From Bacteroidota bacterium (lineage in GTDB: Bacteria; Bacteroidota; Bacteroidia; B-17B0; Aurantibacillaceae): a stretch of DNA of 64,000 nt. The stretch spans positions 1-64,000 of the forward strand of contig JAAFIL010000017.1 in the NCBI GenBank assembly GCA_013297775.1, written 5' to 3'. The position numbers were made by a program, and so were the translations under genes. Below are positions 1-64,000 of this stretch, in pieces (positions within the stretch are counted from its first letter, which is position 1; each line of letters opens with the position of its first letter). Below the pieces are notes generated by a model that was given only the letters and a program-made list of their open reading frames with translations, searched no databases and was not told where the DNA came from.

Positions 1-61
1 CACCCTCATGCTCCTTGAGGGCAGATAAAATTTGTGTTTCGCTAAATTTACCTTTTTTCAT
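1..61 (-). CDS. IS3-family transposase OrfA, N-terminal fragment
   Basis: The minus strand from 61 reads ATG AAA AAA GGT and translates to MKKGKFSETQILSALKEHEG, then leaves the window. This is the classic start of the helix-turn-helix OrfA subunit of IS3-group transposases (the K-F-[ST]-E-x-Q-I-x-x-x-L-K-E pattern). OrfA is normally about 90-100 residues and, with OrfB through a programmed frameshift, forms the DDE transposase. Only 20 residues are visible, but the pattern is very characteristic. Confidence 0.75.
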   Translation of the reverse strand, partial: MKKGKFSETQILSALKEHEG

Positions 62-126
62 CGTTTTTACAGTTTAAAGTTAAAATTTTCTAGTTCTAAA
101 CTGTCCGATTTTTGGGGGTGGTTACA
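1..126 (-). mobile_element. End of an IS3-family insertion sequence (cut by window edge)
   Basis: The minus strand carries a transposase start (see next entry) preceded by a typical IS3-type terminus. Reading inward on the minus strand from about position 126, the end starts TGTAACCACCCCCAAAAATC and continues to a GGACAG motif. The position of the outermost base is inferred from the TG start that is usual for this family. The rest of the element lies outside the window. The terminus runs into the reading frame of the neighbouring 133-residue protein, so insertion into that gene is likely. Confidence 0.7.
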
Positions 127-497
127 TCAGCCAGATCTTTTTTTTGTATTACTTGGAATTTAGTAGAATCTATTTTGCTATATATATAATCACATTCCGC
201 TCCTAATTTACGTTGAATTCTATCTGCTCCAAAAAAATTTACTATAGAGAAATTTGGTATTGCTTTATTAATAAGTTTTTTTTCCTCTATTTTAAAAACA
301 ATCAATTTATTATCTCTAGGATTTTTGGTGAAAAAAGACCAACCTTGCTTGTCAATATAATTGATAGTTAATTTAAATCTTCTGCTTAATTTACTTGATA
401 AATAGGCATTAGGTGTATATACTAAAAACATAATAAAAGCGCATGAAAATAGTGCGATTTTGACACTGTAATCTGTTAACAACCACTTGTTTTTCAT
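96..497 (-). CDS. Small single-pass membrane protein, 3' end replaced by IS end
   Basis: The protein has 133 residues with one N-terminal hydrophobic segment (about residues 12-30, including SCAFIMFLVYTPN) and a polar remainder with many Lys and Asn. I do not recognise the family. The last residues (TTPKNRTV) and the stop codon are encoded by the terminus of the IS3-family element, so the native C terminus has been lost. It starts 29 bp downstream of the stop of the lipoprotein gene at 527-1315 on the same strand, so the two probably form an operon and may work together. Whether the truncated product is functional cannot be judged. Confidence 0.5.
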   Translation of the reverse strand: MKNKWLLTDYSVKIALFSCAFIMFLVYTPNAYLSSKLSRRFKLTINYIDKQGWSFFTKNPRDNKLIVFKIEEKKLINKAIPNFSIVNFFGADRIQRKLGAECDYIYSKIDSTKFQVIQKKDLADVTTPKNRTV

Positions 498-526
498 GCG
501 CTTATTACTGAGAAGAATTATTCTAT

Positions 527-1315
527 TTAATTTATAACTCCGTATAATTCTGACATTGCAAGTTCGAAGGCGATAGGATCGCTCTTGTTTGTTTTAGCAT
601 TAGAACCCCAGAAGCATACTTTTGCCCAAACAGCAACAACGGCTGTTGCCACAATGGCTACGTTAACAGCAGCAGCAGCTTCCCAAACAACCAAAACAAC
701 AACAGCAGCAACAGCTAAACATACTTTATTTTGGCCTCCTAGTCCTATACCTTCACCATTTGAGTAAAGTATCTGTTTTAGAGCTACGGTATCATTGTTA
801 ATGAGAATGGTAGCCACTTGAGCTGCACTAAGGTTGTACAAATTGATAAAGTTATCCTTAACATTTTGATCTTGTAATAATACCATTGCTACATCAAGGC
901 TAGTTCTTTCAATGATAGCTTCGAAGTCGGCAACTTCGGCGTTTTTCAGATCCTCTCTAAAATCCTTGAAATACTCTTGATTTTTAGCAATTAGTTTATC
1001 CTCTATGCCTTTAATAACTAAGTCAACATTTGCTAATTTGTTACTGGGCATACCTTCGTATGTCAATGAAAAATCAAATGAAGGTAACATTTTAACAAGC
1101 TCTCCTCTAGAGAAAAAAATCGCTTCAAAAATTTCCTCGCCAGTATATTTAGCTTGTACTCTTGCGAGTGTTTGATTTGCGCTTTCTGTTTGATTTGCCT
1201 GGCTTGTTGATACAGGCACTACGGTTATTTTTTGACAACTTACGAACGTAAACACGCCGATAATTGGTAACATTATGTACTGTTTAGTACACCATTTGTT
1301 GATTTTTCTGAACAT
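527..1315 (-). CDS. Lipoprotein of unknown function with Ala/Val-rich C-terminal region
   Basis: The protein has 262 residues. The N terminus has a lipoprotein signal (hydrophobic IIGVFTFVSC, Cys at about residue 27), so it is expected in the outer or inner membrane facing the periplasm or exterior. The middle (about residues 40-180) is soluble and acidic. A strongly hydrophobic stretch of about 40 residues (about 198-240) consists almost only of Ala and Val, is bounded by Cys residues (KVCLAV at the start, AKVCFWG at the end), and is followed by a polar tail. Similar lipoproteins with a compact hydrophobic Cys-flanked tail occur in Bacteroidota, but I cannot name a function. ATG at 1315 gives the full signal; the internal Met at residue 15 is also possible. 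It is probably co-transcribed with the truncated gene at 96-497. Confidence 0.6.
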   Translation of the reverse strand: MFRKINKWCTKQYIMLPIIGVFTFVSCQKITVVPVSTSQANQTESANQTLARVQAKYTGEEIFEAIFFSRGELVKMLPSFDFSLTYEGMPSNKLANVDLVIKGIEDKLIAKNQEYFKDFREDLKNAEVADFEAIIERTSLDVAMVLLQDQNVKDNFINLYNLSAAQVATILINNDTVALKQILYSNGEGIGLGGQNKVCLAVAAVVVLVVWEAAAAVNVAIVATAVVAVWAKVCFWGSNAKTNKSDPIAFELAMSELYGVIN

Positions 1316-1651
1316 GATTTTTGATTTTATTGGTTAATATGACTTCGAGTTACAAATTAAATTTTAATAAGCAAGCATTAAAGCAACAAAATAATGTAAT
1401 AATAAAGTGAATAGGTGAAAAATCTTTGAGACTTATAGCTGATTTGACTACAGGCAAATAGTGTATATAATAGCAAAGCAGGCTAATGACTGCCAAATAA
1501 TTATGTGTTGTTTTTACCAGATGTATTCATGATCACTTCTAAAATAAAAACCGTTTTCACTTACGCGAAAACGGTTAATGTTTGAAGTAGTCTCTTTTTT
1601 TACAGTTTTACAACTAGTAACAATATAGTAATAATTTTTTTATACAAAATC
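1316..1651. other. Gene-free stretch holding one terminator
   Basis: This 336-bp AT-rich gap separates the lipoprotein operon from the T9SS fragment. Apart from the minus-strand terminator at 1541-1576 I see no supported feature. It should also contain the promoter of the lipoprotein gene, but no convincing TTTG/TAnnTTTG pair stands out. Confidence 0.5.
1541..1576 (-). terminator. Rho-independent terminator after the T9SS fragment
   Basis: Perfect 10-bp arms AACCGTTTTC (1549-1558) and GAAAACGGTT (1567-1576) enclose an 8-nt loop. On the minus strand the hairpin is followed by TTTTTATTTT. It lies 76 bp downstream of the stop of the sorting-domain fragment, as expected for the end of the former gene. 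Confidence 0.7.
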
Positions 1652-1849
1652 TTAATGATTTACTATTAATCTTGAATTGACTGAATAGCCTTCATTTGTG
1701 GTTACGGTTAAAATATATGTACCATTCTGCATAGAACTTGTATTCAAATTTGTTGAGTTATATCCTTCTATTACTGAAATGTTTTGAGTAGATATAAGTG
1801 CATAATTAAGCGTTTTGAATTCTACCCTTTTAACTCTAACGTTGTACAA
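1652..1849 (-). pseudogene. Remnant of a T9SS-secreted protein (C-terminal sorting domain only)
   Basis: The open frame encodes 65 residues with no ATG; the only start in frame is TTG at 1849, and a stop lies about 12 codons upstream. The last roughly 45 residues match the pattern of a type A T9SS C-terminal sorting domain: a strand like ALISTQNISV, then LNTSSMQNGTYILTVTT, and a terminal SRLIVNH. Such domains are normally the last 70-90 residues of much larger secreted proteins, and the conserved upstream N-P-x-x-G strand is missing. A terminator follows. I read this as the surviving tail of a deleted surface protein; expression as an independent small protein is unlikely. Confidence 0.6.
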
Positions 1850-2001
1850 ATATAAACTTAATAAATTATTACCTATTGAACTTCAGTTCCTATTGCCTAA
1901 TTCCACTCTAAGTATAAAAATAAACAATACCAATTTTAACTTTTAAAATGTAATTAACGACAGCCGTTAGGCTAAGTAATAACTCCTTTCGGTAAGCTTA
2001 A

Positions 2002-5000
2002 TTAATACCCCAACACCGGCCCTAACCACTTTTGAATTTTATCAAAATCCTCGCCTTTACGTTGGGCATAATCGCTTACTTGCTCTTTTGTAATTTTCCC
2101 CACACCAAAGTAGTGGCTTTGCGGGTGCGCTAAATATAAGCCGCTCACAGCCGCCGTAGGAATCATAGCTAAACTTTCGGTTAAAGTAATGCCCGTATGT
2201 TTTTCTACATCTAGTAATTTCCAGATCGTGAGTTTTTCTAAATGGTCGGGTTGTGCAGGGTAACCCGGTGCCGGTCGAATGCCTGCATATTCTTCTTTTA
2301 TCAAATCTTCATTCTTTAAATTCTCATCTTTGGCATATCCCCATGTTTTGGTGCGTACTTCTTTATGCAAATATTCGGCTAAGGCTTCGGCAAGCCGGTC
2401 GGCTAAGGCTTTTAGCATAATGGCACTGTAATCATCGTGTGCACTTTCAAAACGCGCCACGTGTTCATCAATGCCAAAACCCGTACTGCACGCAAAAGCA
2501 CCTATATAATCCCACTCCGCTTTTTGATTTACAAATTTAGGACGAACAAAATCGGCTAAAGCTACATTGCTTTGCCCTGTTGGTTTTTTAGTGTTCATGC
2601 GTATGCTACGAAACGTTGCTTCGACCGATCTAACCGATAAACTTTCTGTTTCTTCTAAACTATACACTTCAATGTCGTCATCGTTTACCTGATTAGCGGG
2701 AAACAATCCTACAACAGCTTTTGCGCTTAACCACTTTTCGGAAATAATTTTTTGCAACATGGCTTGGGCATCCGCAAATAATTTTTTGGCTTCTGTGCCG
2801 CGTTCTTTATCTTCTAAAATTTTTGGGTAAGATCCTTTCATTTCCCAACTAATAAAAAAAGGAGTCCAATCTATATATTCTACAAGTGAAGATAAATCAA
2901 TCGCATCAAAAAGTGTTACACCAAGTTGATTAGGTTTAACAATGGTTGTGTCATTCCAATCTATTTTAAATTTATTGGATCGTGCTTCGGCCAACGAAAT
3001 AAATTTATTTTGAGCCTGCGCATTTTTATTTTGTTCGCGCACACGCTCGTAATCTGCATTCACTTCTAAAACAAATTTGGCTTTTAATTCTTTGCTAATT
3101 AAATTACTTACTACTGGGATAGATTTGCTGGCATCGTTTACATGCACTACTGGATGCGAATAATGCGGGGCTACCTTAACCGCGGTGTGTACTTTACTCG
3201 TAGTCGCTCCTCCAATTAGTAATGGAATGTTCATTTTTAAACGCTCCATTTCTTTAGCCACATCTACCATCTCATCAAGCGATGGTGTAATTAATCCACT
3301 CAACCCAATCACATCTACATTGTGTTTTCTCGCCTCTTCCAAAATTTTTTCTTTCGGAATCATCACGCCTAAATCAATAATCTCGTAATTATTGCAGGCC
3401 ATTACCACGCCGACAATATTTTTTCCAATATCGTGTACATCGCCTTTCACGGTTGCTAACAATACTTTTCCGGCCGAGGTGCTTACGGTGCCCGATTTTT
3501 CTGCTTCTAAATACGGTTGTAAATATGCTACGGCTTTTTTCATAACGCGTGCACTTTTTACAACCTGCGGTAAAAACATTTTGCCTTGTCCAAATAAATC
3601 GCCTACCACATTCATTCCATCCATCAACGGGCCTTCAATAATATGCAATGTTTTTTCATAATGGCTGCGACATTCTTCTACATCAGCATCAATATAATCG
3701 GTAATACCTTTTACCAACGAATGGGTTAAACGTGCTTGCACAGTGCCATTGCGCCACTCTTCGTTTTTTTCTTCTTTTACTTTTCCTTTGTTTTTAAGGC
3801 TTTCGGCTTTTTCAATGAGCCGCTCCGTCGAATCGTCTCTTCGATTTAATAAAACATCTTCAATTCTTTCGAGTAAATCTTTTTCGATATCATCATACAC
3901 CACCAATTGCGACGGGTTAACAATGCCCATGTCCATGCCACTTTTTACAGCGTGGTATAAAAAAGCGGAGTGAATAGCCTCGCGCACATGGTCGTTGCCC
4001 CTAAACGAGAAACTAACATTGCTAACGCCACCACTAATTTTAGCGTGAGGTAAGTTTTCTTTAATCCATTTGGTAGCATTAAAAAAATCGAGAGCATTTA
4101 ACCGATGCTCGTCCATGCCCGTAGCTACTGGAAAAATATTGGGATCAAAAATAATATCTTGTGGCGGAAATTTTACCACGTTTACTAAAACATCGTAAGC
4201 GCGTTGGCAAATATCAATTCGACGTTGTAAGGTATCTGCTTGTCCAGCTTCATCAAACGCCATTACAATAACTGCGGCACCATAACTTTTTACAATAGTG
4301 GCTTGCTCTATAAATTTAGCCTCGCCTTCTTTCAAAGAAATGGAATTAACGATGCCTTTACCTTGAACACATTTTAAACCAGCTTCAATAACATGAAACT
4401 TACTGCTATCAATCATGATGGGCACGCGTGCAATATCGGGTTCGGCAGCAATTAAATTTAAAAAAGTCGTCATTGCTTTTTCAGCATCTAACATCCCTTC
4501 GTCCATGTTTACATCTATCACCTGCGCTCCACCTTCTACTTGCTCGCGGGCAACAGCCAGGGCTTCTTCGTAACGTTCTTCAATAATTAGTTTTGCAAAC
4601 TTACGGCTACCCGTAACGTTGGTGCGCTCGCCAACATTCATAAAATTACTTTCGGGGCGAAGCGTAACGGGTTCTAAACCGCTGAGGTGCATCAGCGCAT
4701 TCGGGTTATTTTTTTTACGTGGTTTAAAATTTTTCGAGAGTTCGGCAATTCTGCGAATGTGAGCTGGCGTTGTGCCACAGCAACCACCAACAATATTTAA
4801 AAATCCTGCTTTTAAAAACTCTTCGATTTGATGTCCCATCTCGTGCGCATCTTGGTCGTACTCTCCAAATTGATTGGGCAAACCGGCATTCGGATAAGCA
4901 CTCACATAAAAATCAGATTTGTTGGCTAGTTCTTCTAAGTAGGGTCGCATATCTTTAGCACCCAAAGCACAATTTAGGCCAACACTCAACAAATCTACAT

Positions 5001-5703
5001 GCGAAACCGAGTTTAAAAATGCTTCGGTAGTTTGTCCCGAAAGGGTTCGTCCACTTGCATCGGTAATGGTACCGCTTACCATAACAGGCATCTTAATATT
5101 TTGTGCTTTACACACATTTTGTATGGCCATTAAGGCGGCTTTGGCATTAAGCGTATCAAAAATAGTTTCGATTAATAATAAATCAACGCCGCCATCTAGT
5201 AAGCCTTTTACTTGTTCTGTGTAAGCCTCTACCATCTCGTTCCAGCTAACGGCACGGTAACCAGGGTTATTCACATCGGGCGAAATGGATAAAGTACGAT
5301 TGGTGGGACCCATTGCTCCGGCTACAAACCTAGGTTGCATGGGCGTTTTAGCGGTGTACTTATCCGCCGCTTTTCGCGCACATTTTGCAGCAGCTACGTT
5401 AAGGTCGTAAACAATATGCTGCATATCGTAATCGGCCATGGCAATGCTAGTACCACTAAAGCTATTGGTTTCAATTATATCGGCGCCTGCTTCTAAATAG
5501 TGTTCGTGAATTTCTTCAATAATATCAGGACGGGTGATGCACAATAAATCGTTATTGCCCTTCACATCCTTATGAAAATTTTTAAACGGCTCGCCTCTAA
5601 AATCTTCTTCGGTTAATTTATAGTTTTGAATTAAAGAACCCATTGCACCATCAATTACCAAGATGCGATTTTCGAGCTCGGTGTAAATATTTGCTTTTCC
5701 CAT
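2002..5703 (-). CDS. metH: Cobalamin-dependent methionine synthase
   Basis: MetH transfers a methyl group from 5-methyltetrahydrofolate through methylcobalamin to homocysteine, the last step of methionine synthesis. The protein has 1233 residues and all four modules: a homocysteine domain with zinc ligands C245 (GLNCALG) and C308/C309 ([11 protein letters not shown]), a pterin-binding domain (about 350-620, starting at [11 protein letters not shown]), a cobalamin domain with the DxHxxG motif ([10 protein letters not shown], His near 755), and a reactivation domain ending with [13 protein letters not shown] chose ATG at 5703 rather than the in-frame TTG at 5712, because TTG lies inside the U-tract of the riboswitch terminator and family members start near this Met. 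Expression is expected to be controlled by the SAM riboswitch directly upstream. Confidence 0.97.
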
Positions 5704-5710
5704 AGATGTC

Positions 5711-5746
5711 AAAAAAAATCCCTTCTGTTTTTAGTCAGAAGGGATT
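5711..5746 (-). terminator. Riboswitch expression-platform terminator before metH
   Basis: On the minus strand an 11-bp perfect stem (arms at 5736-5746 and 5717-5727, AATCCCTTCTG / CAGAAGGGATT) is followed by eight U residues (5711-5718). The U-tract ends only 7 nt before the metH ATG. A terminator between a leader and its gene, rather than after a gene, signals transcription attenuation by the upstream aptamer. Confidence 0.85.
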
Positions 5747-5784
5747 AGATATTTTTAAAATGTTATAACTAATGTTTGTACTGA

Positions 5785-5913
5785 CTTATTTGCCAAAGCA
5801 ATGCTTTGTCACGATTTACCACCTTCTTTTTTAGGTTAGAAACTAAAAAGTAACGAACCTTAAAAGGGTTGGGAAGACTTCAACGGGCGTGTCCCTCTGT
5901 CTTTCTGAATAAG
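5785..5913 (-). promoter_or_regulatory. SAM-I (S-box) type riboswitch aptamer
   Basis: Reading on the minus strand, the leader starts CTTATT, continues with AGAGGGACACGCCC, GTTGAAG and CCCAACC, and closes with AATAAG. The outer CTTATT (5908-5913) and AATAAG (5785-5790) form helix P1. GAGGGA, GCCC, TGAA and CAACC are the conserved core blocks of the S-box aptamer. The following arms (AGGTT...AACCT and CAAAGC...GCTTTG) fit P3 and P4. Together with the terminator before metH, this predicts that high S-adenosylmethionine switches metH off. It is recognised by motif reading only; a covariance-model search with RF00162 was not possible. Confidence 0.8.
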
Positions 5914-5945
5914 ATATAAAGAACGGATAACAAAAGTACAGTATA

Positions 5946-7208
5946 TTATGGGATAAACCAAATCTGTTTATTCGTATAACTCAATAAGGTTTTTTGTCGC
6001 GATAAAACATCAAAACCAATTAGCCCATCTAGGTTAATTTTATATCCTGCATTCAAGTGAGAAATAGTACTAAACGTGGTGTTGCACTTTTTAAACGTTA
6101 GCGTGCCTAATTGAAGCCGATTAATTTTCCCTTTTTTTACAAGCCGTGTGGCATTATCGGCACCTATTAACGTTTCGGTTTTGATAGCGGATACATGGGG
6201 CTTTACAATTGAAAATAACGAATCGCTTAACAAGTTACTTTCGGCACCACAGTCTATTGCTAAATGGACATCTATATCGCCTATTTTTCCTTTCACACAG
6301 GCGAGGTGCGCATTTAGTTCGAGTGGTAAAATACGCATCGCTTTTGAGTTTGTAGTTTCGTTGACATACATTAAACTATGTGCTGGTTTAAGAAGCGTAA
6401 GGGTTTTGTTGGGATAATCGAATAACAAATCAAACGTTTTGTAAACTTCGTATCCAATTAAGCCATAAATAGGGGTCTTTAATTCTTTTTCTAAATGGCT
6501 AAGATCTATGCTTAAAACAGGTTGATGATTTAACTGCACACCATAAAAGTCAAACGTTTCGAGCTGAACGATGTCTAAATTTTGAATGCTGCCATTTACT
6601 CCTTTTGGCACGTCGGCTTGAATGCGTTGCCCTGCGCTTTCTTTACTTTTAAAGTAATGCTTATTTAAAATAAGTTTGGGTGCCCCGTTATCTACTATAA
6701 ACAATCGCTTTTCGCCATTTACAACCGCTTCCACACCTATTAAACGACCTACTTTTTGAAATGGAATTTTTATAACATTAGCATCAGGAAGTTGAATGGT
6801 AGATGCTGAGTCGAGGGTTTTCACTTCTATTTTAAATAACTCCATTTCTTTTAACGCTTCATTGGCATCAAATACAAACCTTGCTGTTTTTTTACCCAAC
6901 TTATCATACATTACTTCGTAAATCAATTCTAGGTTAGTGTTGAGTTTAGCGCTCATTAACTGGTAGCTACTAACGCTAGTAGTTGCTTGCGTTAGAAGAG
7001 CCGAAACAATGCGCTTGGCCAATGCCCCTTCTTTTCCCGAAAAGGTAAAATCATTGGCATACATAGATTCTATAGTGCCTATATTTTTTTCGTTGAAGGC
7101 TTTAAAAATAAGAGCTACTTTGCGTTCGCAGAGCATTTGGTTTTGAGAAAAAGTAACGCTCACCCATAAACTGAACGCTACTAATAAAAAGAAGGATTTA
7201 AAAAACAT
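5946..7208 (-). CDS. Secreted retropepsin-like aspartic protease family protein (two domains)
   Basis: A signal peptide (MFFKSFFLLVAFSLWVSVTFS) is followed by an N-terminal region of about 130 residues and two pepsin-like half domains in one chain. The first has FIVDNGAPKLIL and the second LAIDCGAESNLL, each the D-x-G-A signature of clan AA proteases, followed by hydrophobic-hydrophobic-Gly strands (YGLIGYEVY, DGLIGFDVL). Canonical sites read D-T/S-G; here the second residue is Asn and Cys, so activity is uncertain. I prefer ATG at 7208, which begins the signal peptide, over the GTG at 7235. It lies 32 bp upstream of the metH riboswitch on the same strand, but the riboswitch suggests metH is controlled separately. 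The substrate is unknown. Confidence 0.75.
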   Translation of the reverse strand: MFFKSFFLLVAFSLWVSVTFSQNQMLCERKVALIFKAFNEKNIGTIESMYANDFTFSGKEGALAKRIVSALLTQATTSVSSYQLMSAKLNTNLELIYEVMYDKLGKKTARFVFDANEALKEMELFKIEVKTLDSASTIQLPDANVIKIPFQKVGRLIGVEAVVNGEKRLFIVDNGAPKLILNKHYFKSKESAGQRIQADVPKGVNGSIQNLDIVQLETFDFYGVQLNHQPVLSIDLSHLEKELKTPIYGLIGYEVYKTFDLLFDYPNKTLTLLKPAHSLMYVNETTNSKAMRILPLELNAHLACVKGKIGDIDVHLAIDCGAESNLLSDSLFSIVKPHVSAIKTETLIGADNATRLVKKGKINRLQLGTLTFKKCNTTFSTISHLNAGYKINLDGLIGFDVLSRQKTLLSYTNKQIWFIP

Positions 7209-7290
7209 AAAAGAATAATTTAGTGGTTGAAGCACTAACCCGCCGCAAAGACTTTTATTTTTTACAGCGGGTTAGCACCTTTTTTAATGA

Positions 7291-8064
7291 TTAATCAATA
7301 ACCAATTTTTTAGTAGTTACTTTTCCATTTTGAGTAAGTGTGGCAAAATAAATGCCTTTAGGTTCATCGCCCAAATTAAGTTGACTCGAAAATTCGCCAT
7401 TATTATTTTTAAGCGTTTCGGTGCGAATGCGTTTACCATTTATATCTCTTACCTCTAAATGAGCCTCGCTTACATCGGCACTTTTGAAACTTAAATTAAA
7501 AACACCACTGCTAGATGGATTGGGTAGGCAACGTAAATCGGATATAGTGAGCGGCGTTTTCGTTTCAGTAATGCCTGCCTTTCTGAAGTCTGCGGCACTG
7601 GGTTCGGTACACGCTACGTTATAAGCATATACTTTTATTAATTTCTTCGACGAGTTATTTTTATCTACTAGTACCTCTTCGCCATTCACTATAACACGGG
7701 TTTCGCCATCGGTAGTGGTAACGTTTACGTGCTGCATGTTATCTTCGAGTGCCAGTTTATCATTGCCTGTTTGTTTAAAAGTTAATACCGTTACTTTGTT
7801 GGGTTCACCCGAATTATTTTTTGTATTCATAACAAACCCGTCGCCCGCTCTTAATGTGTTCACATCAATTCCCATGTCCTTTAATTTTTTTTCTACTTCG
7901 GGTGTAAGCTCGTTGGCTTCAAAAGTAGTTTCTTTACCCTCTTTGTTTTCGTGGACAATAATTTTAGTTACTTTTTTTTCCTTCGCTTTGTTTTGTGCGT
8001 TCAAGTTGCCCGTCATAGCCACCGTTAGGGCTAAGGTTGCAATAGATGTGATTAGATTTTTCAT
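7291..8064 (-). CDS. T9SS-exported protein with C-terminal sorting domain
   Basis: The protein has 257 residues. Residues 1-23 are a Sec signal peptide ending NLNAQ. The central part is a polar domain with several Lys- and Thr-rich strands that I do not recognise. The last roughly 80 residues form a type A T9SS sorting domain (LRCLPNPSSSGVFNL, then EVRDINGKRI, PKGIYFATL and TKKLVID), so the protein should be exported across the outer membrane and either anchored or released after cleavage. It is transcribed divergently from the histidine kinase gene, with about 130 bp between the starts, so the two may be linked in regulation; that is inference. Confidence 0.85.
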   Translation of the reverse strand: MKNLITSIATLALTVAMTGNLNAQNKAKEKKVTKIIVHENKEGKETTFEANELTPEVEKKLKDMGIDVNTLRAGDGFVMNTKNNSGEPNKVTVLTFKQTGNDKLALEDNMQHVNVTTTDGETRVIVNGEEVLVDKNNSSKKLIKVYAYNVACTEPSAADFRKAGITETKTPLTISDLRCLPNPSSSGVFNLSFKSADVSEAHLEVRDINGKRIRTETLKNNNGEFSSQLNLGDEPKGIYFATLTQNGKVTTKKLVID

Positions 8065-8158
8065 AATGAATGTATTTTTAATGTATTGACAAATTTATTT
8101 TGAATGTTTGCTGCTAAAGGTTAATGCTTGCTTAAACCTCGTTAAAGAAAAGTTAAAG

Positions 8159-8191
8159 TTTGGTAGCCACCCTAACTGTTTTGTATTTTTG
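8159..8191 (+). promoter_or_regulatory. Possible Bacteroidota-type promoter for the sensor kinase
   Basis: TTTG (8159-8162) and TATTTTTG (8184-8191), the latter a full match to TAnnTTTG, are separated by 21 bp, slightly longer than the usual 19-20. The proposed kinase start at 8195 would leave almost no leader, so either the transcript is nearly leaderless or the true start lies further downstream. Confidence 0.3.
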
Positions 8192-8194
8192 GAT

Positions 8195-9706
8195 GTGTTT
8201 AAATCGAAAAACCTCATATTTAGTGTTTCGTTGGCGGTGTTGGCTTTGCTTATCTTACAAGGCTTATGGCTTTACCGTTCGTTTAAGCAAGAAACAAAAT
8301 TACTAGAAGCAAGTGTGCGCCAAGCTACACACGAGGCTCTGGCTATTGTTGAACAACAAGAAGACTTGCAAGTATTAGAAAGCCATTTAGATACTTTATT
8401 GAATCAAGAGCCGAGTCTAAAAAAACAAGCCACCAAGGCTCAACTAAAAATTGTGGTTTCGAGAGATAACCACATCATACTTAGCAATATTTCGGGTGCA
8501 ACTGAAAACAAAGTTTCATCATACGCGTTTAGCCACTCTACTAACGATAAAACCTCGGCGCAAACCATTGAACAAATTTTTATTAGTGATACCGACGAAA
8601 GGGTTGTGGCAAAAGCGAAAGACTATGAGAAACTCTTCAAAAAAATAGTTCTTCAAACACGGTATAAAAATTTAGACATGCAGCACCGCCTTCCAATTAA
8701 GCAACTGCAAGCACTTATTAATAGCAAATTACTTCTAAGAGGCATCCCTTTATTAGCCGATTTGGCATTGGTAACGCCCAGCGATAGCATTCTACTTAAA
8801 ACCAAAACCTTTTGTTTAGTTAATAGTTTGGCCTTGCCCTTATTTACAAAAGATATTGTTAACCGTCAGTATTCGCTTAGGGTTTCTTACCCGCATGGCA
8901 TAACGTACTTACTAGGCAAAGGGGCTTGGTTAATTTTGCTTAGTGTATTTATTACACTCTTACTCATTTTCACATTGGTTATCCTTTACCAACGCATGAG
9001 AGCCGAGGAGCGATTAAATCAATATAAAAACGATTTCATTAATAACTTAACCCATGAGCTAAAAACACCTTTGGCTACTATTGCCTTAGCCAATCTTAAC
9101 ATTGGCAACAAGGCGACCCAATTACGCGAAGAACCCATTTTAAATTACACCCGTATTATAGCCGAAGAAAACAGTAGGCTTAACTCACACATCGAAAAGG
9201 TATTAGAACTATCGCTACTCGAAACCCTTAACACTAAACCCACAGAATTAGTAGATGTAAATATGTGTATTGAAAATGCCGTGATGCACTACACTTGGCC
9301 CTTGCAAAATGCACAGGCGCAATTAAATTTAAACTTGGCTAAACAAGTCCTCATTGTGAATGGAAATGCCTTTCATTTCACAAATGTTATTGGTAATTTA
9401 ATAGATAATGCTATTAAATATTGCCAAGATAAACCCATCATTCGTATTGAAACGTTAGAAATGAAAGAGGGCGTTTGTGTGCAAGTTAGTGATAAGGGGA
9501 TTGGGATTGCCGCCGAACATCAATCGCATGTATTCGATAAATTTTTTAGAGTAACCCATCAAAATTTACATTCGGTGAAAGGCTTTGGAATGGGTTTAAG
9601 TTACGCCAAACAAATTATTGAAACCATGAATGGAACCTTGCGCTTAACCAGTGAAAAAGACAAAGGATCAACATTTACCATTTACTTACCGTATGCAAAA
9701 AATTAA
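8195..9706 (+). CDS. Membrane sensor histidine kinase
   Basis: This is a two-component sensor, about 503 residues from the GTG at 8195. TM1 spans about residues 6-27, a periplasmic sensor region about 30-243, and TM2 about 244-265. The HisKA box follows with the phospho-acceptor H287 in NNLTHELKTPLAT. The ATPase domain shows the N box (VIGNLIDNAIKYC), a G1 box (VSDKGIGIA), an F box (FDKFFRV) and a G2 box (GFGMGLSYAK). Layout and partner resemble the RprX/RprY pairs of Bacteroides. The frame stays open upstream to 8108 without an ATG; I chose GTG because the first TM then begins right after the N terminus, but this start is uncertain. It overlaps its response regulator gene by 14 nt, which implies translational coupling. 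Confidence 0.9.
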   Translation: MFKSKNLIFSVSLAVLALLILQGLWLYRSFKQETKLLEASVRQATHEALAIVEQQEDLQVLESHLDTLLNQEPSLKKQATKAQLKIVVSRDNHIILSNISGATENKVSSYAFSHSTNDKTSAQTIEQIFISDTDERVVAKAKDYEKLFKKIVLQTRYKNLDMQHRLPIKQLQALINSKLLLRGIPLLADLALVTPSDSILLKTKTFCLVNSLALPLFTKDIVNRQYSLRVSYPHGITYLLGKGAWLILLSVFITLLLIFTLVILYQRMRAEERLNQYKNDFINNLTHELKTPLATIALANLNIGNKATQLREEPILNYTRIIAEENSRLNSHIEKVLELSLLETLNTKPTELVDVNMCIENAVMHYTWPLQNAQAQLNLNLAKQVLIVNGNAFHFTNVIGNLIDNAIKYCQDKPIIRIETLEMKEGVCVQVSDKGIGIAAEHQSHVFDKFFRVTHQNLHSVKGFGMGLSYAKQIIETMNGTLRLTSEKDKGSTFTIYLPYAKN

Positions 9707-10394
9707 ATTACTATTGGTTGAAGATGAAAAGAATTTTGGTGTAGTGATGCGCGATTACTTGCAGATGAATGATTTTGAAGTAACGTGGTGCGAAGATGGT
9801 TTAACGGGTTTATCCAAATTTCAAAGCGAGCCATTTCACGTATGTATTATAGATGTGATGATGCCCAAGATGGATGGCTTTACACTTGTTCAGCACATTC
9901 GGAAAGAAAATCAAAACATACCCCTCCTATTTTTAACGGCGCGTGCCATGCGCGAAGATGTATTAAACGGTTACCGCAGCGGTGCCGATGATTATATTAT
10001 TAAGCCTTTTGATACAGAGGTTCTCATCTTAAAAATTAGAGCACTACTCAAGCATTCGCTCGAACAAAGCAGTAACGCTACCGTTCTTATATTTTCGGAG
10101 TTCACCTACCAGCCGCCATTGCGTCAATTGTTGCATGCTTCGGGTGTGCAGCACAAACTCTCGCCAAAGGAAGCAGAACTGCTTTCGCTTTTACTAAAAC
10201 ATAAAAATAGAGTGGTTTCAAAAACAACCTTGTTGCAAGCGATATGGAAAGAGGATAATTATTTTACGGGGCGTAGCATGGATGTTTATCTCACCAAATT
10301 ACGGAAGTACCTAGAGGTTGACCCACACATCTCTATCGAAAATATACACGGGAATGGCTATTGCTTAAAGCAACAAGCGAAACCAAATGCCTAA
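9693..10394 (+). CDS. OmpR-family response regulator
   Basis: The protein has 233 residues. The receiver domain starts QKIKLLLVEDEKN, with the acidic pair D11/E12, phospho-acceptor D54 (IIDVMMPKMDG) and the conserved Lys in IIKPFD. A C-terminal winged helix follows (about residues 135-230, LSPKEAELLSLLL and SMDVYLTKLRKYL). It receives phosphate from the kinase encoded directly upstream and binds DNA as a dimer. The start at ATG 9693 gives a normal receiver N terminus; an upstream in-frame Met at 9651 would add a tail encoded inside the kinase gene. Targets are unknown. Confidence 0.93.
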   Translation: MQKIKLLLVEDEKNFGVVMRDYLQMNDFEVTWCEDGLTGLSKFQSEPFHVCIIDVMMPKMDGFTLVQHIRKENQNIPLLFLTARAMREDVLNGYRSGADDYIIKPFDTEVLILKIRALLKHSLEQSSNATVLIFSEFTYQPPLRQLLHASGVQHKLSPKEAELLSLLLKHKNRVVSKTTLLQAIWKEDNYFTGRSMDVYLTKLRKYLEVDPHISIENIHGNGYCLKQQAKPNA

Positions 10395-10435
10395 TGCGTT
10401 TGGCATTGCTGCTTAGTTTTTCTACCTTTAAACGA

Positions 10436-10867
10436 ATGATGTCTATGATGAAGTCTATTTTAATACTTACGATGTGTTTCGCATTTGGATTTTCTAAATC
10501 GCAAAAAGCGGTTGTAGAAAAAATTCGATTAGCCATGAATGCCCAGCAAATGGCGTGGAATGCGGGCGATATAGAGAAATTTATGGCGTATTATTGGCAT
10601 AGCGATAGTTTAAAATTTATTGGGAGCAAAAGCATCACTTACGGCTGGCAGGGCACTTACGATAATTATAAAAAGTCGTATCCAACCCAAGCGGCCATGG
10701 GCAAGTTAACGTTTACCTTGTTAGAAATAACGCCTGTTGCGCCCAATTACGTTTATGTTATTGGCAAATGGATGCTTCAAAAAGAAAAACCAGTAGGTGG
10801 GCATTTTACGTTGTTGTGGAAAAAAATGAAGGGGCAATGGCTCATTATAGCCGACCACACCAGTTGA
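10436..10867 (+). CDS. Secreted NTF2-like (DUF4440/SnoaL-type) protein
   Basis: The product has 143 residues. A signal peptide (MKSILILTMCFAFGFSKS, starting at the third in-frame Met) precedes a single NTF2-like cone domain: a first helix with MNAQQMAWNAGDIEKFMAYY, the typical WHSDSLKFIG strand, and closing strands GHFTLLWKKMKGQWLIIADHTS. Such domains often bind small ligands or have hydrolase or isomerase activity, but the family name gives no precise reaction. It lies 41 bp after the response regulator gene and may be in the same transcript. Confidence 0.75.
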   Translation: MMSMMKSILILTMCFAFGFSKSQKAVVEKIRLAMNAQQMAWNAGDIEKFMAYYWHSDSLKFIGSKSITYGWQGTYDNYKKSYPTQAAMGKLTFTLLEITPVAPNYVYVIGKWMLQKEKPVGGHFTLLWKKMKGQWLIIADHTS

Positions 10868-11036
10868 TCTAAATGATCGAAATGTGATGTAAATAAAAGC
10901 TCGATTTTTAAAGTATGGAAAACAGGTTAAAAAAAATTATATAACCCCTCCATTAGACCAAAATTTGTTCTTAACTTCAATGTCGGATTTTAGCTTCTAT
11001 TAAGGCTATTTTAACCCCAATTCGCTTAAACAGATT

Positions 11037-12059
11037 ATGGCATTATTTGATTTTTTGACTCAGGACATTGCAATTGACCTTGGAACGGCAAACACGATTA
11101 TTATTAGTAACGATAAAGTAGTAGTAGATCAACCCAGTATTGTTGCTGTTGACCGCACCACCAACAAGGTGATTGCCGTTGGCCGACAAGCACAAATGAT
11201 GCACGGTAAAACCCACGAAAATATTAAAACCATTCGCCCATTAAAAGACGGTGTAATTGCCGATTTTCAGGCGGCTGAAGAAATGATTAAGGGGATGATT
11301 AAAATGATTAACCCTGGTAACCGTTTGTTTAAGCCTTCTTTAAAAATGGTTATTTGCATTCCGAGTGGCATTACCGAAGTGGAAAAGCGAGCCGTTCGCG
11401 ATAGTGCTGAACATGCTGGTGCAAAAGAAGTATATATGATTCACGAACCCATGGCGGCGGCTATTGGTATGGGCATTGATGTTGAAGAACCCGAAGGCAA
11501 TATGATTATTGATATTGGCGGTGGCACTTCTGAAATTGCAGTTATTGCTTTAGGCGGCATTGTGTGCGATAAATCTATTCGCATTGCTGGCGATGATTTT
11601 AATGCCAACATCGAAGAGTACATGCGTCGTCAACATAATATTTTAATTGGTGAGCGCAGTGCCGAACGGGTTAAAATTGAAGTGGGTGCAGCCATGACCG
11701 AAATTGAAAATCCCCCAGCCGATTTTGCAGTGCAAGGGCGCGATTTAATGAGTGGCATTCCGAAAGAAGTATATATTAGTTATGTAGAAATTGCGCATTG
11801 CCTCGATAAATCTATCTCTAAAATTGAAGAAGCAATATTAAACGCTTTAGAAATGACACCCCCCGAATTAGCTGCAGATATTTACCGTAAAGGAATTTAC
11901 ATGGCGGGCGGCGGGTCTTTATTACGTGGATTAGACAAACGTATTTCTATGAAAACTAAACTACCCGTTCACGTGTGCGAAGACCCACTTCGTGCAGTAG
12001 CGCGTGGTACGGGCATTGCACTTAAAAATGTTCATAAATTCCCCTTCCTCATTAAGTAA
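11037..12059 (+). CDS. mreB: Rod-shape determining actin homologue MreB
   Basis: MreB polymerises under the inner membrane and positions the elongasome. The protein has 340 residues, the usual length. Phosphate 1 motif IDLGTANTIIISNDKVVVDQ, the phosphate 2 region DIGGGTSEIAVIALGG, and the adenosine motif YMAGGGSLLRGLDKRI are all present. It heads the cluster mreB-mreC-mreD-mrdA-rodA, all on the plus strand with small gaps, which is the complete membrane part of the rod complex. The 169 bp upstream should hold the operon promoter; I see a TTTG at 10968-10971 but no clean TAnnTTTG partner. Confidence 0.97.
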   Translation: MALFDFLTQDIAIDLGTANTIIISNDKVVVDQPSIVAVDRTTNKVIAVGRQAQMMHGKTHENIKTIRPLKDGVIADFQAAEEMIKGMIKMINPGNRLFKPSLKMVICIPSGITEVEKRAVRDSAEHAGAKEVYMIHEPMAAAIGMGIDVEEPEGNMIIDIGGGTSEIAVIALGGIVCDKSIRIAGDDFNANIEEYMRRQHNILIGERSAERVKIEVGAAMTEIENPPADFAVQGRDLMSGIPKEVYISYVEIAHCLDKSISKIEEAILNALEMTPPELAADIYRKGIYMAGGGSLLRGLDKRISMKTKLPVHVCEDPLRAVARGTGIALKNVHKFPFLIK

Positions 12060-12120
12060 GCCTCTTAATATTGACGTAGCTTTAGTATGGTAAAAACAAT
12101 TTTTTTAGCTACACGTTTAA

Positions 12121-12960
12121 ATGCGTAATTTGATTGCTTTTTTTGTTAGGCACAATTTCACTTTTGTGTTTTTGCTACTGCAACTTCTTTGCTTTATTTT
12201 GATGTTGCGTAACCGAAATTACCAAGGTTCGCATTTATTAAATTCTACCAACCAAGTTGTGGCCAAAGTTTATGAGACCTCTTCTAACACTAAAATTTAT
12301 TTTTCGTTGCGCGAAGAGAACGATCGTTTAGCCAAAGAAAACGCCATCCTTAAAAATTACCTCAAATCGAGTTATGCGGCTATTCCTTTAATTGAATATA
12401 AAAAAAACGACACCTTTTACAAACAACAATACACGTATTTAGATGCCAAAGTAGTGAATGCATCGGTTAATCGCCGCAGCAATTACCTCACCATCAATGC
12501 GGGCTCGGCGCAGGGACTAAGCCGCGATATGGCGGTGGTGCATCCCGAAGGAATTGTGGGTATCATTAAAGACGTGTCGGCTAATTATGCCAGTGTGATG
12601 AGTGTTTTGCACAAAGATGTAAGGGTGAATTGCCAATTAAAAAAAGATGGGAGTTATGGTCCTTTAATTTGGGATGGGAAAGATTACCGGTATTGTTTGC
12701 TTACCGATATTCCGACACACGCCCGTTTAAAAAAAGGAGATACGGTTATCACCTCCGAACTTTCTGGCATTTTTCCGGAGGGGATTATGGTAGGCACTAT
12801 TGACTCGTATGAGCGGCGTCAAAACGAACAATTTTATACAGTGAAAGTAAAGTTAAGTGTGGACTTAAAAAAAACGAATCACGTTTACATCGTTAAAAAT
12901 AAATTTAAAACCGAACGCGACTCTCTCGAAAAAAAATCGCAAACTCAAAGTGACGACTGA
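12121..12960 (+). CDS. mreC: Rod-shape determining protein MreC
   Basis: MreC links the cytoplasmic MreB filament to periplasmic penicillin-binding protein 2. The 279-residue protein has one N-terminal membrane helix (about residues 13-29, FTFVFLLLQLLCFILML), a coiled-coil segment (about 55-80, REENDRLAKENAILKNYL) and a periplasmic double beta-barrel domain with the conserved VNASVNRRSNYLTINAGSAQ and PEGIVGIIKDVS motifs. It follows mreB by 61 bp and overlaps mreD by 11 nt. Confidence 0.95.
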   Translation: MRNLIAFFVRHNFTFVFLLLQLLCFILMLRNRNYQGSHLLNSTNQVVAKVYETSSNTKIYFSLREENDRLAKENAILKNYLKSSYAAIPLIEYKKNDTFYKQQYTYLDAKVVNASVNRRSNYLTINAGSAQGLSRDMAVVHPEGIVGIIKDVSANYASVMSVLHKDVRVNCQLKKDGSYGPLIWDGKDYRYCLLTDIPTHARLKKGDTVITSELSGIFPEGIMVGTIDSYERRQNEQFYTVKVKLSVDLKKTNHVYIVKNKFKTERDSLEKKSQTQSDD

Positions 12961-13468
12961 TCTCATTAAAAATATTATCCGTTTTATCGTACTCGTGCTG
13001 CTGCAAGTAGTCATTGTGCAAAATATTCATTTAGGGATGTATATTATTTTACTGCCATACACTTTATTTATTTTAATGTTACCCTTCGAAACGCCACGCG
13101 TGTTATTACTTGTTGTAAGTTTTATAACGGGTATGGTTATAGATGGATTTTTTGACACGCAAGGCTTGCACACAGCCGCTTGCACGCTCATGGGGTTTTC
13201 GAGGTATTATCTTTTACGCTTTATTTCGCCACGAGATGGTTACGAACCAGGTTTAGCAGCTACCGTCGAAGACATGGGTTTTACTTGGTTTTTAAGTTAT
13301 GCAGGTACTTTAATTTTAATACATCACTTTTATTTTTTCTTCCTCGAAATTTTTCGCTTTGGTGAAATTTTCAGAACACTTTTGCGCATCCTATTAAGTA
13401 GCATTGGCACATTCACCTTTGTGTATCTTATCCAATTTTTGTTTTATACTAAACGCCGTAACCGATGA
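12950..13468 (+). CDS. mreD: Rod-shape determining protein MreD
   Basis: This is a 172-residue integral membrane protein with about five hydrophobic segments. Size, position between mreC and mrdA, and the FDTQGLHTAACTLMGFSRYY segment (the conserved D-x-x-G-x-H region of Bacteroidota MreD) identify it. The start is GTG at 12950, inside the end of mreC, and the stop overlaps the ATG of mrdA, so the operon is tightly coupled. Confidence 0.88.
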   Translation: MTTDLIKNIIRFIVLVLLQVVIVQNIHLGMYIILLPYTLFILMLPFETPRVLLLVVSFITGMVIDGFFDTQGLHTAACTLMGFSRYYLLRFISPRDGYEPGLAATVEDMGFTWFLSYAGTLILIHHFYFFFLEIFRFGEIFRTLLRILLSSIGTFTFVYLIQFLFYTKRRNR

Positions 13469-15330
13469 ATAATAACAATCTTCTGTCGGATAGAAAATAT
13501 ATTGTAGGAGGCTTTTTTATTTTGATTGCCTGTATTTATGTGGCGCGTTTATTTTACATTCAAATTATTGATGATAAATATAAACTAGATGCGCAAGCCA
13601 ATGCTTTCCGATACATTACCGAATACCCCGTGCGTGGATATATATATGACCGCAATGGAAAATTAATTGTATTTAACGAAGCTAGTTACGATTTAATGGT
13701 AACCCCAAAAGAAACTAAAGGTTGCGATACCATGGCTTTGTGCGAGGTGCTACAAATTACTAAGGAAGAGTATTTAAAACGCATTAAGAAAGCCTCGCAA
13801 GCACCTAACTCGCCCCGTAAACAAAGTATATTTGAAAAACAAATGTCGGCACAAACGTATGCGGCGCTTCAAGAAAAATTATATCGCTTTAACGGATTTT
13901 TTGTACAAAAACGAACGGTACGAAAATACCCACGCCCCATTGCCGCCCATTTATTAGGATATGTGGGCGAGGTTACTAAAGAGCAAGCCGAAAAAAACAG
14001 TTATTACCGCGAGGGCGATTACATTGGTGTGAGCGGCATTGAGCGCAGTTACGAAGAAGCCTTGCGGGGTAAAAAAGGCGTTCAAATTGCCATTACCGAT
14101 GTACACAATAAAATTGTTGGGCGTTACATGGATGGCAAATACGATACACTAGCCATTCCGGGTAAACCCTTGTATTGCACCATTGACGTAGAACTACAAG
14201 CCTATGGCGAACAATTGATGAAAGGAAAAAAAGGAGCTATTGTTGCCATTGAACCCCAAACAGGCGAAATTTTATGTTTGATTTCGGCACCAGCCTACGA
14301 CCCTAATTTATTAGTAGGAGGTAAAGAACGCTCACGAAATTTCACTAAATTATATTATGACTCGCTCAATTTACCCCTTTTAAACAGAGCCTTGCAAGGA
14401 CAATACCCTCCGGGTTCTACGTTTAAATTAATTGATGCTTTGATTGCACAAAAAGATGAAGTCATCAATCGTAACACCGTTTTTCCTTGCAGTCATGGGT
14501 ATCCGCCTATGGGTGGGCGACCCAAGTGCCATTCGCACCCTGCCATGAATTTACCTGGTTCTATTAGCACATCGTGTAACTCGTATTATAGCTATGTGTT
14601 TAGAGCCATTGTTGACCAAAAAAAATATCCCAAATTTGTAGATGGCTTTGAACATTGGCGAACCTGCGTTAAATCGTTTGGCCCCGGCACCAAATTAGGA
14701 ACTGATTTACCTTACGATAAACCTGGTAATGTGCCTTCTGTAAAATATTATAACAAAGTATTTGGCGAAAACCGTTGGCGAAGTAATACGGTGGTATCAT
14801 TAGGTATAGGGCAGGCCGAGTTAACGTTGGTGCCTTTGCAAATGGCCAATGTAGTGGCTTTAATTGCTAACAAAGGCTTTTATTACTCGCCTCATGCTAT
14901 TAAAGGCATTGGCGGCGAAAAATATTTAGATCCTAAATTTAAACAGAAACATTATGCGTATGTGCAAGAGGCGGCTTATTACGACATTGTACACGATGGT
15001 ATGCAAGGCTGTTTAGAAGGTGCTTATAGCACCGCTCGCACAAGCATCATTAAAGGGATAACGATTTGTGGAAAAACAGGTACGGCCGAAAATCCGCATG
15101 GAAAAGACCACGCCGTTTTTTCGGCATTTGCCCCGCGCCAAGACCCAAAAATTGCAATTGTTGTGTTTACCGAAAATGCTGGGTTTGGCGGTACTTGGAG
15201 TGCACCTATTGCCAGTTTAATGATCGAAAAATATTTGAGAGGAAAAATTACACGTCCCGAAATAGAAAAGCGAATGATGGAAGCCGATTTAATAAATAGT
15301 AAAAATTTGATTGTAGAACGCAAACATTAA
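13465..15330 (+). CDS. mrdA: Penicillin-binding protein 2 (elongasome transpeptidase)
   Basis: PBP2 cross-links lateral-wall peptidoglycan. The protein has 621 residues with one N-terminal membrane anchor (about 13-32), a pedestal/dimerisation domain (starting YPVRGYIYDRNG) and a transpeptidase domain carrying all three active-site motifs: S318-T-F-K321 in YPPGSTFKL, S-C-N in STSCNSYY, and K-T-G in GKTGTAENPHG near residue 536. Its glycosyltransferase partner RodA is encoded directly downstream, and MreC/MreD directly upstream. Confidence 0.96.
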   Translation: MNNNNLLSDRKYIVGGFFILIACIYVARLFYIQIIDDKYKLDAQANAFRYITEYPVRGYIYDRNGKLIVFNEASYDLMVTPKETKGCDTMALCEVLQITKEEYLKRIKKASQAPNSPRKQSIFEKQMSAQTYAALQEKLYRFNGFFVQKRTVRKYPRPIAAHLLGYVGEVTKEQAEKNSYYREGDYIGVSGIERSYEEALRGKKGVQIAITDVHNKIVGRYMDGKYDTLAIPGKPLYCTIDVELQAYGEQLMKGKKGAIVAIEPQTGEILCLISAPAYDPNLLVGGKERSRNFTKLYYDSLNLPLLNRALQGQYPPGSTFKLIDALIAQKDEVINRNTVFPCSHGYPPMGGRPKCHSHPAMNLPGSISTSCNSYYSYVFRAIVDQKKYPKFVDGFEHWRTCVKSFGPGTKLGTDLPYDKPGNVPSVKYYNKVFGENRWRSNTVVSLGIGQAELTLVPLQMANVVALIANKGFYYSPHAIKGIGGEKYLDPKFKQKHYAYVQEAAYYDIVHDGMQGCLEGAYSTARTSIIKGITICGKTGTAENPHGKDHAVFSAFAPRQDPKIAIVVFTENAGFGGTWSAPIASLMIEKYLRGKITRPEIEKRMMEADLINSKNLIVERKH

Positions 15331-15334
15331 GCCC

Positions 15335-16642
15335 ATGCGTCAAAACGAATATAGCTTGTTTTACGGAGTAGATCGGTTAACGGTGCTTATCTATATTCTA
15401 TTAGTATTAATGGGCTGGGGTAATATTTATGCAGCGGTTTATAACGAAGAACACAGTAATATTTTTGACCTCTCGCAAAAATATGGCAAGCAATTGATTT
15501 GGATTGGCAGTGCCGCTATAATTGCGTTCTCCATCTTATTGGTAGATACAAATGTTTATACCGCTTTTGCTTTTGTTTTTTATGCACTATTAATTATTAG
15601 CAATATTATTGTAAGATTTGTTGGTCGAGATATTAAGGGGTCTCATTCCTGGTTCATTATCGGCGATTTTCGTATTCAACCCGCAGAGTTTATGAAATTT
15701 GCGACTAACTTAGCCTTAGCCAAATTTTTAAGCAATCAAAATATTATAGTAAATGCGCAGTTTCGTTTAAGGTTAAAAGATTTGTTGAACAATTACCGCA
15801 ATACAATCATTGCTTTATTAATTATTGGTGTTCCGCTTATTCTTATTAAAGTTTTACAAGATGAAACGGGCTTAGCCATTGTACTTATTGCGTTTGTGGT
15901 GGTGCTTTACCGCGAGGGTTTATCGGTTAATTTTTTAATTTTTGGGTTATTGGCTGGTATTTTATTTGTGGTTTCGTTAGTGGTTACACAAACTTCTACA
16001 CTACTAATTGTATTAGGGTGTATTGCCGCACTGTCTTTATTTTTTGTAGGACGCCAACGAAAAAATATTTTAATAGTTGTGGGCGTTTATATATTAGCAG
16101 CGGGCGTTGTGTTGGGAACCAATCAATTTTATAATAAATTGGAGGCGCATCAAAAAGTGCGCATTGATGTGTTATTAGGTAGAGGAACGGTTAACCTTAA
16201 AAAGGAAGGCTATAATGTTAACCAAGCTAAAATTGCTATTGGCAGTGGGGGCTTTTTAGGAAAAGGCTATTTGCAAGGTACACAAACTAAATACGATTTT
16301 GTACCCGAGCAAGACACCGATTTTATTTTTTGTACGGTTGGCGAAGAATGGGGGTTTGTGGGAAGCACCTTGGTCATTTTTTTAGAATTATTTCTCATCT
16401 TACGCATTATTTTTATGGCCGAACGGCAACGCTCGCCATTTAGCCGTATTTACGGATATGGCGTGGCCTCCGTACTGTTTTTCCACTTGGCCGTAAACAT
16501 TGGCATGACGATTGGTTTAATGCCTGTGATTGGAATTCCTTTACCGTTTTTTAGTTATGGGGGAAGTTCGTTGTGGAGTTTTACTATATTGCTCTTTATT
16601 TTTATCAAGTTAGATGCTTACCGATTACAAATTTTACGCTAG
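15335..16642 (+). CDS. rodA: Rod-shape SEDS peptidoglycan glycosyltransferase RodA
   Basis: RodA polymerises lipid II into glycan strands together with PBP2. The 435-residue polytopic protein has about ten membrane segments and the SEDS hallmarks: QPAEFMKFATNLALAKFL, the VPEQDTDFIFCTVGEEWGFV loop with the essential Asp, and the C-terminal IPLPFFSYGGSS. It lies 4 bp after mrdA, completing the rod-complex operon. It is slightly longer than many RodA proteins because of extra residues in a central loop region (about 200-260). Confidence 0.95.
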   Translation: MRQNEYSLFYGVDRLTVLIYILLVLMGWGNIYAAVYNEEHSNIFDLSQKYGKQLIWIGSAAIIAFSILLVDTNVYTAFAFVFYALLIISNIIVRFVGRDIKGSHSWFIIGDFRIQPAEFMKFATNLALAKFLSNQNIIVNAQFRLRLKDLLNNYRNTIIALLIIGVPLILIKVLQDETGLAIVLIAFVVVLYREGLSVNFLIFGLLAGILFVVSLVVTQTSTLLIVLGCIAALSLFFVGRQRKNILIVVGVYILAAGVVLGTNQFYNKLEAHQKVRIDVLLGRGTVNLKKEGYNVNQAKIAIGSGGFLGKGYLQGTQTKYDFVPEQDTDFIFCTVGEEWGFVGSTLVIFLELFLILRIIFMAERQRSPFSRIYGYGVASVLFFHLAVNIGMTIGLMPVIGIPLPFFSYGGSSLWSFTILLFIFIKLDAYRLQILR

Positions 16643-16645
16643 TTA

Positions 16646-17266
16646 ATGCTCGATTTTTTAAAACAGTTAACAGACCCCAATAGCATTATCACTTACGGTG
16701 GTTTGTGGTTACTTGTTTTGGTGGTGTTTGCCGAAACAGGCTTGTTAATTGGCTTTTTTTTACCGGGCGATAATTTAATTTTATTGGCGGGTATTTTATG
16801 CCAAGCTAAACCCGAGTTAATGAAAGTGAGTTACTTTACTTTGGTTACTTTATTAATTGTGGCGGCGGTGCTAGGTAATGTGGTGGGGTATTGGTTTGGG
16901 CGCTATGCTGGCGAAAAATTATATAGCCGCAACGACTCGTGGCTATTTAAAAAAAGTCATATAACAATTACTAAAACGTACTATCAAAAGTATGGTGGTA
17001 ACCGCACCTTAATACTCGCTCGTTTTTTACCGGTGGTACGCACGTTTGCACCTATTATTGCAGGCGTTATTAAAATTGATTTCGGGCGTTTTATGGTGTT
17101 TAATGTAATTGGTGCTTGCGCTTGGATTTTATCGTTAAGTAGTATTGGTTATTTTTTGGTGAAAATTTTTCCGAGCATTACCAATTACATGGGTTATATT
17201 TTTATTACGCTTATTGTATTAACGGCTATTCCCATTTTGAGAACTTGGCTTAAAAATAGGAAATAA
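16646..17266 (+). CDS. DedA-family (VTT domain) membrane protein
   Basis: The protein has 206 residues with several hydrophobic segments. Family signatures are visible: ETGLLIGFFLPGDNLILLAG near the N terminus, then GYWFGRYAGEKLY and the Arg-rich FLPVVRTFAPIIAG segment. Many DedA proteins act as proton-driven lipid-carrier flippases (for example undecaprenyl phosphate recycling) and keep membrane homeostasis. The start is 3 bp after the rodA stop, so it is co-transcribed with the rod operon. A role in recycling the lipid carrier used by RodA/PBP2 would fit, but this is inference from position. Confidence 0.9.
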   Translation: MLDFLKQLTDPNSIITYGGLWLLVLVVFAETGLLIGFFLPGDNLILLAGILCQAKPELMKVSYFTLVTLLIVAAVLGNVVGYWFGRYAGEKLYSRNDSWLFKKSHITITKTYYQKYGGNRTLILARFLPVVRTFAPIIAGVIKIDFGRFMVFNVIGACAWILSLSSIGYFLVKIFPSITNYMGYIFITLIVLTAIPILRTWLKNRK

Positions 17267-17580
17267 AATACTGAGGGTTGTTCCATCTTATACCTCGTTT
17301 CAAAAGGCCATCTTACTTTAAATAAAAAGTATACAACTTACGGCGAAGCGGCTAATTTTAGGAAATGTACAATTAGTTATATGGAAAAGACATTTTAAAT
17401 ATTGTAGTAAAAATTTAGCCACAATGGATTCGAACAAAAGATTTCAGTTACAGTTCCTCGCCGCCTGAATACGTTAAAGTGGTTTTAAATGATTGATAAT
17501 CAAAGTCAAAAAAATCTTAATAACACTTTGAAAATATGACAAAACGTGGTAACTTTAGTTATTAATAGAGTTTTTGAACT
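17267..17580. other. Gene-free stretch ahead of the three-gene cassette
   Basis: This 314-bp AT-rich region between dedA and the cassette contains the cassette promoter at its right end (17527-17557). I see no RNA gene; a GGATTCGAAC string near 17427 looks like a tRNA T-arm but has no matching stem. Short frames that might be gene remnants are not convincing. Confidence 0.4.
17527..17557 (+). promoter_or_regulatory. Bacteroidota-type promoter of the three-gene cassette
   Basis: TTTG at 17527-17530, a spacer of exactly 19 bp, and TAACTTTA at 17550-17557 (one mismatch to TAnnTTTG) match the primary sigma consensus of Bacteroidota. The first ATG of the cassette lies 23 bp downstream. Confidence 0.65.
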
Positions 17581-17877
17581 ATGATTATGCCAACTAAACA
17601 ACAAGCCGAAATAATCACTGATATTACATCTCACATGGAAAAAAGTGGGGGTATTGACGGTTGGTTTGTAGGTGTTACTGACAAACCTAAAGAGCAATTA
17701 TTCGAAGTTTGTAACGTAGACAAAGAAAACGCTTGGTGGATTTATAGAACCGCTGAGGACAGTCCAACTGCCACTAAAGTAAAAGTGGCTCTCCTTAATA
17801 ACGGATTTAAACTCGATAGTTTTGAAAAAGATGGGATTACGGAGGCAAAAATCATTTATGCTTACAGAAAAAGCTAG
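17581..17877 (+). CDS. Small hypothetical protein, first gene of a cassette
   Basis: The protein has 98 residues, is soluble, has no signal peptide and has mixed alpha/beta character: an N-terminal helix (TKQQAEIITDITSHMEKSGG), strands around WFVGVTD, the conspicuous NAWWIYRTAEDS segment, and a C-terminal strand AKIIYAYRKS. I do not recognise a family with confidence. It has its own well-matched promoter and is followed after 15 bp by the next gene of the cassette, so the three genes are probably one transcript. Confidence 0.6.
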   Translation: MIMPTKQQAEIITDITSHMEKSGGIDGWFVGVTDKPKEQLFEVCNVDKENAWWIYRTAEDSPTATKVKVALLNNGFKLDSFEKDGITEAKIIYAYRKS

Positions 17878-17892
17878 CTTATAGACGAGCAA

Positions 17893-18678
17893 ATGACTAA
17901 ACTTGAGAGAAACAAAACCATAGCCATATTAATTACTGTTCTGTTAGTAGGACTTGTAATTTTTCTCTTTTTTTATTTTAAACCAAAAGTTCAGCCACAA
18001 CCAATCATTACGTTTCAGTTTTATCAATTAGTGGTTATGTGTATTTCCGCGTTTTTTACACTAAGTGCAGTTTTAGTGGCTCTCTTTAAAGATCAAATCT
18101 ATGCAAAATTCAAGTATGCAGAACTGTTAATCAAAAATAGAGAAGATGCTTTTATTTGCGAGAACGAAGCACATAGCGACCAACAAGTAATGGGAAGCCC
18201 CATTATAGAATCTTATGAAACAATTCTCATAGTAGAAAATATTGGTAATTCATTAGCTGAAGATTGTACCTTTCAATTAACAGCTTTAGTTTTTAAAACA
18301 GATAACAATACTGAAATAAAAGAAGACATTGATGTTTCAAAAGTAAAATTTTTAAACTGGAATAATAGTGAAAAAGAAGAAACATTGATTTATCCTAAAA
18401 ACAGAGCAACGGTTTCGGTTCTCAAAATTACTAAAGATGAAATGAGAGGTCCAAATAATGGACAGGGAGACCAATCTGCGGCTCCAATATTAAGTATTGG
18501 TGGCATTAAGGTTAATCAAAAACACATGAGTAATGGGGTATGGATAGCAGACTTCACCCTATGCTCTAAAAGAATTGATCCTATTAATTATAAACTATGT
18601 GTAGAGTGGAAAGGGAGTTGGAAATCAAGAAAATATGACTTACTAAAAGAACAAATCAGAATTAAACGTATTAAGTAA
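17893..18678 (+). CDS. Hypothetical two-TM membrane protein
   Basis: The 261-residue protein has two membrane segments near the N terminus (about 9-29, IAILITVLLVGLVIFLFFYF, and about 41-62, LVVMCISAFFTLSAVLVALF) and a soluble C-terminal domain of about 195 residues rich in beta strands (for example ESYETILIVENIGNSLAEDC). No catalytic motif is visible. It sits in the middle of the three-gene cassette, 15 bp after and 8 bp before its neighbours. The family is unknown to me. Confidence 0.6.
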   Translation: MTKLERNKTIAILITVLLVGLVIFLFFYFKPKVQPQPIITFQFYQLVVMCISAFFTLSAVLVALFKDQIYAKFKYAELLIKNREDAFICENEAHSDQQVMGSPIIESYETILIVENIGNSLAEDCTFQLTALVFKTDNNTEIKEDIDVSKVKFLNWNNSEKEETLIYPKNRATVSVLKITKDEMRGPNNGQGDQSAAPILSIGGIKVNQKHMSNGVWIADFTLCSKRIDPINYKLCVEWKGSWKSRKYDLLKEQIRIKRIK

Positions 18679-18686
18679 TTAACATA

Positions 18687-18968
18687 ATGAGCGTGTATTT
18701 AGTTTCATACGATTTAAATAAAAATTCAAAAGACTATGAGGGGCTTTATAATGTGCTTAAAGTCAATCAGGCTTGGTGGCATTACTTAGAGAATACGTGG
18801 CTTGTTGTTTCATCCTTAGATAAAATGAGTTTCTATAATCAGATAAAGCCTCATATTGATGAAGACGATAGCTTATTTATTATCGAATTAGAAGGAAATA
18901 ATTATACGGGTTGGCTTCCACAAAAAGCTTGGGATTGGTTAGATAAAAATCTACCAAAACAACCTTAA
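18687..18968 (+). CDS. SinR-like / Cas2-like small protein
   Basis: The protein has 93 residues. It starts SVYLVSYDLNKNSKDYEGLY, continues with WWHYLENTWLVVSS and DEDDSLFIIELEG, and ends GWLPQKAWDWLDKNL. This is the pattern of small proteins annotated as SinR family, whose beta-alpha-beta fold start (Y-L-V-S-Y-D-L) resembles Cas2 and VapD ferredoxin-like folds. No cas1, repeat array or other cas gene is nearby, so it is not part of a CRISPR system. Its biochemical role is not established. It is the last gene of the cassette. Confidence 0.6.
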   Translation: MSVYLVSYDLNKNSKDYEGLYNVLKVNQAWWHYLENTWLVVSSLDKMSFYNQIKPHIDEDDSLFIIELEGNNYTGWLPQKAWDWLDKNLPKQP

Positions 18969-19036
18969 TAATTTGATTTAAAGACAAGCGTGTTGTCAGA
19001 TAAACGATTCTTCAAATCACATTAAAACTCTAAAAA

Positions 19037-20731
19037 CTACACCGCTAGTTTTTTATACCTTACCCGTTTAGGCTCCGCATTGCCCAAACGTTTCTTACGG
19101 TTTTCTTCATACTCGCTGTAACCGCCCTCAAACCAATACACCGAACTGTTTCCTTCAAAAGCTAAAATGTGTGTGCACACGCGGTCTAAAAACCAACGGT
19201 CGTGACTAATAATAACCGCACAGCCTGCAAAGTTTTCTAAGCCTTCTTCTAATGCCCGAAGGGTATTAACGTCTAAATCGTTAGTCGGCTCATCCAGTAA
19301 TAACACATTGCCGCCTTCTTTTAAAGCCATAGCCAAATGCAAACGGTTACGCTCGCCCCCCGAAAGCACACTACATTTTTTACTTTGATCGTTACCGCTA
19401 AAATTAAAACGAGAGATATAGGCACGAGCGTTAATGGATTTTCCTTCAAACATTAAGTTTTCGAGGCCGCCGCTTAACACATCGTAAACGGTTTTATTAG
19501 GGTCAATGTCTTCGTGCGTTTGATCAACATAACTTATTTTTACGGTGGGTCCTACCTTAAACTGCCCGCTATTGGGTGTTTCTAAGCCCATAATCATTTT
19601 AAACAAAGTGGTTTTACCCGCACCGTTTGGCCCTATGATGCCCACAATACCAGCAGGTGGTAATTTAAAATTCAATTGCTCGTACAATAAACGATCGCCA
19701 TAGCCTTTGGCTACATCTACCACTTCAATCACCTCGTTGCCGAGGCGTGGCCCGTTTGGAATAAATATTTCTAAATTCTCTTCTTTTGATTTAACATCTT
19801 CGCCCAACATTTTTTCGTAATTGGCCAAACGTGCTTTTTGTTTTACGCCACGCCCTTTAACCCCAGCGCGCACCCACTCTAACTCGCGCTGTAAGTTTTT
19901 CTGACGCTTACTTTCTGTTTTTTCTTCTTGGCGTAATCGCTCGCGTTTTTGCTCTAACCACGAAGAATAATTCCCTTTCCATGGAATACCTTCGCCGCGA
20001 TCTAACTCTAAAATCCAACCTGCTACATTATCTAAAAAGTAACGATCGTGGGTTACTGCAATAATAGTACCTTTGTAGGCTTGTAAATGTTGCTCTAGCC
20101 AGTCAACGCTTTCTGCATCTAAGTGATTGGTTGGCTCATCTAATAATAACACATCGGGTTCTTGCAGTAACAAACGGCACAACGCCACTCGGCGGCGCTC
20201 GCCACCCGATAAAACATTTACTTTGGCATCGCTATCGGGGCACCGTAAGGCGTCCATGGCTCGCTCTAAGCGGTTGTCTAAGTTCCATAAATCGTGTTGA
20301 TCTATTAGCTCTTGTAATTGCGCTTGACGATTGATTAACTTATCCATTTTGTCGGGATCGTTCAACACGTCCTCATCACCAAATTTTGTATTTACCTCTT
20401 CGTATTCGTTTAATATATCCACAAATTTTTGAACCCCTTCGCGCACCACTTCAATAACTGTTTTTGTTTCATCTAACTTTGGCTCTTGCTCTAACATGCC
20501 TACACTATAGCCTGGCGAAAAATGTACATCGCCAACATAATCTTTATCAACCCCAGCAATAATGCGCATAAGGGTAGATTTACCCGAGCCATTTAAACCC
20601 AAAACACCAATTTTGGCACCATAATAAAACGAAAGGTAAATATCTTTTAAAACTTGTTTTTGAGGCGGGTGAATTTTACTCACATTCACCATGCTGAAAA
20701 TAATTTGACGACCTTCGGGCGTTGTACTCAT
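19037..20731 (-). CDS. ettA: ABC-F translation factor, energy-dependent translational throttle type
   Basis: This is a soluble ABC-F ATPase of 564 residues, the usual EttA length. It has two ATPase cassettes: Walker A GLNGSGKST (45-53) with LSGGERRRVAL and LLLDEPTNHLD, and Walker A GPNGAGKTT (about 350) with LSGGERNRLHL and LLLDEPTNDLD. An arm/linker region lies between them (EEKTESKRQKNLQRELEW). EttA binds the ribosomal E site and gates the first elongation step according to ATP/ADP level. No membrane domains are encoded nearby, as expected for ABC-F. It is divergent from the gene at 20785 across 53 bp. Confidence 0.93.
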   Translation of the reverse strand: MSTTPEGRQIIFSMVNVSKIHPPQKQVLKDIYLSFYYGAKIGVLGLNGSGKSTLMRIIAGVDKDYVGDVHFSPGYSVGMLEQEPKLDETKTVIEVVREGVQKFVDILNEYEEVNTKFGDEDVLNDPDKMDKLINRQAQLQELIDQHDLWNLDNRLERAMDALRCPDSDAKVNVLSGGERRRVALCRLLLQEPDVLLLDEPTNHLDAESVDWLEQHLQAYKGTIIAVTHDRYFLDNVAGWILELDRGEGIPWKGNYSSWLEQKRERLRQEEKTESKRQKNLQRELEWVRAGVKGRGVKQKARLANYEKMLGEDVKSKEENLEIFIPNGPRLGNEVIEVVDVAKGYGDRLLYEQLNFKLPPAGIVGIIGPNGAGKTTLFKMIMGLETPNSGQFKVGPTVKISYVDQTHEDIDPNKTVYDVLSGGLENLMFEGKSINARAYISRFNFSGNDQSKKCSVLSGGERNRLHLAMALKEGGNVLLLDEPTNDLDVNTLRALEEGLENFAGCAVIISHDRWFLDRVCTHILAFEGNSSVYWFEGGYSEYEENRKKRLGNAEPKRVRYKKLAV

Positions 20732-20784
20732 AGCTATAAAAATTAGAATTTAAAGATAGGGACTATTTTTTATACTTTTACGGT

Positions 20785-21267
20785 ATGGAAGATGGAAATA
20801 CAGCAAAGTCGAAAAGTAGTTTTACGGAAGCCGATTTAATAACATTAAAAAGTTTTGATGGTAAAATACTAACGCAAGTGGTGTGTTATTTGTGGCAAAA
20901 TTTAGTAAACGCACAAGAGCCTGTAGAGTTAATAGATGCTTTGGAATTGCGCTTTAGCGATAAAACCCGTTTAACGTTTTCGAGCGATGAGTTGGGCGAA
21001 GGACTTAGTTTGCGCCCCTATATTTTAAAAGAAGAAAACGAATTATTAGCAACAGAGTTTAACGGCCAAATTAAAATTTTTGGGTTGGATGCCTCTTCTA
21101 CAAAAATGTGGCAAGATGTAGTTGGAAAAACGTTGGCGCATATTAAAGTTACAAAAGAAGACGATTTGTTTTTAAACGACGCAGTGATGTTAAACTTTGA
21201 TGCCGAACCTCGCACATTAGAAATAAGCCCCATGGATGGATTGGTGATTGATTATTATGAAGAGTAA
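20785..21267 (+). CDS. Hypothetical soluble acidic protein
   Basis: The protein has 160 residues, is acidic, has no signal peptide or membrane segment, and mixes helices and strands. The segment FDGKILTQVVCYLWQN and a beta-rich middle (ALELRFSDKTRLTFSSDE) are the clearest elements. I do not recognise a family. It is transcribed divergently from ettA and convergently with the broken HNH gene, only 12 bp from the end of the latter. Confidence 0.6.
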   Translation: MEDGNTAKSKSSFTEADLITLKSFDGKILTQVVCYLWQNLVNAQEPVELIDALELRFSDKTRLTFSSDELGEGLSLRPYILKEENELLATEFNGQIKIFGLDASSTKMWQDVVGKTLAHIKVTKEDDLFLNDAVMLNFDAEPRTLEISPMDGLVIDYYEE

Positions 21268-21747
21268 GCAGAAGCGCTATTATACTCTGTTTATACCTTT
21301 GCTATCGCACTCGAGGTAAGTGTTTAAAAATGTACTTTTTAATGCGGCTACAACGGCGTGTTCCGTTTCAAATACTTTCATCCACACCGACCAAAACCCA
21401 GATGATGTAGCTTGGTTGGTTATTAAGATAATTGCATCAGAAGGTCTTCCCTTGCTAACATAATAATCAAAAATTGTTTGAGCTTTACTATATGCCTCTG
21501 CACGTTTCACCCATCGTCTATCAGCTGCACTTGCTGTCGAGCCAAACCTATCCAAACCCGTTAATGCCATTGTTGCGTTTGCTATTGAACGATTAACAGT
21601 ACCTGATAAATGCGGTTTAACAGTAATAACTCCTAGCGGATGAAAATCAAAAAGTAAAAACGTATTGTGCTCATCGGGCCAATAATAATGGGCTAGTGTT
21701 AACGCAGCACTCCCTTTAATGCTATTGCAAGTAACACAAGCTAACAA

Positions 21748-21950
21748 AACGTGAATTATGGATTAAAGTAATTGGTTTTCAATTACTCATCGTATAGCAT
21801 TCAAAATGGAAATTGTTTTATACTATTTGATTACCCAGTAAAATCAATAAGTCCGAGTTGTTATGTTAACTATTAAAAAATCTCTTTTTATTTTTAAAGA
21901 TAAATAATTGATTTTTAATCAATAAAAAATTATAATCCATAATTCACGTT
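21748..21950. mobile_element. 203-bp MITE-like unit with 18-bp perfect inverted ends
   Basis: AACGTGAATTATGGATTA (21748-21765) and its exact reverse complement (21933-21950) bound an AT-rich, non-coding 203-bp unit. The size, the perfect ends and the absence of coding capacity fit a miniature inverted-repeat element moved by a transposase encoded elsewhere. Confidence 0.7.
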
Positions 21951-21990
21951 ATTTAATACATTAAGCATTTCTTAATTCCTCTTCCTCCGT

Positions 21991-22125
21991 CGTCCTTGTT
22001 TGAGCGTTAGCGGAAACGAGGACGGACTAAACGGGCGTTTGTAACGCCCACACCATCACTTTATCTGCGTTACAAACGCAGTTCTCAAACGTCCTCGTTA
22101 CGCTTCGCTAAACAAGGACGAGATA
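21991..22125. repeat. Double-hairpin dispersed repeat, copy A
   Basis: This is a 135-bp imperfect palindrome. The outer arms (CGTCCTTGTTTGAGCG near 21991 and CGCTAAACAAGGACG near 22107-22121) pair, and inside are two short hairpins, GGGCGTTTGTAACGCCC (22033-22049) and CTGCGTTACAAACGCAG (about 22065-22082). A second copy in opposite orientation lies at 55133-55267 with 6 mismatches in 135 positions. Similarity appears to extend about 25 bp further on the low-coordinate side. Confidence 0.85.
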
Positions 22126-22355
22126 GGGGTGATCCATAATTCACTTTAAAATAAGATTATTCCAACTTAATGCTATACCTGGTGCTTGGCTTTTAGGTTG
22201 TATATGTTCTACCGCTAAATTTGTTATTTGGTTTTCACAATACGAACAGTAATCACCTATTGTATTTATAAGATAAGGTCGGGCATTGCCATAAGTATCA
22301 AAAACAACGGGGCTTCCGTGTGCTTGAGGGTGGTTGCCTTTATTTATGGGTCTCA

Positions 22356-23639
22356 TTATTTTAATAAGTGTTTAAACGATTCGAGATACGTTACATAAGC
22401 AGGATCGTTATAAAAGGGTATTAATAAATTATCTAATTTTTCTTTTTCGGCACTAATCTCATTTTGGTTTTGAGTATCCTGTCCTTGCTGTATTAAACGA
22501 TAGTATTGATCGGCAACAGCTTTCATGTTTATAAAACGTGCGCTTTTTTGTGTATCTTTAACTCCCATCTCACCTTCCACAATTTCTTCTAAGCCTATAT
22601 TTTCATAATCGTCGTCCATCTCTTTGCCAACCAAATCAATCAACTCGTTATTTTTTAAACTCTGAATAATGAAAGGCGAGTGTGTTGTTGTAATAAATTG
22701 AATATTTGGAAATGTTTCTTTTAACTTAGAAACAATGGTACGCTGCCATTTAGGATGCAAATGTAAATCTAACTCATCAATTAAAACAATACCAGGACTT
22801 TTAGTTGCAGCGTCTATCTCTAAATATGGATTCAACAATACGCATTTATAGGCAATATCAGCCACTATTCCAATTATGTTTCTTTGCCCATCACTCAAAT
22901 AATTAAATGGTAATTTCTCTAACACGCTTCCTTCCAAATACCTCATGGCCATCAATTGGTCTTCTTCTATGGCATGGTAAATAGTTTCCCAGCCCTCTAA
23001 ACATTGGCGAACTGCACGTTTAATTACTTGGGCACGCCACAAGGCTGTTTCATTTTGTTGAAGTGCCGCAAACTCCATCGTTTTAAACCAAGAAGCAAAA
23101 CGTTTAATATCAGAAGTAGATGCTAAACAATTGTAATACCCTTCGTAACGCGAGCCTTTTGGTAAGGTTTTTAAACTCGTAGATGGTTCGCTAAAAAGAC
23201 GACCACAACCCAAGTAATTAAACACGGGGAGTATAAGGTCTTTGCCGCCGTTGTTGGCTAAGATTAAAGCGTGTTCTTTGGCAATACGTTTTATCGCCTT
23301 ATCATTCCCTTGCATAAACCCCCAATCGAAATGCGATTTTTTCAAAGTCCATTCCAACGCTTCGCCATTTATCTCACCTTTTACAATAATAGCCGTCTTG
23401 ATTTTTTTTTCGATGCTCGGTCCAAAATTTGTAACTCGTACGTCTTCCTTTCTAATAGGACGTACATTTTTACCTTGACTAATGGCAACATACGGATTGA
23501 TGGCAACTGCCAGAGCCTCTAAAATCGAGGTTTTTCCTGATCCATTCTCACCTATCAACACATTAAATTTAGGGTTGAATTGAAAAGTTCTATCTTCAAT
23601 CCCCCTAAAATCTATTACTCTAATACTGTGAATTTTCAT
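22356..23639 (-). CDS. AAA ATPase of a Septu-like defence system (PtuA-like)
   Basis: The protein has 427 residues with an SMC/ABC-type ATPase split in primary sequence: Walker A GENGSGKTS (30-38), an ABC-type signature YLSDGQRNIIG, Walker B GIVLIDELDLHLHPKWQ, and the H-loop TTTHSPFIIQSL. The N terminus (MKIHSIRVIDFRGIED) is typical of AAA_15/AAA_21 defence ATPases. It is translationally coupled (TAATG) to the HNH gene, the arrangement of PtuA-PtuB Septu systems, which restrict phages. The ATPase frame is intact, but its nuclease partner is broken, so the system is predicted to be inactive unless the ATPase acts alone or with another effector. The Septu assignment rests on gene pairing and motifs. 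Confidence 0.85.
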   Translation of the reverse strand: MKIHSIRVIDFRGIEDRTFQFNPKFNVLIGENGSGKTSILEALAVAINPYVAISQGKNVRPIRKEDVRVTNFGPSIEKKIKTAIIVKGEINGEALEWTLKKSHFDWGFMQGNDKAIKRIAKEHALILANNGGKDLILPVFNYLGCGRLFSEPSTSLKTLPKGSRYEGYYNCLASTSDIKRFASWFKTMEFAALQQNETALWRAQVIKRAVRQCLEGWETIYHAIEEDQLMAMRYLEGSVLEKLPFNYLSDGQRNIIGIVADIAYKCVLLNPYLEIDAATKSPGIVLIDELDLHLHPKWQRTIVSKLKETFPNIQFITTTHSPFIIQSLKNNELIDLVGKEMDDDYENIGLEEIVEGEMGVKDTQKSARFINMKAVADQYYRLIQQGQDTQNQNEISAEKEKLDNLLIPFYNDPAYVTYLESFKHLLK

Positions 23640-23725
23640 TTCGCTTTTCTCTACTAATTGCTTTTAAAAATTCTTTACTTATTAATTATGTTTCAATCTA
23701 TATAAGGTGCTTTTCGATTTTAACC

Positions 23726-24139
23726 TTACAACGTTGTTTCGCCTAAATCACAAATTCTAAAAAACTCATCTTCGCTTACACCGCTTACGCTTAACCGAGC
23801 CAAGCGCACCAATTGCATATTTTCGAGTAAACTATCTTTTTTTATTTGTGCCAAACTAACGGCCTTTTTTAAAGTTTTATACGGTGCAAAATCTACAGCC
23901 ACCCAAGCTGTTTCGTCGGTAGTGGGGTCTTGATAATGTTCTTTAACAACCTTGGCAATGCCTACCACTTCTAAGCCTTCGTTACTGTGGTAAAAAAAAG
24001 CCAAGTCGCCTTTTTTCATCGCTTTTAAATTATTGCGAGCTGCATAGTTGCGCACACCATCCCAAAACGTTTTCTTATCTTTCGTAAACTGTTCCCAACT
24101 GTATTTAAAGGGTTCTGATTTAATGAGCCAATAATTCAT
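23726..24139 (-). CDS. EVE domain protein
   Basis: The 137-residue protein is a single EVE domain (PUA-like fold), starting MNYWLIKSEPFKYSWEQF, followed by WDGVRNYAARNNLKAM and GDLAFFYHS. EVE domains bind modified bases in nucleic acids and are widespread in both housekeeping and defence contexts. It lies 86 bp upstream of the Septu-like ATPase on the same strand and has its own promoter, so it may be independent of the defence pair. Confidence 0.9.
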   Translation of the reverse strand: MNYWLIKSEPFKYSWEQFTKDKKTFWDGVRNYAARNNLKAMKKGDLAFFYHSNEGLEVVGIAKVVKEHYQDPTTDETAWVAVDFAPYKTLKKAVSLAQIKKDSLLENMQLVRLARLSVSGVSEDEFFRICDLGETTL

Positions 24140-24153
24140 ACCTAAAATTTGAT

Positions 24154-24184
24154 TAAAGATAAAGGTTGTTGGTTTAATACCAAA
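24154..24184 (-). promoter_or_regulatory. Promoter of the EVE-domain gene
   Basis: On the minus strand, TTTG (24181-24184), a 19-bp spacer and TATCTTTA (24154-24161) match the Bacteroidota TTTG-N19-TAnnTTTG consensus with one mismatch. The ATG follows 14 bp after the -7 box, giving a very short leader. Confidence 0.6.
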
Positions 24185-24266
24185 ACCAAATAAATCTTAA
24201 ATAAAAGCACTTCTTACAAAATTAAGTTTTATATCACTTAAAATGATTGTATTTTTAACCAAAGGA

Positions 24267-26090
24267 ATGAAACGCTTTATTTTATACGTTTGGTTGGTGT
24301 TGAGTTGCCATGTTTTTGCACAACGCCCTAGTGAACAAGATTCACAATTGGCACTTCAATATTTCGACCAAAGGGAATACGATAAGGCCAATGTTTATTT
24401 CGATAATCTATTTGATAAAAATCCAGATCGCTGGTTTACTTACTACTACAAAAGCCTCATGGCTGTAAAGGCCTACGATAAAGCCGAAAAAATAAGCAAA
24501 CGTCAAATTAAAAATCGAAAAGAAGAAGTGTCGTTTTATGTTTATTTGGGTAAAGCTTATAAAGCCCAAGAAGACCTTAAAAAAGAAAAAGAGGCTTACG
24601 ACAAAGCACTAAAAGAATTAGACCCTCAACAATACTTGGTTCAATCGTTAGCCATCGCCTTTATAGAAGAAAGCTTGTTCGATTACGCGCTTGATGCGTA
24701 TCGCAAGGGACGCAAAGCCACACCTGATTATCCTTACCATTACGAAGTAGCCGAAGTGTATAAAAAGAAAGGTGATTTAACCGCCATGATTAATGAGTAC
24801 TTGGATGCTATTGCCTTTAGAGAAACGGAATTAGGTAATGTACAAATGGCGTTGCAAAATAATTTGGGCTACGACGATGAAGAAGGCGGCATTAAAAATC
24901 CGTTATTAAAACAAGAGTTACAAAAACGCATCCAAAAAAATCCAGATAAAATTGTATTAACCGAGTTTTTGATTTTTATACAAAAACAACAACGCGACTT
25001 TGACGGGGCGTTTGTGCAAAGTAAAGCCCTCGATAAACGCTTAAAAGAAGAAGGTACGCGTGTGTTTGAATTGGGACAAATGTGTCAGCGCAACGAGCGT
25101 TGGGAAACCGCACAACGTTGCTTTCAATACATTTTAGACAAAGGCATTAACAACATGTATTACGATGCGGCTAGCATAGATATTTTAGATGTGGAGTATA
25201 ATTTAATTACGCAACAACCCAAACCCGATTTAACAGCCATGCAAGCCCTCGAAGTCAAGTACCAAAAGTTGGCCGATAAGTACAAGGGTTCTGCGCTATA
25301 CGCCATGGTCATTAAAAGTCAAGCTAACTTGCAAGCCTTTTATTTAAACAAACCTTTAGTGGCTATTGATAATTTGAATGGTTTAATAGCAATGCCCGGC
25401 ATGGATAATGTTAGCCGTGCCACGTACAAATTGTTATTAGCTGATATTTATTTATTGTCGGGGTCTATTTGGGATGCCTCTTTACTTTACTCGCAGGTAG
25501 AAAAAGATTTTAAATACGAACCCATTGGACAAGAAGCAAAATTTAAAAATGCCAAACTTAGTTTTTATGCTGGCGATTTTAAATGGGCCAAAACTCAAGC
25601 CGATGTATTAAAAGGTGCTACCACAAAATTAATAGCCAACGATGCTTTAGATTTATCGTTAATTATAACCGATGCTATTGGTATAGACACTAATGATTTG
25701 CCTTTAAAATTATTTTCGAGTGCCGATTTAATGGTGGTGCAACACCGCTATACCGAAGCCATTAACCGCATGGATTCGGTAAACAAATTGTTTCCTGAAA
25801 ATACCTTGGGCGATGATATTTATTTTAAGAAAGCACAAATTTACACACAACAAGGTGCGTTTAAAGATGCCGAGCAGCAATACAAAAACATTGTTGAATT
25901 TTATCCTTCCGATTTGTATGGCGATGATGCACAATTTAAGTTAGCCGAGTTATACGAAATTAAATTAGGCGATGTAGAAAAAGCACGGCAAGCCTATCAA
26001 GAGGTGTTAATCAAATACCCGGGTAGTATTTATGTGGTGGAGGCACGCAAACGTTACCGCCAGTTGCGTGGCGATGTAATTAATAACTAA
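24267..26090 (+). CDS. Periplasmic tetratricopeptide repeat protein
   Basis: From the Met at 24267 the product has 607 residues. A signal peptide (MKRFILYVWLVLSCHVFA) is followed by TPR helices through the length of the protein, clearest near the N terminus (ALQYFDQREYDKANVYFDNL) and the C terminus (GAFKDAEQQYKNIVEFYPSD and VEKARQAYQEVLIKYPGS). It is probably a periplasmic scaffold; no catalytic motif is seen. An ATG 24 bp upstream (24243) is also possible, but starting at 24267 places the signal peptide at the N terminus. The following two genes are closely spaced and co-directional. Confidence 0.85.
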   Translation: MKRFILYVWLVLSCHVFAQRPSEQDSQLALQYFDQREYDKANVYFDNLFDKNPDRWFTYYYKSLMAVKAYDKAEKISKRQIKNRKEEVSFYVYLGKAYKAQEDLKKEKEAYDKALKELDPQQYLVQSLAIAFIEESLFDYALDAYRKGRKATPDYPYHYEVAEVYKKKGDLTAMINEYLDAIAFRETELGNVQMALQNNLGYDDEEGGIKNPLLKQELQKRIQKNPDKIVLTEFLIFIQKQQRDFDGAFVQSKALDKRLKEEGTRVFELGQMCQRNERWETAQRCFQYILDKGINNMYYDAASIDILDVEYNLITQQPKPDLTAMQALEVKYQKLADKYKGSALYAMVIKSQANLQAFYLNKPLVAIDNLNGLIAMPGMDNVSRATYKLLLADIYLLSGSIWDASLLYSQVEKDFKYEPIGQEAKFKNAKLSFYAGDFKWAKTQADVLKGATTKLIANDALDLSLIITDAIGIDTNDLPLKLFSSADLMVVQHRYTEAINRMDSVNKLFPENTLGDDIYFKKAQIYTQQGAFKDAEQQYKNIVEFYPSDLYGDDAQFKLAELYEIKLGDVEKARQAYQEVLIKYPGSIYVVEARKRYRQLRGDVINN

Positions 26091-26099
26091 CTTTACAGC

Positions 26100-26402
26100 A
26101 TGTATATTTATAATGTAACGGTTAATGTTGCCGATGCGGTGCATAACGATTGGTTAAAATGGATGCAAGAAACCCATATTCCGGATGTGATGAAAACGGG
26201 TTGTTTTATTGATAACCAATTGTGCAAACTGTTGTATGTGGAAGATGAAGGACACACCTACTCTGTTCAATATAAATTTTTAGAGATGGAAGATATAGAG
26301 CGGTATCAAAAAGAGTTTGCCCCCGCTTTGCAAGCACAACACAGCGAAAAGTTTAAAAACCAATATGCGGCTTTTAGAACCCTCTTACAAATTATGAATT
26401 AA
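26100..26402 (+). CDS. DUF4286 family protein
   Basis: The protein has 100 residues. It starts MYIYNVTVNVADAVHNDWLK, with WMQETHIPDVMKTGCF and the YSVQYKFLEMEDIERYQKE segment that define DUF4286, a ferredoxin-like fold protein frequent in Bacteroidota and commonly placed next to rsmA and a TPR gene. No function is established. It lies 9 bp after the TPR gene and 2 bp before rsmA. Confidence 0.85.
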   Translation: MYIYNVTVNVADAVHNDWLKWMQETHIPDVMKTGCFIDNQLCKLLYVEDEGHTYSVQYKFLEMEDIERYQKEFAPALQAQHSEKFKNQYAAFRTLLQIMN

Positions 26403-26404
26403 AC

Positions 26405-27178
26405 ATGGCACAACCCGTTAAGGCAAAGAAACATTTAGGGCAACATTTTTTATGCGATGAAGGCATTGCTCGAAAAATTGTAGAAGCCTTGTTGCAAAAA
26501 GATAAATTAAACACCACATTTGAAATTGGTCCAGGTACAGGGGTATTAACTAAATACTTATTGCCCGCATTACCCGTATTTTATGCGTTAGATATAGATC
26601 AAGAGTCTATTGCTTATTTAAAGCAAACCTATCCAACCAACGCCGATAACATTCGGTATTGCGATTTTTTAGAAACTGATTTAATAAGCATTAGCGCACC
26701 ACCCTTTAATATTATTGGCAATTTTCCTTATAATATTTCTTCGCAAATTATGTTTAAGGTACTCGATCATCGCAACGATATTCCAATAGTGGTGGGCATG
26801 TTTCAAAAGGAAGTAGCCAAGCGCCTAGCCGAAAAACCAGGCACTAAAGTATATGGTATTTTGAGTGTGTTGTTACAAGCCTTTTACGATATAGAGTATT
26901 TGTTTACCGTACACGAAAATGTGTTTAGTCCGCCACCTAAAGTAAAAAGCGGCGTCATTCGTTTAACGCGTAATAAGCGGCTAACCCTCTCTTGCCCCGA
27001 AGATTTATTTTTTAGAGTGGTTAAAACAACATTTAATCAACGCCGTAAAACCATTCGTAATTCGATTAAACCTTTATTAAATGGTGTTGTTTTGCCCAGC
27101 CATCCTTTACTGGATAAGCGACCTGAACAATTGAGTGTAGCCGAGTTTGAAACCCTAACCTTGTTGCTAACGACTTAG
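26405..27178 (+). CDS. rsmA: 16S rRNA (adenine1518-N6/adenine1519-N6)-dimethyltransferase
   Basis: RsmA (KsgA) dimethylates two adjacent adenosines in the 3' hairpin of 16S rRNA late in small-subunit assembly. The 257-residue protein has the family start KKHLGQHFL, SAM motif I FEIGPGTGVLT, the catalytic motif IV GNFPYNISS (N-x-P-Y), the VFSPPPKVKSGVIRL segment and the C-terminal helical domain. ATG at 26405 follows the DUF4286 stop by 2 bp. Confidence 0.96.
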   Translation: MAQPVKAKKHLGQHFLCDEGIARKIVEALLQKDKLNTTFEIGPGTGVLTKYLLPALPVFYALDIDQESIAYLKQTYPTNADNIRYCDFLETDLISISAPPFNIIGNFPYNISSQIMFKVLDHRNDIPIVVGMFQKEVAKRLAEKPGTKVYGILSVLLQAFYDIEYLFTVHENVFSPPPKVKSGVIRLTRNKRLTLSCPEDLFFRVVKTTFNQRRKTIRNSIKPLLNGVVLPSHPLLDKRPEQLSVAEFETLTLLLTT

Positions 27179-27232
27179 AATCAAGCATTGGTGCATTTCT
27201 TCTTTTACAAACGTTAGCATTCGTATAACGGA

Positions 27233-28771
27233 TTAAAGTTCGTTGATGTGTTCTAAATACTGCTCGGCTTGCTCTAAAACAGCGGCTTTTTCGGCCGGCT
27301 CCATTTTATCTAAAATACGATACATCATGCCAATGCGTGGGTTTTTAGCTAATAGCGTGCGGTGACGTTCATAAAAATGCCAATACAAACTATTAAACGG
27401 ACACGCCCGCTCGCCTGTTTTTTTGGTTTTATCGTAATAACAGGTTTGGCAATAATTACTCATTTTACTGATGTAACCCGAACCTGAAACGTAAGGCTTG
27501 CTACCTACAATGCCCCCATCGGCATATTGGCTCATGCCGCGCGTGTTGGTTATTTCGACCCATTCGATGGCATCTATATAAATCCCTAAATACCATTCAT
27601 CTACCGCATTGGGATGAATGCCCGCTAACAGTGCAAAATTACCAGTAACCATTAGCCGTTGGATGTGGTGCGCGTAAGCTTGTGTTAAACTTTGCTGTAT
27701 GGCATGTTTTAAACAATTCATTTTGGTATTACCATTCCAATACCAAGTAGGTAATGCACGCTCGTGATTAAAAAAATTCAAGGTTTTATAATTGGGCATT
27801 TGAGCCCAATAAATACCACGCATGTACTCTCGCCATCCTAAAATTTGGCGCACATACCCTTCTATCTGCGCCAAGCTTATGGTTGGCGAATTGGCTCGCC
27901 AAGTAGCAATGGCGGCATTAACCACTTCGGTTGGTGAAATCATTTTGGTATTCAACGAAAACGACAAGCGCGCATGGTACAAACTCCAATATTTGGTGTG
28001 CATGGCATCTTGGTATTTTCCAAAAAGTGGTAAAAAGTGTTGATGAAAATAACGCATCAATTGCAAACTTTGTTCTCGTGAGGTGGGCCAAAAAAAAGCA
28101 TCGGCTTCCATCGTTCCAATGGTTTGAATGCCCGCTTTTTTAATTTCTTTTTCAATAGATTTATAATTGTGTTTAAATAAAAAAGGGGGTGGCACCACAT
28201 CGGCACCTTTGTATGGGTTACGGTTATCGCTATCAAAATTCCATTGCCCACCTTCCGGATTTTTTCCTTCCATTAATACGTTGTGTAAACGCCGCATTTG
28301 GCGATAAAACGTTTCCATGAGATAGGTTTTTTTACCTTTAAATAGTTCTCCTAGTTCGGAACGGGTTGTGTAAAAATGTTCTGTATCTGAACAAGCCGAA
28401 GAAATTTTTAACGAACTCACAAACGTTTTTAAATACGCATCGAGACGGTATTCATCGGGTAATTGGTACTCAAAATGCTGAAAAGATTGGGCTTCTATAA
28501 GTGCTAAACAATTTTTACCAATATCTTGCTGGTTGGCGGGGTCGTTAATTTTATAATGAATAACTTGATGCCCTTTTTTTTGGAGGTACTCTACAAAGTT
28601 ATACATGGCCGCAAAAAATCCGGTTACTTTTTGAATGTGATGCTTGGCATAATCGGTTTCCTGACGCACTTCCATTAGCACATAGCACACCTGCGGTTCT
28701 ATGGTGTTATACCACGAGTGGTTGTAGTTTAATTGATCTCCTAAAATAAGCCGAAGCGTTTTCTTTTGCAT
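27233..28771 (-). CDS. Iron-sulfur cryptochrome/photolyase family protein (PhrB-like)
   Basis: The protein has 512 residues. It begins KKTLRLILGDQLNYNHSW, as in the prokaryotic (6-4) photolyase/FeS-BCP family. The FAD-binding C-terminal half carries conserved GNFALLAGI and NTRGMSQYADGG. Four Cys fit a [4Fe-4S] cluster: C353 in KMNCLKH, and three near residues 435-455 in YCQTCYYDK and GERACPFN. These enzymes use light to repair (6-4) photoproducts and contain FAD plus a lumazine-type antenna. It is encoded between rsmA (convergent) and a flavoprotein gene on the same strand, with no obvious partner. Confidence 0.92.
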   Translation of the reverse strand: MQKKTLRLILGDQLNYNHSWYNTIEPQVCYVLMEVRQETDYAKHHIQKVTGFFAAMYNFVEYLQKKGHQVIHYKINDPANQQDIGKNCLALIEAQSFQHFEYQLPDEYRLDAYLKTFVSSLKISSACSDTEHFYTTRSELGELFKGKKTYLMETFYRQMRRLHNVLMEGKNPEGGQWNFDSDNRNPYKGADVVPPPFLFKHNYKSIEKEIKKAGIQTIGTMEADAFFWPTSREQSLQLMRYFHQHFLPLFGKYQDAMHTKYWSLYHARLSFSLNTKMISPTEVVNAAIATWRANSPTISLAQIEGYVRQILGWREYMRGIYWAQMPNYKTLNFFNHERALPTWYWNGNTKMNCLKHAIQQSLTQAYAHHIQRLMVTGNFALLAGIHPNAVDEWYLGIYIDAIEWVEITNTRGMSQYADGGIVGSKPYVSGSGYISKMSNYCQTCYYDKTKKTGERACPFNSLYWHFYERHRTLLAKNPRIGMMYRILDKMEPAEKAAVLEQAEQYLEHINEL

Positions 28772-28815
28772 ACGTTTATAAACGTATAATATAGCGTTTA
28801 GTTGAAAAATTATTT

Positions 28816-30015
28816 TTATGCTTTAGTATTGAGGTGCCTTGCTAATTGCATGGCTTGTGCAAAACACGCCGTAATTAAATACCCGCCCGTTGGAGCGTCC
28901 CAATCTAACTGTTCGCCAATAACAAAATGGTTTTTTAATTGGTTTAGTTCAAAGTGTTCATTTACCTCATCGAGGGCAATGCCTCCTGCTGTTGAAATGG
29001 CTTCTTCTATGGGTGCTAAACCGCTAATTATGATGGGTAGTTTTTTTAATAGAGGCACTAGGTTGACCCAATTGGTAAACTCCGTTTTTGGTAATAAGGT
29101 TTTTACTAAGGCCACCGTTGCCGCATTTAGTTTAACCACTTGGCGCAATGTTTCGCTACTATTTCCCTTAGCGTTTTGGCATTGGTTAAGTAAATGCTCT
29201 TCGGTCCACATTGGTTTCAAATCTATAAAAACGGTGGCTTTGCCTAAGGTTTTTAACTGTTGGCGTATAGCGGAACTTAAAGGGTACACGCCGCTGCCTT
29301 CGATACCAAATGCGGTTAATGTTACTTCGCCTAAAACAGTTTGCTGCGCACAGGTGCTGCGTACATTTTTTAAAATACGTCCTGCTAATTGAGGAATGAG
29401 TTGTGCTGGCCACTTTACTTCAAATGCGCAATTGGAGGCTTGAAAAGGAAGTACCTTAATGTTTTTTTCTTTAAAGAACGCTACCCAATCGCCTTTGCTG
29501 CCTGTAACTGGCCAAGATGCGCCGCCCAATGCCAACACAATGGTTTCGTTTTTTAAATGAATCTGTTGCTGTTGGTGTTGAATAACAACGGCATTAGCTT
29601 CTGAAAAACCAATCCACTCGTGTTCAGTTTTTATACTAACGTGTTTAGCACTTAGGTGGGCTATAATTTTATTTAATACTTCGATGGGTTTAAGGTGTTG
29701 AAGCGGAAATACGCGCTTACTGCTGCCAACACAGGTTTCAATGCCTATTTGCCTAAACCAATCTCGTATTACTTCTACATTTAAAAACGAGTGGCAGGTA
29801 TCAAAAAATGAGGCGGGGTAATAACGCGCTTGCAATACATTTGGCGGTTCGTTATACGATAAGTTTAAGCCGCCATCTCCAGCTACTAAAAATTTTCGAC
29901 CGAGTGTTTTATTGCGTTCGTAAATGGTGATGCGGTATTCATCGGGGTTAAGGGTAGCCGCTAAAAATAAAGCGGCTGTTCCACCTCCAATAATATGGAT
30001 GGCTTTTTTACTCAA
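28816..30015 (-). CDS. HI0933-like FAD-dependent oxidoreductase (TIGR03862 type)
   Basis: The protein has 399 residues. The N-terminal Rossmann motif [17 protein letters not shown] binds FAD, followed by [16 protein letters not shown], the characteristic HI0933/BaiN-family segment. The C terminus has [15 protein letters not shown] and [16 protein letters not shown]. The physiological substrate is unknown. The start overlaps the end of dnaJ by 8 nt, so it is translated from the grpE-dnaJ transcript. Confidence 0.88.
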
Positions 30016-31153
30016 AATATTCCTTCATTCGGTCGAAAAAACCTTTCTCGCGTTTGTTAGGGTTGGGCTGAAAGTTTTTACTTTCTTGCAATTGCTCGAT
30101 TAGTTTTTTCTCGTCGGCACTTAGTTGACTGGGTGTAAACACATTGATTTCTACTAGTAAATCGCCACGAACATAGGAATTAACATCAGGCAAGCCCTTT
30201 CCTTTAAGGCGTAGTACTTTTCCACTTTGTGTGCCAGGTTCTATTTTAATTTTAGCTTTGGTATCAATGGTTGGCACTTCTACTTGTTTGCCCAATATGG
30301 CATCGGGTATGCTAATGTGTAAATTATAAATTAAATGTGAGCCTTCGCGTTTTAATTCAGGATGTTCTTCTTCTTCTACAAGGATGAGTAAATCGCCATT
30401 AACGCCTCCGCGCGGGGCCGCGTTTCCTTTGCCGCTCATGCTAAGTTGCATGCCATCGGCTACGCCAGCGGGAATATTGATGGTAATAACTTCTTCGCCA
30501 CGCACAATACCATCGCCGTGGCAAGTATTACATTTATCTTTTATAAGTCGTCCTTCGCCGTGGCACGAAGAGCAAGTCGTTTGCGTTTGCATGGCTCCTA
30601 AAATGGTTTGTTGTACACGGATGTGTACGCCTGTGCCATTACATACTCTACACGTATCGTATTGCCCGCTTTTAGAACCGCTGCCATTACACGTATGGCA
30701 ATTCACTTGCTTGTTTACTTTCAATTTTTTTTCAACGCCATTAGCAATTTCGCTAAGGGTTAGTTTTACTTTGATGCGTAAGTTGCTACCGCGGTTAACA
30801 CGGCGACCACCACGTGAACCGCCACCGCTGCTGAAACCACCAAAAGCACCACCAAAAATATCTCCAAAGTTAGAGAAGATGTCGTCCATGTTCATGCCGC
30901 CACCGCCATATCCGCCACTCGCATTGCCTCCTACACCAGCGTGTCCGTATTGGTTATAACGTTGGCGTTTTTCGGCATTGCTTAATACTTCGTAAGCCTC
31001 TGCGGCTTCTTTAAATTTTTCTTCGGCCGCTTTATCATCGGGGTTTTTATCAGGGTGATATTTAATCGCTAACTTTCGGTACGCTTTTTTAATTTCGTCG
31101 TCGCCCGCATTTTTGTTCACTCCTAATATTTCGTAATAATCGCGCTTTGCCAT
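30008..31153 (-). CDS. dnaJ: Chaperone DnaJ
   Basis: This is the co-chaperone that delivers substrates to DnaK and stimulates its ATPase. In its 381 residues it has a J domain with H33-P34-D35, a Gly/Phe-rich linker (about 75-115), four zinc-finger CxxCxGxG repeats ([32 protein letters not shown]) and the C-terminal substrate-binding domains. grpE lies 30 bp upstream. No CIRCE operator (TTAGCACTC-N9-GAGTGCTAA) was noticed ahead of grpE. Confidence 0.97.
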
Positions 31154-31183
31154 TTTGCTTGTTTCTTAAAATCTGAATAAAAT

Positions 31184-31747
31184 TTATTGTGCTATGATTA
31201 CTTTTGAGAAGCGAATCACTTTGTCGCCTAGTTTATATCCTTTTTCAATTTCGTCAATTACTTTTCCTTTTTGTTCTTCGTTGGGTGCTGGAATGTAGGT
31301 AATGGCTTCCATAATATCGGGGTCAAAGGTTTGGCCAATGCTTTCGAAGGCGGTTAAGCCTTTTTGTTGGCAGTTTCCTTTTAGCTTATTGTAAATTAGC
31401 TGTATGCCTTCTTTAATGGGTTTAGCTTCTTCGATGGTTTCGTTAGCTTTAATGGCGCGTTCAAAATCATCAATAGCCGGTAAAATAGCTTTAAAGGCTT
31501 CTTCGGCGGCAGTTTTAATTAAATCGCTACGTTCTTTTAACGTGCGTTTGCGGTAATTATCAAACTCGCTGTAAAGGCGTAAATATTTGTCATTGGCCTC
31601 TGCTAGTTTTTGATCGGCATCTTTTAATTGCTCTTCAACTGTCGGCTCTGCCTTTATTTCCTGATTTTCGGCGGCATTGTCAGTGTTTGATTGAGTTTCC
31701 TCGCCGTTAACTTCGGTGTTATCGTTCATTTTATCAGTATTTTCCAT
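31184..31747 (-). CDS. grpE: Nucleotide exchange factor GrpE
   Basis: The 187-residue protein releases ADP from DnaK. It has an acidic, disordered N terminus (about 1-40), a long coiled-coil helix (KYLRLYSEFDNYRKRTLKE), and the beta domain with GLTAFESIGQTFDPDIMEAI and GYKLGDKVIRFSKVIIA. It heads the grpE-dnaJ pair; dnaK is not in the window. Confidence 0.96.
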   Translation of the reverse strand: MENTDKMNDNTEVNGEETQSNTDNAAENQEIKAEPTVEEQLKDADQKLAEANDKYLRLYSEFDNYRKRTLKERSDLIKTAAEEAFKAILPAIDDFERAIKANETIEEAKPIKEGIQLIYNKLKGNCQQKGLTAFESIGQTFDPDIMEAITYIPAPNEEQKGKVIDEIEKGYKLGDKVIRFSKVIIAQ

Positions 31748-31822
31748 GCTTAACGCTATTTTATTGCTTTTCCAAAAGGACTAAAGCAATTTGTTTGCCA
31801 AAGTACAAAATGGGTAAATTTG

Positions 31823-33043
31823 TCAGTTCTTCATTAATTTGAACTCTACTCGGGTATTCTTTTTAAGTTGTTCGTCGGTGCAAGGGGCGCATTTTTCGCG
31901 GGGTTGCGTTTGTCCTTTAAAATTAGTTCGTATGCGCGCCGCCAGAATGCCTTTGTTTATTAAAAAAGTGCGAAGGCTTTGCGCCTGATTATTAGTGATG
32001 GTAGTTGCTAACTTACTTTCTGTTTTTGTGCTTAGATGTGTGGTTAGTTCGACCACTAACGCTTTATTTTTTTGCATCAGGCTTACAATAGACTCCAGCT
32101 CTTTTTCATCTTTTGGAAGCAAGCCAAGCCCATTAGGTTTAAATTGTAAGGTTTTTATTACTTCGATTTGTTCAATGCCTCCCGAACTTTCTTCCTCTCC
32201 ATCGCCTTCTATTAATTGATTGATAACTGATGCCGGCATAAGATACGTTAAATCGCCTATTTTAGGACTCGTGGTAACTATTTTTTCGCCTTTGGATGTG
32301 TAAATCGAAAACGCCATGTTTTGAGAGGGATTAAGATCCGTTTCGATTTTAATCACAAAATCTTGATTTAATTTTAAATCGTTAATGGTAAACACTCCTC
32401 CAGGGCTAACAGTGGTTTTGGTGATTGAGTCGCCATAATTGTTTAGCAAAAAAAGATTGCCACCTCTTAAAAATGCAGTGCTATTCTCGGTTTCGGCAAT
32501 GGTGCCTGTAATGTTTTTGCGAACAACCTGAAAGTTTTTGCGCTCATCCAAAATATATTCTAACTCGCGCAAGTTGGAATTGATAGCAATTACAACACCG
32601 TTTTCGTCTATTAAAAAATCGCTGGGTAATTGCGTAACATTATATTTTTTACAAACCTCATCGTTATAGCTACGTGGGGCAATGCCATTAATAAACCCCG
32701 TTATACTATCGTTTTGAAGGGCTTCGGCCCATGCAGTTTTATCACTTTGAACGGCAATAGCAATAATATCAAAACCATCGGCGTTGCGGTAAAGTGCACT
32801 TTTATATTTATCGTAAAGGCGTGTTAGTTGGCGGTGGTTAACTCTTGATTTCCGAACGGTAGAAGACCAAAAATGAACCCATACTATTCGGTTGAGGTAG
32901 GGCATGTTGTAGCCTTGCACGGCACCCAATTTTTGATTTAGCGTAAACCCTGGTGCTTTGTCCCCTACTTTCAATTCGGGTGTGGCGGTTTGTGCCGAAA
33001 AAATGCCATTTATGAAAAGAGCTATTAAAAACCAGTGCCTCAT
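31823..33043 (-). CDS. Secreted thioredoxin-fold protein without CxxC, fused to an OmpA-like domain
   Basis: The 406-residue protein starts with a signal peptide (about 1-18). Residues about 25-170 align with the TlpA protein encoded directly upstream: both share FW-[AS]-S, Y-x-K-Y-K, NA-[ND]-GF and LID-[EA]-NG. However, the active site WCGPC of the neighbour is replaced by TVRKS, so redox activity should be lost. After a beta-rich linker, residues about 305-405 form an OmpA-like domain (QAQSLRTFLINKGILAARIR, ending NTRVEFKL), expected to bind peptidoglycan. The gene overlaps tlpA by 4 nt (ATGA). It may anchor a thioredoxin-like fold to the cell wall as a scaffold or sensor; this is inference. 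Confidence 0.75.
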   Translation of the reverse strand: MRHWFLIALFINGIFSAQTATPELKVGDKAPGFTLNQKLGAVQGYNMPYLNRIVWVHFWSSTVRKSRVNHRQLTRLYDKYKSALYRNADGFDIIAIAVQSDKTAWAEALQNDSITGFINGIAPRSYNDEVCKKYNVTQLPSDFLIDENGVVIAINSNLRELEYILDERKNFQVVRKNITGTIAETENSTAFLRGGNLFLLNNYGDSITKTTVSPGGVFTINDLKLNQDFVIKIETDLNPSQNMAFSIYTSKGEKIVTTSPKIGDLTYLMPASVINQLIEGDGEEESSGGIEQIEVIKTLQFKPNGLGLLPKDEKELESIVSLMQKNKALVVELTTHLSTKTESKLATTITNNQAQSLRTFLINKGILAARIRTNFKGQTQPREKCAPCTDEQLKKNTRVEFKLMKN

Positions 33044-33648
33044 GGTTTTACAACTAACTGTTCTAGTGCCTTGTCTAAAGCGATTCCGCGGAGGTTGCGA
33101 GCAATAATAATGCCATTAGCATCTATTAAATAGTTGTTGGGAATACCTTGTATGCCATACATTTGTGCGCCCACACTCCCCCAACCTTTTAAATCGCTAA
33201 CGTGGTAGGGCCATGTTAAATTATCTTTTTTAATGGCATTTTGCCAAGCGTTTTTATCCATATCTAAACTTAGGCTATAAATCGTAAACCCATTAGCATT
33301 TTTGAGCGGTGCGTTTTTATATTTTTCGTAGGTAGCTACTACATTGGGGTTTTCGAGGCGACAAGGCCCGCACCAGCTTGCCCAAAAATCAATTAAAACA
33401 ACACGCCCTTTTAAGCTCGAAAGAGGAATGGTACTGTCTGTTGGACTTTTAAATGCCAAATCAGGTGCGTGGTTGCCCAAGTTTAAGCCTTCAGGCGCAT
33501 CTATCTGTTGAGGTTTATAGTTTTCGGTTTTATTAATTGCTACCGAATTTGCGGGCGATGATTCGGCTTTTCGTTTGGAGGCGCAAGCTATACCTATTAA
33601 GGTAATAAGGCTTATTGCGACCCAATAAATATGTTTCTTTTTTTTCAT
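33040..33648 (-). CDS. TlpA-family thiol-disulfide oxidoreductase (lipoprotein)
   Basis: The 202-residue protein has a lipoprotein signal (LITLIGIAC, Cys about 22) and a thioredoxin domain with the intact active site FWASWCGPCRLENP and the cis-Pro region GIQGIPNNYLID. It likely reduces or isomerises disulfides in the periplasm. The start codon overlaps the murA stop (TAATG) and its own stop overlaps the next gene, so murA, this gene and the thioredoxin-OmpA gene are translated in series. The downstream gene is a paralogue that has lost its cysteines. Confidence 0.92.
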   Translation of the reverse strand: MKKKKHIYWVAISLITLIGIACASKRKAESSPANSVAINKTENYKPQQIDAPEGLNLGNHAPDLAFKSPTDSTIPLSSLKGRVVLIDFWASWCGPCRLENPNVVATYEKYKNAPLKNANGFTIYSLSLDMDKNAWQNAIKKDNLTWPYHVSDLKGWGSVGAQMYGIQGIPNNYLIDANGIIIARNLRGIALDKALEQLVVKP

Positions 33649-34955
33649 TAGGCTTTTCGTATAATTTCGGCACCTATGGCATTGAGGCGTGTGTCTATAT
33701 GTTGGTAGCCGCGGTCTATTTGATTGATATTAAAAATGGTACTTTTTCCTTTAGCGCTCATGGCAGCAATTAGCAGTGCCACACCCGCTCTAATATCGGG
33801 GCTTGCCATTTGAATGGCACGTAATTGTGTTTTTCGATCGAGGCCCATTACGGTGGCGCGATGTGGATCGCATAAAATAATTTTAGCTCCCATGTCAATG
33901 AGTTTATCTACAAAAAATAAACGGCTTTCGAACATTTTTTGATGGATGAGTACATTGCCCCGTGCTTGAATGGCGGTTACTAAGGCAATGCTGATTAAAT
34001 CGGGCGTAAAGCCTGGCCATATAGCATCGCTTACCGTTAAAATAGAGCCGTCAATAAAGGTATCTATTTCGTAATGTTCTTGCTCGGGAATGAATAAATC
34101 ATCGCCTCTGCGTTCTACTTTCACCCCAAGGCGGCCAAAGATGGTAGGAATAATTCCTAAATCGTCGTAGCTAACATTTTTAATTGTGATTTCGGATTGT
34201 GTAACGGCGGCCATTCCGATGAAAGAGCCAATCTCAATCATATCGGGCAACATACGGTGGGTTGTTCCTTTTAATTCTTTTACCCCTTCGATGGTAAGGA
34301 GGTTAGAACCAATACCATTTATTTTTGCCCCCATTCGGGTTAGCATTTTACACAACTGTTGCAAATACGGTTCGCAGGCAGCATTATAAATGGTGGTAAT
34401 GCCTTCGGCTAAAACGGCAGCCATAACAATGTTTGCCGTTCCTGTAACAGAGGCTTCATCTAACAACATATAAGCCCCTCGTAGGTTTTTACCTTCTACT
34501 TGGTAAATTTCATTATCGGTATCATAATTAAATTTAGCCCCCAGCGCTTCAAACCCTAAAAAATGAGTATCAACACGGCGGCGACCAATTTTATCCCCTC
34601 CTGGTTTTGGCATATATGCTTTTCCGAAACGGGTTAACATGGGCCCTACAATCATCATGCTGCCACGCAAGCTGCCGCCTTTCTTTTTAAATTCGGGCGA
34701 AACTAAATATTCTACATTAACAGCGTCGGCTTGAAACGTAAATTCTTCGTGTCCTGTTTTTTCTACTTTTACGCCCAAATCGGCTAACAGTTCAATAAGT
34801 TTATTAATGTCAACAATATTGGGAATATTGCCAATAACCATTTTTTCTTTGGTCAACAATACTGCGCATAAAATTTGAAGGGCTTCATTTTTAGCACCTT
34901 GTGGAATAATCTCCCCTTTTAAATTTTTGCCGCCATGAACTTCGAAAATTGCCAT
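33648..34955 (-). CDS. murA: UDP-N-acetylglucosamine 1-carboxyvinyltransferase (MurA)
   Basis: MurA transfers enolpyruvate from PEP to UDP-GlcNAc, the first committed step of peptidoglycan synthesis. The 435-residue protein starts with the usual GGKNLKGEIIPQGAKNE. The catalytic loop reads KPGGDKIGRRR: the residue that is Cys115 in E. coli is D121 here. An Asp at this site is known from naturally fosfomycin-resistant MurA proteins (mycobacteria, chlamydiae), and I recall it as common in Bacteroidota, so fosfomycin insensitivity is predicted. It is located between DUF4290 and tlpA in one run of minus-strand genes. Confidence 0.96.
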   Translation of the reverse strand: MAIFEVHGGKNLKGEIIPQGAKNEALQILCAVLLTKEKMVIGNIPNIVDINKLIELLADLGVKVEKTGHEEFTFQADAVNVEYLVSPEFKKKGGSLRGSMMIVGPMLTRFGKAYMPKPGGDKIGRRRVDTHFLGFEALGAKFNYDTDNEIYQVEGKNLRGAYMLLDEASVTGTANIVMAAVLAEGITTIYNAACEPYLQQLCKMLTRMGAKINGIGSNLLTIEGVKELKGTTHRMLPDMIEIGSFIGMAAVTQSEITIKNVSYDDLGIIPTIFGRLGVKVERRGDDLFIPEQEHYEIDTFIDGSILTVSDAIWPGFTPDLISIALVTAIQARGNVLIHQKMFESRLFFVDKLIDMGAKIILCDPHRATVMGLDRKTQLRAIQMASPDIRAGVALLIAAMSAKGKSTIFNINQIDRGYQHIDTRLNAIGAEIIRKA

Positions 34956-34979
34956 AAAATGAACGCTGAGTAATTAAGT

Positions 34980-35657
34980 TTAATATTTACGTTTGAATTT
35001 ATTGTTAGAGTAATTATTGTTCTGTCCGCCTTTGTATTTATTATTTTGATTGCTGTTATTGGTATTGCTGCTGTGGTTTCCTTTGTTGTGAACGAATTTT
35101 TTTTGGCCACGCAGTTCTTGGTGCGAACTTAGTTGCGCATTTTCTGCCATTTTTAATTCGCCTTGACTTAGTTCATCAAGGTTTTTAAAAATGACATCAT
35201 CAGTAATGCTATCTCTATTCCAGTTGAGGTACGATTTTTTAAGATGGTTTGCAATTTGTCGGGTTAACTCTGCCCGCTCGGCACCATAAGGTAATTTACG
35301 TGCTTTGGTAATAATCTCTTCGATGGTTTTACCATAGTGTTTATAACGGATGCGTCCTTTTGGATAGGGCATTAATCCTGGTTTGGTTTCAAACGTTTCA
35401 GGGGTTGGCTTGGGATACGGACTATCTACATCTAATTTGAATTTGGAGATGATAAATAAATGATCCCACAGTTTATGCACATAATCGGTGGCATCGCGCA
35501 AGTGAGGGTTTAACTGACCCATTACTTGGATAATGGCTTTGGCGCAGGTGTTGCGCTCATGACGATCTTTTATGGTGCAACAGTATTCTATCATCCCTTG
35601 GATGTTGCGTCCGTATTCGGGTATTACCAAATGGTCTAATTGGGTATTATATTCCAT
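34980..35657 (-). CDS. DUF4290 family protein with basic Asn-rich tail
   Basis: The 225-residue cytoplasmic protein starts MEYNTQLDHLVIPEYGRNIQ, as in DUF4290, a family largely confined to Bacteroidota and usually found just upstream of murA, as here (24 bp). Residues about 1-185 are the conserved helical domain. The last roughly 40 residues are a low-complexity tail of Asn, Lys, Gly and Ser ending NKFKRKY, which could bind nucleic acid. No function is established. Confidence 0.85.
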   Translation of the reverse strand: MEYNTQLDHLVIPEYGRNIQGMIEYCCTIKDRHERNTCAKAIIQVMGQLNPHLRDATDYVHKLWDHLFIISKFKLDVDSPYPKPTPETFETKPGLMPYPKGRIRYKHYGKTIEEIITKARKLPYGAERAELTRQIANHLKKSYLNWNRDSITDDVIFKNLDELSQGELKMAENAQLSSHQELRGQKKFVHNKGNHSSNTNNSNQNNKYKGGQNNNYSNNKFKRKY

Positions 35658-35785
35658 GCTTGATTTAACTTCTTAAATGAACAGATAAAGATAAATAAAA
35701 TTAGGCTTGGTGCGGCAATTACAGGCTATTTATTCACCTACACCCTGTTGATAGTTTTTTAGGTTTGAACTCTGGTTTCGGAAAA

Positions 35786-35872
35786 GTGAGGCTTTGGAGT
35801 AGAAGTGATAGCTTGATTAATTGCTAGGTTAGATGAAGGGTGGCACGCAAAGGCGCAAAGGTCGCAAAGGAA
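35786..35872. repeat. 87-bp direct repeat, copy 1
   Basis: The sequence from GTGAGGCTTTGGAGTAGAAG to the final CGCAAAGGAA recurs at 35973-36059 with a single difference (C/T). Its last third is the dispersed ggcacgcaaaggcgcaaag motif. Confidence 0.9.
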
Positions 35873-35972
35873 AAGGTGTGTTAATCGTTGATGTTGGATT
35901 GAGAAGAAACAAACTTCTTCAACTACTCTTTAAATAAACTAAGTTACACCGAAGTGTGAAAATTTAATGAAC

Positions 35973-36059
35973 GTGAGGCTTTGGAGTAGAAGTGATAGTT
36001 TGATTAATTGCTAGGTTAGATGAAGGGTGGCACGCAAAGGCGCAAAGGTCGCAAAGGAA
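35973..36059. repeat. 87-bp direct repeat, copy 2
   Basis: Second copy, same orientation, starting 187 bp after the first; 86 of 87 positions are identical. Such near-identity suggests a recent local duplication or conversion. Confidence 0.9.
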
Positions 36060-36307
36060 GAAATAGATGAATCAATTATTGGTACAACAGTAGTTCTCTT
36101 TTATAACTCAATGGCATACATCGCTGGAACGGTCGCTAATTCTGGTAACTTGGTGTTTTAATAAAAATACGGCGTAATGGACATTTGTGGTGGTAATTTA
36201 TTCTCACTAGGTACATCGCATTGCTCTTTGATAAATGGAATAAACGTTGTTGAATTATAAAAGAGATCTATAAAATTGTGTGTTTTAGCATAACCTGCAC
36301 GTTGCAT

Positions 36308-36336
36308 AAAAAACCCCCAGCGTTTTAGCTGAGGGC
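36308..36336 (-). terminator. Rho-independent terminator of pckA
   Basis: On the minus strand CCCTCAGC and GCTGGGGG form an 8-bp stem with one mismatch, followed by TTTTTTATGC. It lies about 20 bp after the pckA stop. Confidence 0.75.
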
Positions 36337-36356
36337 TGCAATTTGAATACAGTTTT

Positions 36357-37970
36357 TTAAGCTGTAACTTCTACTTTAGGCGCAGCGGCTAAAATTTCGT
36401 CGTTAGCGGCATTGGCATATTGACCAAAGTTTTTGATAAATTGTTCGGCTAAATTTTTTGCTTTTTCGTCATAAGCATTTTTGTCGACCCAGGTGTTACG
36501 AGGGTCTAACAATTCTGCTGGCACGTTAGAACAGGTTTTAGGATAAGCTAACTGAAAGAAACGGGTTTGCCCATACTCTGCTTTATCTAACTCGCCATTT
36601 AAGGCTGCTGTAATTAATGCCCGTGTGTAAGATAGTTTGATGCGGCTACCTACACCGTAGCTACCGCCCACCCATCCGGTGTTCAATAACCAAACGTTTA
36701 CTTTGTGTTTTTTTAATTTTTCGCCCAATAACTCTGCGTATTTCGTAGGATGCAAGGGTAAAAACGCTTTTCCGAAACAGGCCGAAAACGTGGTAGTAGG
36801 TTCGGTAATACCCATTTCGGTACCCGCTACTTTTGCGGTGTAACCACTAATAAAATTGTACATGGCTTGTCCATTGGTTAATTTGCTAATTGGAGGCAAC
36901 ACACCAAACGCATCGCAAGTTAAAAAGAAAATATTTTTAGGAATATCGCCAACAGCAGGATTAACGGCGTTGTCAATAAAATGACTTGGGTAACTTACCC
37001 GAGTGTTTTCGGTTTTTGCAATGTTTCCGTAATCAACAGTAGTTGAGTTATCGAAAAAATTAATGTTTTCGAGTAAAGAACCAAACTTAATGGCATTAAA
37101 AATTTGTGGTTCTTTTTCGGCGGTTAAATCTACGCATTTGGCATAACAGCCCCCTTCAAAATTGAATACACCTTTATCACTCCAGCCGTGCTCGTCATCG
37201 CCAATGAGTTTACGATTTGGATCGGCACTTAACGTGGTTTTACCTGTTCCTGAAAGGCCAAAGAAAATAGCCGTATCGCCGTCTTTACCAATATTGGCCG
37301 AGCAGTGCATACTTAGTACTTTTTTCTCGTGTGGTAAAATATAATTTAAAACGGCAAAGATTGATTTTTTGATTTCGCCTGTGTAACCTGTTCCACCAAT
37401 TAAAATCATTTTTTTAGTGAAATGGATGATAGCGAAATTATGTTGACGCGTGCCATCAATAGCGGGGTCAGCTTTAAAGCCCGGTGCATTTAAGATAACC
37501 CAATCGTGTTTAAAGTTTAAAATTTCTTGGTGTGAAGGTCGCAAGAATAAATTGTTGGCAAATAAATTGCTCCAAGGATATTCGTTCACTACTCTAATGT
37601 TAATGCGGTAGCTTGGGTCGGCACAGGCATACGCATCGCGCACCCATATTTCTTTTCCGCCTAAATAGGCCAACATTCGGTTGTGAAGTGTATCAAACTT
37701 ATCGGCTTCAAAACGGTTATTGACATCGCCCCACCAAACGTTGTCTTTGGTGTTTTCGTCATATACCACAAACTTATCTTTGGGCGAGCGACCAGTAAAC
37801 TCTCCCGTATCAATCGCCAGCGCACCCATATCGCTTAATACTCCTTCGCCGCGTATAATACATTCTTCTACTAATTCACTGGGATTTAAGTTCCAATACG
37901 CCGCTTCTACGTCTTTAAGACCTAATTGAGCCACAGAAGCCTCTGCCGCTCTAAAACCATATTCGTTCAT
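36357..37970 (-). CDS. pckA: ATP-dependent phosphoenolpyruvate carboxykinase
   Basis: PckA interconverts oxaloacetate plus ATP and PEP plus CO2, the entry to gluconeogenesis. The protein has 537 residues, the normal length. Visible are TGRSPKDKFVV (substrate site), the kinase-1a P-loop GLSGTGKTTLSADP, the metal-site LIGDDEHGW, and the C-terminal NTGWVGGSYGVGSRI. A strong TAnnTTTG box lies 27 bp before the ATG and a hairpin terminator after the stop, so the gene appears monocistronic. Confidence 0.97.
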   Translation of the reverse strand: MNEYGFRAAEASVAQLGLKDVEAAYWNLNPSELVEECIIRGEGVLSDMGALAIDTGEFTGRSPKDKFVVYDENTKDNVWWGDVNNRFEADKFDTLHNRMLAYLGGKEIWVRDAYACADPSYRINIRVVNEYPWSNLFANNLFLRPSHQEILNFKHDWVILNAPGFKADPAIDGTRQHNFAIIHFTKKMILIGGTGYTGEIKKSIFAVLNYILPHEKKVLSMHCSANIGKDGDTAIFFGLSGTGKTTLSADPNRKLIGDDEHGWSDKGVFNFEGGCYAKCVDLTAEKEPQIFNAIKFGSLLENINFFDNSTTVDYGNIAKTENTRVSYPSHFIDNAVNPAVGDIPKNIFFLTCDAFGVLPPISKLTNGQAMYNFISGYTAKVAGTEMGITEPTTTFSACFGKAFLPLHPTKYAELLGEKLKKHKVNVWLLNTGWVGGSYGVGSRIKLSYTRALITAALNGELDKAEYGQTRFFQLAYPKTCSNVPAELLDPRNTWVDKNAYDEKAKNLAEQFIKNFGQYANAANDEILAAAPKVEVTA

Positions 37971-37996
37971 TTATAAAAAGTGTTTAATTAGTTGGG

Positions 37997-38004
37997 CAAA
38001 GGTA
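37997..38004 (-). promoter_or_regulatory. -7 box of the pckA promoter
   Basis: TACCTTTG on the minus strand is a full match to TAnnTTTG. A -33 partner is weak (TTTA at 18 bp spacing) and overlaps the terminator hairpin of the upstream gene. Confidence 0.45.
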
Positions 38005-38034
38005 TAAAAAAAAACGGGTCTATAAAGCCCGTTT
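38005..38034 (-). terminator. Terminator after the small lipoprotein gene
   Basis: On the minus strand AAACGGG and CCCGTTT pair around a 9-nt loop and run into a T-tract of nine. It lies 21 bp after the stop of the lipoprotein gene. Confidence 0.75.
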
Positions 38035-38054
38035 ATTCACAATGTAAAATAGTG

Positions 38055-38405
38055 TTAATTAGTTGATACTGATACTAGTTGACCTCCCTCTGCGGTTTTT
38101 TTCAACTGTTCAATAAAGGCCGTTTTCTCTGCGCCTTTGAGTTCGGTTAAGGGTAAACAAAGTTCGGTTTCGCCTTCGCGCCCCATTCGTTTTTCGTCGA
38201 ACTTGAGTTTTTTAGCCTCAATTAATTTTTTAATGGCTTCGTATTTAACGCCATCAATGCCGCTGCCATAACTACCAAAATTAACTTTGGCGGCGCAGGT
38301 TTTAGGTGCGTCGGTGTTGGCGGTTTTAGAGCTTTGCCCTGCCGATTTGGTTTTACAGGCCAATAAAAACGAAGCCAGAATAAGTGCCGAAATAATTTGT
38401 TTCAT
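38055..38405 (-). CDS. Small lipoprotein of unknown function
   Basis: The 116-residue product starts at the ATG that begins the lipoprotein signal MKQIISALILASFLLACK (lipobox Cys 17); an upstream in-frame start at 38438 would put the signal internally. The mature part contains two further Cys (KTCAAK and ELCLPL), which could form a disulfide, and a compact alpha/beta segment (FGSYGSGIDGVKYEAIKKL). No family is recognised. It has its own terminator and lies 72 bp after recN. Confidence 0.65.
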   Translation of the reverse strand: MKQIISALILASFLLACKTKSAGQSSKTANTDAPKTCAAKVNFGSYGSGIDGVKYEAIKKLIEAKKLKFDEKRMGREGETELCLPLTELKGAEKTAFIEQLKKTAEGGQLVSVSTN

Positions 38406-38477
38406 GGGATTAAAATTTATTAGTTTAAAGGTGAACATTTATTTACGAGAAACCAAATATTATGCCAAAAGTCGAAG

Positions 38478-40133
38478 TTAAACACTCAACAGTTCTTTCG
38501 CATTTTTTAAGGCTGAGTGTGTTGGCGTGCCTGAACTTAACATTTTAGCCACTTCCGTAACCCGCTCTTCTTTGTTAAGGGCTTTAATGAGCGAGTTGGT
38601 TTGGGTATCATCGTCTTGTTTGTAAACAAACAAATGGTGTTGACCTTTACTAGCAATTTGGGGTAAATGGGTAATGCTAATGACCTGCATGGTTTCGCCC
38701 ATTTTTCCTAAAATAGTTCCCATTTTACTTGCTATTTCGCCGCTAACCCCTGTATCTATTTCATCGAAAATAATAGTGGGCAATTGTTTTTTACCAGCTA
38801 ATAAACTTTTTAAACTGAGCATCACACGGCTTAACTCTCCACCCGAAGCCACTTTCTGCAACTCTTTAAATTCGCCGCCTTTGTTGGCACTAAATAAAAA
38901 GCGCAACTCATCTAACCCAAAATTGCCTAAGGTTGTTTGTTGAATTAACTCGGCTTTGAAACGAGCATTTGGCATGGCTAAGTCTTGCAATGTTTGGGTC
39001 ATCTCCGTTTCTAAACGGTTTAAAACTGAGAGCCGTTGTTTACTCAATGCTTGAGCTTGTTTTTGACAATCGGCCAAGGCTTGGTTAATAGCTAGTTGCC
39101 CTTTCTCGATTTGTGTTGCGAGGGAATTAAACCGCAACAACTGCTGTTCGAGTTTTTCCTTTTCGGCCAACAAATCGTTTTCGGTAGTTACCCCATGTTT
39201 TTTAAACAAGCGTTGTAGCTGATCTATTTTTTCGTTAAGTAGAGCGAGTTGCTGTGGGTTTAAATTAACACTTTCGGCTTCTGTTTCCAATTCATTAACT
39301 AGGTCTTTAAACTCAATAATAATTGATTGCAAGCGTTGATGAAGGTGGCTATACGTTTCGCTAAATTTTGAAATGCCTGCCAATGCTTGTTTGGCTTGAT
39401 TTAAAGCGGCCAAGGCACTTGTTTCGCTAGCATTTAAAACGTGATTGGTGTTGTTTAATTGTTGCTTAATGTATTCGGCGTTTTCGAGGGTGGCACTTTC
39501 TTCTTCCCACCTTTTTAAATCGTTGGGTTCAAAGCGTACGTCGTGTAATTCGTTAAATAAAAACTGTATATAGTCGTGTTCTTTTTTTGCTTTTTGCTCT
39601 TGTTCTTCTAATTGTGTTTGTTGCTTTAACAGGGTTTGGTAGTGTTGCCACGTTTTACGATAGGTTTTAAAGGCTTCGTTTGACCCAGCAAAGGCATCTA
39701 CCATATCAAATCGAAATTGAGTGTTGCCTAACAATAAGGTTTCGTGTTGCGAATGAATGTCTATTACATATTCTGACAGTTGCTTTAAAACAGCTAAACT
39801 AACGGGGCTATCGTTTAAAAACGAACGTGATTTTCCTTCGGCGCTAATTTCGCGACGAATGATGGTGGGATTTTCAAAACTTAAATCATTGTCGGTAAAA
39901 ACAGGTTGTACTTGTTCGTGGTTCAATTCAAACTCGGCTTCAATAATACATTTCTGTGTTTGGTCTTGCAGAGCCGAAACATCGGCTCGTTTACCCAAAA
40001 CTAAACCTAAGGCCTCTAAAAAAATAGATTTTCCGGCACCCGTTTCGCCAGTAATAACTGTTAAACCGCCAGGGAAAGCAACATCCATTTCGCGAATAAG
40101 TGCAAAATTTCGGATATAGAGTTTTCTTAACAT
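38478..40133 (-). CDS. recN: DNA repair protein RecN
   Basis: This is an SMC-like ATPase that acts in double-strand break repair. The protein has 551 residues: N-terminal Walker A GETGAGKS (29-36), a long coiled-coil middle (about 155-370), then SGGELSRVMLSLKSLL (signature) and Walker B TIIFDEIDTGVSGEIA with the HLPQIASKG switch. All elements are intact and the length is typical. Confidence 0.96.
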   Translation of the reverse strand: MLRKLYIRNFALIREMDVAFPGGLTVITGETGAGKSIFLEALGLVLGKRADVSALQDQTQKCIIEAEFELNHEQVQPVFTDNDLSFENPTIIRREISAEGKSRSFLNDSPVSLAVLKQLSEYVIDIHSQHETLLLGNTQFRFDMVDAFAGSNEAFKTYRKTWQHYQTLLKQQTQLEEQEQKAKKEHDYIQFLFNELHDVRFEPNDLKRWEEESATLENAEYIKQQLNNTNHVLNASETSALAALNQAKQALAGISKFSETYSHLHQRLQSIIIEFKDLVNELETEAESVNLNPQQLALLNEKIDQLQRLFKKHGVTTENDLLAEKEKLEQQLLRFNSLATQIEKGQLAINQALADCQKQAQALSKQRLSVLNRLETEMTQTLQDLAMPNARFKAELIQQTTLGNFGLDELRFLFSANKGGEFKELQKVASGGELSRVMLSLKSLLAGKKQLPTIIFDEIDTGVSGEIASKMGTILGKMGETMQVISITHLPQIASKGQHHLFVYKQDDDTQTNSLIKALNKEERVTEVAKMLSSGTPTHSALKNAKELLSV

Positions 40134-40355
40134 AGGTTGTAAAGTTCGGAATATTTAAACGTAGAATCCATTTAAAATTTTAGACATGTAGGTTTAGTTT
40201 TTCAACAAACGGCTTACTCAATAGTTGCGCTAATTCACTCATTATTTGTAAACCTGGTCTTTTTTAAGCGAAACCGCTTCATTAAATTCACGTATATTAT
40301 TTCAATATTTTGAGATAAAATAAACACCTTTTTTGAACTATTAAGCCAAGGTAAT

Positions 40356-41222
40356 ATGAGACAACTAAAAATTACGAAACAAATCACGAATCGCGAAACC
40401 GCTTCTTTAGATATGTATTTACAGGATATTGGGCGTGTTGAATTAATTACGGCCGATGAAGAAGTAGAGTTGGCTAAAAAAATTAAAATAGGCGACCAGC
40501 GTGCGCTCGATAAAATGGTAAAAGCCAATTTACGTTTTGTGGTTTCGGTGAGCAAACAATATCAAAATCAGGGTTTAAGTTTGCCGGATTTAATTAACGA
40601 AGGAAACTTGGGTTTAATAAAAGCAGCGCAACGGTTTGATGAAACCCGAGGGTTTAAATTTATTTCGTATGCGGTTTGGTGGATTAGGCAAAGCATTTTA
40701 CAAGCCCTAGCCGAGCAAAGTCGTATTGTGCGTTTACCGCTTAATAAAATAGGGGCTATCAATAAAATAAACAAAACCTTTTCGAAGTTAGAACAAGATT
40801 TGGAGCGAGAACCTAGCTTTGACGAGTTAAGTTCGGTTTTAGAAATGCTACCAAAAGATATACAAGACACCCTAAAAAACAACACGCGCCATTTAAGCAT
40901 GGATGCCCCATTGGGGGGCGAAGACGAAGGTGGCACCCTGTACGATTTGTTTGTGAATACGAATGCGATAAGCCCTGAGTCGGATTTGATTAATGAAAGT
41001 TTGAACAAAGAAATTGAGCGTGCACTTTCTACGCTTACGGATCGAGAAGCCGATGTTGTAAAATTGTTTTTTGGTTTAAACGGCACCCATCCACATAGCT
41101 TAGAAGAGATAGGTGAAAAATTTGATTTAACCCGCGAGCGTGTGCGTCAAATAAAGGAAAAAGCCGTTCGGCGTTTAAAACATGGTTCGCGCAGTAGGTT
41201 ATTAAAAGGGTATTTGGGCTAG
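40356..41222 (+). CDS. rpoD: Primary sigma factor (RpoD/SigA type)
   Basis: The 288-residue sigma-70 factor lacks region 1.1, as is typical of Bacteroidota primary sigma factors. It has region 1.2 ([20 protein letters not shown]), region 2 with [16 protein letters not shown] and [19 protein letters not shown] (core binding and -7 recognition), region 3, and region 4 with [20 protein letters not shown], the -33 recognition helix. It is presumably the factor that reads the TTTG/TAnnTTTG promoters noted in this window. Confidence 0.95.
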
Positions 41223-41238
41223 TTCGCTTTTTGGTTTG

Positions 41239-41961
41239 TTACCATACTTGACCAAAATTTTCTTGTATCATGGGTTTACTCCATTTTTCGTGGCCAAACT
41301 TTTTTTCTACAAGTTCTTTTAATTCATTTAGTGTATATGTTTTTTTCTTTTTAGGTAATTCAAACAACTTCGCTTCGGGTTTAAACACTTCTACTTTTTT
41401 AGCAAAATAAACTACACCACCATCTTCGGTTGCTAAGCCCAGTATGGTTCCAGGCAAACCTCTAAAACTTTCGGGACCCGTTGAGGCTTCTAACTCTTGG
41501 CTAAACCAAGCGTAAATTTTAACCGAGTCGTTCACTTGCCAAATGGCTTTACGGCAATTATAGCCTGCTATTTTTCGGCTACTCTCCGTTATTCTCCAGC
41601 GCATCGTTTTTAAAGTATCGGTCATGTGTAATTCCTCGCCCCAAATTATTTTAACAAGGTAACGTTGTTGCGAAACAAAATTTTGATACACTGTATTTTT
41701 ACTTGTAGCCCAACTAAACCTTTCCTTTAAGTCGTTTTCTTGTGGTTTAAACAACGAGAACGTATCGGTAAAATACAGTTCAAAAAAATCTGTTTTAATG
41801 CGATCTTCTTCCTTCATCCATTCTTTTACATTGTCGCCTTTAAACTTTTTATAAAGATTTGTTTTGCGTTCGTAAGTTACCTTTCCTTGCAGCACTTGCG
41901 CTAAACAAACACCATTAAACAATAGTATAAAAAGAATGCATCCTTTTAATTTAGAATTCAT
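41239..41961 (-). CDS. GLPGLI family secreted protein
   Basis: The 240-residue protein from ATG 41961 has a signal peptide (MNSKLKGCILFILLFNGVCL). It carries the family hallmark in the form FRGLPGTILGL, preceded by YAWFSQELEASTGPESF. GLPGLI proteins are usually encoded next to TonB-type outer-membrane receptors, as here: the gene overlaps the end of the receptor gene by 11 nt. No activity is known. A GTG at 41979 would add six residues and is less likely. Confidence 0.9.
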   Translation of the reverse strand: MNSKLKGCILFILLFNGVCLAQVLQGKVTYERKTNLYKKFKGDNVKEWMKEEDRIKTDFFELYFTDTFSLFKPQENDLKERFSWATSKNTVYQNFVSQQRYLVKIIWGEELHMTDTLKTMRWRITESSRKIAGYNCRKAIWQVNDSVKIYAWFSQELEASTGPESFRGLPGTILGLATEDGGVVYFAKKVEVFKPEAKLFELPKKKKTYTLNELKELVEKKFGHEKWSKPMIQENFGQVW

Positions 41962-44686
41962 TTTCGCCCTCCTTTGCACTTTGTGAATTAAACTTAAATA
42001 AAACTTTAGCTAAAAAATATTGACGTATAATCGTTGTTTTGGTATCAATAATACGGTTATCTAAAATGGTGCGGTTGTTATTAATATTTTGATTTAAAAT
42101 ATCGTAGGCCAAAAGTGAAACTACTAAATTTTCGGTCTTCAAAAATGTTTTTGAAACGGAAGCATTCCAGATGACAAAACTTAAATTGTACCCTGCGGCG
42201 CGCTGCCCATTTTTAGTATAAACGGCATCGCTGGCAATGGCAAAATGTTTGGGTAGTTTAACGCTAAAATTAGCTTTAACGACATAATTGCTAAACGGCT
42301 GATTGCTATTGTTACTGAGGGAAGATGAGGGTCTGTTGTAAGTATATTCGCCGCTTAACCAGGCATCGTATTTTTCTCTCTGCTTGTATAAACTAATTTC
42401 TAATCTATTTTGAAAGTTACGTGTAATGTTTCGCTCGGCATTAATAAAGTTAATGGTGTTACTCAAATTACCGCTCAAGTTAACATAAATATTCATAAAC
42501 CGTTTAAAGATAGGTGATCCACCGCCAAAAAAAGCACTTGCGTTATAATTCCCGTTTACGTTAACGGGTTGCGAGATGGCGCGCCCGTCAATATCGTAAA
42601 TTAAGGTGTTGGTAATGGCGTTATTGGTGTTATTAAAATTGACGTTGGCAAAAAAACTTTGTTCGCTAATCCCTTTATACGTGTAAAATTCGAGGCGTAA
42701 ACTATTATTAAACGATGGTTTTAAAAGTGGGTTGCCTTGATAAATGCGGTTTGGATCTGTGTTGTCGGTTACGGGTTGCAGTTGGCGCACGTCGGGTAAG
42801 GCCGCTGAGGTGTTGTAATTAAAGTTTAAATTCGTGCCCTGATTAAATTTATAACGCATACTAGCAAGTGGTAAAATATTTTGTACCGTTAGTTTTAAGG
42901 GTTGTGCGGTGCTTACATTAAAACTACTTTGATCTACTTGGCGTAGGCGTGTACCAATGGAAACGCGGTACTTTTTTACTTCATAAATAAAACGTGAGGT
43001 TATACGATTTACACGACGTGTATTTCGGAAATGATTGGATTGACTTGGGTTTTCTAAGTCGAGTGTGGTAGCAGTCGAGTCTAATGTTTTTCGATTATTA
43101 TCTTGGTAGTTATGAGAAAAATCGTAACCCAGTTCTGTCTTTATTTTTGAAGTTAAAGGTTCGGTATAGGTTATACCTGCCGAGTGGTCGGTTTTATCGT
43201 TTAACTGATTTCGCTTTTGATTTAAAAATGTATTTAAGGACGAATTACTAAAGCTATAATCGGTTCGCAAGTTGGCATTGGCTTGGTCGGATACGTTGTT
43301 GAAATTATAATTGATATTTAAAAAGCGATCTTTCTTTTTAAAATTTCGGTTGATGTTAACTTGCCCTCCCAAATCGGTTACCGTATTTTTAGATCGGTTA
43401 CGAATATACGTTTGACGGGTAAATGTATTATCGCTAGAAAAAAAATCATCTTGTTGAATGGATTGATTGGTGCCACTGCTGATGGCTAATTTAGGACTAA
43501 AAATAATTTCGGTTAATGAATCTAATTTATGATTTAAACGTAAATTAAACCGATGACCTTGATTAATTCGATCACTTGAATTGCTTTGCCGAGTGCTATA
43601 GGTGGTGTCGTTAAAAAAGAATTGCGTAAAAGTTTCGCTTAGGGTATTCATTTGACGATTATCAAATGTGTAATTTGTATTTAGCTTTGTTTTTTTTCCG
43701 AACTTATCATTAAAATAAAAGCCGGCTTTTAGCACTTGCGGAATTCCTTCGCCGCCGCCATCACCATTACTCCACGAATCATTGTCTTCGTCATAATTCC
43801 ATTGATTTTCATTACTCAAACCGTATTTATCCGCATCCGACCAATCGAAGCCCTGCCGTGGTGTGTTACTGGCTAAACCAAATATGGATAGCTTTTGCGC
43901 TCTTCGAAAACGGTTCAATAATAAATCGCCTTCATAAAAGGGGTGGTAATCGCCTGCTGCACTTATCTTTCCGAAGTAGCCTTTTTTAGAATCTTCTTTC
44001 AGTTTAAGATTCATCACCTTCACGGTTTCGTCTTTGCTATCAGCGTTCTCACTTTTCTTTTCAAACACCTGAACCGTTTCGACGGTGTTTGCATTTAAGT
44101 TGCGTGTAGCCATGGTGGGGTCAGTTCCAAAAAACTCATCGCCATCAACTAATACTTGATCTACCTGTTTGCCTTCAATGGTAATTTTTCCTTTATTATC
44201 TACTCTAACACCGGGTAATTTTTTGAGTAGGTCTTCTACCGTAGCGTTGGGGCCAGTTTTAAACGAGTCGGCATTAAACATTAAAGTATCGCCTTTGTAA
44301 TATACTTTTTCTTTATTGGCAATAACTAATACTTCGTTAAGCGTAACCGATTTGGGCGGTAAAATAATTTTTCCAAATGTATAAGCTGTATCGGCGGGTG
44401 TAGGCACTAAAAAGTAAGTTTGGTCGCTAAATTGTGGATGAGAAATAATAATGAAAAACGTATCTTTCGGTATTTGAATAGGTTTAAAAATACCATCAGC
44501 ATTGCTGCGCGTATAGGCAACCAACGCCGAGTCCTGATAACGAATCACCATCATTAAAGCTTTATCCAAACCGTGTTTAGCAATTGTATCAGTAACTTGT
44601 CCTTTAATACTTAGTTTTGCCTGCTGTGCGAGAACCGAAAAACTAAAACTTATGCTAACCAGTAAAAAAAAGTAAAATTTTTTCAT
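41951..44686 (-). CDS. Outer-membrane beta-barrel receptor (TonB-dependent receptor family)
   Basis: The 911-residue protein has a signal peptide (about 1-20), an N-terminal carboxypeptidase-regulatory-like domain (KLSIKGQVTDTIAKHG, about 22-110), a plug domain (NATVEDLLKKLPGVRVDNKG, about 130-215) and a long Asn-, Ser- and Thr-rich beta barrel to the C terminus. The plug motif LLKKLPGV is typical of Bacteroidota receptors that lack a clear ligand. No SusD-like gene is next to it; the partner is the GLPGLI protein. Transport or surface-sensing function is likely, substrate unknown. Confidence 0.88.
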   Translation of the reverse strand: MKKFYFFLLVSISFSFSVLAQQAKLSIKGQVTDTIAKHGLDKALMMVIRYQDSALVAYTRSNADGIFKPIQIPKDTFFIIISHPQFSDQTYFLVPTPADTAYTFGKIILPPKSVTLNEVLVIANKEKVYYKGDTLMFNADSFKTGPNATVEDLLKKLPGVRVDNKGKITIEGKQVDQVLVDGDEFFGTDPTMATRNLNANTVETVQVFEKKSENADSKDETVKVMNLKLKEDSKKGYFGKISAAGDYHPFYEGDLLLNRFRRAQKLSIFGLASNTPRQGFDWSDADKYGLSNENQWNYDEDNDSWSNGDGGGEGIPQVLKAGFYFNDKFGKKTKLNTNYTFDNRQMNTLSETFTQFFFNDTTYSTRQSNSSDRINQGHRFNLRLNHKLDSLTEIIFSPKLAISSGTNQSIQQDDFFSSDNTFTRQTYIRNRSKNTVTDLGGQVNINRNFKKKDRFLNINYNFNNVSDQANANLRTDYSFSNSSLNTFLNQKRNQLNDKTDHSAGITYTEPLTSKIKTELGYDFSHNYQDNNRKTLDSTATTLDLENPSQSNHFRNTRRVNRITSRFIYEVKKYRVSIGTRLRQVDQSSFNVSTAQPLKLTVQNILPLASMRYKFNQGTNLNFNYNTSAALPDVRQLQPVTDNTDPNRIYQGNPLLKPSFNNSLRLEFYTYKGISEQSFFANVNFNNTNNAITNTLIYDIDGRAISQPVNVNGNYNASAFFGGGSPIFKRFMNIYVNLSGNLSNTINFINAERNITRNFQNRLEISLYKQREKYDAWLSGEYTYNRPSSSLSNNSNQPFSNYVVKANFSVKLPKHFAIASDAVYTKNGQRAAGYNLSFVIWNASVSKTFLKTENLVVSLLAYDILNQNINNNRTILDNRIIDTKTTIIRQYFLAKVLFKFNSQSAKEGENEF

Positions 44687-44777
44687 AAGGGAGTGTTCAA
44701 TTGATAAATATAATGTACTTCTTTTAATAAGTTACGCTTAACTCGTTAAAAAATTATAAGATATGTTAAGTAAAACA

Positions 44778-44822
44778 CTAATACCAACATCATTTCTAAA
44801 AGATACGTTGACCCAGTTTCTT
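44778..44822. repeat. Solo end of a dispersed repeat upstream of murF-alr
   Basis: CTAATACCAACATCATTTCT followed by AAAAGATACGTTGACCCAGT matches the inverted ends of the unit at 51154-51317. Only one end is present here, 68 bp before the chosen murF-alr start. Confidence 0.65.
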
Positions 44823-44889
44823 TTCTTTTTAAAAATAAATGTACTTAGTACAAACTAATGTCAAAACCTTACCTTCGTATTTTGTACTC

Positions 44890-47340
44890 ATGTATTCTGT
44901 TTCAGAAATAGCAAAGCAATGCAATGGCCGTTTATATGGCCCACCCAATTTAAAGGTAGAGGCGTTTATGACCGACAGCCGCCAACAAAGCATTGCCCCA
45001 CACACGCTGTTTGTTGCTTTAGTTACCGAACGTACAAACGCCCATCGGTTTTTGCCCGAATTAAAAAATAAAGTGAAGGCTTTTTTGGTTTCGAGTTTGC
45101 CCGAAAATTATTTAACTTGGGGAGAAGACGTTGCTTTTGTTGTGGTCAACCATACGCTTAGTGCCCTTCAACAATTGGCGGCACACCACCGTTCGCAATT
45201 TAAAATTCCGGTTATTGGCATCACGGGTAGCAATGGCAAAACAGTAGTAAAAGAGTGGTTGTATCAATTGTTACAAAATGATTTTAATATTTGTAGAAGT
45301 CCGAAAAGTTATAACTCGCAATTAGGTGTGCCATTAAGTGTATTAAAATTAAATGCAACGCATACCTTGGCCCTCTTTGAGGCGGGTATTTCAAAACCTG
45401 ATGAAATGGATTTGTTGCAAACCATTATTAGACCAAACATTGGCGTATTAACTAGCTTTGGCGAAGCGCACAGCGAAGGCTTTAAAAATGCTTCTCAAAA
45501 ATTGAACGAAAAATTAAAACTCTTTCCGCAAGCTGAAAAATTAGTTATTAATGGTATTGAAAAAAATCTATTACCCGCTTCGTTAACACAAGGGGCATTG
45601 CTAATAGGTGTTGAAAATGCAACGCTCCAATTTAATTACACGCTTAAAGAACACGAAACGCTTTTGCAGGTTAACACTGCTACCGAAGCGTTTTCTTTAC
45701 ACATTCCGTTTACTGATAAAGCCGCTATTTACAATGCGGTTACTTGTGTTGGTGTGTTGTTGCAATTGGGTTTAAATCCGAAAAATTATACCGAGCGTTT
45801 TAAAACGTTGCAAGCGGTGGCTCTGCGCTTAGAGGTTAAAAATGGCATTCAACAAAGTATTGTTATCAACGATTTTTATAACTCTGATTTGAATGCTATT
45901 GGCATTGCACTCGATTTTTTAAATCAACAACACCGCAAAGCCAGTAAAATAGCCATTGTTTCAGACATTGAAGAGCATGGTCCAAATAAAACGGAATTAT
46001 ACGCTCAACTTCAATTACTGTTGCAGCAAGCCAAAGTAGATTTATTGATTGGTGTGGGGGCCGAAATTAGCCGACACCGCTCGGTGTTTAATACCAAAGC
46101 TTTTTTCTTCGAGAGTACTTCTGATTTTATTTTACAATTTCCAGCGTATAGTTTTTTATTTCAAAATGCAAGTATTTTATTGAAAGGCGCGCGGCGTTAT
46201 GGGTTTGAGCGCATCAGCAGTTTGTTACAATTAAAAAGCCACGATACAGTTTTAGAAATAAACCTTAATCATTTAACACACAATGTTAATTATTACCGCG
46301 GCTTACTTAAAAAAGAAACGTTGTTAATGGGCATGGTAAAAGCAACGGCTTATGGCAATGGCAGTTCGGAGATTGCAACCACTTTACAACACATTGGCGT
46401 TAACTATTTAGCTGTAGCTTATGCCGATGAAGGTGTAGAGTTAAGACAAGCCAATATACATTTACCCATTATGGTAATGAGTCCGGAGCGTGATGCTTGG
46501 GCTGATATTATTCAATTTCAATTAGAGCCCGAGATTTATTCGTTTGCCATTTTACAACAGTTGTTAACGCACCTCTCGCAACAGGCTTTAAATGCGCCGT
46601 TTCCAGTTCATATAAAAGTGGATACGGGCATGCACCGTTTAGGTTTTGAGCCACAAGATTTAGATGAGCTTTTAAAACAATTAACAAGCACTTCGCTTGT
46701 TCGTGTGCAAAGTGTGTTTTCGCATTTGGTGGCTTCGGACAATGCTGAGTTGGATGCGTTTAGCCAACACCAATTAGCCACGTTTAATGCCTTTGCTCAG
46801 GCACTAGAAGCGCGTTTGGGCTATACCGTTATTAAACACATTTGCAACTCGGGTGGCATTAGCCGTTTTAAAACAGCGCATTTGGATATGGTGCGTTTGG
46901 GTATTGGCATGTATGGTGTAGGCGTTTCGGTGCAGGAACAAAAACAATTGCAAAATGTAAGCCGATTAAGAACCAGCATTTCGCAAATAAAAATGGTGAA
47001 GGCAGGAGACACGGTGGGCTATAACCGAAATGGAAAAGCGTTAGTGGATACCAGAATTGCAACCCTCCCGATAGGTTATGCCGATGGGTTTGCCAGAGCT
47101 TTGGGTAATGGGCGACATGCTGTGTACATTAATGGTTGGGCTTGCTATACGATTGGTAATATTTGTATGGATATGTGTATGGTGGATGTTAGCGGTGTGG
47201 TGTGTGAAGAAGGCGATGAGGTTATTGTTTTTGAAACGACCGAGCAGTTACAAGGTTTAGCGCAGCATTTAAACACCATTGCCTACGAGGTTTTAACGGG
47301 TATTTCGGGGCGTGTAAAACGGGTGTATGTGCAAGAATAG
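44890..47340 (+). CDS. murF-alr: Bifunctional MurF ligase / alanine racemase
   Basis: This is a natural fusion, common in Bacteroidota, of 816 residues. The N-terminal half is MurF, which adds D-Ala-D-Ala to UDP-MurNAc-tripeptide (P-loop ITGSNGKTVVKEW, 111-123, and SPKSYNSQLGVPLS). The C-terminal half (from about residue 455) is a PLP-dependent alanine racemase with the PLP Lys in MGMVKATAYGNGS (about 483), the second catalytic Tyr in VGYNRNGKA (about 711) and the LPIGYADGFAR motif. I chose ATG 44890, where the normal MurF N terminus begins; an in-frame ATG at 44839 would add 17 residues. Confidence 0.94.
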   Translation: MYSVSEIAKQCNGRLYGPPNLKVEAFMTDSRQQSIAPHTLFVALVTERTNAHRFLPELKNKVKAFLVSSLPENYLTWGEDVAFVVVNHTLSALQQLAAHHRSQFKIPVIGITGSNGKTVVKEWLYQLLQNDFNICRSPKSYNSQLGVPLSVLKLNATHTLALFEAGISKPDEMDLLQTIIRPNIGVLTSFGEAHSEGFKNASQKLNEKLKLFPQAEKLVINGIEKNLLPASLTQGALLIGVENATLQFNYTLKEHETLLQVNTATEAFSLHIPFTDKAAIYNAVTCVGVLLQLGLNPKNYTERFKTLQAVALRLEVKNGIQQSIVINDFYNSDLNAIGIALDFLNQQHRKASKIAIVSDIEEHGPNKTELYAQLQLLLQQAKVDLLIGVGAEISRHRSVFNTKAFFFESTSDFILQFPAYSFLFQNASILLKGARRYGFERISSLLQLKSHDTVLEINLNHLTHNVNYYRGLLKKETLLMGMVKATAYGNGSSEIATTLQHIGVNYLAVAYADEGVELRQANIHLPIMVMSPERDAWADIIQFQLEPEIYSFAILQQLLTHLSQQALNAPFPVHIKVDTGMHRLGFEPQDLDELLKQLTSTSLVRVQSVFSHLVASDNAELDAFSQHQLATFNAFAQALEARLGYTVIKHICNSGGISRFKTAHLDMVRLGIGMYGVGVSVQEQKQLQNVSRLRTSISQIKMVKAGDTVGYNRNGKALVDTRIATLPIGYADGFARALGNGRHAVYINGWACYTIGNICMDMCMVDVSGVVCEEGDEVIVFETTEQLQGLAQHLNTIAYEVLTGISGRVKRVYVQE

Positions 47341-47377
47341 AAGCGGGTTTTGTGAGCGTAAGTAGTTGGCGGAGTTT

Positions 47378-47405
47378 GGCACGCAAAGACGCAATGGACG
47401 CAAAG
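47378..47405. repeat. Dispersed gcacgcaaag-type motif
   Basis: GGCACGCAAAGACGCAATGG and the following ACGCAAAG match the core found in both 87-bp repeats (35842-35869) and, inverted, near 63952-63986. It lies just after murF-alr in a 251-bp gap. Confidence 0.7.
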
Positions 47406-47591
47406 AAAATATATAAATGAGTAGTGTTAATTTTAAAGAACAGGAATTTAGTATAAACTATTTTGATGAGCCATTTTTTAGATACGTTCTTTTTACACGA
47501 GAGAGAGGCTAACTTAAACTTTTAGTATAAACTTTTAGCTATTTAATAATATGCGAGGTATATTGCATTTTAAAAAGAAGATATACTGAAA

Positions 47592-48638
47592 ATGGAAAAT
47601 AAAAAAATAGAATTCATCTATTGGTTTGCGTGTTACAATCTTGATTCACCGAGTGTAAGGTATAGAGCCAAATATCCACTAGATTTTTTTAAAAAGTACA
47701 AAAGTGTAGAAAGCTATTTTATAGTTCCTAGTTATTCGTTGACGGGTATAATTTTATTTCTAAAATCCTATTTCTCAGCATTATTACTTAGAAGAAAAAA
47801 CTCGTTAATTGTAATTCAGAGGGTACAATCCAATTTCATTTATGCCAACCTTTTAAAACTATTAGTTAGGATTAGAAACCGTGATACAATATATGACCTT
47901 GACGACGCAGACTATTTAGAGGTAAACCCGAAGACCATTTATTATTTTGCCAAACATTGCGAAAAAATATCAGCAGGAAGTAAACAAATTGAAACATACT
48001 TGCGCCGATTTAACAGTCGAATTATACATACAACTTCTCCTATTAAAGACTTGGAAATAGTTAAGACGGCTAAGAATGCCCATTTTACTGTTGGGTGGAT
48101 TGGCGGATTTGGTGGAGACCACAGAGATAGTCTTATCGAATTAGTATTTCCTGCATTGAAAGAACTTACCTTTCATTTTAAATTTATTATTATCGGCATT
48201 TTAAAATTAGAAGACATTGAGTACATTAGAAATTATTTCCGAGATAACTCGAATATTGAAATTGAATTACCTATAGAAATTAATTGGAATGACGAAGTAG
48301 ATCTTCAAAAAAGAATATCGCATTTCGACATTGGTATTGCTACGCTAACAAATTCTGAAATGCAACTCTCTAAATCGGGAATTAAAGCCAAGCAATATAT
48401 GAACAATGGCGTGCCAGTGCTAAGTACCAATTTTCCTGAAAACAATACCGTTGTTGTTGATGGGGTTAACGGCTATTTTTGCAACACTATAACTGACTTT
48501 AAAGAACGGTTAAATCAGTTCAACGAAATGACCGACGTGGAATATATGCTATTTTCTAAAAACGCAAGACAATCCATTATCCATTTTGACCATAATAAAT
48601 ACTTTACAGCCTTTGAAAAATTAAAAAACGCCTCGTAA
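47592..48638 (+). CDS. GT-B fold glycosyltransferase (family 4 like)
   Basis: The 348-residue protein starts with a donor-independent N-terminal domain (RAKYPLDFFKKY, IYDLDDADYLEV) and ends with a GT4-like nucleotide-sugar domain (HFTVGWIGGFGGDHRDSL, then SKSGIKAKQYMNNGVPVLST and NGYFCNT). It probably transfers a sugar to a surface glycan or a protein. No other glycan gene is next to it, and its codon choice is more AT-rich than the flanking murF-alr and trmD, so it may be an acquired gene or a left-over of a larger locus. Confidence 0.85.
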   Translation: MENKKIEFIYWFACYNLDSPSVRYRAKYPLDFFKKYKSVESYFIVPSYSLTGIILFLKSYFSALLLRRKNSLIVIQRVQSNFIYANLLKLLVRIRNRDTIYDLDDADYLEVNPKTIYYFAKHCEKISAGSKQIETYLRRFNSRIIHTTSPIKDLEIVKTAKNAHFTVGWIGGFGGDHRDSLIELVFPALKELTFHFKFIIIGILKLEDIEYIRNYFRDNSNIEIELPIEINWNDEVDLQKRISHFDIGIATLTNSEMQLSKSGIKAKQYMNNGVPVLSTNFPENNTVVVDGVNGYFCNTITDFKERLNQFNEMTDVEYMLFSKNARQSIIHFDHNKYFTAFEKLKNAS

Positions 48639-48657
48639 TCTATCAATGGCGTTGCGT

Positions 48658-49332
48658 TTACAGCAATAAATCGGGGCGGCGTTGAGTGGTTCGTAAGAGG
48701 CTTTGCTCGTGCCGCCATTGCTCAATTTTTTTGCCATGGCCGCTTAATAAAACCTCGGGTACAGCCCAGCCCTTGTATTCGGAGGGGCGCGTGTAAACGG
48801 GTGGTGCCAATAAATTATCTTGAAAAGAATCGCTTAGGGCACTGGTTTCGTCGTTTAATACGCCAGGTAATAATCGGATAATAGAGTCGCTTAACACGGC
48901 TGCGGGTAACTCGCCACCGCTTAATACATAATCGCCAATACTTATTTCGCGGGTTATAAAATGTTCGCGCACCCGCTCATCTACACCCTTGTAGTGCCCG
49001 CATAAAATAATTATACTTTTAATAAGCGATAATTGGTTACTTATTTTTTGGGTGAGGCGTTGTCCATCGGGACTCATGTAAATAACCTCATCGTAGTGGC
49101 GTTTACTTTTGAGGTCGTTGATGCAAGCGGCAATGGGTTCAATCATTAATACCATGCCTGCCCCACCACCAAAGGCATAATCATCTACTTGCTTTTGCTT
49201 GCCAATGGCGTAATCTCTTAAATTGATCAAATTCACTTCTACCAAACCTGCGGCAATGGCGCGCTTCAAAATAGAATGGCTAAATGCACTTTGCATTAAC
49301 TCGGGTACTACGCTTATAATATCTATTCGCAT
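48658..49332 (-). CDS. trmD: tRNA (guanine37-N1)-methyltransferase TrmD
   Basis: TrmD methylates G37 of tRNAs to prevent frameshifting. The 224-residue protein starts [20 protein letters not shown], with [17 protein letters not shown], the knotted SPOUT SAM site around [16 protein letters not shown] and [15 protein letters not shown], and [20 protein letters not shown]. The start at 49332 gives the conserved N terminus; the frame extends further upstream to 49368 into the yqgE gene but that is not expected to be used. Confidence 0.96.
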
Positions 49333-49333
49333 T

Positions 49334-49873
49334 TTAATTGAGGGAAGGGTCGTGGCCAATAGTGGCAAAAATACTGAGCGATGGTTTCTGTTGGTTTAGT
49401 TCGTTTTCCCAAAGTTCGTGAGCGTCGCTACTTAATACCGTTGCCGAGTTGGTGGTGTTTATATACCAAGCCCGTTGTTTCATTTCTGCTTCGAGTTGCC
49501 CCACATTCCAACCGCAATAGCCTGCAAAGAAACGTATATCGGTATGTTTTACTTTTCCATGTTCGATGAGGTGTACCAGTTCATTAAAATTTCCACCAAA
49601 AAATAAACGTTCGTCTATTTGAATAGTATCGCTAATGTTATGCCCTAGGCTGTGTAAAAAATATAACTGATTTTTAGCAACGGGTCCGCCTTCGTAAATT
49701 GGGAAGTTGCCATTTCTTACTTGCGGGCGTATATCGCGCAATACAAAATGCGTTTTAAAATTCAGGATAAACCCCAAACTCCCTTCGGTGTTGTGCTCGG
49801 TTAAATAAACCACCGAGCGGCTAAAAAATCCATCGTTGAGCAAGGGTTGGGCAACTAATAAATGACCTTTCAT
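49334..49873 (-). CDS. YqgE/AlgH family protein
   Basis: The 179-residue protein starts [20 protein letters not shown] and has EGSLGFILN, the [14 protein letters not shown] segment and [17 protein letters not shown], all typical of the YqgE/AlgH (DUF179) family. The function is not firmly known. Its stop is 1 bp before the trmD start, so the two are co-transcribed. The Met at 49873 matches the family start; an upstream Met at 49909 is less likely. Confidence 0.92.
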
Positions 49874-50303
49874 GGAGTTTAAAGTTATAAAAGAACGGTG
49901 TAATAGCAACGCTATTTTTAAAATTATATTAGGCGTATTTTTATGGATTGTTTTTTCGTATTGTGTTTTGAGGTGGATGAGTTTGGCAATGGCGTGCAGG
50001 TTTTATTCAATAGATTTATTTTTTGTGTATTGATAACGTAAATATTCTGTCAACTGGTTTTCAATACTTTGTTAGTAAGAGGCTGTCTAGATTCTATTTA
50101 AAATGTTTGTTAGGTGTCTTTTTCGTCATGCTTCGTTGCGTTTTTTGACCGTAGCGGCTCTGCTATGGCTTGCAAAACGTGCCTCGCCTGATAAAAAATA
50201 CCCTATACCATTCCAAATAAATAGAATCTAAGGCTGGGTTTACTTTTAAAGGCGCTCCTCATTTGATTTATAATATCCATTTTATTTGATGTAATTTTAC
50301 AGT
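49874..50303. other. Gene-free region holding a 143-bp inverted-end unit
   Basis: This 430-bp gap between the divergent yqgE and pdxH genes carries the MITE-like unit at 50088-50230. Otherwise I see only the expected promoter space for both genes. Confidence 0.5.
50088..50230. mobile_element. 143-bp MITE-like unit with 13-bp perfect inverted ends
   Basis: TAGATTCTATTTA (50088-50100) and its exact complement TAAATAGAATCTA (50218-50230) bound a non-coding unit. The interior has a GCAACGAAGC/CGTTTT...AAAACG arrangement that can fold into a further hairpin. The flanks both contain AGGCTG (left AGGCTGTC, right AGGCTGGG), which might be a target duplication but is imperfectly placed. Confidence 0.7.
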
Positions 50304-50957
50304 ATGGATGACACCCGTAATTTTATATCGAAACTTCGTGAGGATTTTACGAAGGGAGAATTGAGCGAAACAGATGTGGATCGCAATCCGTTTATTCAGT
50401 TTGAAAATTGGATGAAGCAAGCGGTTGAAGCTAAGGTGATGGAAGTGCAGGCGATGATGCTTTCGACGGTAGATACAGCGGGAATGCCGTGTTCGCGTAT
50501 TGTGTATTTGCGCGAGTACGCCCATCATCAACTAACGTTTTATACTAATTATGAAAGTCGTAAAGGCGAGCATTTGTCTTACCATCCATACGCGAGTTGT
50601 TTATTTTTTTGGCCAGAGTTGGAACGGCAAATTCATGTGCGTGGTAAAATTATTAAAGCCAGCGATGCGGTAAGTGATGCGTATTTTAATGCACGTCCCC
50701 GAGAGAGTCAGTTGAGCGCATGGGCTAGTCCACAAAGCCAAGTTATTGAAAGTAGAGCTGTATTAGATGCGCGTTTGGCTACCTTAGAATTAACGTATAA
50801 AGATAAACCCATTCCGCGCCCGCCTTTTTGGGGTGGATTTATTTTGCAAGCCACGTATTACGAATTTTGGCAGGGTCGCAAAAACCGCCGTCACGACCGA
50901 ATAGCGTATCAATTAGAGGCGGGTGAAGTTTGGCAACAGATGCGTTTAGCACCTTGA
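50304..50957 (+). CDS. pdxH: Pyridoxamine 5'-phosphate oxidase
   Basis: PdxH is an FMN enzyme that oxidises pyridoxine or pyridoxamine 5'-phosphate to PLP. The 217-residue protein, the usual length, has AMMLSTVDTAGMPCSRIVYL (FMN region), YESRKGEHLSYHPYASCLFF, the substrate-site SQLSAWASPQSQVIE, and the C terminus FWQGRKNRRHDRIAYQ. It stands alone; PLP supply would serve, among others, the alanine racemase half of murF-alr. Confidence 0.96.
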   Translation: MDDTRNFISKLREDFTKGELSETDVDRNPFIQFENWMKQAVEAKVMEVQAMMLSTVDTAGMPCSRIVYLREYAHHQLTFYTNYESRKGEHLSYHPYASCLFFWPELERQIHVRGKIIKASDAVSDAYFNARPRESQLSAWASPQSQVIESRAVLDARLATLELTYKDKPIPRPPFWGGFILQATYYEFWQGRKNRRHDRIAYQLEAGEVWQQMRLAP

Positions 50958-51427
50958 GGCCAATGCTATTCTTCTTTTGCATTGTGATGAAATTAAACGT
51001 TTGGAAATACGTTATCTTTTGTAGTGTAGGACAGATTTTTTTATGGTTGAGTATTTATTTAAGATTCAAAACTACTCTACAATTGTTAGCAACAGTTTTA
51101 TAACCTTGTGAACCTTGTTTAAGTATTATATCCCTTTCTAAGAACGTGATGCTTTATACCAATATCGGTTCTAAAAGATACAAGTTGAACCAGAATTATT
51201 TTTCTTTTCGGCGCCGAAAAAATTATCGGCGTAGCAAGGGCTAAGGGATAATTTTTGAGGAAGTATAAGGGGCCAAGAAACTGGGTCAACCCATTTTTAA
51301 AAATGATGTTGGTATTAATCCAGATTTCTAGAAAAAAGGGCTTTAGAAAAAGTCTAGCTTTTATATTTAACATTTTGAATATATCTTTTACAAAACATTT
51401 TTTTATTTTTGCCAAAAACAAACAATT
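50958..51427. other. Gene-free region with a dispersed repeat
   Basis: This 470-bp gap between pdxH and the T9SS surface-protein gene contains the repeat unit at 51154-51317 and a TATTTTTG box at 51404-51411 (full TAnnTTTG match) 17 bp before the downstream ATG, for which I find no well-spaced -33 partner. Confidence 0.5.
51154..51317. mobile_element. About 165-bp repeat unit with imperfect inverted ends and internal hairpin
   Basis: The left end (ATACCAATATCGGTTCTAAA...GTTGAACCAG) is the imperfect inverse of the right end (CTGGGTCAAC...GATGTTGGTAT). Inside, AAAAATTATC (51218-51227) and GATAATTTTT (51247-51256) form a perfect 10-bp stem. A solo copy of one end is found at 44778-44822. It is non-coding. 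Confidence 0.65.
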
Positions 51428-53410
51428 ATGTTCAACAAGTTTTTAATTTTCTATTTTAGTTTACAAAGTTTTTCAATTTTTTCTCAAACACCAACATCAA
51501 CTCCTTTTGATTTGAAAGGTGCTTTAAAACAGGCGCAGGCAGAGGGTTGTACGCCCTCTGAAATGGCACGTTATATAGAGCGAGCAAAAAATATTCACTG
51601 CGGTTTGCCTGCTTTTTCTTCGACGCAAGCAAATGGCTTTGCAACAAAAGTTAGTGCATTAAGCGCAACCAACAGCGTTAATGCCGACTTTGAAATGGCG
51701 GTGGGCAATCCTGGTCCTCAATCTGGTGGCTTTGTGCCGGGTTGGTCTATTTTTCAAGGTGCGAATAGTTCATTTTGTTCGAGTGTTGTGACCACAAATT
51801 CATCTGGTACTTTTACCGTTTTTAATGCGCCCACTAACGATGGAAATATTATAGGCTCAGGTTCTGTTATTGCCTCTTACTATAATCAATTAGCTCCTAA
51901 TCAATTGGGTGGTAATTGTTTTTTAAGATTGAATAATTCATTTTCGGGCGCAAAAGTACTTCAACTTACAAAGTCGTATTTGATAGATAGTAGCAATTAC
52001 ACCCTCAAGTATGCATTAAAATTGGTATTGGCCAATCCAAACCATTCTTGTTGCGATCAACCAGGTGCTAAAGTTTTTATAACCATAACCAATACGGCCT
52101 TAGCTACCTCTACTATACTCAGTTGCCCACAAGGTAGTTTTGCCAGTGGTGCTGGCTGTGGCAGTTCAGGTATTGTTTTTTATAATGGCAACAATGGTTA
52201 TCAATATACGGATTGGCTTCCGTTTGATGTGGACTTAAAAAAGTATAAAGGTTTAATGGTTACTTTAGACGTGTATGCTTTAGACTGTGCATTAGGAGGC
52301 CATGCTGGGTATTTATATTTTGATGCTTGTATTAATAATTCTGATCCTATTCTTTATAATAATGGCGTAGCTATTCCTTTTAAAGATTCAACAGAGGTTT
52401 CGCTATGTGGCAATTCCATTACGACGTTGAGTTTAAATGTTAATAATAATTTAGTTAGTTGGCAAGTTGCACCTCAATATGCCCCGCTTCTTCCTACTCC
52501 TTATACTATTCCAAGCCCTACTAATAATATATTACCATTTCAGTTTTTACTAGTTCCTTTGGTGGCTAATGTTACCAGTACTAATGGTTGTTCTATTTAT
52601 AGTAAAACGATAACCATCGTTAATGCTTCGTTATCTACTTCTCTAACGGTAAACCAAGCCACTTGCAATGCCGGTACTGGGCTGGTTCAAATTAATGCTT
52701 TAAATACGGGAACGGTTGTTGCTGCCAATTGGCAACCTAGTTCTGCTATTAGTAACGGTGGGGTGCAATCTGCCAACGTGTTAGCTGGCACACAGGGTAA
52801 CGTTACTATTACAGATAATTATGGGTGTGTTACTAATAAAACGTTCACGCTTTTGCCAACACCTTTGGCACCAAGTATTACGGTTGCCAATATTGTTCCC
52901 ACTTGCAGTGTAACTTCGGTTGCGCTTACGCCTACTATTAGTCCGCCAATGCCAAATGCGCTTACTTTTTACTCGTTTTATCCTGCTGGTGCTATTTTTT
53001 CTCCGTCAGGGGTAACGGTTAATCCGGGTGTTAATTCATTTAATGTAAGTGTTTCAAATACACCTGGTAATTATGTGTTTACAATTACTAATCCGCAAAC
53101 GTTGTGTACGGCCAGTAGTATGATTATTATTTTACCGTGTTTACCTACTTCGGTTACGAAGCCAAGAGCCGATGAGCTTGGTTTTGTAGTATTTCCAAAT
53201 CCTACAAAAAATAATTTAACCATTAAAAGCGAAGTATTTAATGAAGCCTTTTCGGTTTATGTTTACAATGCGCAAGGGCAATTGTTACATACCGAATGGG
53301 TAAATAGTGCTTATCATCAGTTTGCATTAGCGTTACCAAAAGGATTTTATACTTATGCGTTGCGTACGCCAACACAAACACTTAAAACAGATAAACTAAT
53401 CATAGATTAA
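51428..53410 (+). CDS. T9SS-secreted surface protein with SprB-like repeats
   Basis: The protein has 660 residues. It has a signal peptide (MFNKFLIFYFSLQSFSIFS), a short helical segment (about 25-55), a lectin- or jelly-roll-like domain (about 75-300, with several Cys pairs such as SCCDQ and GAGCG), a beta-rich region with an SprB-type repeat (about 400-470, NQATCNAGTGLVQINAL then DNYGCVTNKT), and a C-terminal type A sorting domain (VFPNPTKNNLTI, NAQGQLLHTE, LPKGFYTYAL, TDKLIID). It should be exported across the outer membrane and attached to the cell surface; adhesion is a plausible role. Confidence 0.85.
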   Translation: MFNKFLIFYFSLQSFSIFSQTPTSTPFDLKGALKQAQAEGCTPSEMARYIERAKNIHCGLPAFSSTQANGFATKVSALSATNSVNADFEMAVGNPGPQSGGFVPGWSIFQGANSSFCSSVVTTNSSGTFTVFNAPTNDGNIIGSGSVIASYYNQLAPNQLGGNCFLRLNNSFSGAKVLQLTKSYLIDSSNYTLKYALKLVLANPNHSCCDQPGAKVFITITNTALATSTILSCPQGSFASGAGCGSSGIVFYNGNNGYQYTDWLPFDVDLKKYKGLMVTLDVYALDCALGGHAGYLYFDACINNSDPILYNNGVAIPFKDSTEVSLCGNSITTLSLNVNNNLVSWQVAPQYAPLLPTPYTIPSPTNNILPFQFLLVPLVANVTSTNGCSIYSKTITIVNASLSTSLTVNQATCNAGTGLVQINALNTGTVVAANWQPSSAISNGGVQSANVLAGTQGNVTITDNYGCVTNKTFTLLPTPLAPSITVANIVPTCSVTSVALTPTISPPMPNALTFYSFYPAGAIFSPSGVTVNPGVNSFNVSVSNTPGNYVFTITNPQTLCTASSMIIILPCLPTSVTKPRADELGFVVFPNPTKNNLTIKSEVFNEAFSVYVYNAQGQLLHTEWVNSAYHQFALALPKGFYTYALRTPTQTLKTDKLIID

Positions 53411-53422
53411 TTTTTTTATTTA

Positions 53423-54175
53423 TCAGAGTATCTTGTACAACACGGGTTTGGCAGGGCTGGCATCGATTTCGAAGGGGGCAATTTGAAAATGTAAAAAATA
53501 CGTGCCATCGGTTACAGAATTAGGTACATAAATTAATTCGGTAATGGTTTTATGGTGTTGCGGATTTTCGGGATAGTTCCAAAAGGCGTGGTGGGCCGCT
53601 AATTGACCACCATCTATTTCTTTATCTATGCTGGGCATATCAATCAAAAGGTGTTCTACTTCGCACTCGTTTAATACATCAATGGCTTCTTTTTCGATGT
53701 ATGGTGGATTGGTGTTACTGTATTGTGCAACGAGTTTTTGAGGTGAGTTGCTGAGTGTGCGTATAATAACCGCTTCGGTGTTTTTACATTCGCTTAGGGC
53801 TTGTTTGAGTTGAGCTGCGGTAATTACAAAGTCGCCATTGGGCATTGGTTGTGGTAATAGTGTAACGAGTTCGGCAATAAAAGCAAAGCGTTGAAACGTT
53901 TTATTAATACTGTAAGGTTCTTTACTAATATGCCCTACGCATTCGGTGTGGGTGCCGTTGCCGTGAGGATTAAAGGTGATGGTTCTGAAATTAACGCTTC
54001 CGCCCGCATTCACATCGCCTACCCAATTGCCCATGCGTACGGGTTGTATTTGCATGGGTGGCACGTACCAGGCACTGGCGCATTGTGCACCAGTGTGCAG
54101 GGGCATAGAAATGTCTATCGGTTTAAAAAAATCGAGGCGATAGGTTTCGCCTTTGTGTAAAATAGTAGCTATCAT
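53423..54175 (-). CDS. Cyclase family metal hydrolase (kynurenine formamidase-like)
   Basis: The 250-residue protein has the family metal motif in the form NPHGNGTHTECVGHI (H-x-G-T-H pattern near residue 83) and LLIDMPSIDKEIDGG and AAHHAFW further on. The family includes bacterial KynB and other amide or lactone hydrolases. The real substrate cannot be named; the neighbours give no pathway. It is divergent from the MazG-like gene and convergent with the surface protein gene (12 bp between stops). Confidence 0.82.
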   Translation of the reverse strand: MIATILHKGETYRLDFFKPIDISMPLHTGAQCASAWYVPPMQIQPVRMGNWVGDVNAGGSVNFRTITFNPHGNGTHTECVGHISKEPYSINKTFQRFAFIAELVTLLPQPMPNGDFVITAAQLKQALSECKNTEAVIIRTLSNSPQKLVAQYSNTNPPYIEKEAIDVLNECEVEHLLIDMPSIDKEIDGGQLAAHHAFWNYPENPQHHKTITELIYVPNSVTDGTYFLHFQIAPFEIDASPAKPVLYKIL

Positions 54176-54240
54176 TTTTTATTTATGTTTTTGGATGTTA
54201 ATACCAAATACTAATACCTTTGTATAAAAGTAGAAATAAA

Positions 54241-54567
54241 ATGACAATACAAGACTCGCAATTGGTGGTTGATAATTGGATTAAACAATTTGGGGTGCGT
54301 TATTTTAATGAATTAACCAATACGGCTATTTTGATGGAAGAAGTTGGTGAGGTAGCGCGCATCATGGCTCGGCGTTATGGCGAACAAAGTGAAAAGGAAA
54401 CCGACAAGACTAAAGACTTGGGCGATGAGTTAGCCGACGTATTGTTTGTTTTAATTTGTTTGGCTAACCAAACGGGTGTGAATTTAGAACAAGCTTTACA
54501 AAAAAATTTAGATAAGAAAACTAAACGCGATGCCACACGGCATTTGGATAATGAAAAGTTAAAATAG
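54241..54567 (+). CDS. MazG-like nucleotide pyrophosphohydrolase
   Basis: The 108-residue protein has the all-alpha NTP-PPase fold with the metal-binding EExxE ... ExxD set: LMEEVGEVARIMARRYG and LGDELADVLFVLICLANQTG. Single-domain members hydrolyse dNTPs or modified nucleotides to monophosphates and pyrophosphate. ATG at 54241 gives the usual N terminus (MTIQDSQLVVDNWI). It is followed after 2 bp by the DUF423 gene, so the two share a transcript. Confidence 0.9.
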   Translation: MTIQDSQLVVDNWIKQFGVRYFNELTNTAILMEEVGEVARIMARRYGEQSEKETDKTKDLGDELADVLFVLICLANQTGVNLEQALQKNLDKKTKRDATRHLDNEKLK

Positions 54568-54569
54568 AG

Positions 54570-54995
54570 ATGAAAACACAAACAAATTATTTACCAAAAG
54601 CATTTTTATTAATTGGTGTGTTGGGTGCGCTGGCTGTTGCTTTGGGTGCTTTAGGGGCTCATTTTTTAAAGGCTCAATTAAAAACGGGTTTAATAAGTGT
54701 GGATTTGTTAGAGGGTTTTGATAAAGGCGTGCGTTATCATTTTTACCACTTGTTAGCAATGGTGTTTATTTTAATTTTGCAACAAACCTATCCGAACCGT
54801 TTTTTGAAATGGGCGTATTGGTGTTTCTTTTGGGGTATTGTTTTATTTAGTGGATCACTTTATTTTTTGTGTACCCGTCATGTATTAGGTTTAGAGTTTT
54901 TAAAGGTGCTGGGTCCTGTTACGCCCATTGGTGGTTTATTTTTTATAGCGGGTTGGGTATTTTTAAGTTGTAGTGCATTGCTGTTAAAAAAATAA
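54570..54995 (+). CDS. DUF423 membrane protein
   Basis: The 141-residue protein has four hydrophobic segments and the DUF423 (YgdD/TMEM256-like) hallmarks GALAVALGALGAHFLKAQL, FDKGVRYHFYHLLAMVF, LFSGSLYFLC and GPVTPIGGLFFIAGW. The function is unknown. It is co-transcribed with the MazG-like gene. Confidence 0.9.
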   Translation: MKTQTNYLPKAFLLIGVLGALAVALGALGAHFLKAQLKTGLISVDLLEGFDKGVRYHFYHLLAMVFILILQQTYPNRFLKWAYWCFFWGIVLFSGSLYFLCTRHVLGLEFLKVLGPVTPIGGLFFIAGWVFLSCSALLLKK

Positions 54996-55329
54996 AACTG
55001 ATTTGGTTTGATGTGCATTACTTAATACCCTCGTTATTCTTTGTTTAATATTTGTTTCTTTCTTAAACCGTAATTTTAAGAAAGAAATTCTTTAGAATAA
55101 AATAGCTAACTCTATAAAAATACTTGAACCCTTATCTCGTCCTTGTTTAGTGAAGCGTAACGAGGACGTTTGAGAGCTGCGTTTGTAACGCAGATAAAGT
55201 GATGGTGTGGGCGTTACAAACGCCCGTTTAGCACATCCTCGTTTCCGCTAACGCTCAAATAAGGACGAGGGGAAAAGAGAAATTAAGAACCGCTTAAAAA
55301 ATGAGTTAGATGGAATAGACTGTTGAAAT
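54996..55329. other. Gene-free region with the second double-hairpin repeat
   Basis: This 334-bp gap between the convergent DUF423 and rpiB genes is mostly occupied by the dispersed repeat copy at 55133-55267. Nothing else is supported. Confidence 0.6.
55133..55267. repeat. Double-hairpin dispersed repeat, copy B
   Basis: This is the reverse complement of the unit at 21991-22125, with 6 differences in 135 positions. The internal hairpins CTGCGTTTGTAACGCAG and GGGCGTTACAAACGCCC are unchanged in their stems. Here it sits between two convergent genes, a neutral place that could also serve as a bidirectional transcription stop. Confidence 0.85.
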
Positions 55330-55761
55330 CTAATCCTTATCTATTTTTTCTATCCGTTGTTGGTGTCGTCCACCTTCAAATGTTTGAGTTAAGAACACAT
55401 CCACACATTTTATAGCTTCTTCTAAAGTAATGTAACGGCCAGGTAATGTTAAAATATTGGCATTGTTGTGTTGGCGGGCTAAACTTGCTATTTCGGCATT
55501 CCAACATAAAGCGGCTCTAATGCCTTTGTGCTTATTGGCCGACATGTTAATGCCATTTCCACTGCCGCATATTAATATACCTTGGGTATCTGTTTTTGAA
55601 AGTACTTCTAATGCAACAACGTGGCCATAATCGGGATAATCGGCGCGTTCGGTACTGTAACATCCTTTATCGGTTGTAGGTATTCCTTTTTCTGTTAAGT
55701 AAGTGCGTAACTGCTCTTTTAACTCGAACCCAGCGTGGTCGCTACCTATAACTATTTTCAT
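55330..55761 (-). CDS. rpiB: Ribose 5-phosphate isomerase B
   Basis: RpiB interconverts ribose 5-phosphate and ribulose 5-phosphate in the pentose phosphate pathway. The 143-residue protein starts MKIVIGSDHAGFELKEQL, with ILICGSGNGINMSANK (catalytic Cys) and NANILTLPGRYI. It is typical in length and content. Confidence 0.95.
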   Translation of the reverse strand: MKIVIGSDHAGFELKEQLRTYLTEKGIPTTDKGCYSTERADYPDYGHVVALEVLSKTDTQGILICGSGNGINMSANKHKGIRAALCWNAEIASLARQHNNANILTLPGRYITLEEAIKCVDVFLTQTFEGGRHQQRIEKIDKD

Positions 55762-56307
55762 ACGTTTTACTTATCTGCTTAAATTGAAATTACCTTACCA
55801 AAACTACTTATAAAAAATAATTTACCCAACAAAATGATTGTGGACGATTGTGAATAAGATGTAATACACGTTAATTAACACTCATAAGTTAAGTGTTTGA
55901 TTTTAAAGCCTATTTAAAGTAAGTAATGAACATCTTTTATGTTAATAGAAAAATAATGTGTTAATTAAAAGTCTATATAATTTTAAGGAATTATTAAATA
56001 AATTTATATGCTTTACGTTAAACTAGTAAACAAGCTATTTTTATAATTTGCTCCCTAAAGTTTTACAGTTAAAAATAGGTTTACCAACAATTCATTACCT
56101 AGGTTATTTATACACACTCATTACGTTTAACAATTGTTAATTGTTTTAAATAAAGCTGATAATCAAGGTTATAATACTGTAAATTTGTGAACAAGTGTGT
56201 TAACGAAAACTGATAAGTGATGAAAGCAAGTTTTAAAATAAAAGTAATAAACAGTATTAACACCTTATATATATAATACATAATTAAATTTTTAAAAAAA
56301 GATATAT
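55762..56307. other. AT-rich intergenic region with DnaA-box matches; candidate replication origin
   Basis: This 546-bp gap between the divergent rpiB and nadA genes is very AT-rich. Two 9-mers match the DnaA-box pattern TTATNCACA exactly: TGTGAATAA at 55849-55857 (reverse) and TTATACACA at 56108-56116. TGTGAACAA at 56186-56194 has one mismatch. An almost pure A/T run follows at about 56260-56300. These are features of oriC, but dnaA is not in the window and chance matches are possible in such composition. Confidence 0.3.
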
Positions 56308-57285
56308 ATGTTATTAGAGAAAGGGTACTTAGAAAAGGAGATTGATCCGGCTCTTGATTTATTCAAAGAAATCAATTATCTTAAAAAGAAAAAGAATGCG
56401 GTGATACTTGCGCACTACTATCAAGATGCTGACATTCAAGATATTGCTGATTATATTGGCGATAGTTTGGGGCTTGCGCAAGAAGCCGAAAAAAGTACGG
56501 CCGACATCATTTTATTTGCTGGAGTTCATTTTATGGCCGAAACAGCAAAAATATTAAATCCATCAAAAAAAGTTTTAATTCCCGATTTAAAAGCAGGTTG
56601 TAGTTTAGCCGACTCGTGTCCGGCAACCGAATTTGCAGCGTTTAAAGCGCAGCACCCTCATCACATTGTATTAACGTATATCAATTGCACCGCTGATATT
56701 AAAGCCCTTTCGGATGTGATTGTAACTTCTACAAATGCGGTTCAAATTGTGGAGTCTTTTCCAAAAGAACAAGCCATTATTTTTGCTCCCGATAAAAATT
56801 TAGGGGCTTATATTAACAAAAAAACGGGGCGTAACATGGTTTTGTGGGATGGTAGTTGTATGGTTCACGAAATTTTTAGTTTAGAAAAGTTAGTTAAATT
56901 AAAGTTACAGCATCCCGAAGCTAAAGTAATTGCGCATCCCGAATGTGAAGAAGCTATATTAGCACACGCAGAATTTATTGGTAGCACCACAGCTTTATTA
57001 AATTATACGAAAAAGTCGGCTGACTCAACGTTTATTGTGTTAACTGAAACGGGTATTTTACATCAAATGCAAAAGGCAAGTCCACATAAAACGTTTATAC
57101 CAGCCCCACCTAATAACAGTTGTGCGTGTAACGATTGTCCGCACATGAAATTAAATACCTTAGAAAAAATTTACATTGCATTAAAATACGAACAACCCGA
57201 ACTGTTAATGTCTGATTCACTCATTAAACGTGCAAAAGCCCCTATTGCTAAAATGTTAGAACTAAGCGCACAATTTGGCTTGTAA
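56308..57285 (+). CDS. nadA: Quinolinate synthase
   Basis: NadA condenses iminoaspartate and dihydroxyacetone phosphate to quinolinate in NAD synthesis, using an oxygen-sensitive [4Fe-4S] cluster. The 325-residue protein has [20 protein letters not shown], the Cys-bearing AGCSLADSC (C98/C104), the [12 protein letters not shown] segment, [15 protein letters not shown] and the C-terminal [17 protein letters not shown]. nadB and nadC are not in the window. Confidence 0.96.
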
Positions 57286-57414
57286 TGTGTTTTACTAAAA
57301 TAATGCTTAAATTTATTAAGAAAAAAATGGATTTAATAATACATCTAAAGTCATTAAAAATAACAGTAAATATGTAGAGCTCTAATGGGTTTGTTATGAT
57401 TATGATTTAAGTAT

Positions 57415-59079
57415 ATGAAGTTGATAAAAAAGATACTTTTTAGTTTATGTATGAGTGGTGTAACGTTGGCAACGGCACAAACTCCACAAAACCCTAATGG
57501 GTATAATAAATTTTACCACGGTAATGGTGTTGTATCTTCTGAAGGTACCATGAAAGATGGGAAACCTGATGGATACTGGAAAAACTATTCTGAATTAGGT
57601 ATTATAAAAATTGAAGGCAATCGCAAAAACTTTTTGTTAGATAGTATTTGGAAATTTTATGATGGAAAAGGACGCATTAGTAAAACAGTAAGTTATTTAG
57701 AAGGTAAAAAAAATGGTTTAACCATAGTTTACGATAGTACTGGACGTTTGCTAACCAAAGAAAATTTAGTAAACGATATTAAACAAGGTAATCAATACGC
57801 TTATCATAAAAATGGAAGAGTAAGAACTCTTACCCCTTTTAAAGATGGCAAACCCGAAGGAATGGCTTTTGAGTATAGCGACGACTCCACTTTAATAGGC
57901 ATGGTGAATTATAAAAATGGCATTATGCAAGCGAACGATCGTTTTAACCGCCGAGATAAAGACGGTAGAAAACAAGGCTATTGGAAAGAATTTTATGAAG
58001 ATTATAGCCTTAAAAAAGAAATGAAGTACAATGGCGATTCGTTAGACGGCTATGTGAAAGAATACGACAAAAAAGGAAACCTAACCAGTACGAAAAAATT
58101 TAATTTTGGTAAACCTGTTTTGCGCGCCCCCGAAATTGCAAGTGTTGAAGTATATAAAGAAGTGTATGAAGACGGGACTTTAAAGTACGAAGGCGTTTAC
58201 AGCGACGGTGTGGCTATTGGTACGCATTTTCATTACATTCAACAACGTAAATGCGATTCTTCTTTATTTTTAAGAGACGACACCAGCAATATCTATATAA
58301 AAAAATTAGTGTGTAGAAATGTGGCTGTACCCGATAGTTGCATTGAGTATTTTGATGGTACCGTTGTAGCAAAAGGAGGCGTAGATAGCGTTAGAAATAG
58401 AATTGGTATTTGGACAGAATACCACAATACGGGCGAGTTTAAAGGCAAAGGAAAATATTTAGCCAATGGGCGAACGGGCGATTGGGAATTTTTTTACCCG
58501 TCGGGTAAGCTAGAGCAAAAAGGAAAATACGATAAAAAAGGTCGGCCTCAAGGTGTTTGGAAATGGTTTTACGAAAGTGGAACCGTAATGCGCGAAGAAG
58601 TTTTTGTAAATGGTAAACGCGAAGGCACCATGACAGACTATACAGAAGATGGTAAAATATTAACAACGGGTGCTTGGGTCGAAAATGAAAAAGTAGGCCC
58701 TTGGATATATGAAACAAGCGATTATTTAGAAATGGGTAGTTTTTCTAATGGAGAAACGGATAGTGCTTGGGTATCGTATTATATGCCAGCAAAACGCAAA
58801 CGTTACGTGGGTTCTTTTCAATCGGGCGACCCCGTTGGGCAACATTATAAATATTACACCAATGGACAGTTAGAGTACAGCGGCAAATATGTAAGCGGCA
58901 TGAAAGATGGTGATTGGTTTTTTTACGATGAACTCGGTTTTAATTACTTAAGAATAACGTATCAAAGCGACATTGAAGTAGCTTGGCAGGGCAAAAAAAT
59001 ACGCCCAACTTACGAAGAAAGTTTACGCACCTACACTATTAAAATTGACGAAAATAAAAGTCAAACCATTCGTAAATAA
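57415..59079 (+). CDS. Secreted YwqK/MORN-type repeat protein
   Basis: The 554-residue protein has a signal peptide (MKLIKKILFSLCMSGVTLATA). The rest consists of many short beta-hairpin repeats of about 22-24 residues with the pattern G-x-x-x-G-x-W-x-x-[FY]-[YH]-x-x-G, for example GVWKWFYESGTVMREEVFVN and GDWEFFYPSGKLEQKGKY. Databases label these repeats as YwqK family antitoxin; here a signal peptide and the absence of a toxin gene argue against a toxin-antitoxin role. It is probably a periplasmic or surface binding protein. Confidence 0.85.
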   Translation: MKLIKKILFSLCMSGVTLATAQTPQNPNGYNKFYHGNGVVSSEGTMKDGKPDGYWKNYSELGIIKIEGNRKNFLLDSIWKFYDGKGRISKTVSYLEGKKNGLTIVYDSTGRLLTKENLVNDIKQGNQYAYHKNGRVRTLTPFKDGKPEGMAFEYSDDSTLIGMVNYKNGIMQANDRFNRRDKDGRKQGYWKEFYEDYSLKKEMKYNGDSLDGYVKEYDKKGNLTSTKKFNFGKPVLRAPEIASVEVYKEVYEDGTLKYEGVYSDGVAIGTHFHYIQQRKCDSSLFLRDDTSNIYIKKLVCRNVAVPDSCIEYFDGTVVAKGGVDSVRNRIGIWTEYHNTGEFKGKGKYLANGRTGDWEFFYPSGKLEQKGKYDKKGRPQGVWKWFYESGTVMREEVFVNGKREGTMTDYTEDGKILTTGAWVENEKVGPWIYETSDYLEMGSFSNGETDSAWVSYYMPAKRKRYVGSFQSGDPVGQHYKYYTNGQLEYSGKYVSGMKDGDWFFYDELGFNYLRITYQSDIEVAWQGKKIRPTYEESLRTYTIKIDENKSQTIRK

Positions 59080-59160
59080 ACTATTAACAGAGAATAGGTA
59101 ATTAAAGTAGTCGAATAATTTAGTCATACCCCTCCTTTTTTTTTATATTTAAAGCAAATT

Positions 59161-62100
59161 ATGTCAGATAAAAAAGGACTTACAAACGTAGATGGTAATA
59201 CATTAGAGCAATTGCCGCTTGCCGTTATTTTATTTGATACCAAACGTATTTACTTTTTAAACAGTAAAGCAAAAAAAATATTAGGCTTAGTGAGTATTAA
59301 GTCCGATAAATTGCAAGAACTGAGTTTATTGGATTATGTGGCTGATCAGCACAAACAACTTTTCAAAACTAGCATCACAAAAATAATTAATGGTACCGAT
59401 TTTGATTCTCTCGAATCAAATTTTATTAATCATAAGGGTAAATTTTTACAATTAGAAATCAAATCTAACCGTGTCCTATTTAATGGAAAGCGGGTTTGCC
59501 AAGCCACTTTTTTCGATGTATCGAAACGAAAGAAACAGGAAGTAGAATTAGCAGATGCTTTTAACTTGTTAGAAAGTTTAAGTAACTACAGTAGAGATGT
59601 TATTTTTAAATTTGATTTATACCCTAAACCAAGTTGTGTTTTTATTAGTGATGGTGTAAAAGATTTAGTAGGTTACGAACCCAGTTTCTTTTATAAATCG
59701 TTGGCTGGTATTAAGCGAATCATTTTTAAAGACGATTATGCTCCTTACACAACTTCAACGCGTGCATTTATTACATTTTATAAAAAGCTTAACGGTAATA
59801 AAAGTATTATTACCCGATGGAAACATAAAAATGGAAGTACTTTATACATCGAACTTTTACTAAATCTTGTATTCGATTCTAAGAACCACTTGGTATCTAT
59901 TATTGGTAATTGCCGAAATGTAAGCGATAAATTACAAATAGAAAAGTTATTGAGCGAATCAAAAGAACGGTTTGAATTATTAGCTAATAATAGCAATGAC
60001 ATTATTCATTTCTTCACCTATTTTCCTAAGCCTCGGTATTTATATGTTAGTCCAAACGTTAGTAAAATATTGGGCTATACTCCCCAAGATTTTTATGACG
60101 ATTCTAATTTTTACACTAAACATTTAAAAAGTAGTACCGACGATTTTAAACGGATTGAAGAAAAATTAATGGTAATACAACAGAAAAGTACGAACATTAA
60201 TTTTACTTATACATTTCAAACAATAAAAGCTGATGGCAGTTTTATTTGGCTCGAAAATAACTTAGTTCCTATTTTTGGCGAAAACGGAAAAACAAAAATG
60301 TTTTTAAATGTGCTTAGAGACATTACTGCACAAAAAATACACGAGCAAGAATTGAATCGTAAAAGTAGCGATTACGAACAATTATTAAATACTGCACCAA
60401 TGGCCTGTATTATTCACCACCAAGGCAGTATCGAATATTGTAACGATGCCGTTTTAGCTATTTTGCAAACACGCAACAGCAAAAAACTATTGGGCAAATT
60501 TTTAATTGATATGGTTGTTGAAAAAGATCGTCGCCGATTAGTAAACGATATTTCGCGTCGCATAAAAAAATCAATCAAAACAGCACCGCCGCATTATAAG
60601 TTTAGAACGTTTAAAGATCATATTATTGAAGTAAGCATTCAATCCAAACCCATTCAATACAACGGTAAAAGTGGTATTTTAAGCGTTATCGAAAATGTTA
60701 CCGAACGCAAGCAAATTGAAAAACAACAATTACGTTCCGAAGTAGTAGAGTCAACCAATAAATTACTAGTAAAAGAAATTGACGAACGCTCAAAAATAGA
60801 AGAGAAGTTAATAGACCAAACCGCACGTTTAAAAGCGGTACTCGAAAGCAGTTCGCATTTAGTATGGACAGTTAACCATAAGTTAGAGATTACTTCATTT
60901 AATAGTAATTTTTACAACGTTATAAAAGCCATATATGCCAAGCACATCGAACCAGGTATTTCAGTAAATGAATTACTAAGTGGGCCTAGAGGAGATTTAT
61001 ATGCTAAATTTTGGTTACCCAAATATAAAAGAGGATTGGCAGGCGAGTCGCTTGAGTTTGAAAACGAAGAGTTTGACGAAACCCAACAAGTATTTCGAAA
61101 AATACATATTAATCCTATTCTTAATAAAAGCGGACGTATTAACGAAATATCGTGTATTGCCAGCGATATTACCAAAGCAAAACTTTACGAAAAACAAATT
61201 ATTGAACAATCGGGTCGCTTACAAGCCATTTTTGAAAGTGGTAATCAATTGATGTGGAGTGTCAATAAAAAAATTGAACTCACCAATTACAATCAAAACT
61301 ATTATAATGCCATCTTTGAATTGCATGGCATTTACCCGCAAATTGGTAAAACAGTTTATTACGATACGTTTAAGAAAAAAGAAGATCCTTTTGCAAACGT
61401 ATGGGATAAACGCTACGAAGAAGTTTTTAAAGGAAAAAGCCTCGACTTTATTACTGACCGCGAATTAGTAGATGGCAGCATCATTTACAGGCAGATTTAT
61501 CTACAACCCATTATTGGCAACAACAACGAAGTTATTGAGGCATCGGGTATTGCTTACGACATTACCGATAAAATACAATCTGAACAAAAAATTAAAAACC
61601 AAACCGCCAAACTTAAAGCCATTTTTGAAAGTGGCAATCAGTTTATTTGGACGGTGAATAAAGACTATCGCTTAACCTCATTCAACAAAGAATTTTCTCA
61701 AACAATTTATGATATTTTTGGCTTTTATCCAATTCTTAACACCGATCCTTATACCGCTTATCCACCCGATAAGGTAGAACTATTTTTGGGTTTTTGGCAT
61801 AGTAAATACGAAGAAGTATTCAAAGGGAAAGCCATGAATTTTGTTTCGCAACGGGCAAACATGGATGGGAGCATGCGGTACCGTCAAATTTATTTAAACC
61901 CTATTTATAGCGGCAACTCAGTAACCGAAGTGGCGGGTGTTGGTTTCGATATTACCGATAAAGTATTATCCGAACAAAAAATAAGTAACCAAGCCGCCAA
62001 GTTAAACGCCATTTTCGATAGTTCTATGCACTATATTTGGACAGTTGATATTTTCTTAAAGCTAACCTCGTTCAATAAAAATTATTTCGACTTAATAAAA

Positions 62101-62991
62101 ACAATATACAACACCCAGCCATATTTGGGCTTTCAACTAAATCGTGGAATTTTAGCAAGCGATAAAGGTTACGTTAGTTTAATTGAAACCAATTACAAAG
62201 AAGCGTTTACTGGAGTACCCAAAAATTTTGAGTTAGAATTAGCCGACCAGCTAGGGAATAAAATGTATTTGGAAGTGTTTTTGAATCCCATTTTTGATGG
62301 TTCGGCGGTTATCGAAGTAAGTGGCATTGCTCACGATATAACCGATAAAAAAACATCGCAAGAAAAAATTGTACAAAGTTTGCGAGAGAAAGAAGTACTG
62401 TTAAAAGAAGTACATCACCGCGTTAAAAATAACATGCAAGTTATTTCCAGTATTCTTAATTTACAAAGCAGTTATGTTAGCGACGAATATGCTTTAAGTT
62501 TATTAAAAGAAAGTCAGAACCGCATTAAAACCATGGCTTACATCCACGAAAGCCTTTATCAAAATAAAACATTTGCTACCATAGATTTTTCGGATTACAT
62601 TGCCACGTTGAGTAGTAATATCATTCAATCGTATGCCATTAGTACCGATAAAGTTAAACTCATTCTTAACATTTCCAAAGTTGTTTTAGGCTTAGACGTT
62701 AGCATTCCTGCGGGTTTAATTATAAATGAATTGGTTACCAATTCGATAAAACACGCATTTAACGATGGGAAAACAGGATTCTTATCCATAAATTTGAAAT
62801 CACAAAATAATACTGTAATTTTAGATGTTGTGGACAATGGCATTGGCTTACCCGATAATTTTGATTACCGGAACACCAATTCGTTGGGTCTTCAACTTGT
62901 AAATACCTTAGTAGAACAAATAGACGGAACTGTTGAGTTTAAAAATCGTGCCAGTGGCGGAACAGAAGTAAACATCACATTTCCGATTTGA
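59161..62991 (+). CDS. Soluble multi-PAS sensor histidine kinase (HisKA_2 type)
   Basis: The 1276-residue protein has no signal peptide or membrane segment, so it is a cytoplasmic sensor. There are about eight PAS modules. The first four (about 10-530) are diverse, with S-box ends such as VLRDITAQK and VIENVTERKQ. The last four, starting near residues 552, 682, 813 and 943, are clearly homologous to one another (R/K-L-x-A-[IV]-[FL]-[ED]-S, then a W-[ST]-V strand), a tandem amplification with a period of about 130 residues. The kinase core has LKEVHHRVKNNMQVISSILN (His near 1085) and a HATPase with LIINELVTNSIKHAF and NSLGLQLVNTLVEQ. It is followed after 10 bp by a LytTR response regulator gene, its probable partner. 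Confidence 0.92.
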   Translation: MSDKKGLTNVDGNTLEQLPLAVILFDTKRIYFLNSKAKKILGLVSIKSDKLQELSLLDYVADQHKQLFKTSITKIINGTDFDSLESNFINHKGKFLQLEIKSNRVLFNGKRVCQATFFDVSKRKKQEVELADAFNLLESLSNYSRDVIFKFDLYPKPSCVFISDGVKDLVGYEPSFFYKSLAGIKRIIFKDDYAPYTTSTRAFITFYKKLNGNKSIITRWKHKNGSTLYIELLLNLVFDSKNHLVSIIGNCRNVSDKLQIEKLLSESKERFELLANNSNDIIHFFTYFPKPRYLYVSPNVSKILGYTPQDFYDDSNFYTKHLKSSTDDFKRIEEKLMVIQQKSTNINFTYTFQTIKADGSFIWLENNLVPIFGENGKTKMFLNVLRDITAQKIHEQELNRKSSDYEQLLNTAPMACIIHHQGSIEYCNDAVLAILQTRNSKKLLGKFLIDMVVEKDRRRLVNDISRRIKKSIKTAPPHYKFRTFKDHIIEVSIQSKPIQYNGKSGILSVIENVTERKQIEKQQLRSEVVESTNKLLVKEIDERSKIEEKLIDQTARLKAVLESSSHLVWTVNHKLEITSFNSNFYNVIKAIYAKHIEPGISVNELLSGPRGDLYAKFWLPKYKRGLAGESLEFENEEFDETQQVFRKIHINPILNKSGRINEISCIASDITKAKLYEKQIIEQSGRLQAIFESGNQLMWSVNKKIELTNYNQNYYNAIFELHGIYPQIGKTVYYDTFKKKEDPFANVWDKRYEEVFKGKSLDFITDRELVDGSIIYRQIYLQPIIGNNNEVIEASGIAYDITDKIQSEQKIKNQTAKLKAIFESGNQFIWTVNKDYRLTSFNKEFSQTIYDIFGFYPILNTDPYTAYPPDKVELFLGFWHSKYEEVFKGKAMNFVSQRANMDGSMRYRQIYLNPIYSGNSVTEVAGVGFDITDKVLSEQKISNQAAKLNAIFDSSMHYIWTVDIFLKLTSFNKNYFDLIKTIYNTQPYLGFQLNRGILASDKGYVSLIETNYKEAFTGVPKNFELELADQLGNKMYLEVFLNPIFDGSAVIEVSGIAHDITDKKTSQEKIVQSLREKEVLLKEVHHRVKNNMQVISSILNLQSSYVSDEYALSLLKESQNRIKTMAYIHESLYQNKTFATIDFSDYIATLSSNIIQSYAISTDKVKLILNISKVVLGLDVSIPAGLIINELVTNSIKHAFNDGKTGFLSINLKSQNNTVILDVVDNGIGLPDNFDYRNTNSLGLQLVNTLVEQIDGTVEFKNRASGGTEVNITFPI

Positions 62992-63001
62992 AAATTAATA
63001 C

Positions 63002-63760
63002 ATGGAAAAATTGAACATATTCATCGTTGAAGATGAAAGCATCGTTGCAAAAGATATATCGAACAGCCTAACGAAACTAGGATATAACGTTGTAGGCATT
63101 GTTAATAATGGAAAAGATGCCATTGCCCAAGTAACCGAATTGCAACCCGATTTAGTGTTAATGGATATAATGATTAAAGGTGACATGACCGGAATTGATG
63201 TTAGCGAAAAATTAAAAGAAACACAAAACATTCCAGTTATTTTCTTAACTGCCTATGCCGACGAAGGAACACTTAGTAAAGCTAAAATAACCGAGCCTTA
63301 TGGTTATATTTTAAAACCCTTTAAAGAAATTGATTTACACAGCACCATCGAAATGGCAGTGTATAAACATCAAAAAGATTCAGCATTACAAAAAGAACGC
63401 GATTTTTTATACAGCTTAGTCGAAAATAAAGACGACACCAGCCGCGATATTTTATTTGTAAAAGCCAATAGCCGTTTAGTAAAAGTTTTGTTGCGCGATA
63501 TTTATTTTGTTGAAGCCCTTAAAGATTATGTTATCATTAACACGCAGTACGCACGTTACACCGTACATAGCACCATGAAGGACATTGAAAAGAAACTTGG
63601 TGAAAACGATTTTGTGCGTGTACACCGCAGTTTTATTGCCCGAAAAGATAAAATTCAAACCATCGAAAACCAAACGGTTGTTCTCGAAAACGAGAAAAAA
63701 ATAATTCCAATCGGTGGGTCCTATCGCGAAGAATTATTAACGAAATTAAATTTATTGTAA
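63002..63760 (+). CDS. LytTR-type response regulator
   Basis: The 252-residue protein has a receiver domain (about 1-122) with D11/E12, phospho-acceptor D55 (LVLMDIMIKGDMTG) and K105 (YILKPFKEI), a short linker, and a C-terminal LytTR DNA-binding domain (about 148-250, with VLLRDIYFVEALKDYVII and FVRVHRSFIARKDKI). It is expected to be phosphorylated by the PAS kinase directly upstream. LytTR regulators often control cell-surface or secreted functions; targets are not visible here. Confidence 0.94.
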   Translation: MEKLNIFIVEDESIVAKDISNSLTKLGYNVVGIVNNGKDAIAQVTELQPDLVLMDIMIKGDMTGIDVSEKLKETQNIPVIFLTAYADEGTLSKAKITEPYGYILKPFKEIDLHSTIEMAVYKHQKDSALQKERDFLYSLVENKDDTSRDILFVKANSRLVKVLLRDIYFVEALKDYVIINTQYARYTVHSTMKDIEKKLGENDFVRVHRSFIARKDKIQTIENQTVVLENEKKIIPIGGSYREELLTKLNLL

Positions 63761-63783
63761 AAACGAATAGACTATATAAAATT

Positions 63784-63817
63784 AAAAAAGGTGGTTCTAA
63801 TTTAAACCACCTTTTTT
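63784..63817 (+). terminator. Rho-independent terminator after the LytTR regulator
   Basis: AAAAAAGGTGGTT (63784-63796) and AACCACCTTTTTT (63805-63817) form a perfect 13-bp stem with an 8-nt loop and a T-tract. The A-tract on the other side could make it bidirectional. It closes the kinase-regulator operon 24 bp after the stop. Confidence 0.85.
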
Positions 63818-63951
63818 AATTTATAATTGCACAAGTCTATAAACAATCAACTTTTTTCATTAGATTTCAACTGTCTATTTCCATATAACTTAAATCATAG
63901 TATTTAATAACGGCATTGGCTTATTCTAAAATCCTCTTTCAAAATTTAATT

Positions 63952-63986
63952 TCCGCCTTTGCGAACTTTGCGTCTCTTTGCGTGCT
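63952..63986. repeat. Dispersed gcacgcaaag-type motif, inverted copy
   Basis: The complement reads AGCACGCAAAGAGACGCAAA followed by GTTCGCAAAGGCGG, the same motif as in the 87-bp repeats (35842-35869) and at 47378-47405. It lies close to the right window edge, so any larger repeat around it may be cut. Confidence 0.65.
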
Positions 63987-64000
63987 ATCTTTAGTGCAAT

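Follow-up and report, generated by a model that had tools for sequence, protein, structure and literature searches.

Terminator-type riboswitches of the SAM-I class (S-box, RF00162) combine an aptamer with an antiterminator and a terminator that are coupled to it through P1, upstream of a methionine gene; the S-box leaders of Bacillus subtilis are platforms of this type. Another leader element, boxA, has the core consensus GYUCUUU. As defined by Barrick and Breaker (2007; PMC2258182), dual platforms carry a terminator near enough to the open reading frame (ORF) to act on both transcription termination and translation initiation, with a cut-off of 10 nt and with the ribosome-binding site (RBS) inside the 3′ side of the terminator. 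Bacteroidota mRNAs naturally lack Shine-Dalgarno (SD) sequences (PMC6847099), and SD pairing is reportedly not used in this phylum (PMC9976891).

Here, we analyzed a metH locus within a 64-kb window, i.e., the whole stretch of DNA studied, from a Bacteroidota bacterium. The locus shares with S-box platforms the aptamer, the P1-coupled antiterminator and terminator, and the downstream methionine gene. In contrast, its terminator abuts the start codon in an SD-free phylum, one P3 base pair is flipped in the family, and a boxA-like motif lies 5′ of the aptamer. As in the dual platforms, the terminator is close enough to the ORF for both steps, but no SD-type RBS is expected at this locus and the distance is 13 nt (compare PMC2258182). 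Support for a SAM-I transcription attenuator at this locus is good; its platform is unusually compact, and the compactness is conserved across the family. The riboswitch itself is ordinary, and platforms with a terminator near the start were classified already in 2007 (PMC2258182); the present survey shows in addition that a family belonging to an SD-free phylum retains the packing ahead of three kinds of downstream gene, providing a natural test of the extent to which a terminator can also act as a start-site leader. The promoter, the antiterminator, the conservation of spacing, and the boxA-like motif are additions to the original prediction for this locus.

For comparison, all 65 SAM-aptamer matches of the window's genus were taken in. 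The family beyond it contributed 19 automatic loci plus 40 of the 46 remaining non-genus matches; 28 of these 40 were included because their rank or the length of their aptamer pointed to the metH type, and the family counts therefore lean to that type. The sample outside the family (n = 70) comprised the 30 best-scoring loci and 40 picked for family spread among the matches listed, with a single family (f17) contributing 20 of the 70. Within the window's family, a metH, methyltransferase, or AlbA frame was found in 73 loci; 69 were kept and four were dropped for want of a usable terminator or start (L006, L208, L212, and L217, the last two with an imperfect hairpin by eye). The 55 other family loci include at least six of the metH type, namely these four, L218 (contig end), and L222 (missed by the frame pattern).

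A single Rfam match above gathering was present in the window: RF00162 at 5915-5783 on the minus strand, with a score of 62.8 bits (gathering 44.4), an E-value of 3.3e-12, and coverage of model positions 1-108 of 108. This full-length match bears out the S-box aptamer claimed in the original prediction, which had placed it within 5711-5913; the 5′ limit shifts outward, as the match begins at 5915. Both the match and folding define P1, formed by CUUAUU (5908-5913) and AAUAAG (5785-5790). The downstream gene is metH, as had been proposed, and encodes a cobalamin-dependent methionine synthase of 1233 aa (2002-5703, minus strand; TIGR02082, 1748 bits; five Pfam domains); a methionine/SAM gene thus follows the aptamer, as in other SAM-I members. 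The base pair next to the core, which belongs to P3 according to the Rfam structure line, has both of its sides exchanged together in the window's family: it is C-G (CCAACC...GGTGG) in 64 of 69 metH-type family loci, compared with GCAACC...GGTGC in 42 of the 70 outside loci and A with C in two, the 3′ side having been missed by the script in the other 26.

On the minus strand, the locus runs in the order promoter (5962-5931), GTTCTTTA, aptamer, spacer, terminator with U-tract, seven bases, and the metH ATG (5703-5701). The promoter has the form TTTG-N20-TACTTTTG, which we take to be of the Bacteroidota type by its consensus, and obtained a score of 10/10. Its -33 element TTTG (5959-5962) falls within the final codons of an upstream ORF (5946-7235) on the same strand as metH, which overlaps the promoter, and its -7 element TACTTTTG (5931-5938) was assigned from sequence and promoter scoring. 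Scores of at least 9 were obtained for 51 of 122 distinct family upstream regions compared with 3.0% of shuffles. The transcript is predicted to begin close to the boxA-like GTTCTTTA (5917-5924).

The intrinsic terminator detected by scanning and folding (5746-5717, minus strand; 11 pairs, 8-nt loop, -15.7 kcal/mol) is followed by a U-run. A terminator scan of 601 bases returned two terminator-like sites, both of them this one hairpin read on either strand, whereas shuffled sequences gave 0.3 on average. The likeness of the hairpin at 5717-5746 to a plus-strand terminator (AGATATTTTT tail) is probably a by-product of its symmetry, since metH and the upstream ORF both lie on the minus strand. 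The original prediction had described a perfect 11-bp stem with eight U residues ending 7 nt before the ATG: the 11 pairs, the T-run at 5718-5711, and the 7-nt gap were all recovered, but the tail is not wholly free U, as two of the eight pair in the stem, leaving six unpaired U and 13 nt from stem to AUG. It was also right that an in-frame TTG within the U-tract (5712-5710) misleads start prediction, since the ORF lister chooses this codon. The ATG is the likely start of metH, because the corresponding TTG of the relative L032 runs into an in-frame TAA ahead of the ATG. In 363,209 bases of the window's genome, covering the window and 20 stretches and used to gauge chance, we counted 15 strong hairpin-plus-U sites on both strands (at least eight pairs with G-U allowed, at least four G-C, U-run of at least six) and 234 ORFs of at least 120 aa, a crude set from which only same-strand overlaps were removed; the metH hairpin was the only such site no more than 20 nt upstream of a candidate start. 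The terminator-metH arrangement is confirmed as real.

Folding and comparison identified an antiterminator that overlaps both P1 and the terminator. In RNA ending at the terminator 5′ arm, the unconstrained fold comprises two nested helices on the minus strand: helix 1 pairs AGUCAG (5781-5786) with CUGACU (5733-5738), the latter overlapping the terminator 5′ arm and loop, and helix 2 pairs AUUAG (5769-5773) with CUAAU (5744-5748), the latter overlapping the terminator foot. The P1 3′ strand overlaps the antiterminator. For this nascent RNA, the antiterminator fold reaches -33.5 kcal/mol compared with -31.0 kcal/mol when P1 is forced, a gap that ligand binding could reverse. Once the 3′ arm is included, P1 plus terminator becomes the minimum at -43.4 kcal/mol, versus -37.3 kcal/mol for the antiterminator; hence the decision must precede completion of the 3′ arm, the terminator is the end state, and the ON state must be kinetic given that the complete terminator is about 6 kcal/mol more stable.

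Comparison across the family supports these helices. The strands of helix 1 were anchored by position in 66 of 69 family loci, representing 63 distinct platforms. Its variable position was paired in 63/63 (G-C 32, A-U 17, G-U 14) against a mean of 54.3 and a maximum of 60 in 2000 shuffles, and its total pairing was reached by none of the 2000, bearing in mind that shuffles and Fisher tests alike disregard the relatedness of family loci. The other four columns, paired in 56, 58, 58, and 60 of 63, showed no excess over the best shuffles, and in five loci the helix 1 pairs form poorly or only in another register. As the terminator 3′ arm pairs with the same arm as helix 1, three strands are tied together. 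Helix 2, located by a longest-match search in 67 of 69 loci, has been swapped as a block in some lineages (ATTAGT/ACTAAT, TATGA/TCATA, AGATTT/AAATCT) and is reduced to three pairs in L038 and L061. The P1-linked, mutually exclusive antiterminator and terminator of SAM-I riboswitches are thus present by sequence, folding, and covariation.

Taken together, the locus is very probably a SAM-OFF transcription attenuator of metH, in which we infer both the ligand and the OFF logic; the basis in sequence and computation comprises the aptamer, the terminator, the conserved and covarying antiterminator, the downstream metH, and the conserved tight spacing. Judging from the promoter, RNA polymerase would start near 5925. 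When SAM is scarce, the P1 3′ strand and the sequence that follows it would pair with the terminator 5′ arm, permitting read-through into metH. When SAM is bound, P1 would be held and the antiterminator lost, such that the 11-bp hairpin would form and transcription would stop a few nucleotides before the AUG.

Judging from predicted starts, the tight placement of the terminator against the start is kept in most of the relatives examined. Among the 55 family metH loci, the U-tract lies 3-150 nt from the AUG and within 18 nt in 45, with 13-15 nt from stem to AUG in 25; the remaining ten have 27-150 nt from U-tract to AUG, so tight spacing is not essential. When all downstream genes of the 69 family terminator loci are considered (metH 55, class I methyltransferase 12, AlbA_2 2), the distance is 18 nt or less in 54, compared with three of 29 terminator-type loci outside the family (Fisher p = 3e-10, relatedness ignored), which have a median of 80 nt. 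Starts outside the family were set by script: the three short cases (L187, L188, L255) look wrong, and some long spacings (e.g., L266, 328 nt) may rest on wrong starts too. Lineage and gene are confounded in this comparison, since among the outside loci a terminator was seen with metH in L271 (182 nt) alone; eight other outside metH loci, in which the script detected no terminator, do not count among the 29 (L181, L184, L185, L240, L242, L244, L264, L265). The U-tract is fused to the ATG, with zero bases between, in L045 and L054 (AlbA_2) and in L198 (methyltransferase). Within the same genus, a PLP-dependent sulfhydrylase-like gene (named by eye; L003-L005) has its terminator 53-93 nt before the start.

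The original prediction had reasoned that there was no room for a normal leader after the terminator and that read-through and initiation may be linked. The first argument does not stand in that form, because Bacteroidota mRNAs naturally lack SD sequences (PMC6847099), so that 13 nt of unpaired, mostly-U RNA can serve. Close packing might be tolerated in such a phylum, where SD-free initiation would need an unpaired stretch and the U-tract may therefore serve as a start-site leader. Coupling of read-through to initiation is plausible, as part of the predicted hairpin falls within the initiation region (-20..-1). When the RNA is antiterminated, neither the 3′ arm nor the U-tract is held in the hairpin, whereas in the terminated state positions from -14 upstream are covered by it. 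Only a modest effect on initiation is predicted, given that the computed mean pairing of -20..-1 is 0.52 with the antiterminator versus 0.62 with P1 plus terminator.

Beyond terminating transcription, the hairpin might refold on read-through transcripts and block the adjacent AUG, which would amount to control of both steps. We entertain this tentatively and would not call it probable. It accords with the stem ending 13 nt before the AUG in the window and within 10 nt in 13 of 69 family loci, with the three loci where U-tract and ATG are fused, with a full-length minimum free energy fold that includes the hairpin, and with the tendency of -20..+20 to be unpaired in F. johnsoniae (PMC6847099); such a class has moreover been defined (PMC2258182). 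However, the window lies just beyond the 10-nt cut-off of that class (its stem ends 13 nt and its U-tract 7 nt before the ATG), only six of 55 metH loci fall within it, and pairing of -20..-1 differs little between the two states. The terminator 3′ arm, AGAAGGG, where that class has its RBS, is purine-rich, in a phylum reported to be SD-free (PMC6847099 and PMC9976891).

The boxA-like motif was unexpected and is the part of this locus most deserving of experiment. GTTCTTTA at 5924-5917 (minus strand) fits the GYUCUUU core, and once similar leaders were collapsed to 51, no 7-mer was more frequent than GTTCTTT (21/51; shuffle maximum 7). Of 122 distinct family leaders, 72 contain G[CT]TCTTT within the 45 nt before the aptamer (shuffle mean 1.8, maximum 6), as do 38 of 67 distinct outside leaders (shuffle mean 1.0, maximum 4), or 20 of 49 when the over-sampled f17 is set aside; reversed or reverse-complement forms of the motif occur in none of the same SAM leaders. 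The exact GYTCTTT is present in 12 and absent in 14 of the 26 outside families sampled. Among the metH-type family loci, 67 of 69 have GTTCTTT with its first base 7-13 nt before the aptamer, and it is present in 7 of the 55 others, some of these seven being metH-type loci missed by the frame pattern. Since control leaders also contain G[CT]TCTTT (TPP 3/30, cobalamin 5/30, with a few partial matches clipped by the aptamer edge), the motif is not confined to SAM leaders. The bearers were L360, L361, and L352 for TPP and L380, L388, L392, L398, and L405 for cobalamin.

A strict tie of the motif to terminator platforms was considered and rejected: outside the family, it occurs with 20 of 27 such platforms versus 26 of 43 others, and the family case (G[CT]TCTT[TA] in 68 of 70 terminator loci versus 8 of 54 others) reflects few related leader types. 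Pairing of GTTCTTT with the aptamer AAAGAA or with the terminator 3′ arm was likewise set aside, as inspection by eye gave a few weak and seemingly unconserved pairs. The f17 leaders (L165-L178, L180, L182, L183, L190, L193, L194) carry the motif in 20/20 cases and an intrinsic terminator by script in 1/20; Rho-dependent or translational control of these leaders is possible.

What the motif does can be read in two ways. If GTTCTTTA is a boxA, it would be a binding site for NusB/S10, which would escort the elongation complex along the untranslated leader, whether against Rho or as a folding aid, thereby adding to the attenuator. Its enrichment in SAM leaders of the phylum, with none in reversed or reverse-complement form and about one to two in shuffles, together with its rank as top 7-mer, is consistent with such a role, and the genome encodes Rho and a NusB-like protein, but the NusB match (83.1 bits) is below the cut-off of 88.35 and the exact GYTCTTT is missing from more than half of the other families (14/26). 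The rrn leaders bear on this point in both directions. Outside the genus, where 9 of 28 chosen genomes gave a 16S match, GTTCTTTGA was found in rrn leaders of five families (f8, f18, f20, f37, f39), and two of three f5 genomes had GTTCATTAA or GTTCATTGA, i.e., GTTCATT(G/A)A; in f4, the leader was not long enough to judge. By eye, five of six f5 SAM leaders contain GTTCA, so the SAM motif there follows the rrn form. Within the window's genus, however, nine genomes had a 16S match, and their conserved rrn element is GTTCATTGA (eight) or GTACATTGA (one), not GTTCTTTA, though one of them, G024, carries GTTCTTTGA as well, at -399 in its rrn leader; no 16S was matched in the assembly that contains the window. 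As the genus element differs from the SAM-leader form, identity with boxA is a matter of resemblance, and we consider it somewhat unlikely. The genus rrn leaders (L325-L336) also contain strong TTTG-N19/20-TAnnTTTG promoters, several in tandem pairs, with the conserved GTTCATTGA upstream of 16S.

Alternatively, GTTCTTTA may be a promoter or initially transcribed element with no role in elongation, a reading that we likewise regard as rather doubtful. The mostly set distance to the -7 box speaks for it and against boxA: in the metH type, the G of TTTG stands 7 nt before the motif in 45 of 67 loci, placing the motif mostly 6 nt after TTTG, and by eye the distance is 5-6 nt in f3, f8, f12, and f20 loci. 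In contrast, f15, f16, and f17 loci show no TAnnTTTG at that distance (by eye), and TTTG-N3-10-GTTCTTT is not enriched in the genome, with 90 matches versus 116 for the reversed pattern, which led us to reject a general promoter role for GTTCTTT.

The boxA reading can be extended to a model in which Bacteroidota SAM riboswitches are Nus-coupled: a 5′ boxA would load NusB/S10 ahead of the aptamer and the modified complex would make the decision, and in the window's family this would be fused to initiation, with the U-tract as an SD-free landing site and termination, refolding, and ribosome loading competing in one 40-nt stretch. We think this combination improbable. Were the motif to bind NusB/S10, Nus complexes would gain a new setting in metabolite riboswitches, and termination assays performed in vitro on such leaders would be missing a component unless Nus factors were added. 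The boxA of rrn, suhB, and other mRNAs (Baniulyte et al., 2017; PMC5725501) resembles the window motif in having the core in an untranslated leader, and differs in that the window motif precedes a metabolite riboswitch; neither 'riboswitch' nor 'Bacteroidetes' appears in the main text of that paper. A search of the open-licence literature found no paper on boxA together with a SAM riboswitch, which is weak evidence of newness. Of two further papers, on riboswitches in RNA-seq or on combined control (PMC12121620 among them), neither had a bearing on this locus.

Other genes follow the riboswitch in some relatives. An AlbA_2 gene lies between riboswitch and metH in L045/L066 and L054/L072, starting at the U-tract with metH farther downstream behind repeats. 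This gene comprises SLFN_AlbA_2 and HATPase_c_4 domains (Pfam on L045) and is followed by tandem TTCATCGGACAT repeats before metH; it looks like an insertion that captured the start site. The class I methyltransferase gene, which immediately follows the terminator in 12 of the 69 loci (L043, L198, L200, L207, L219, and others), belongs to Methyltransf_11 (Pfam on L043) and contains the motif ..RVDNYVKYRPHYP.

The genome's second SAM riboswitch (G000:C41, L002/L278; L278:7533-7649) has no terminator by script. A 38-codon ORF ending MCCCCCCMLS begins 13 nt past its aptamer, followed by a 75-aa ORF without a Pfam match and then by O-acetylhomoserine sulfhydrylase (TIGR01326 above cut-off); a MetX-like protein (best NCBIfam matches below cut-offs) and a homoserine-dehydrogenase-like ORF (by eye) are also downstream. 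Among the matches listed in a literature search for poly-cysteine leaders, none concerned Bacteroidota SAM leaders. In 41 of the 55 family loci outside the 69, an ORF with at least four Cys starts 3-14 nt after the aptamer, ahead of sulfhydrylase or metX-like genes. All 41 are distinct and contain a Cys run with frequent Met (..MCCCCCMC stop). From these sequences, the short Cys/Met ORF is likely a leader-peptide attenuator under the SAM aptamer; 39 of the 41 encode Cys five codons ahead of the stop (TGT 26, TGC 13).
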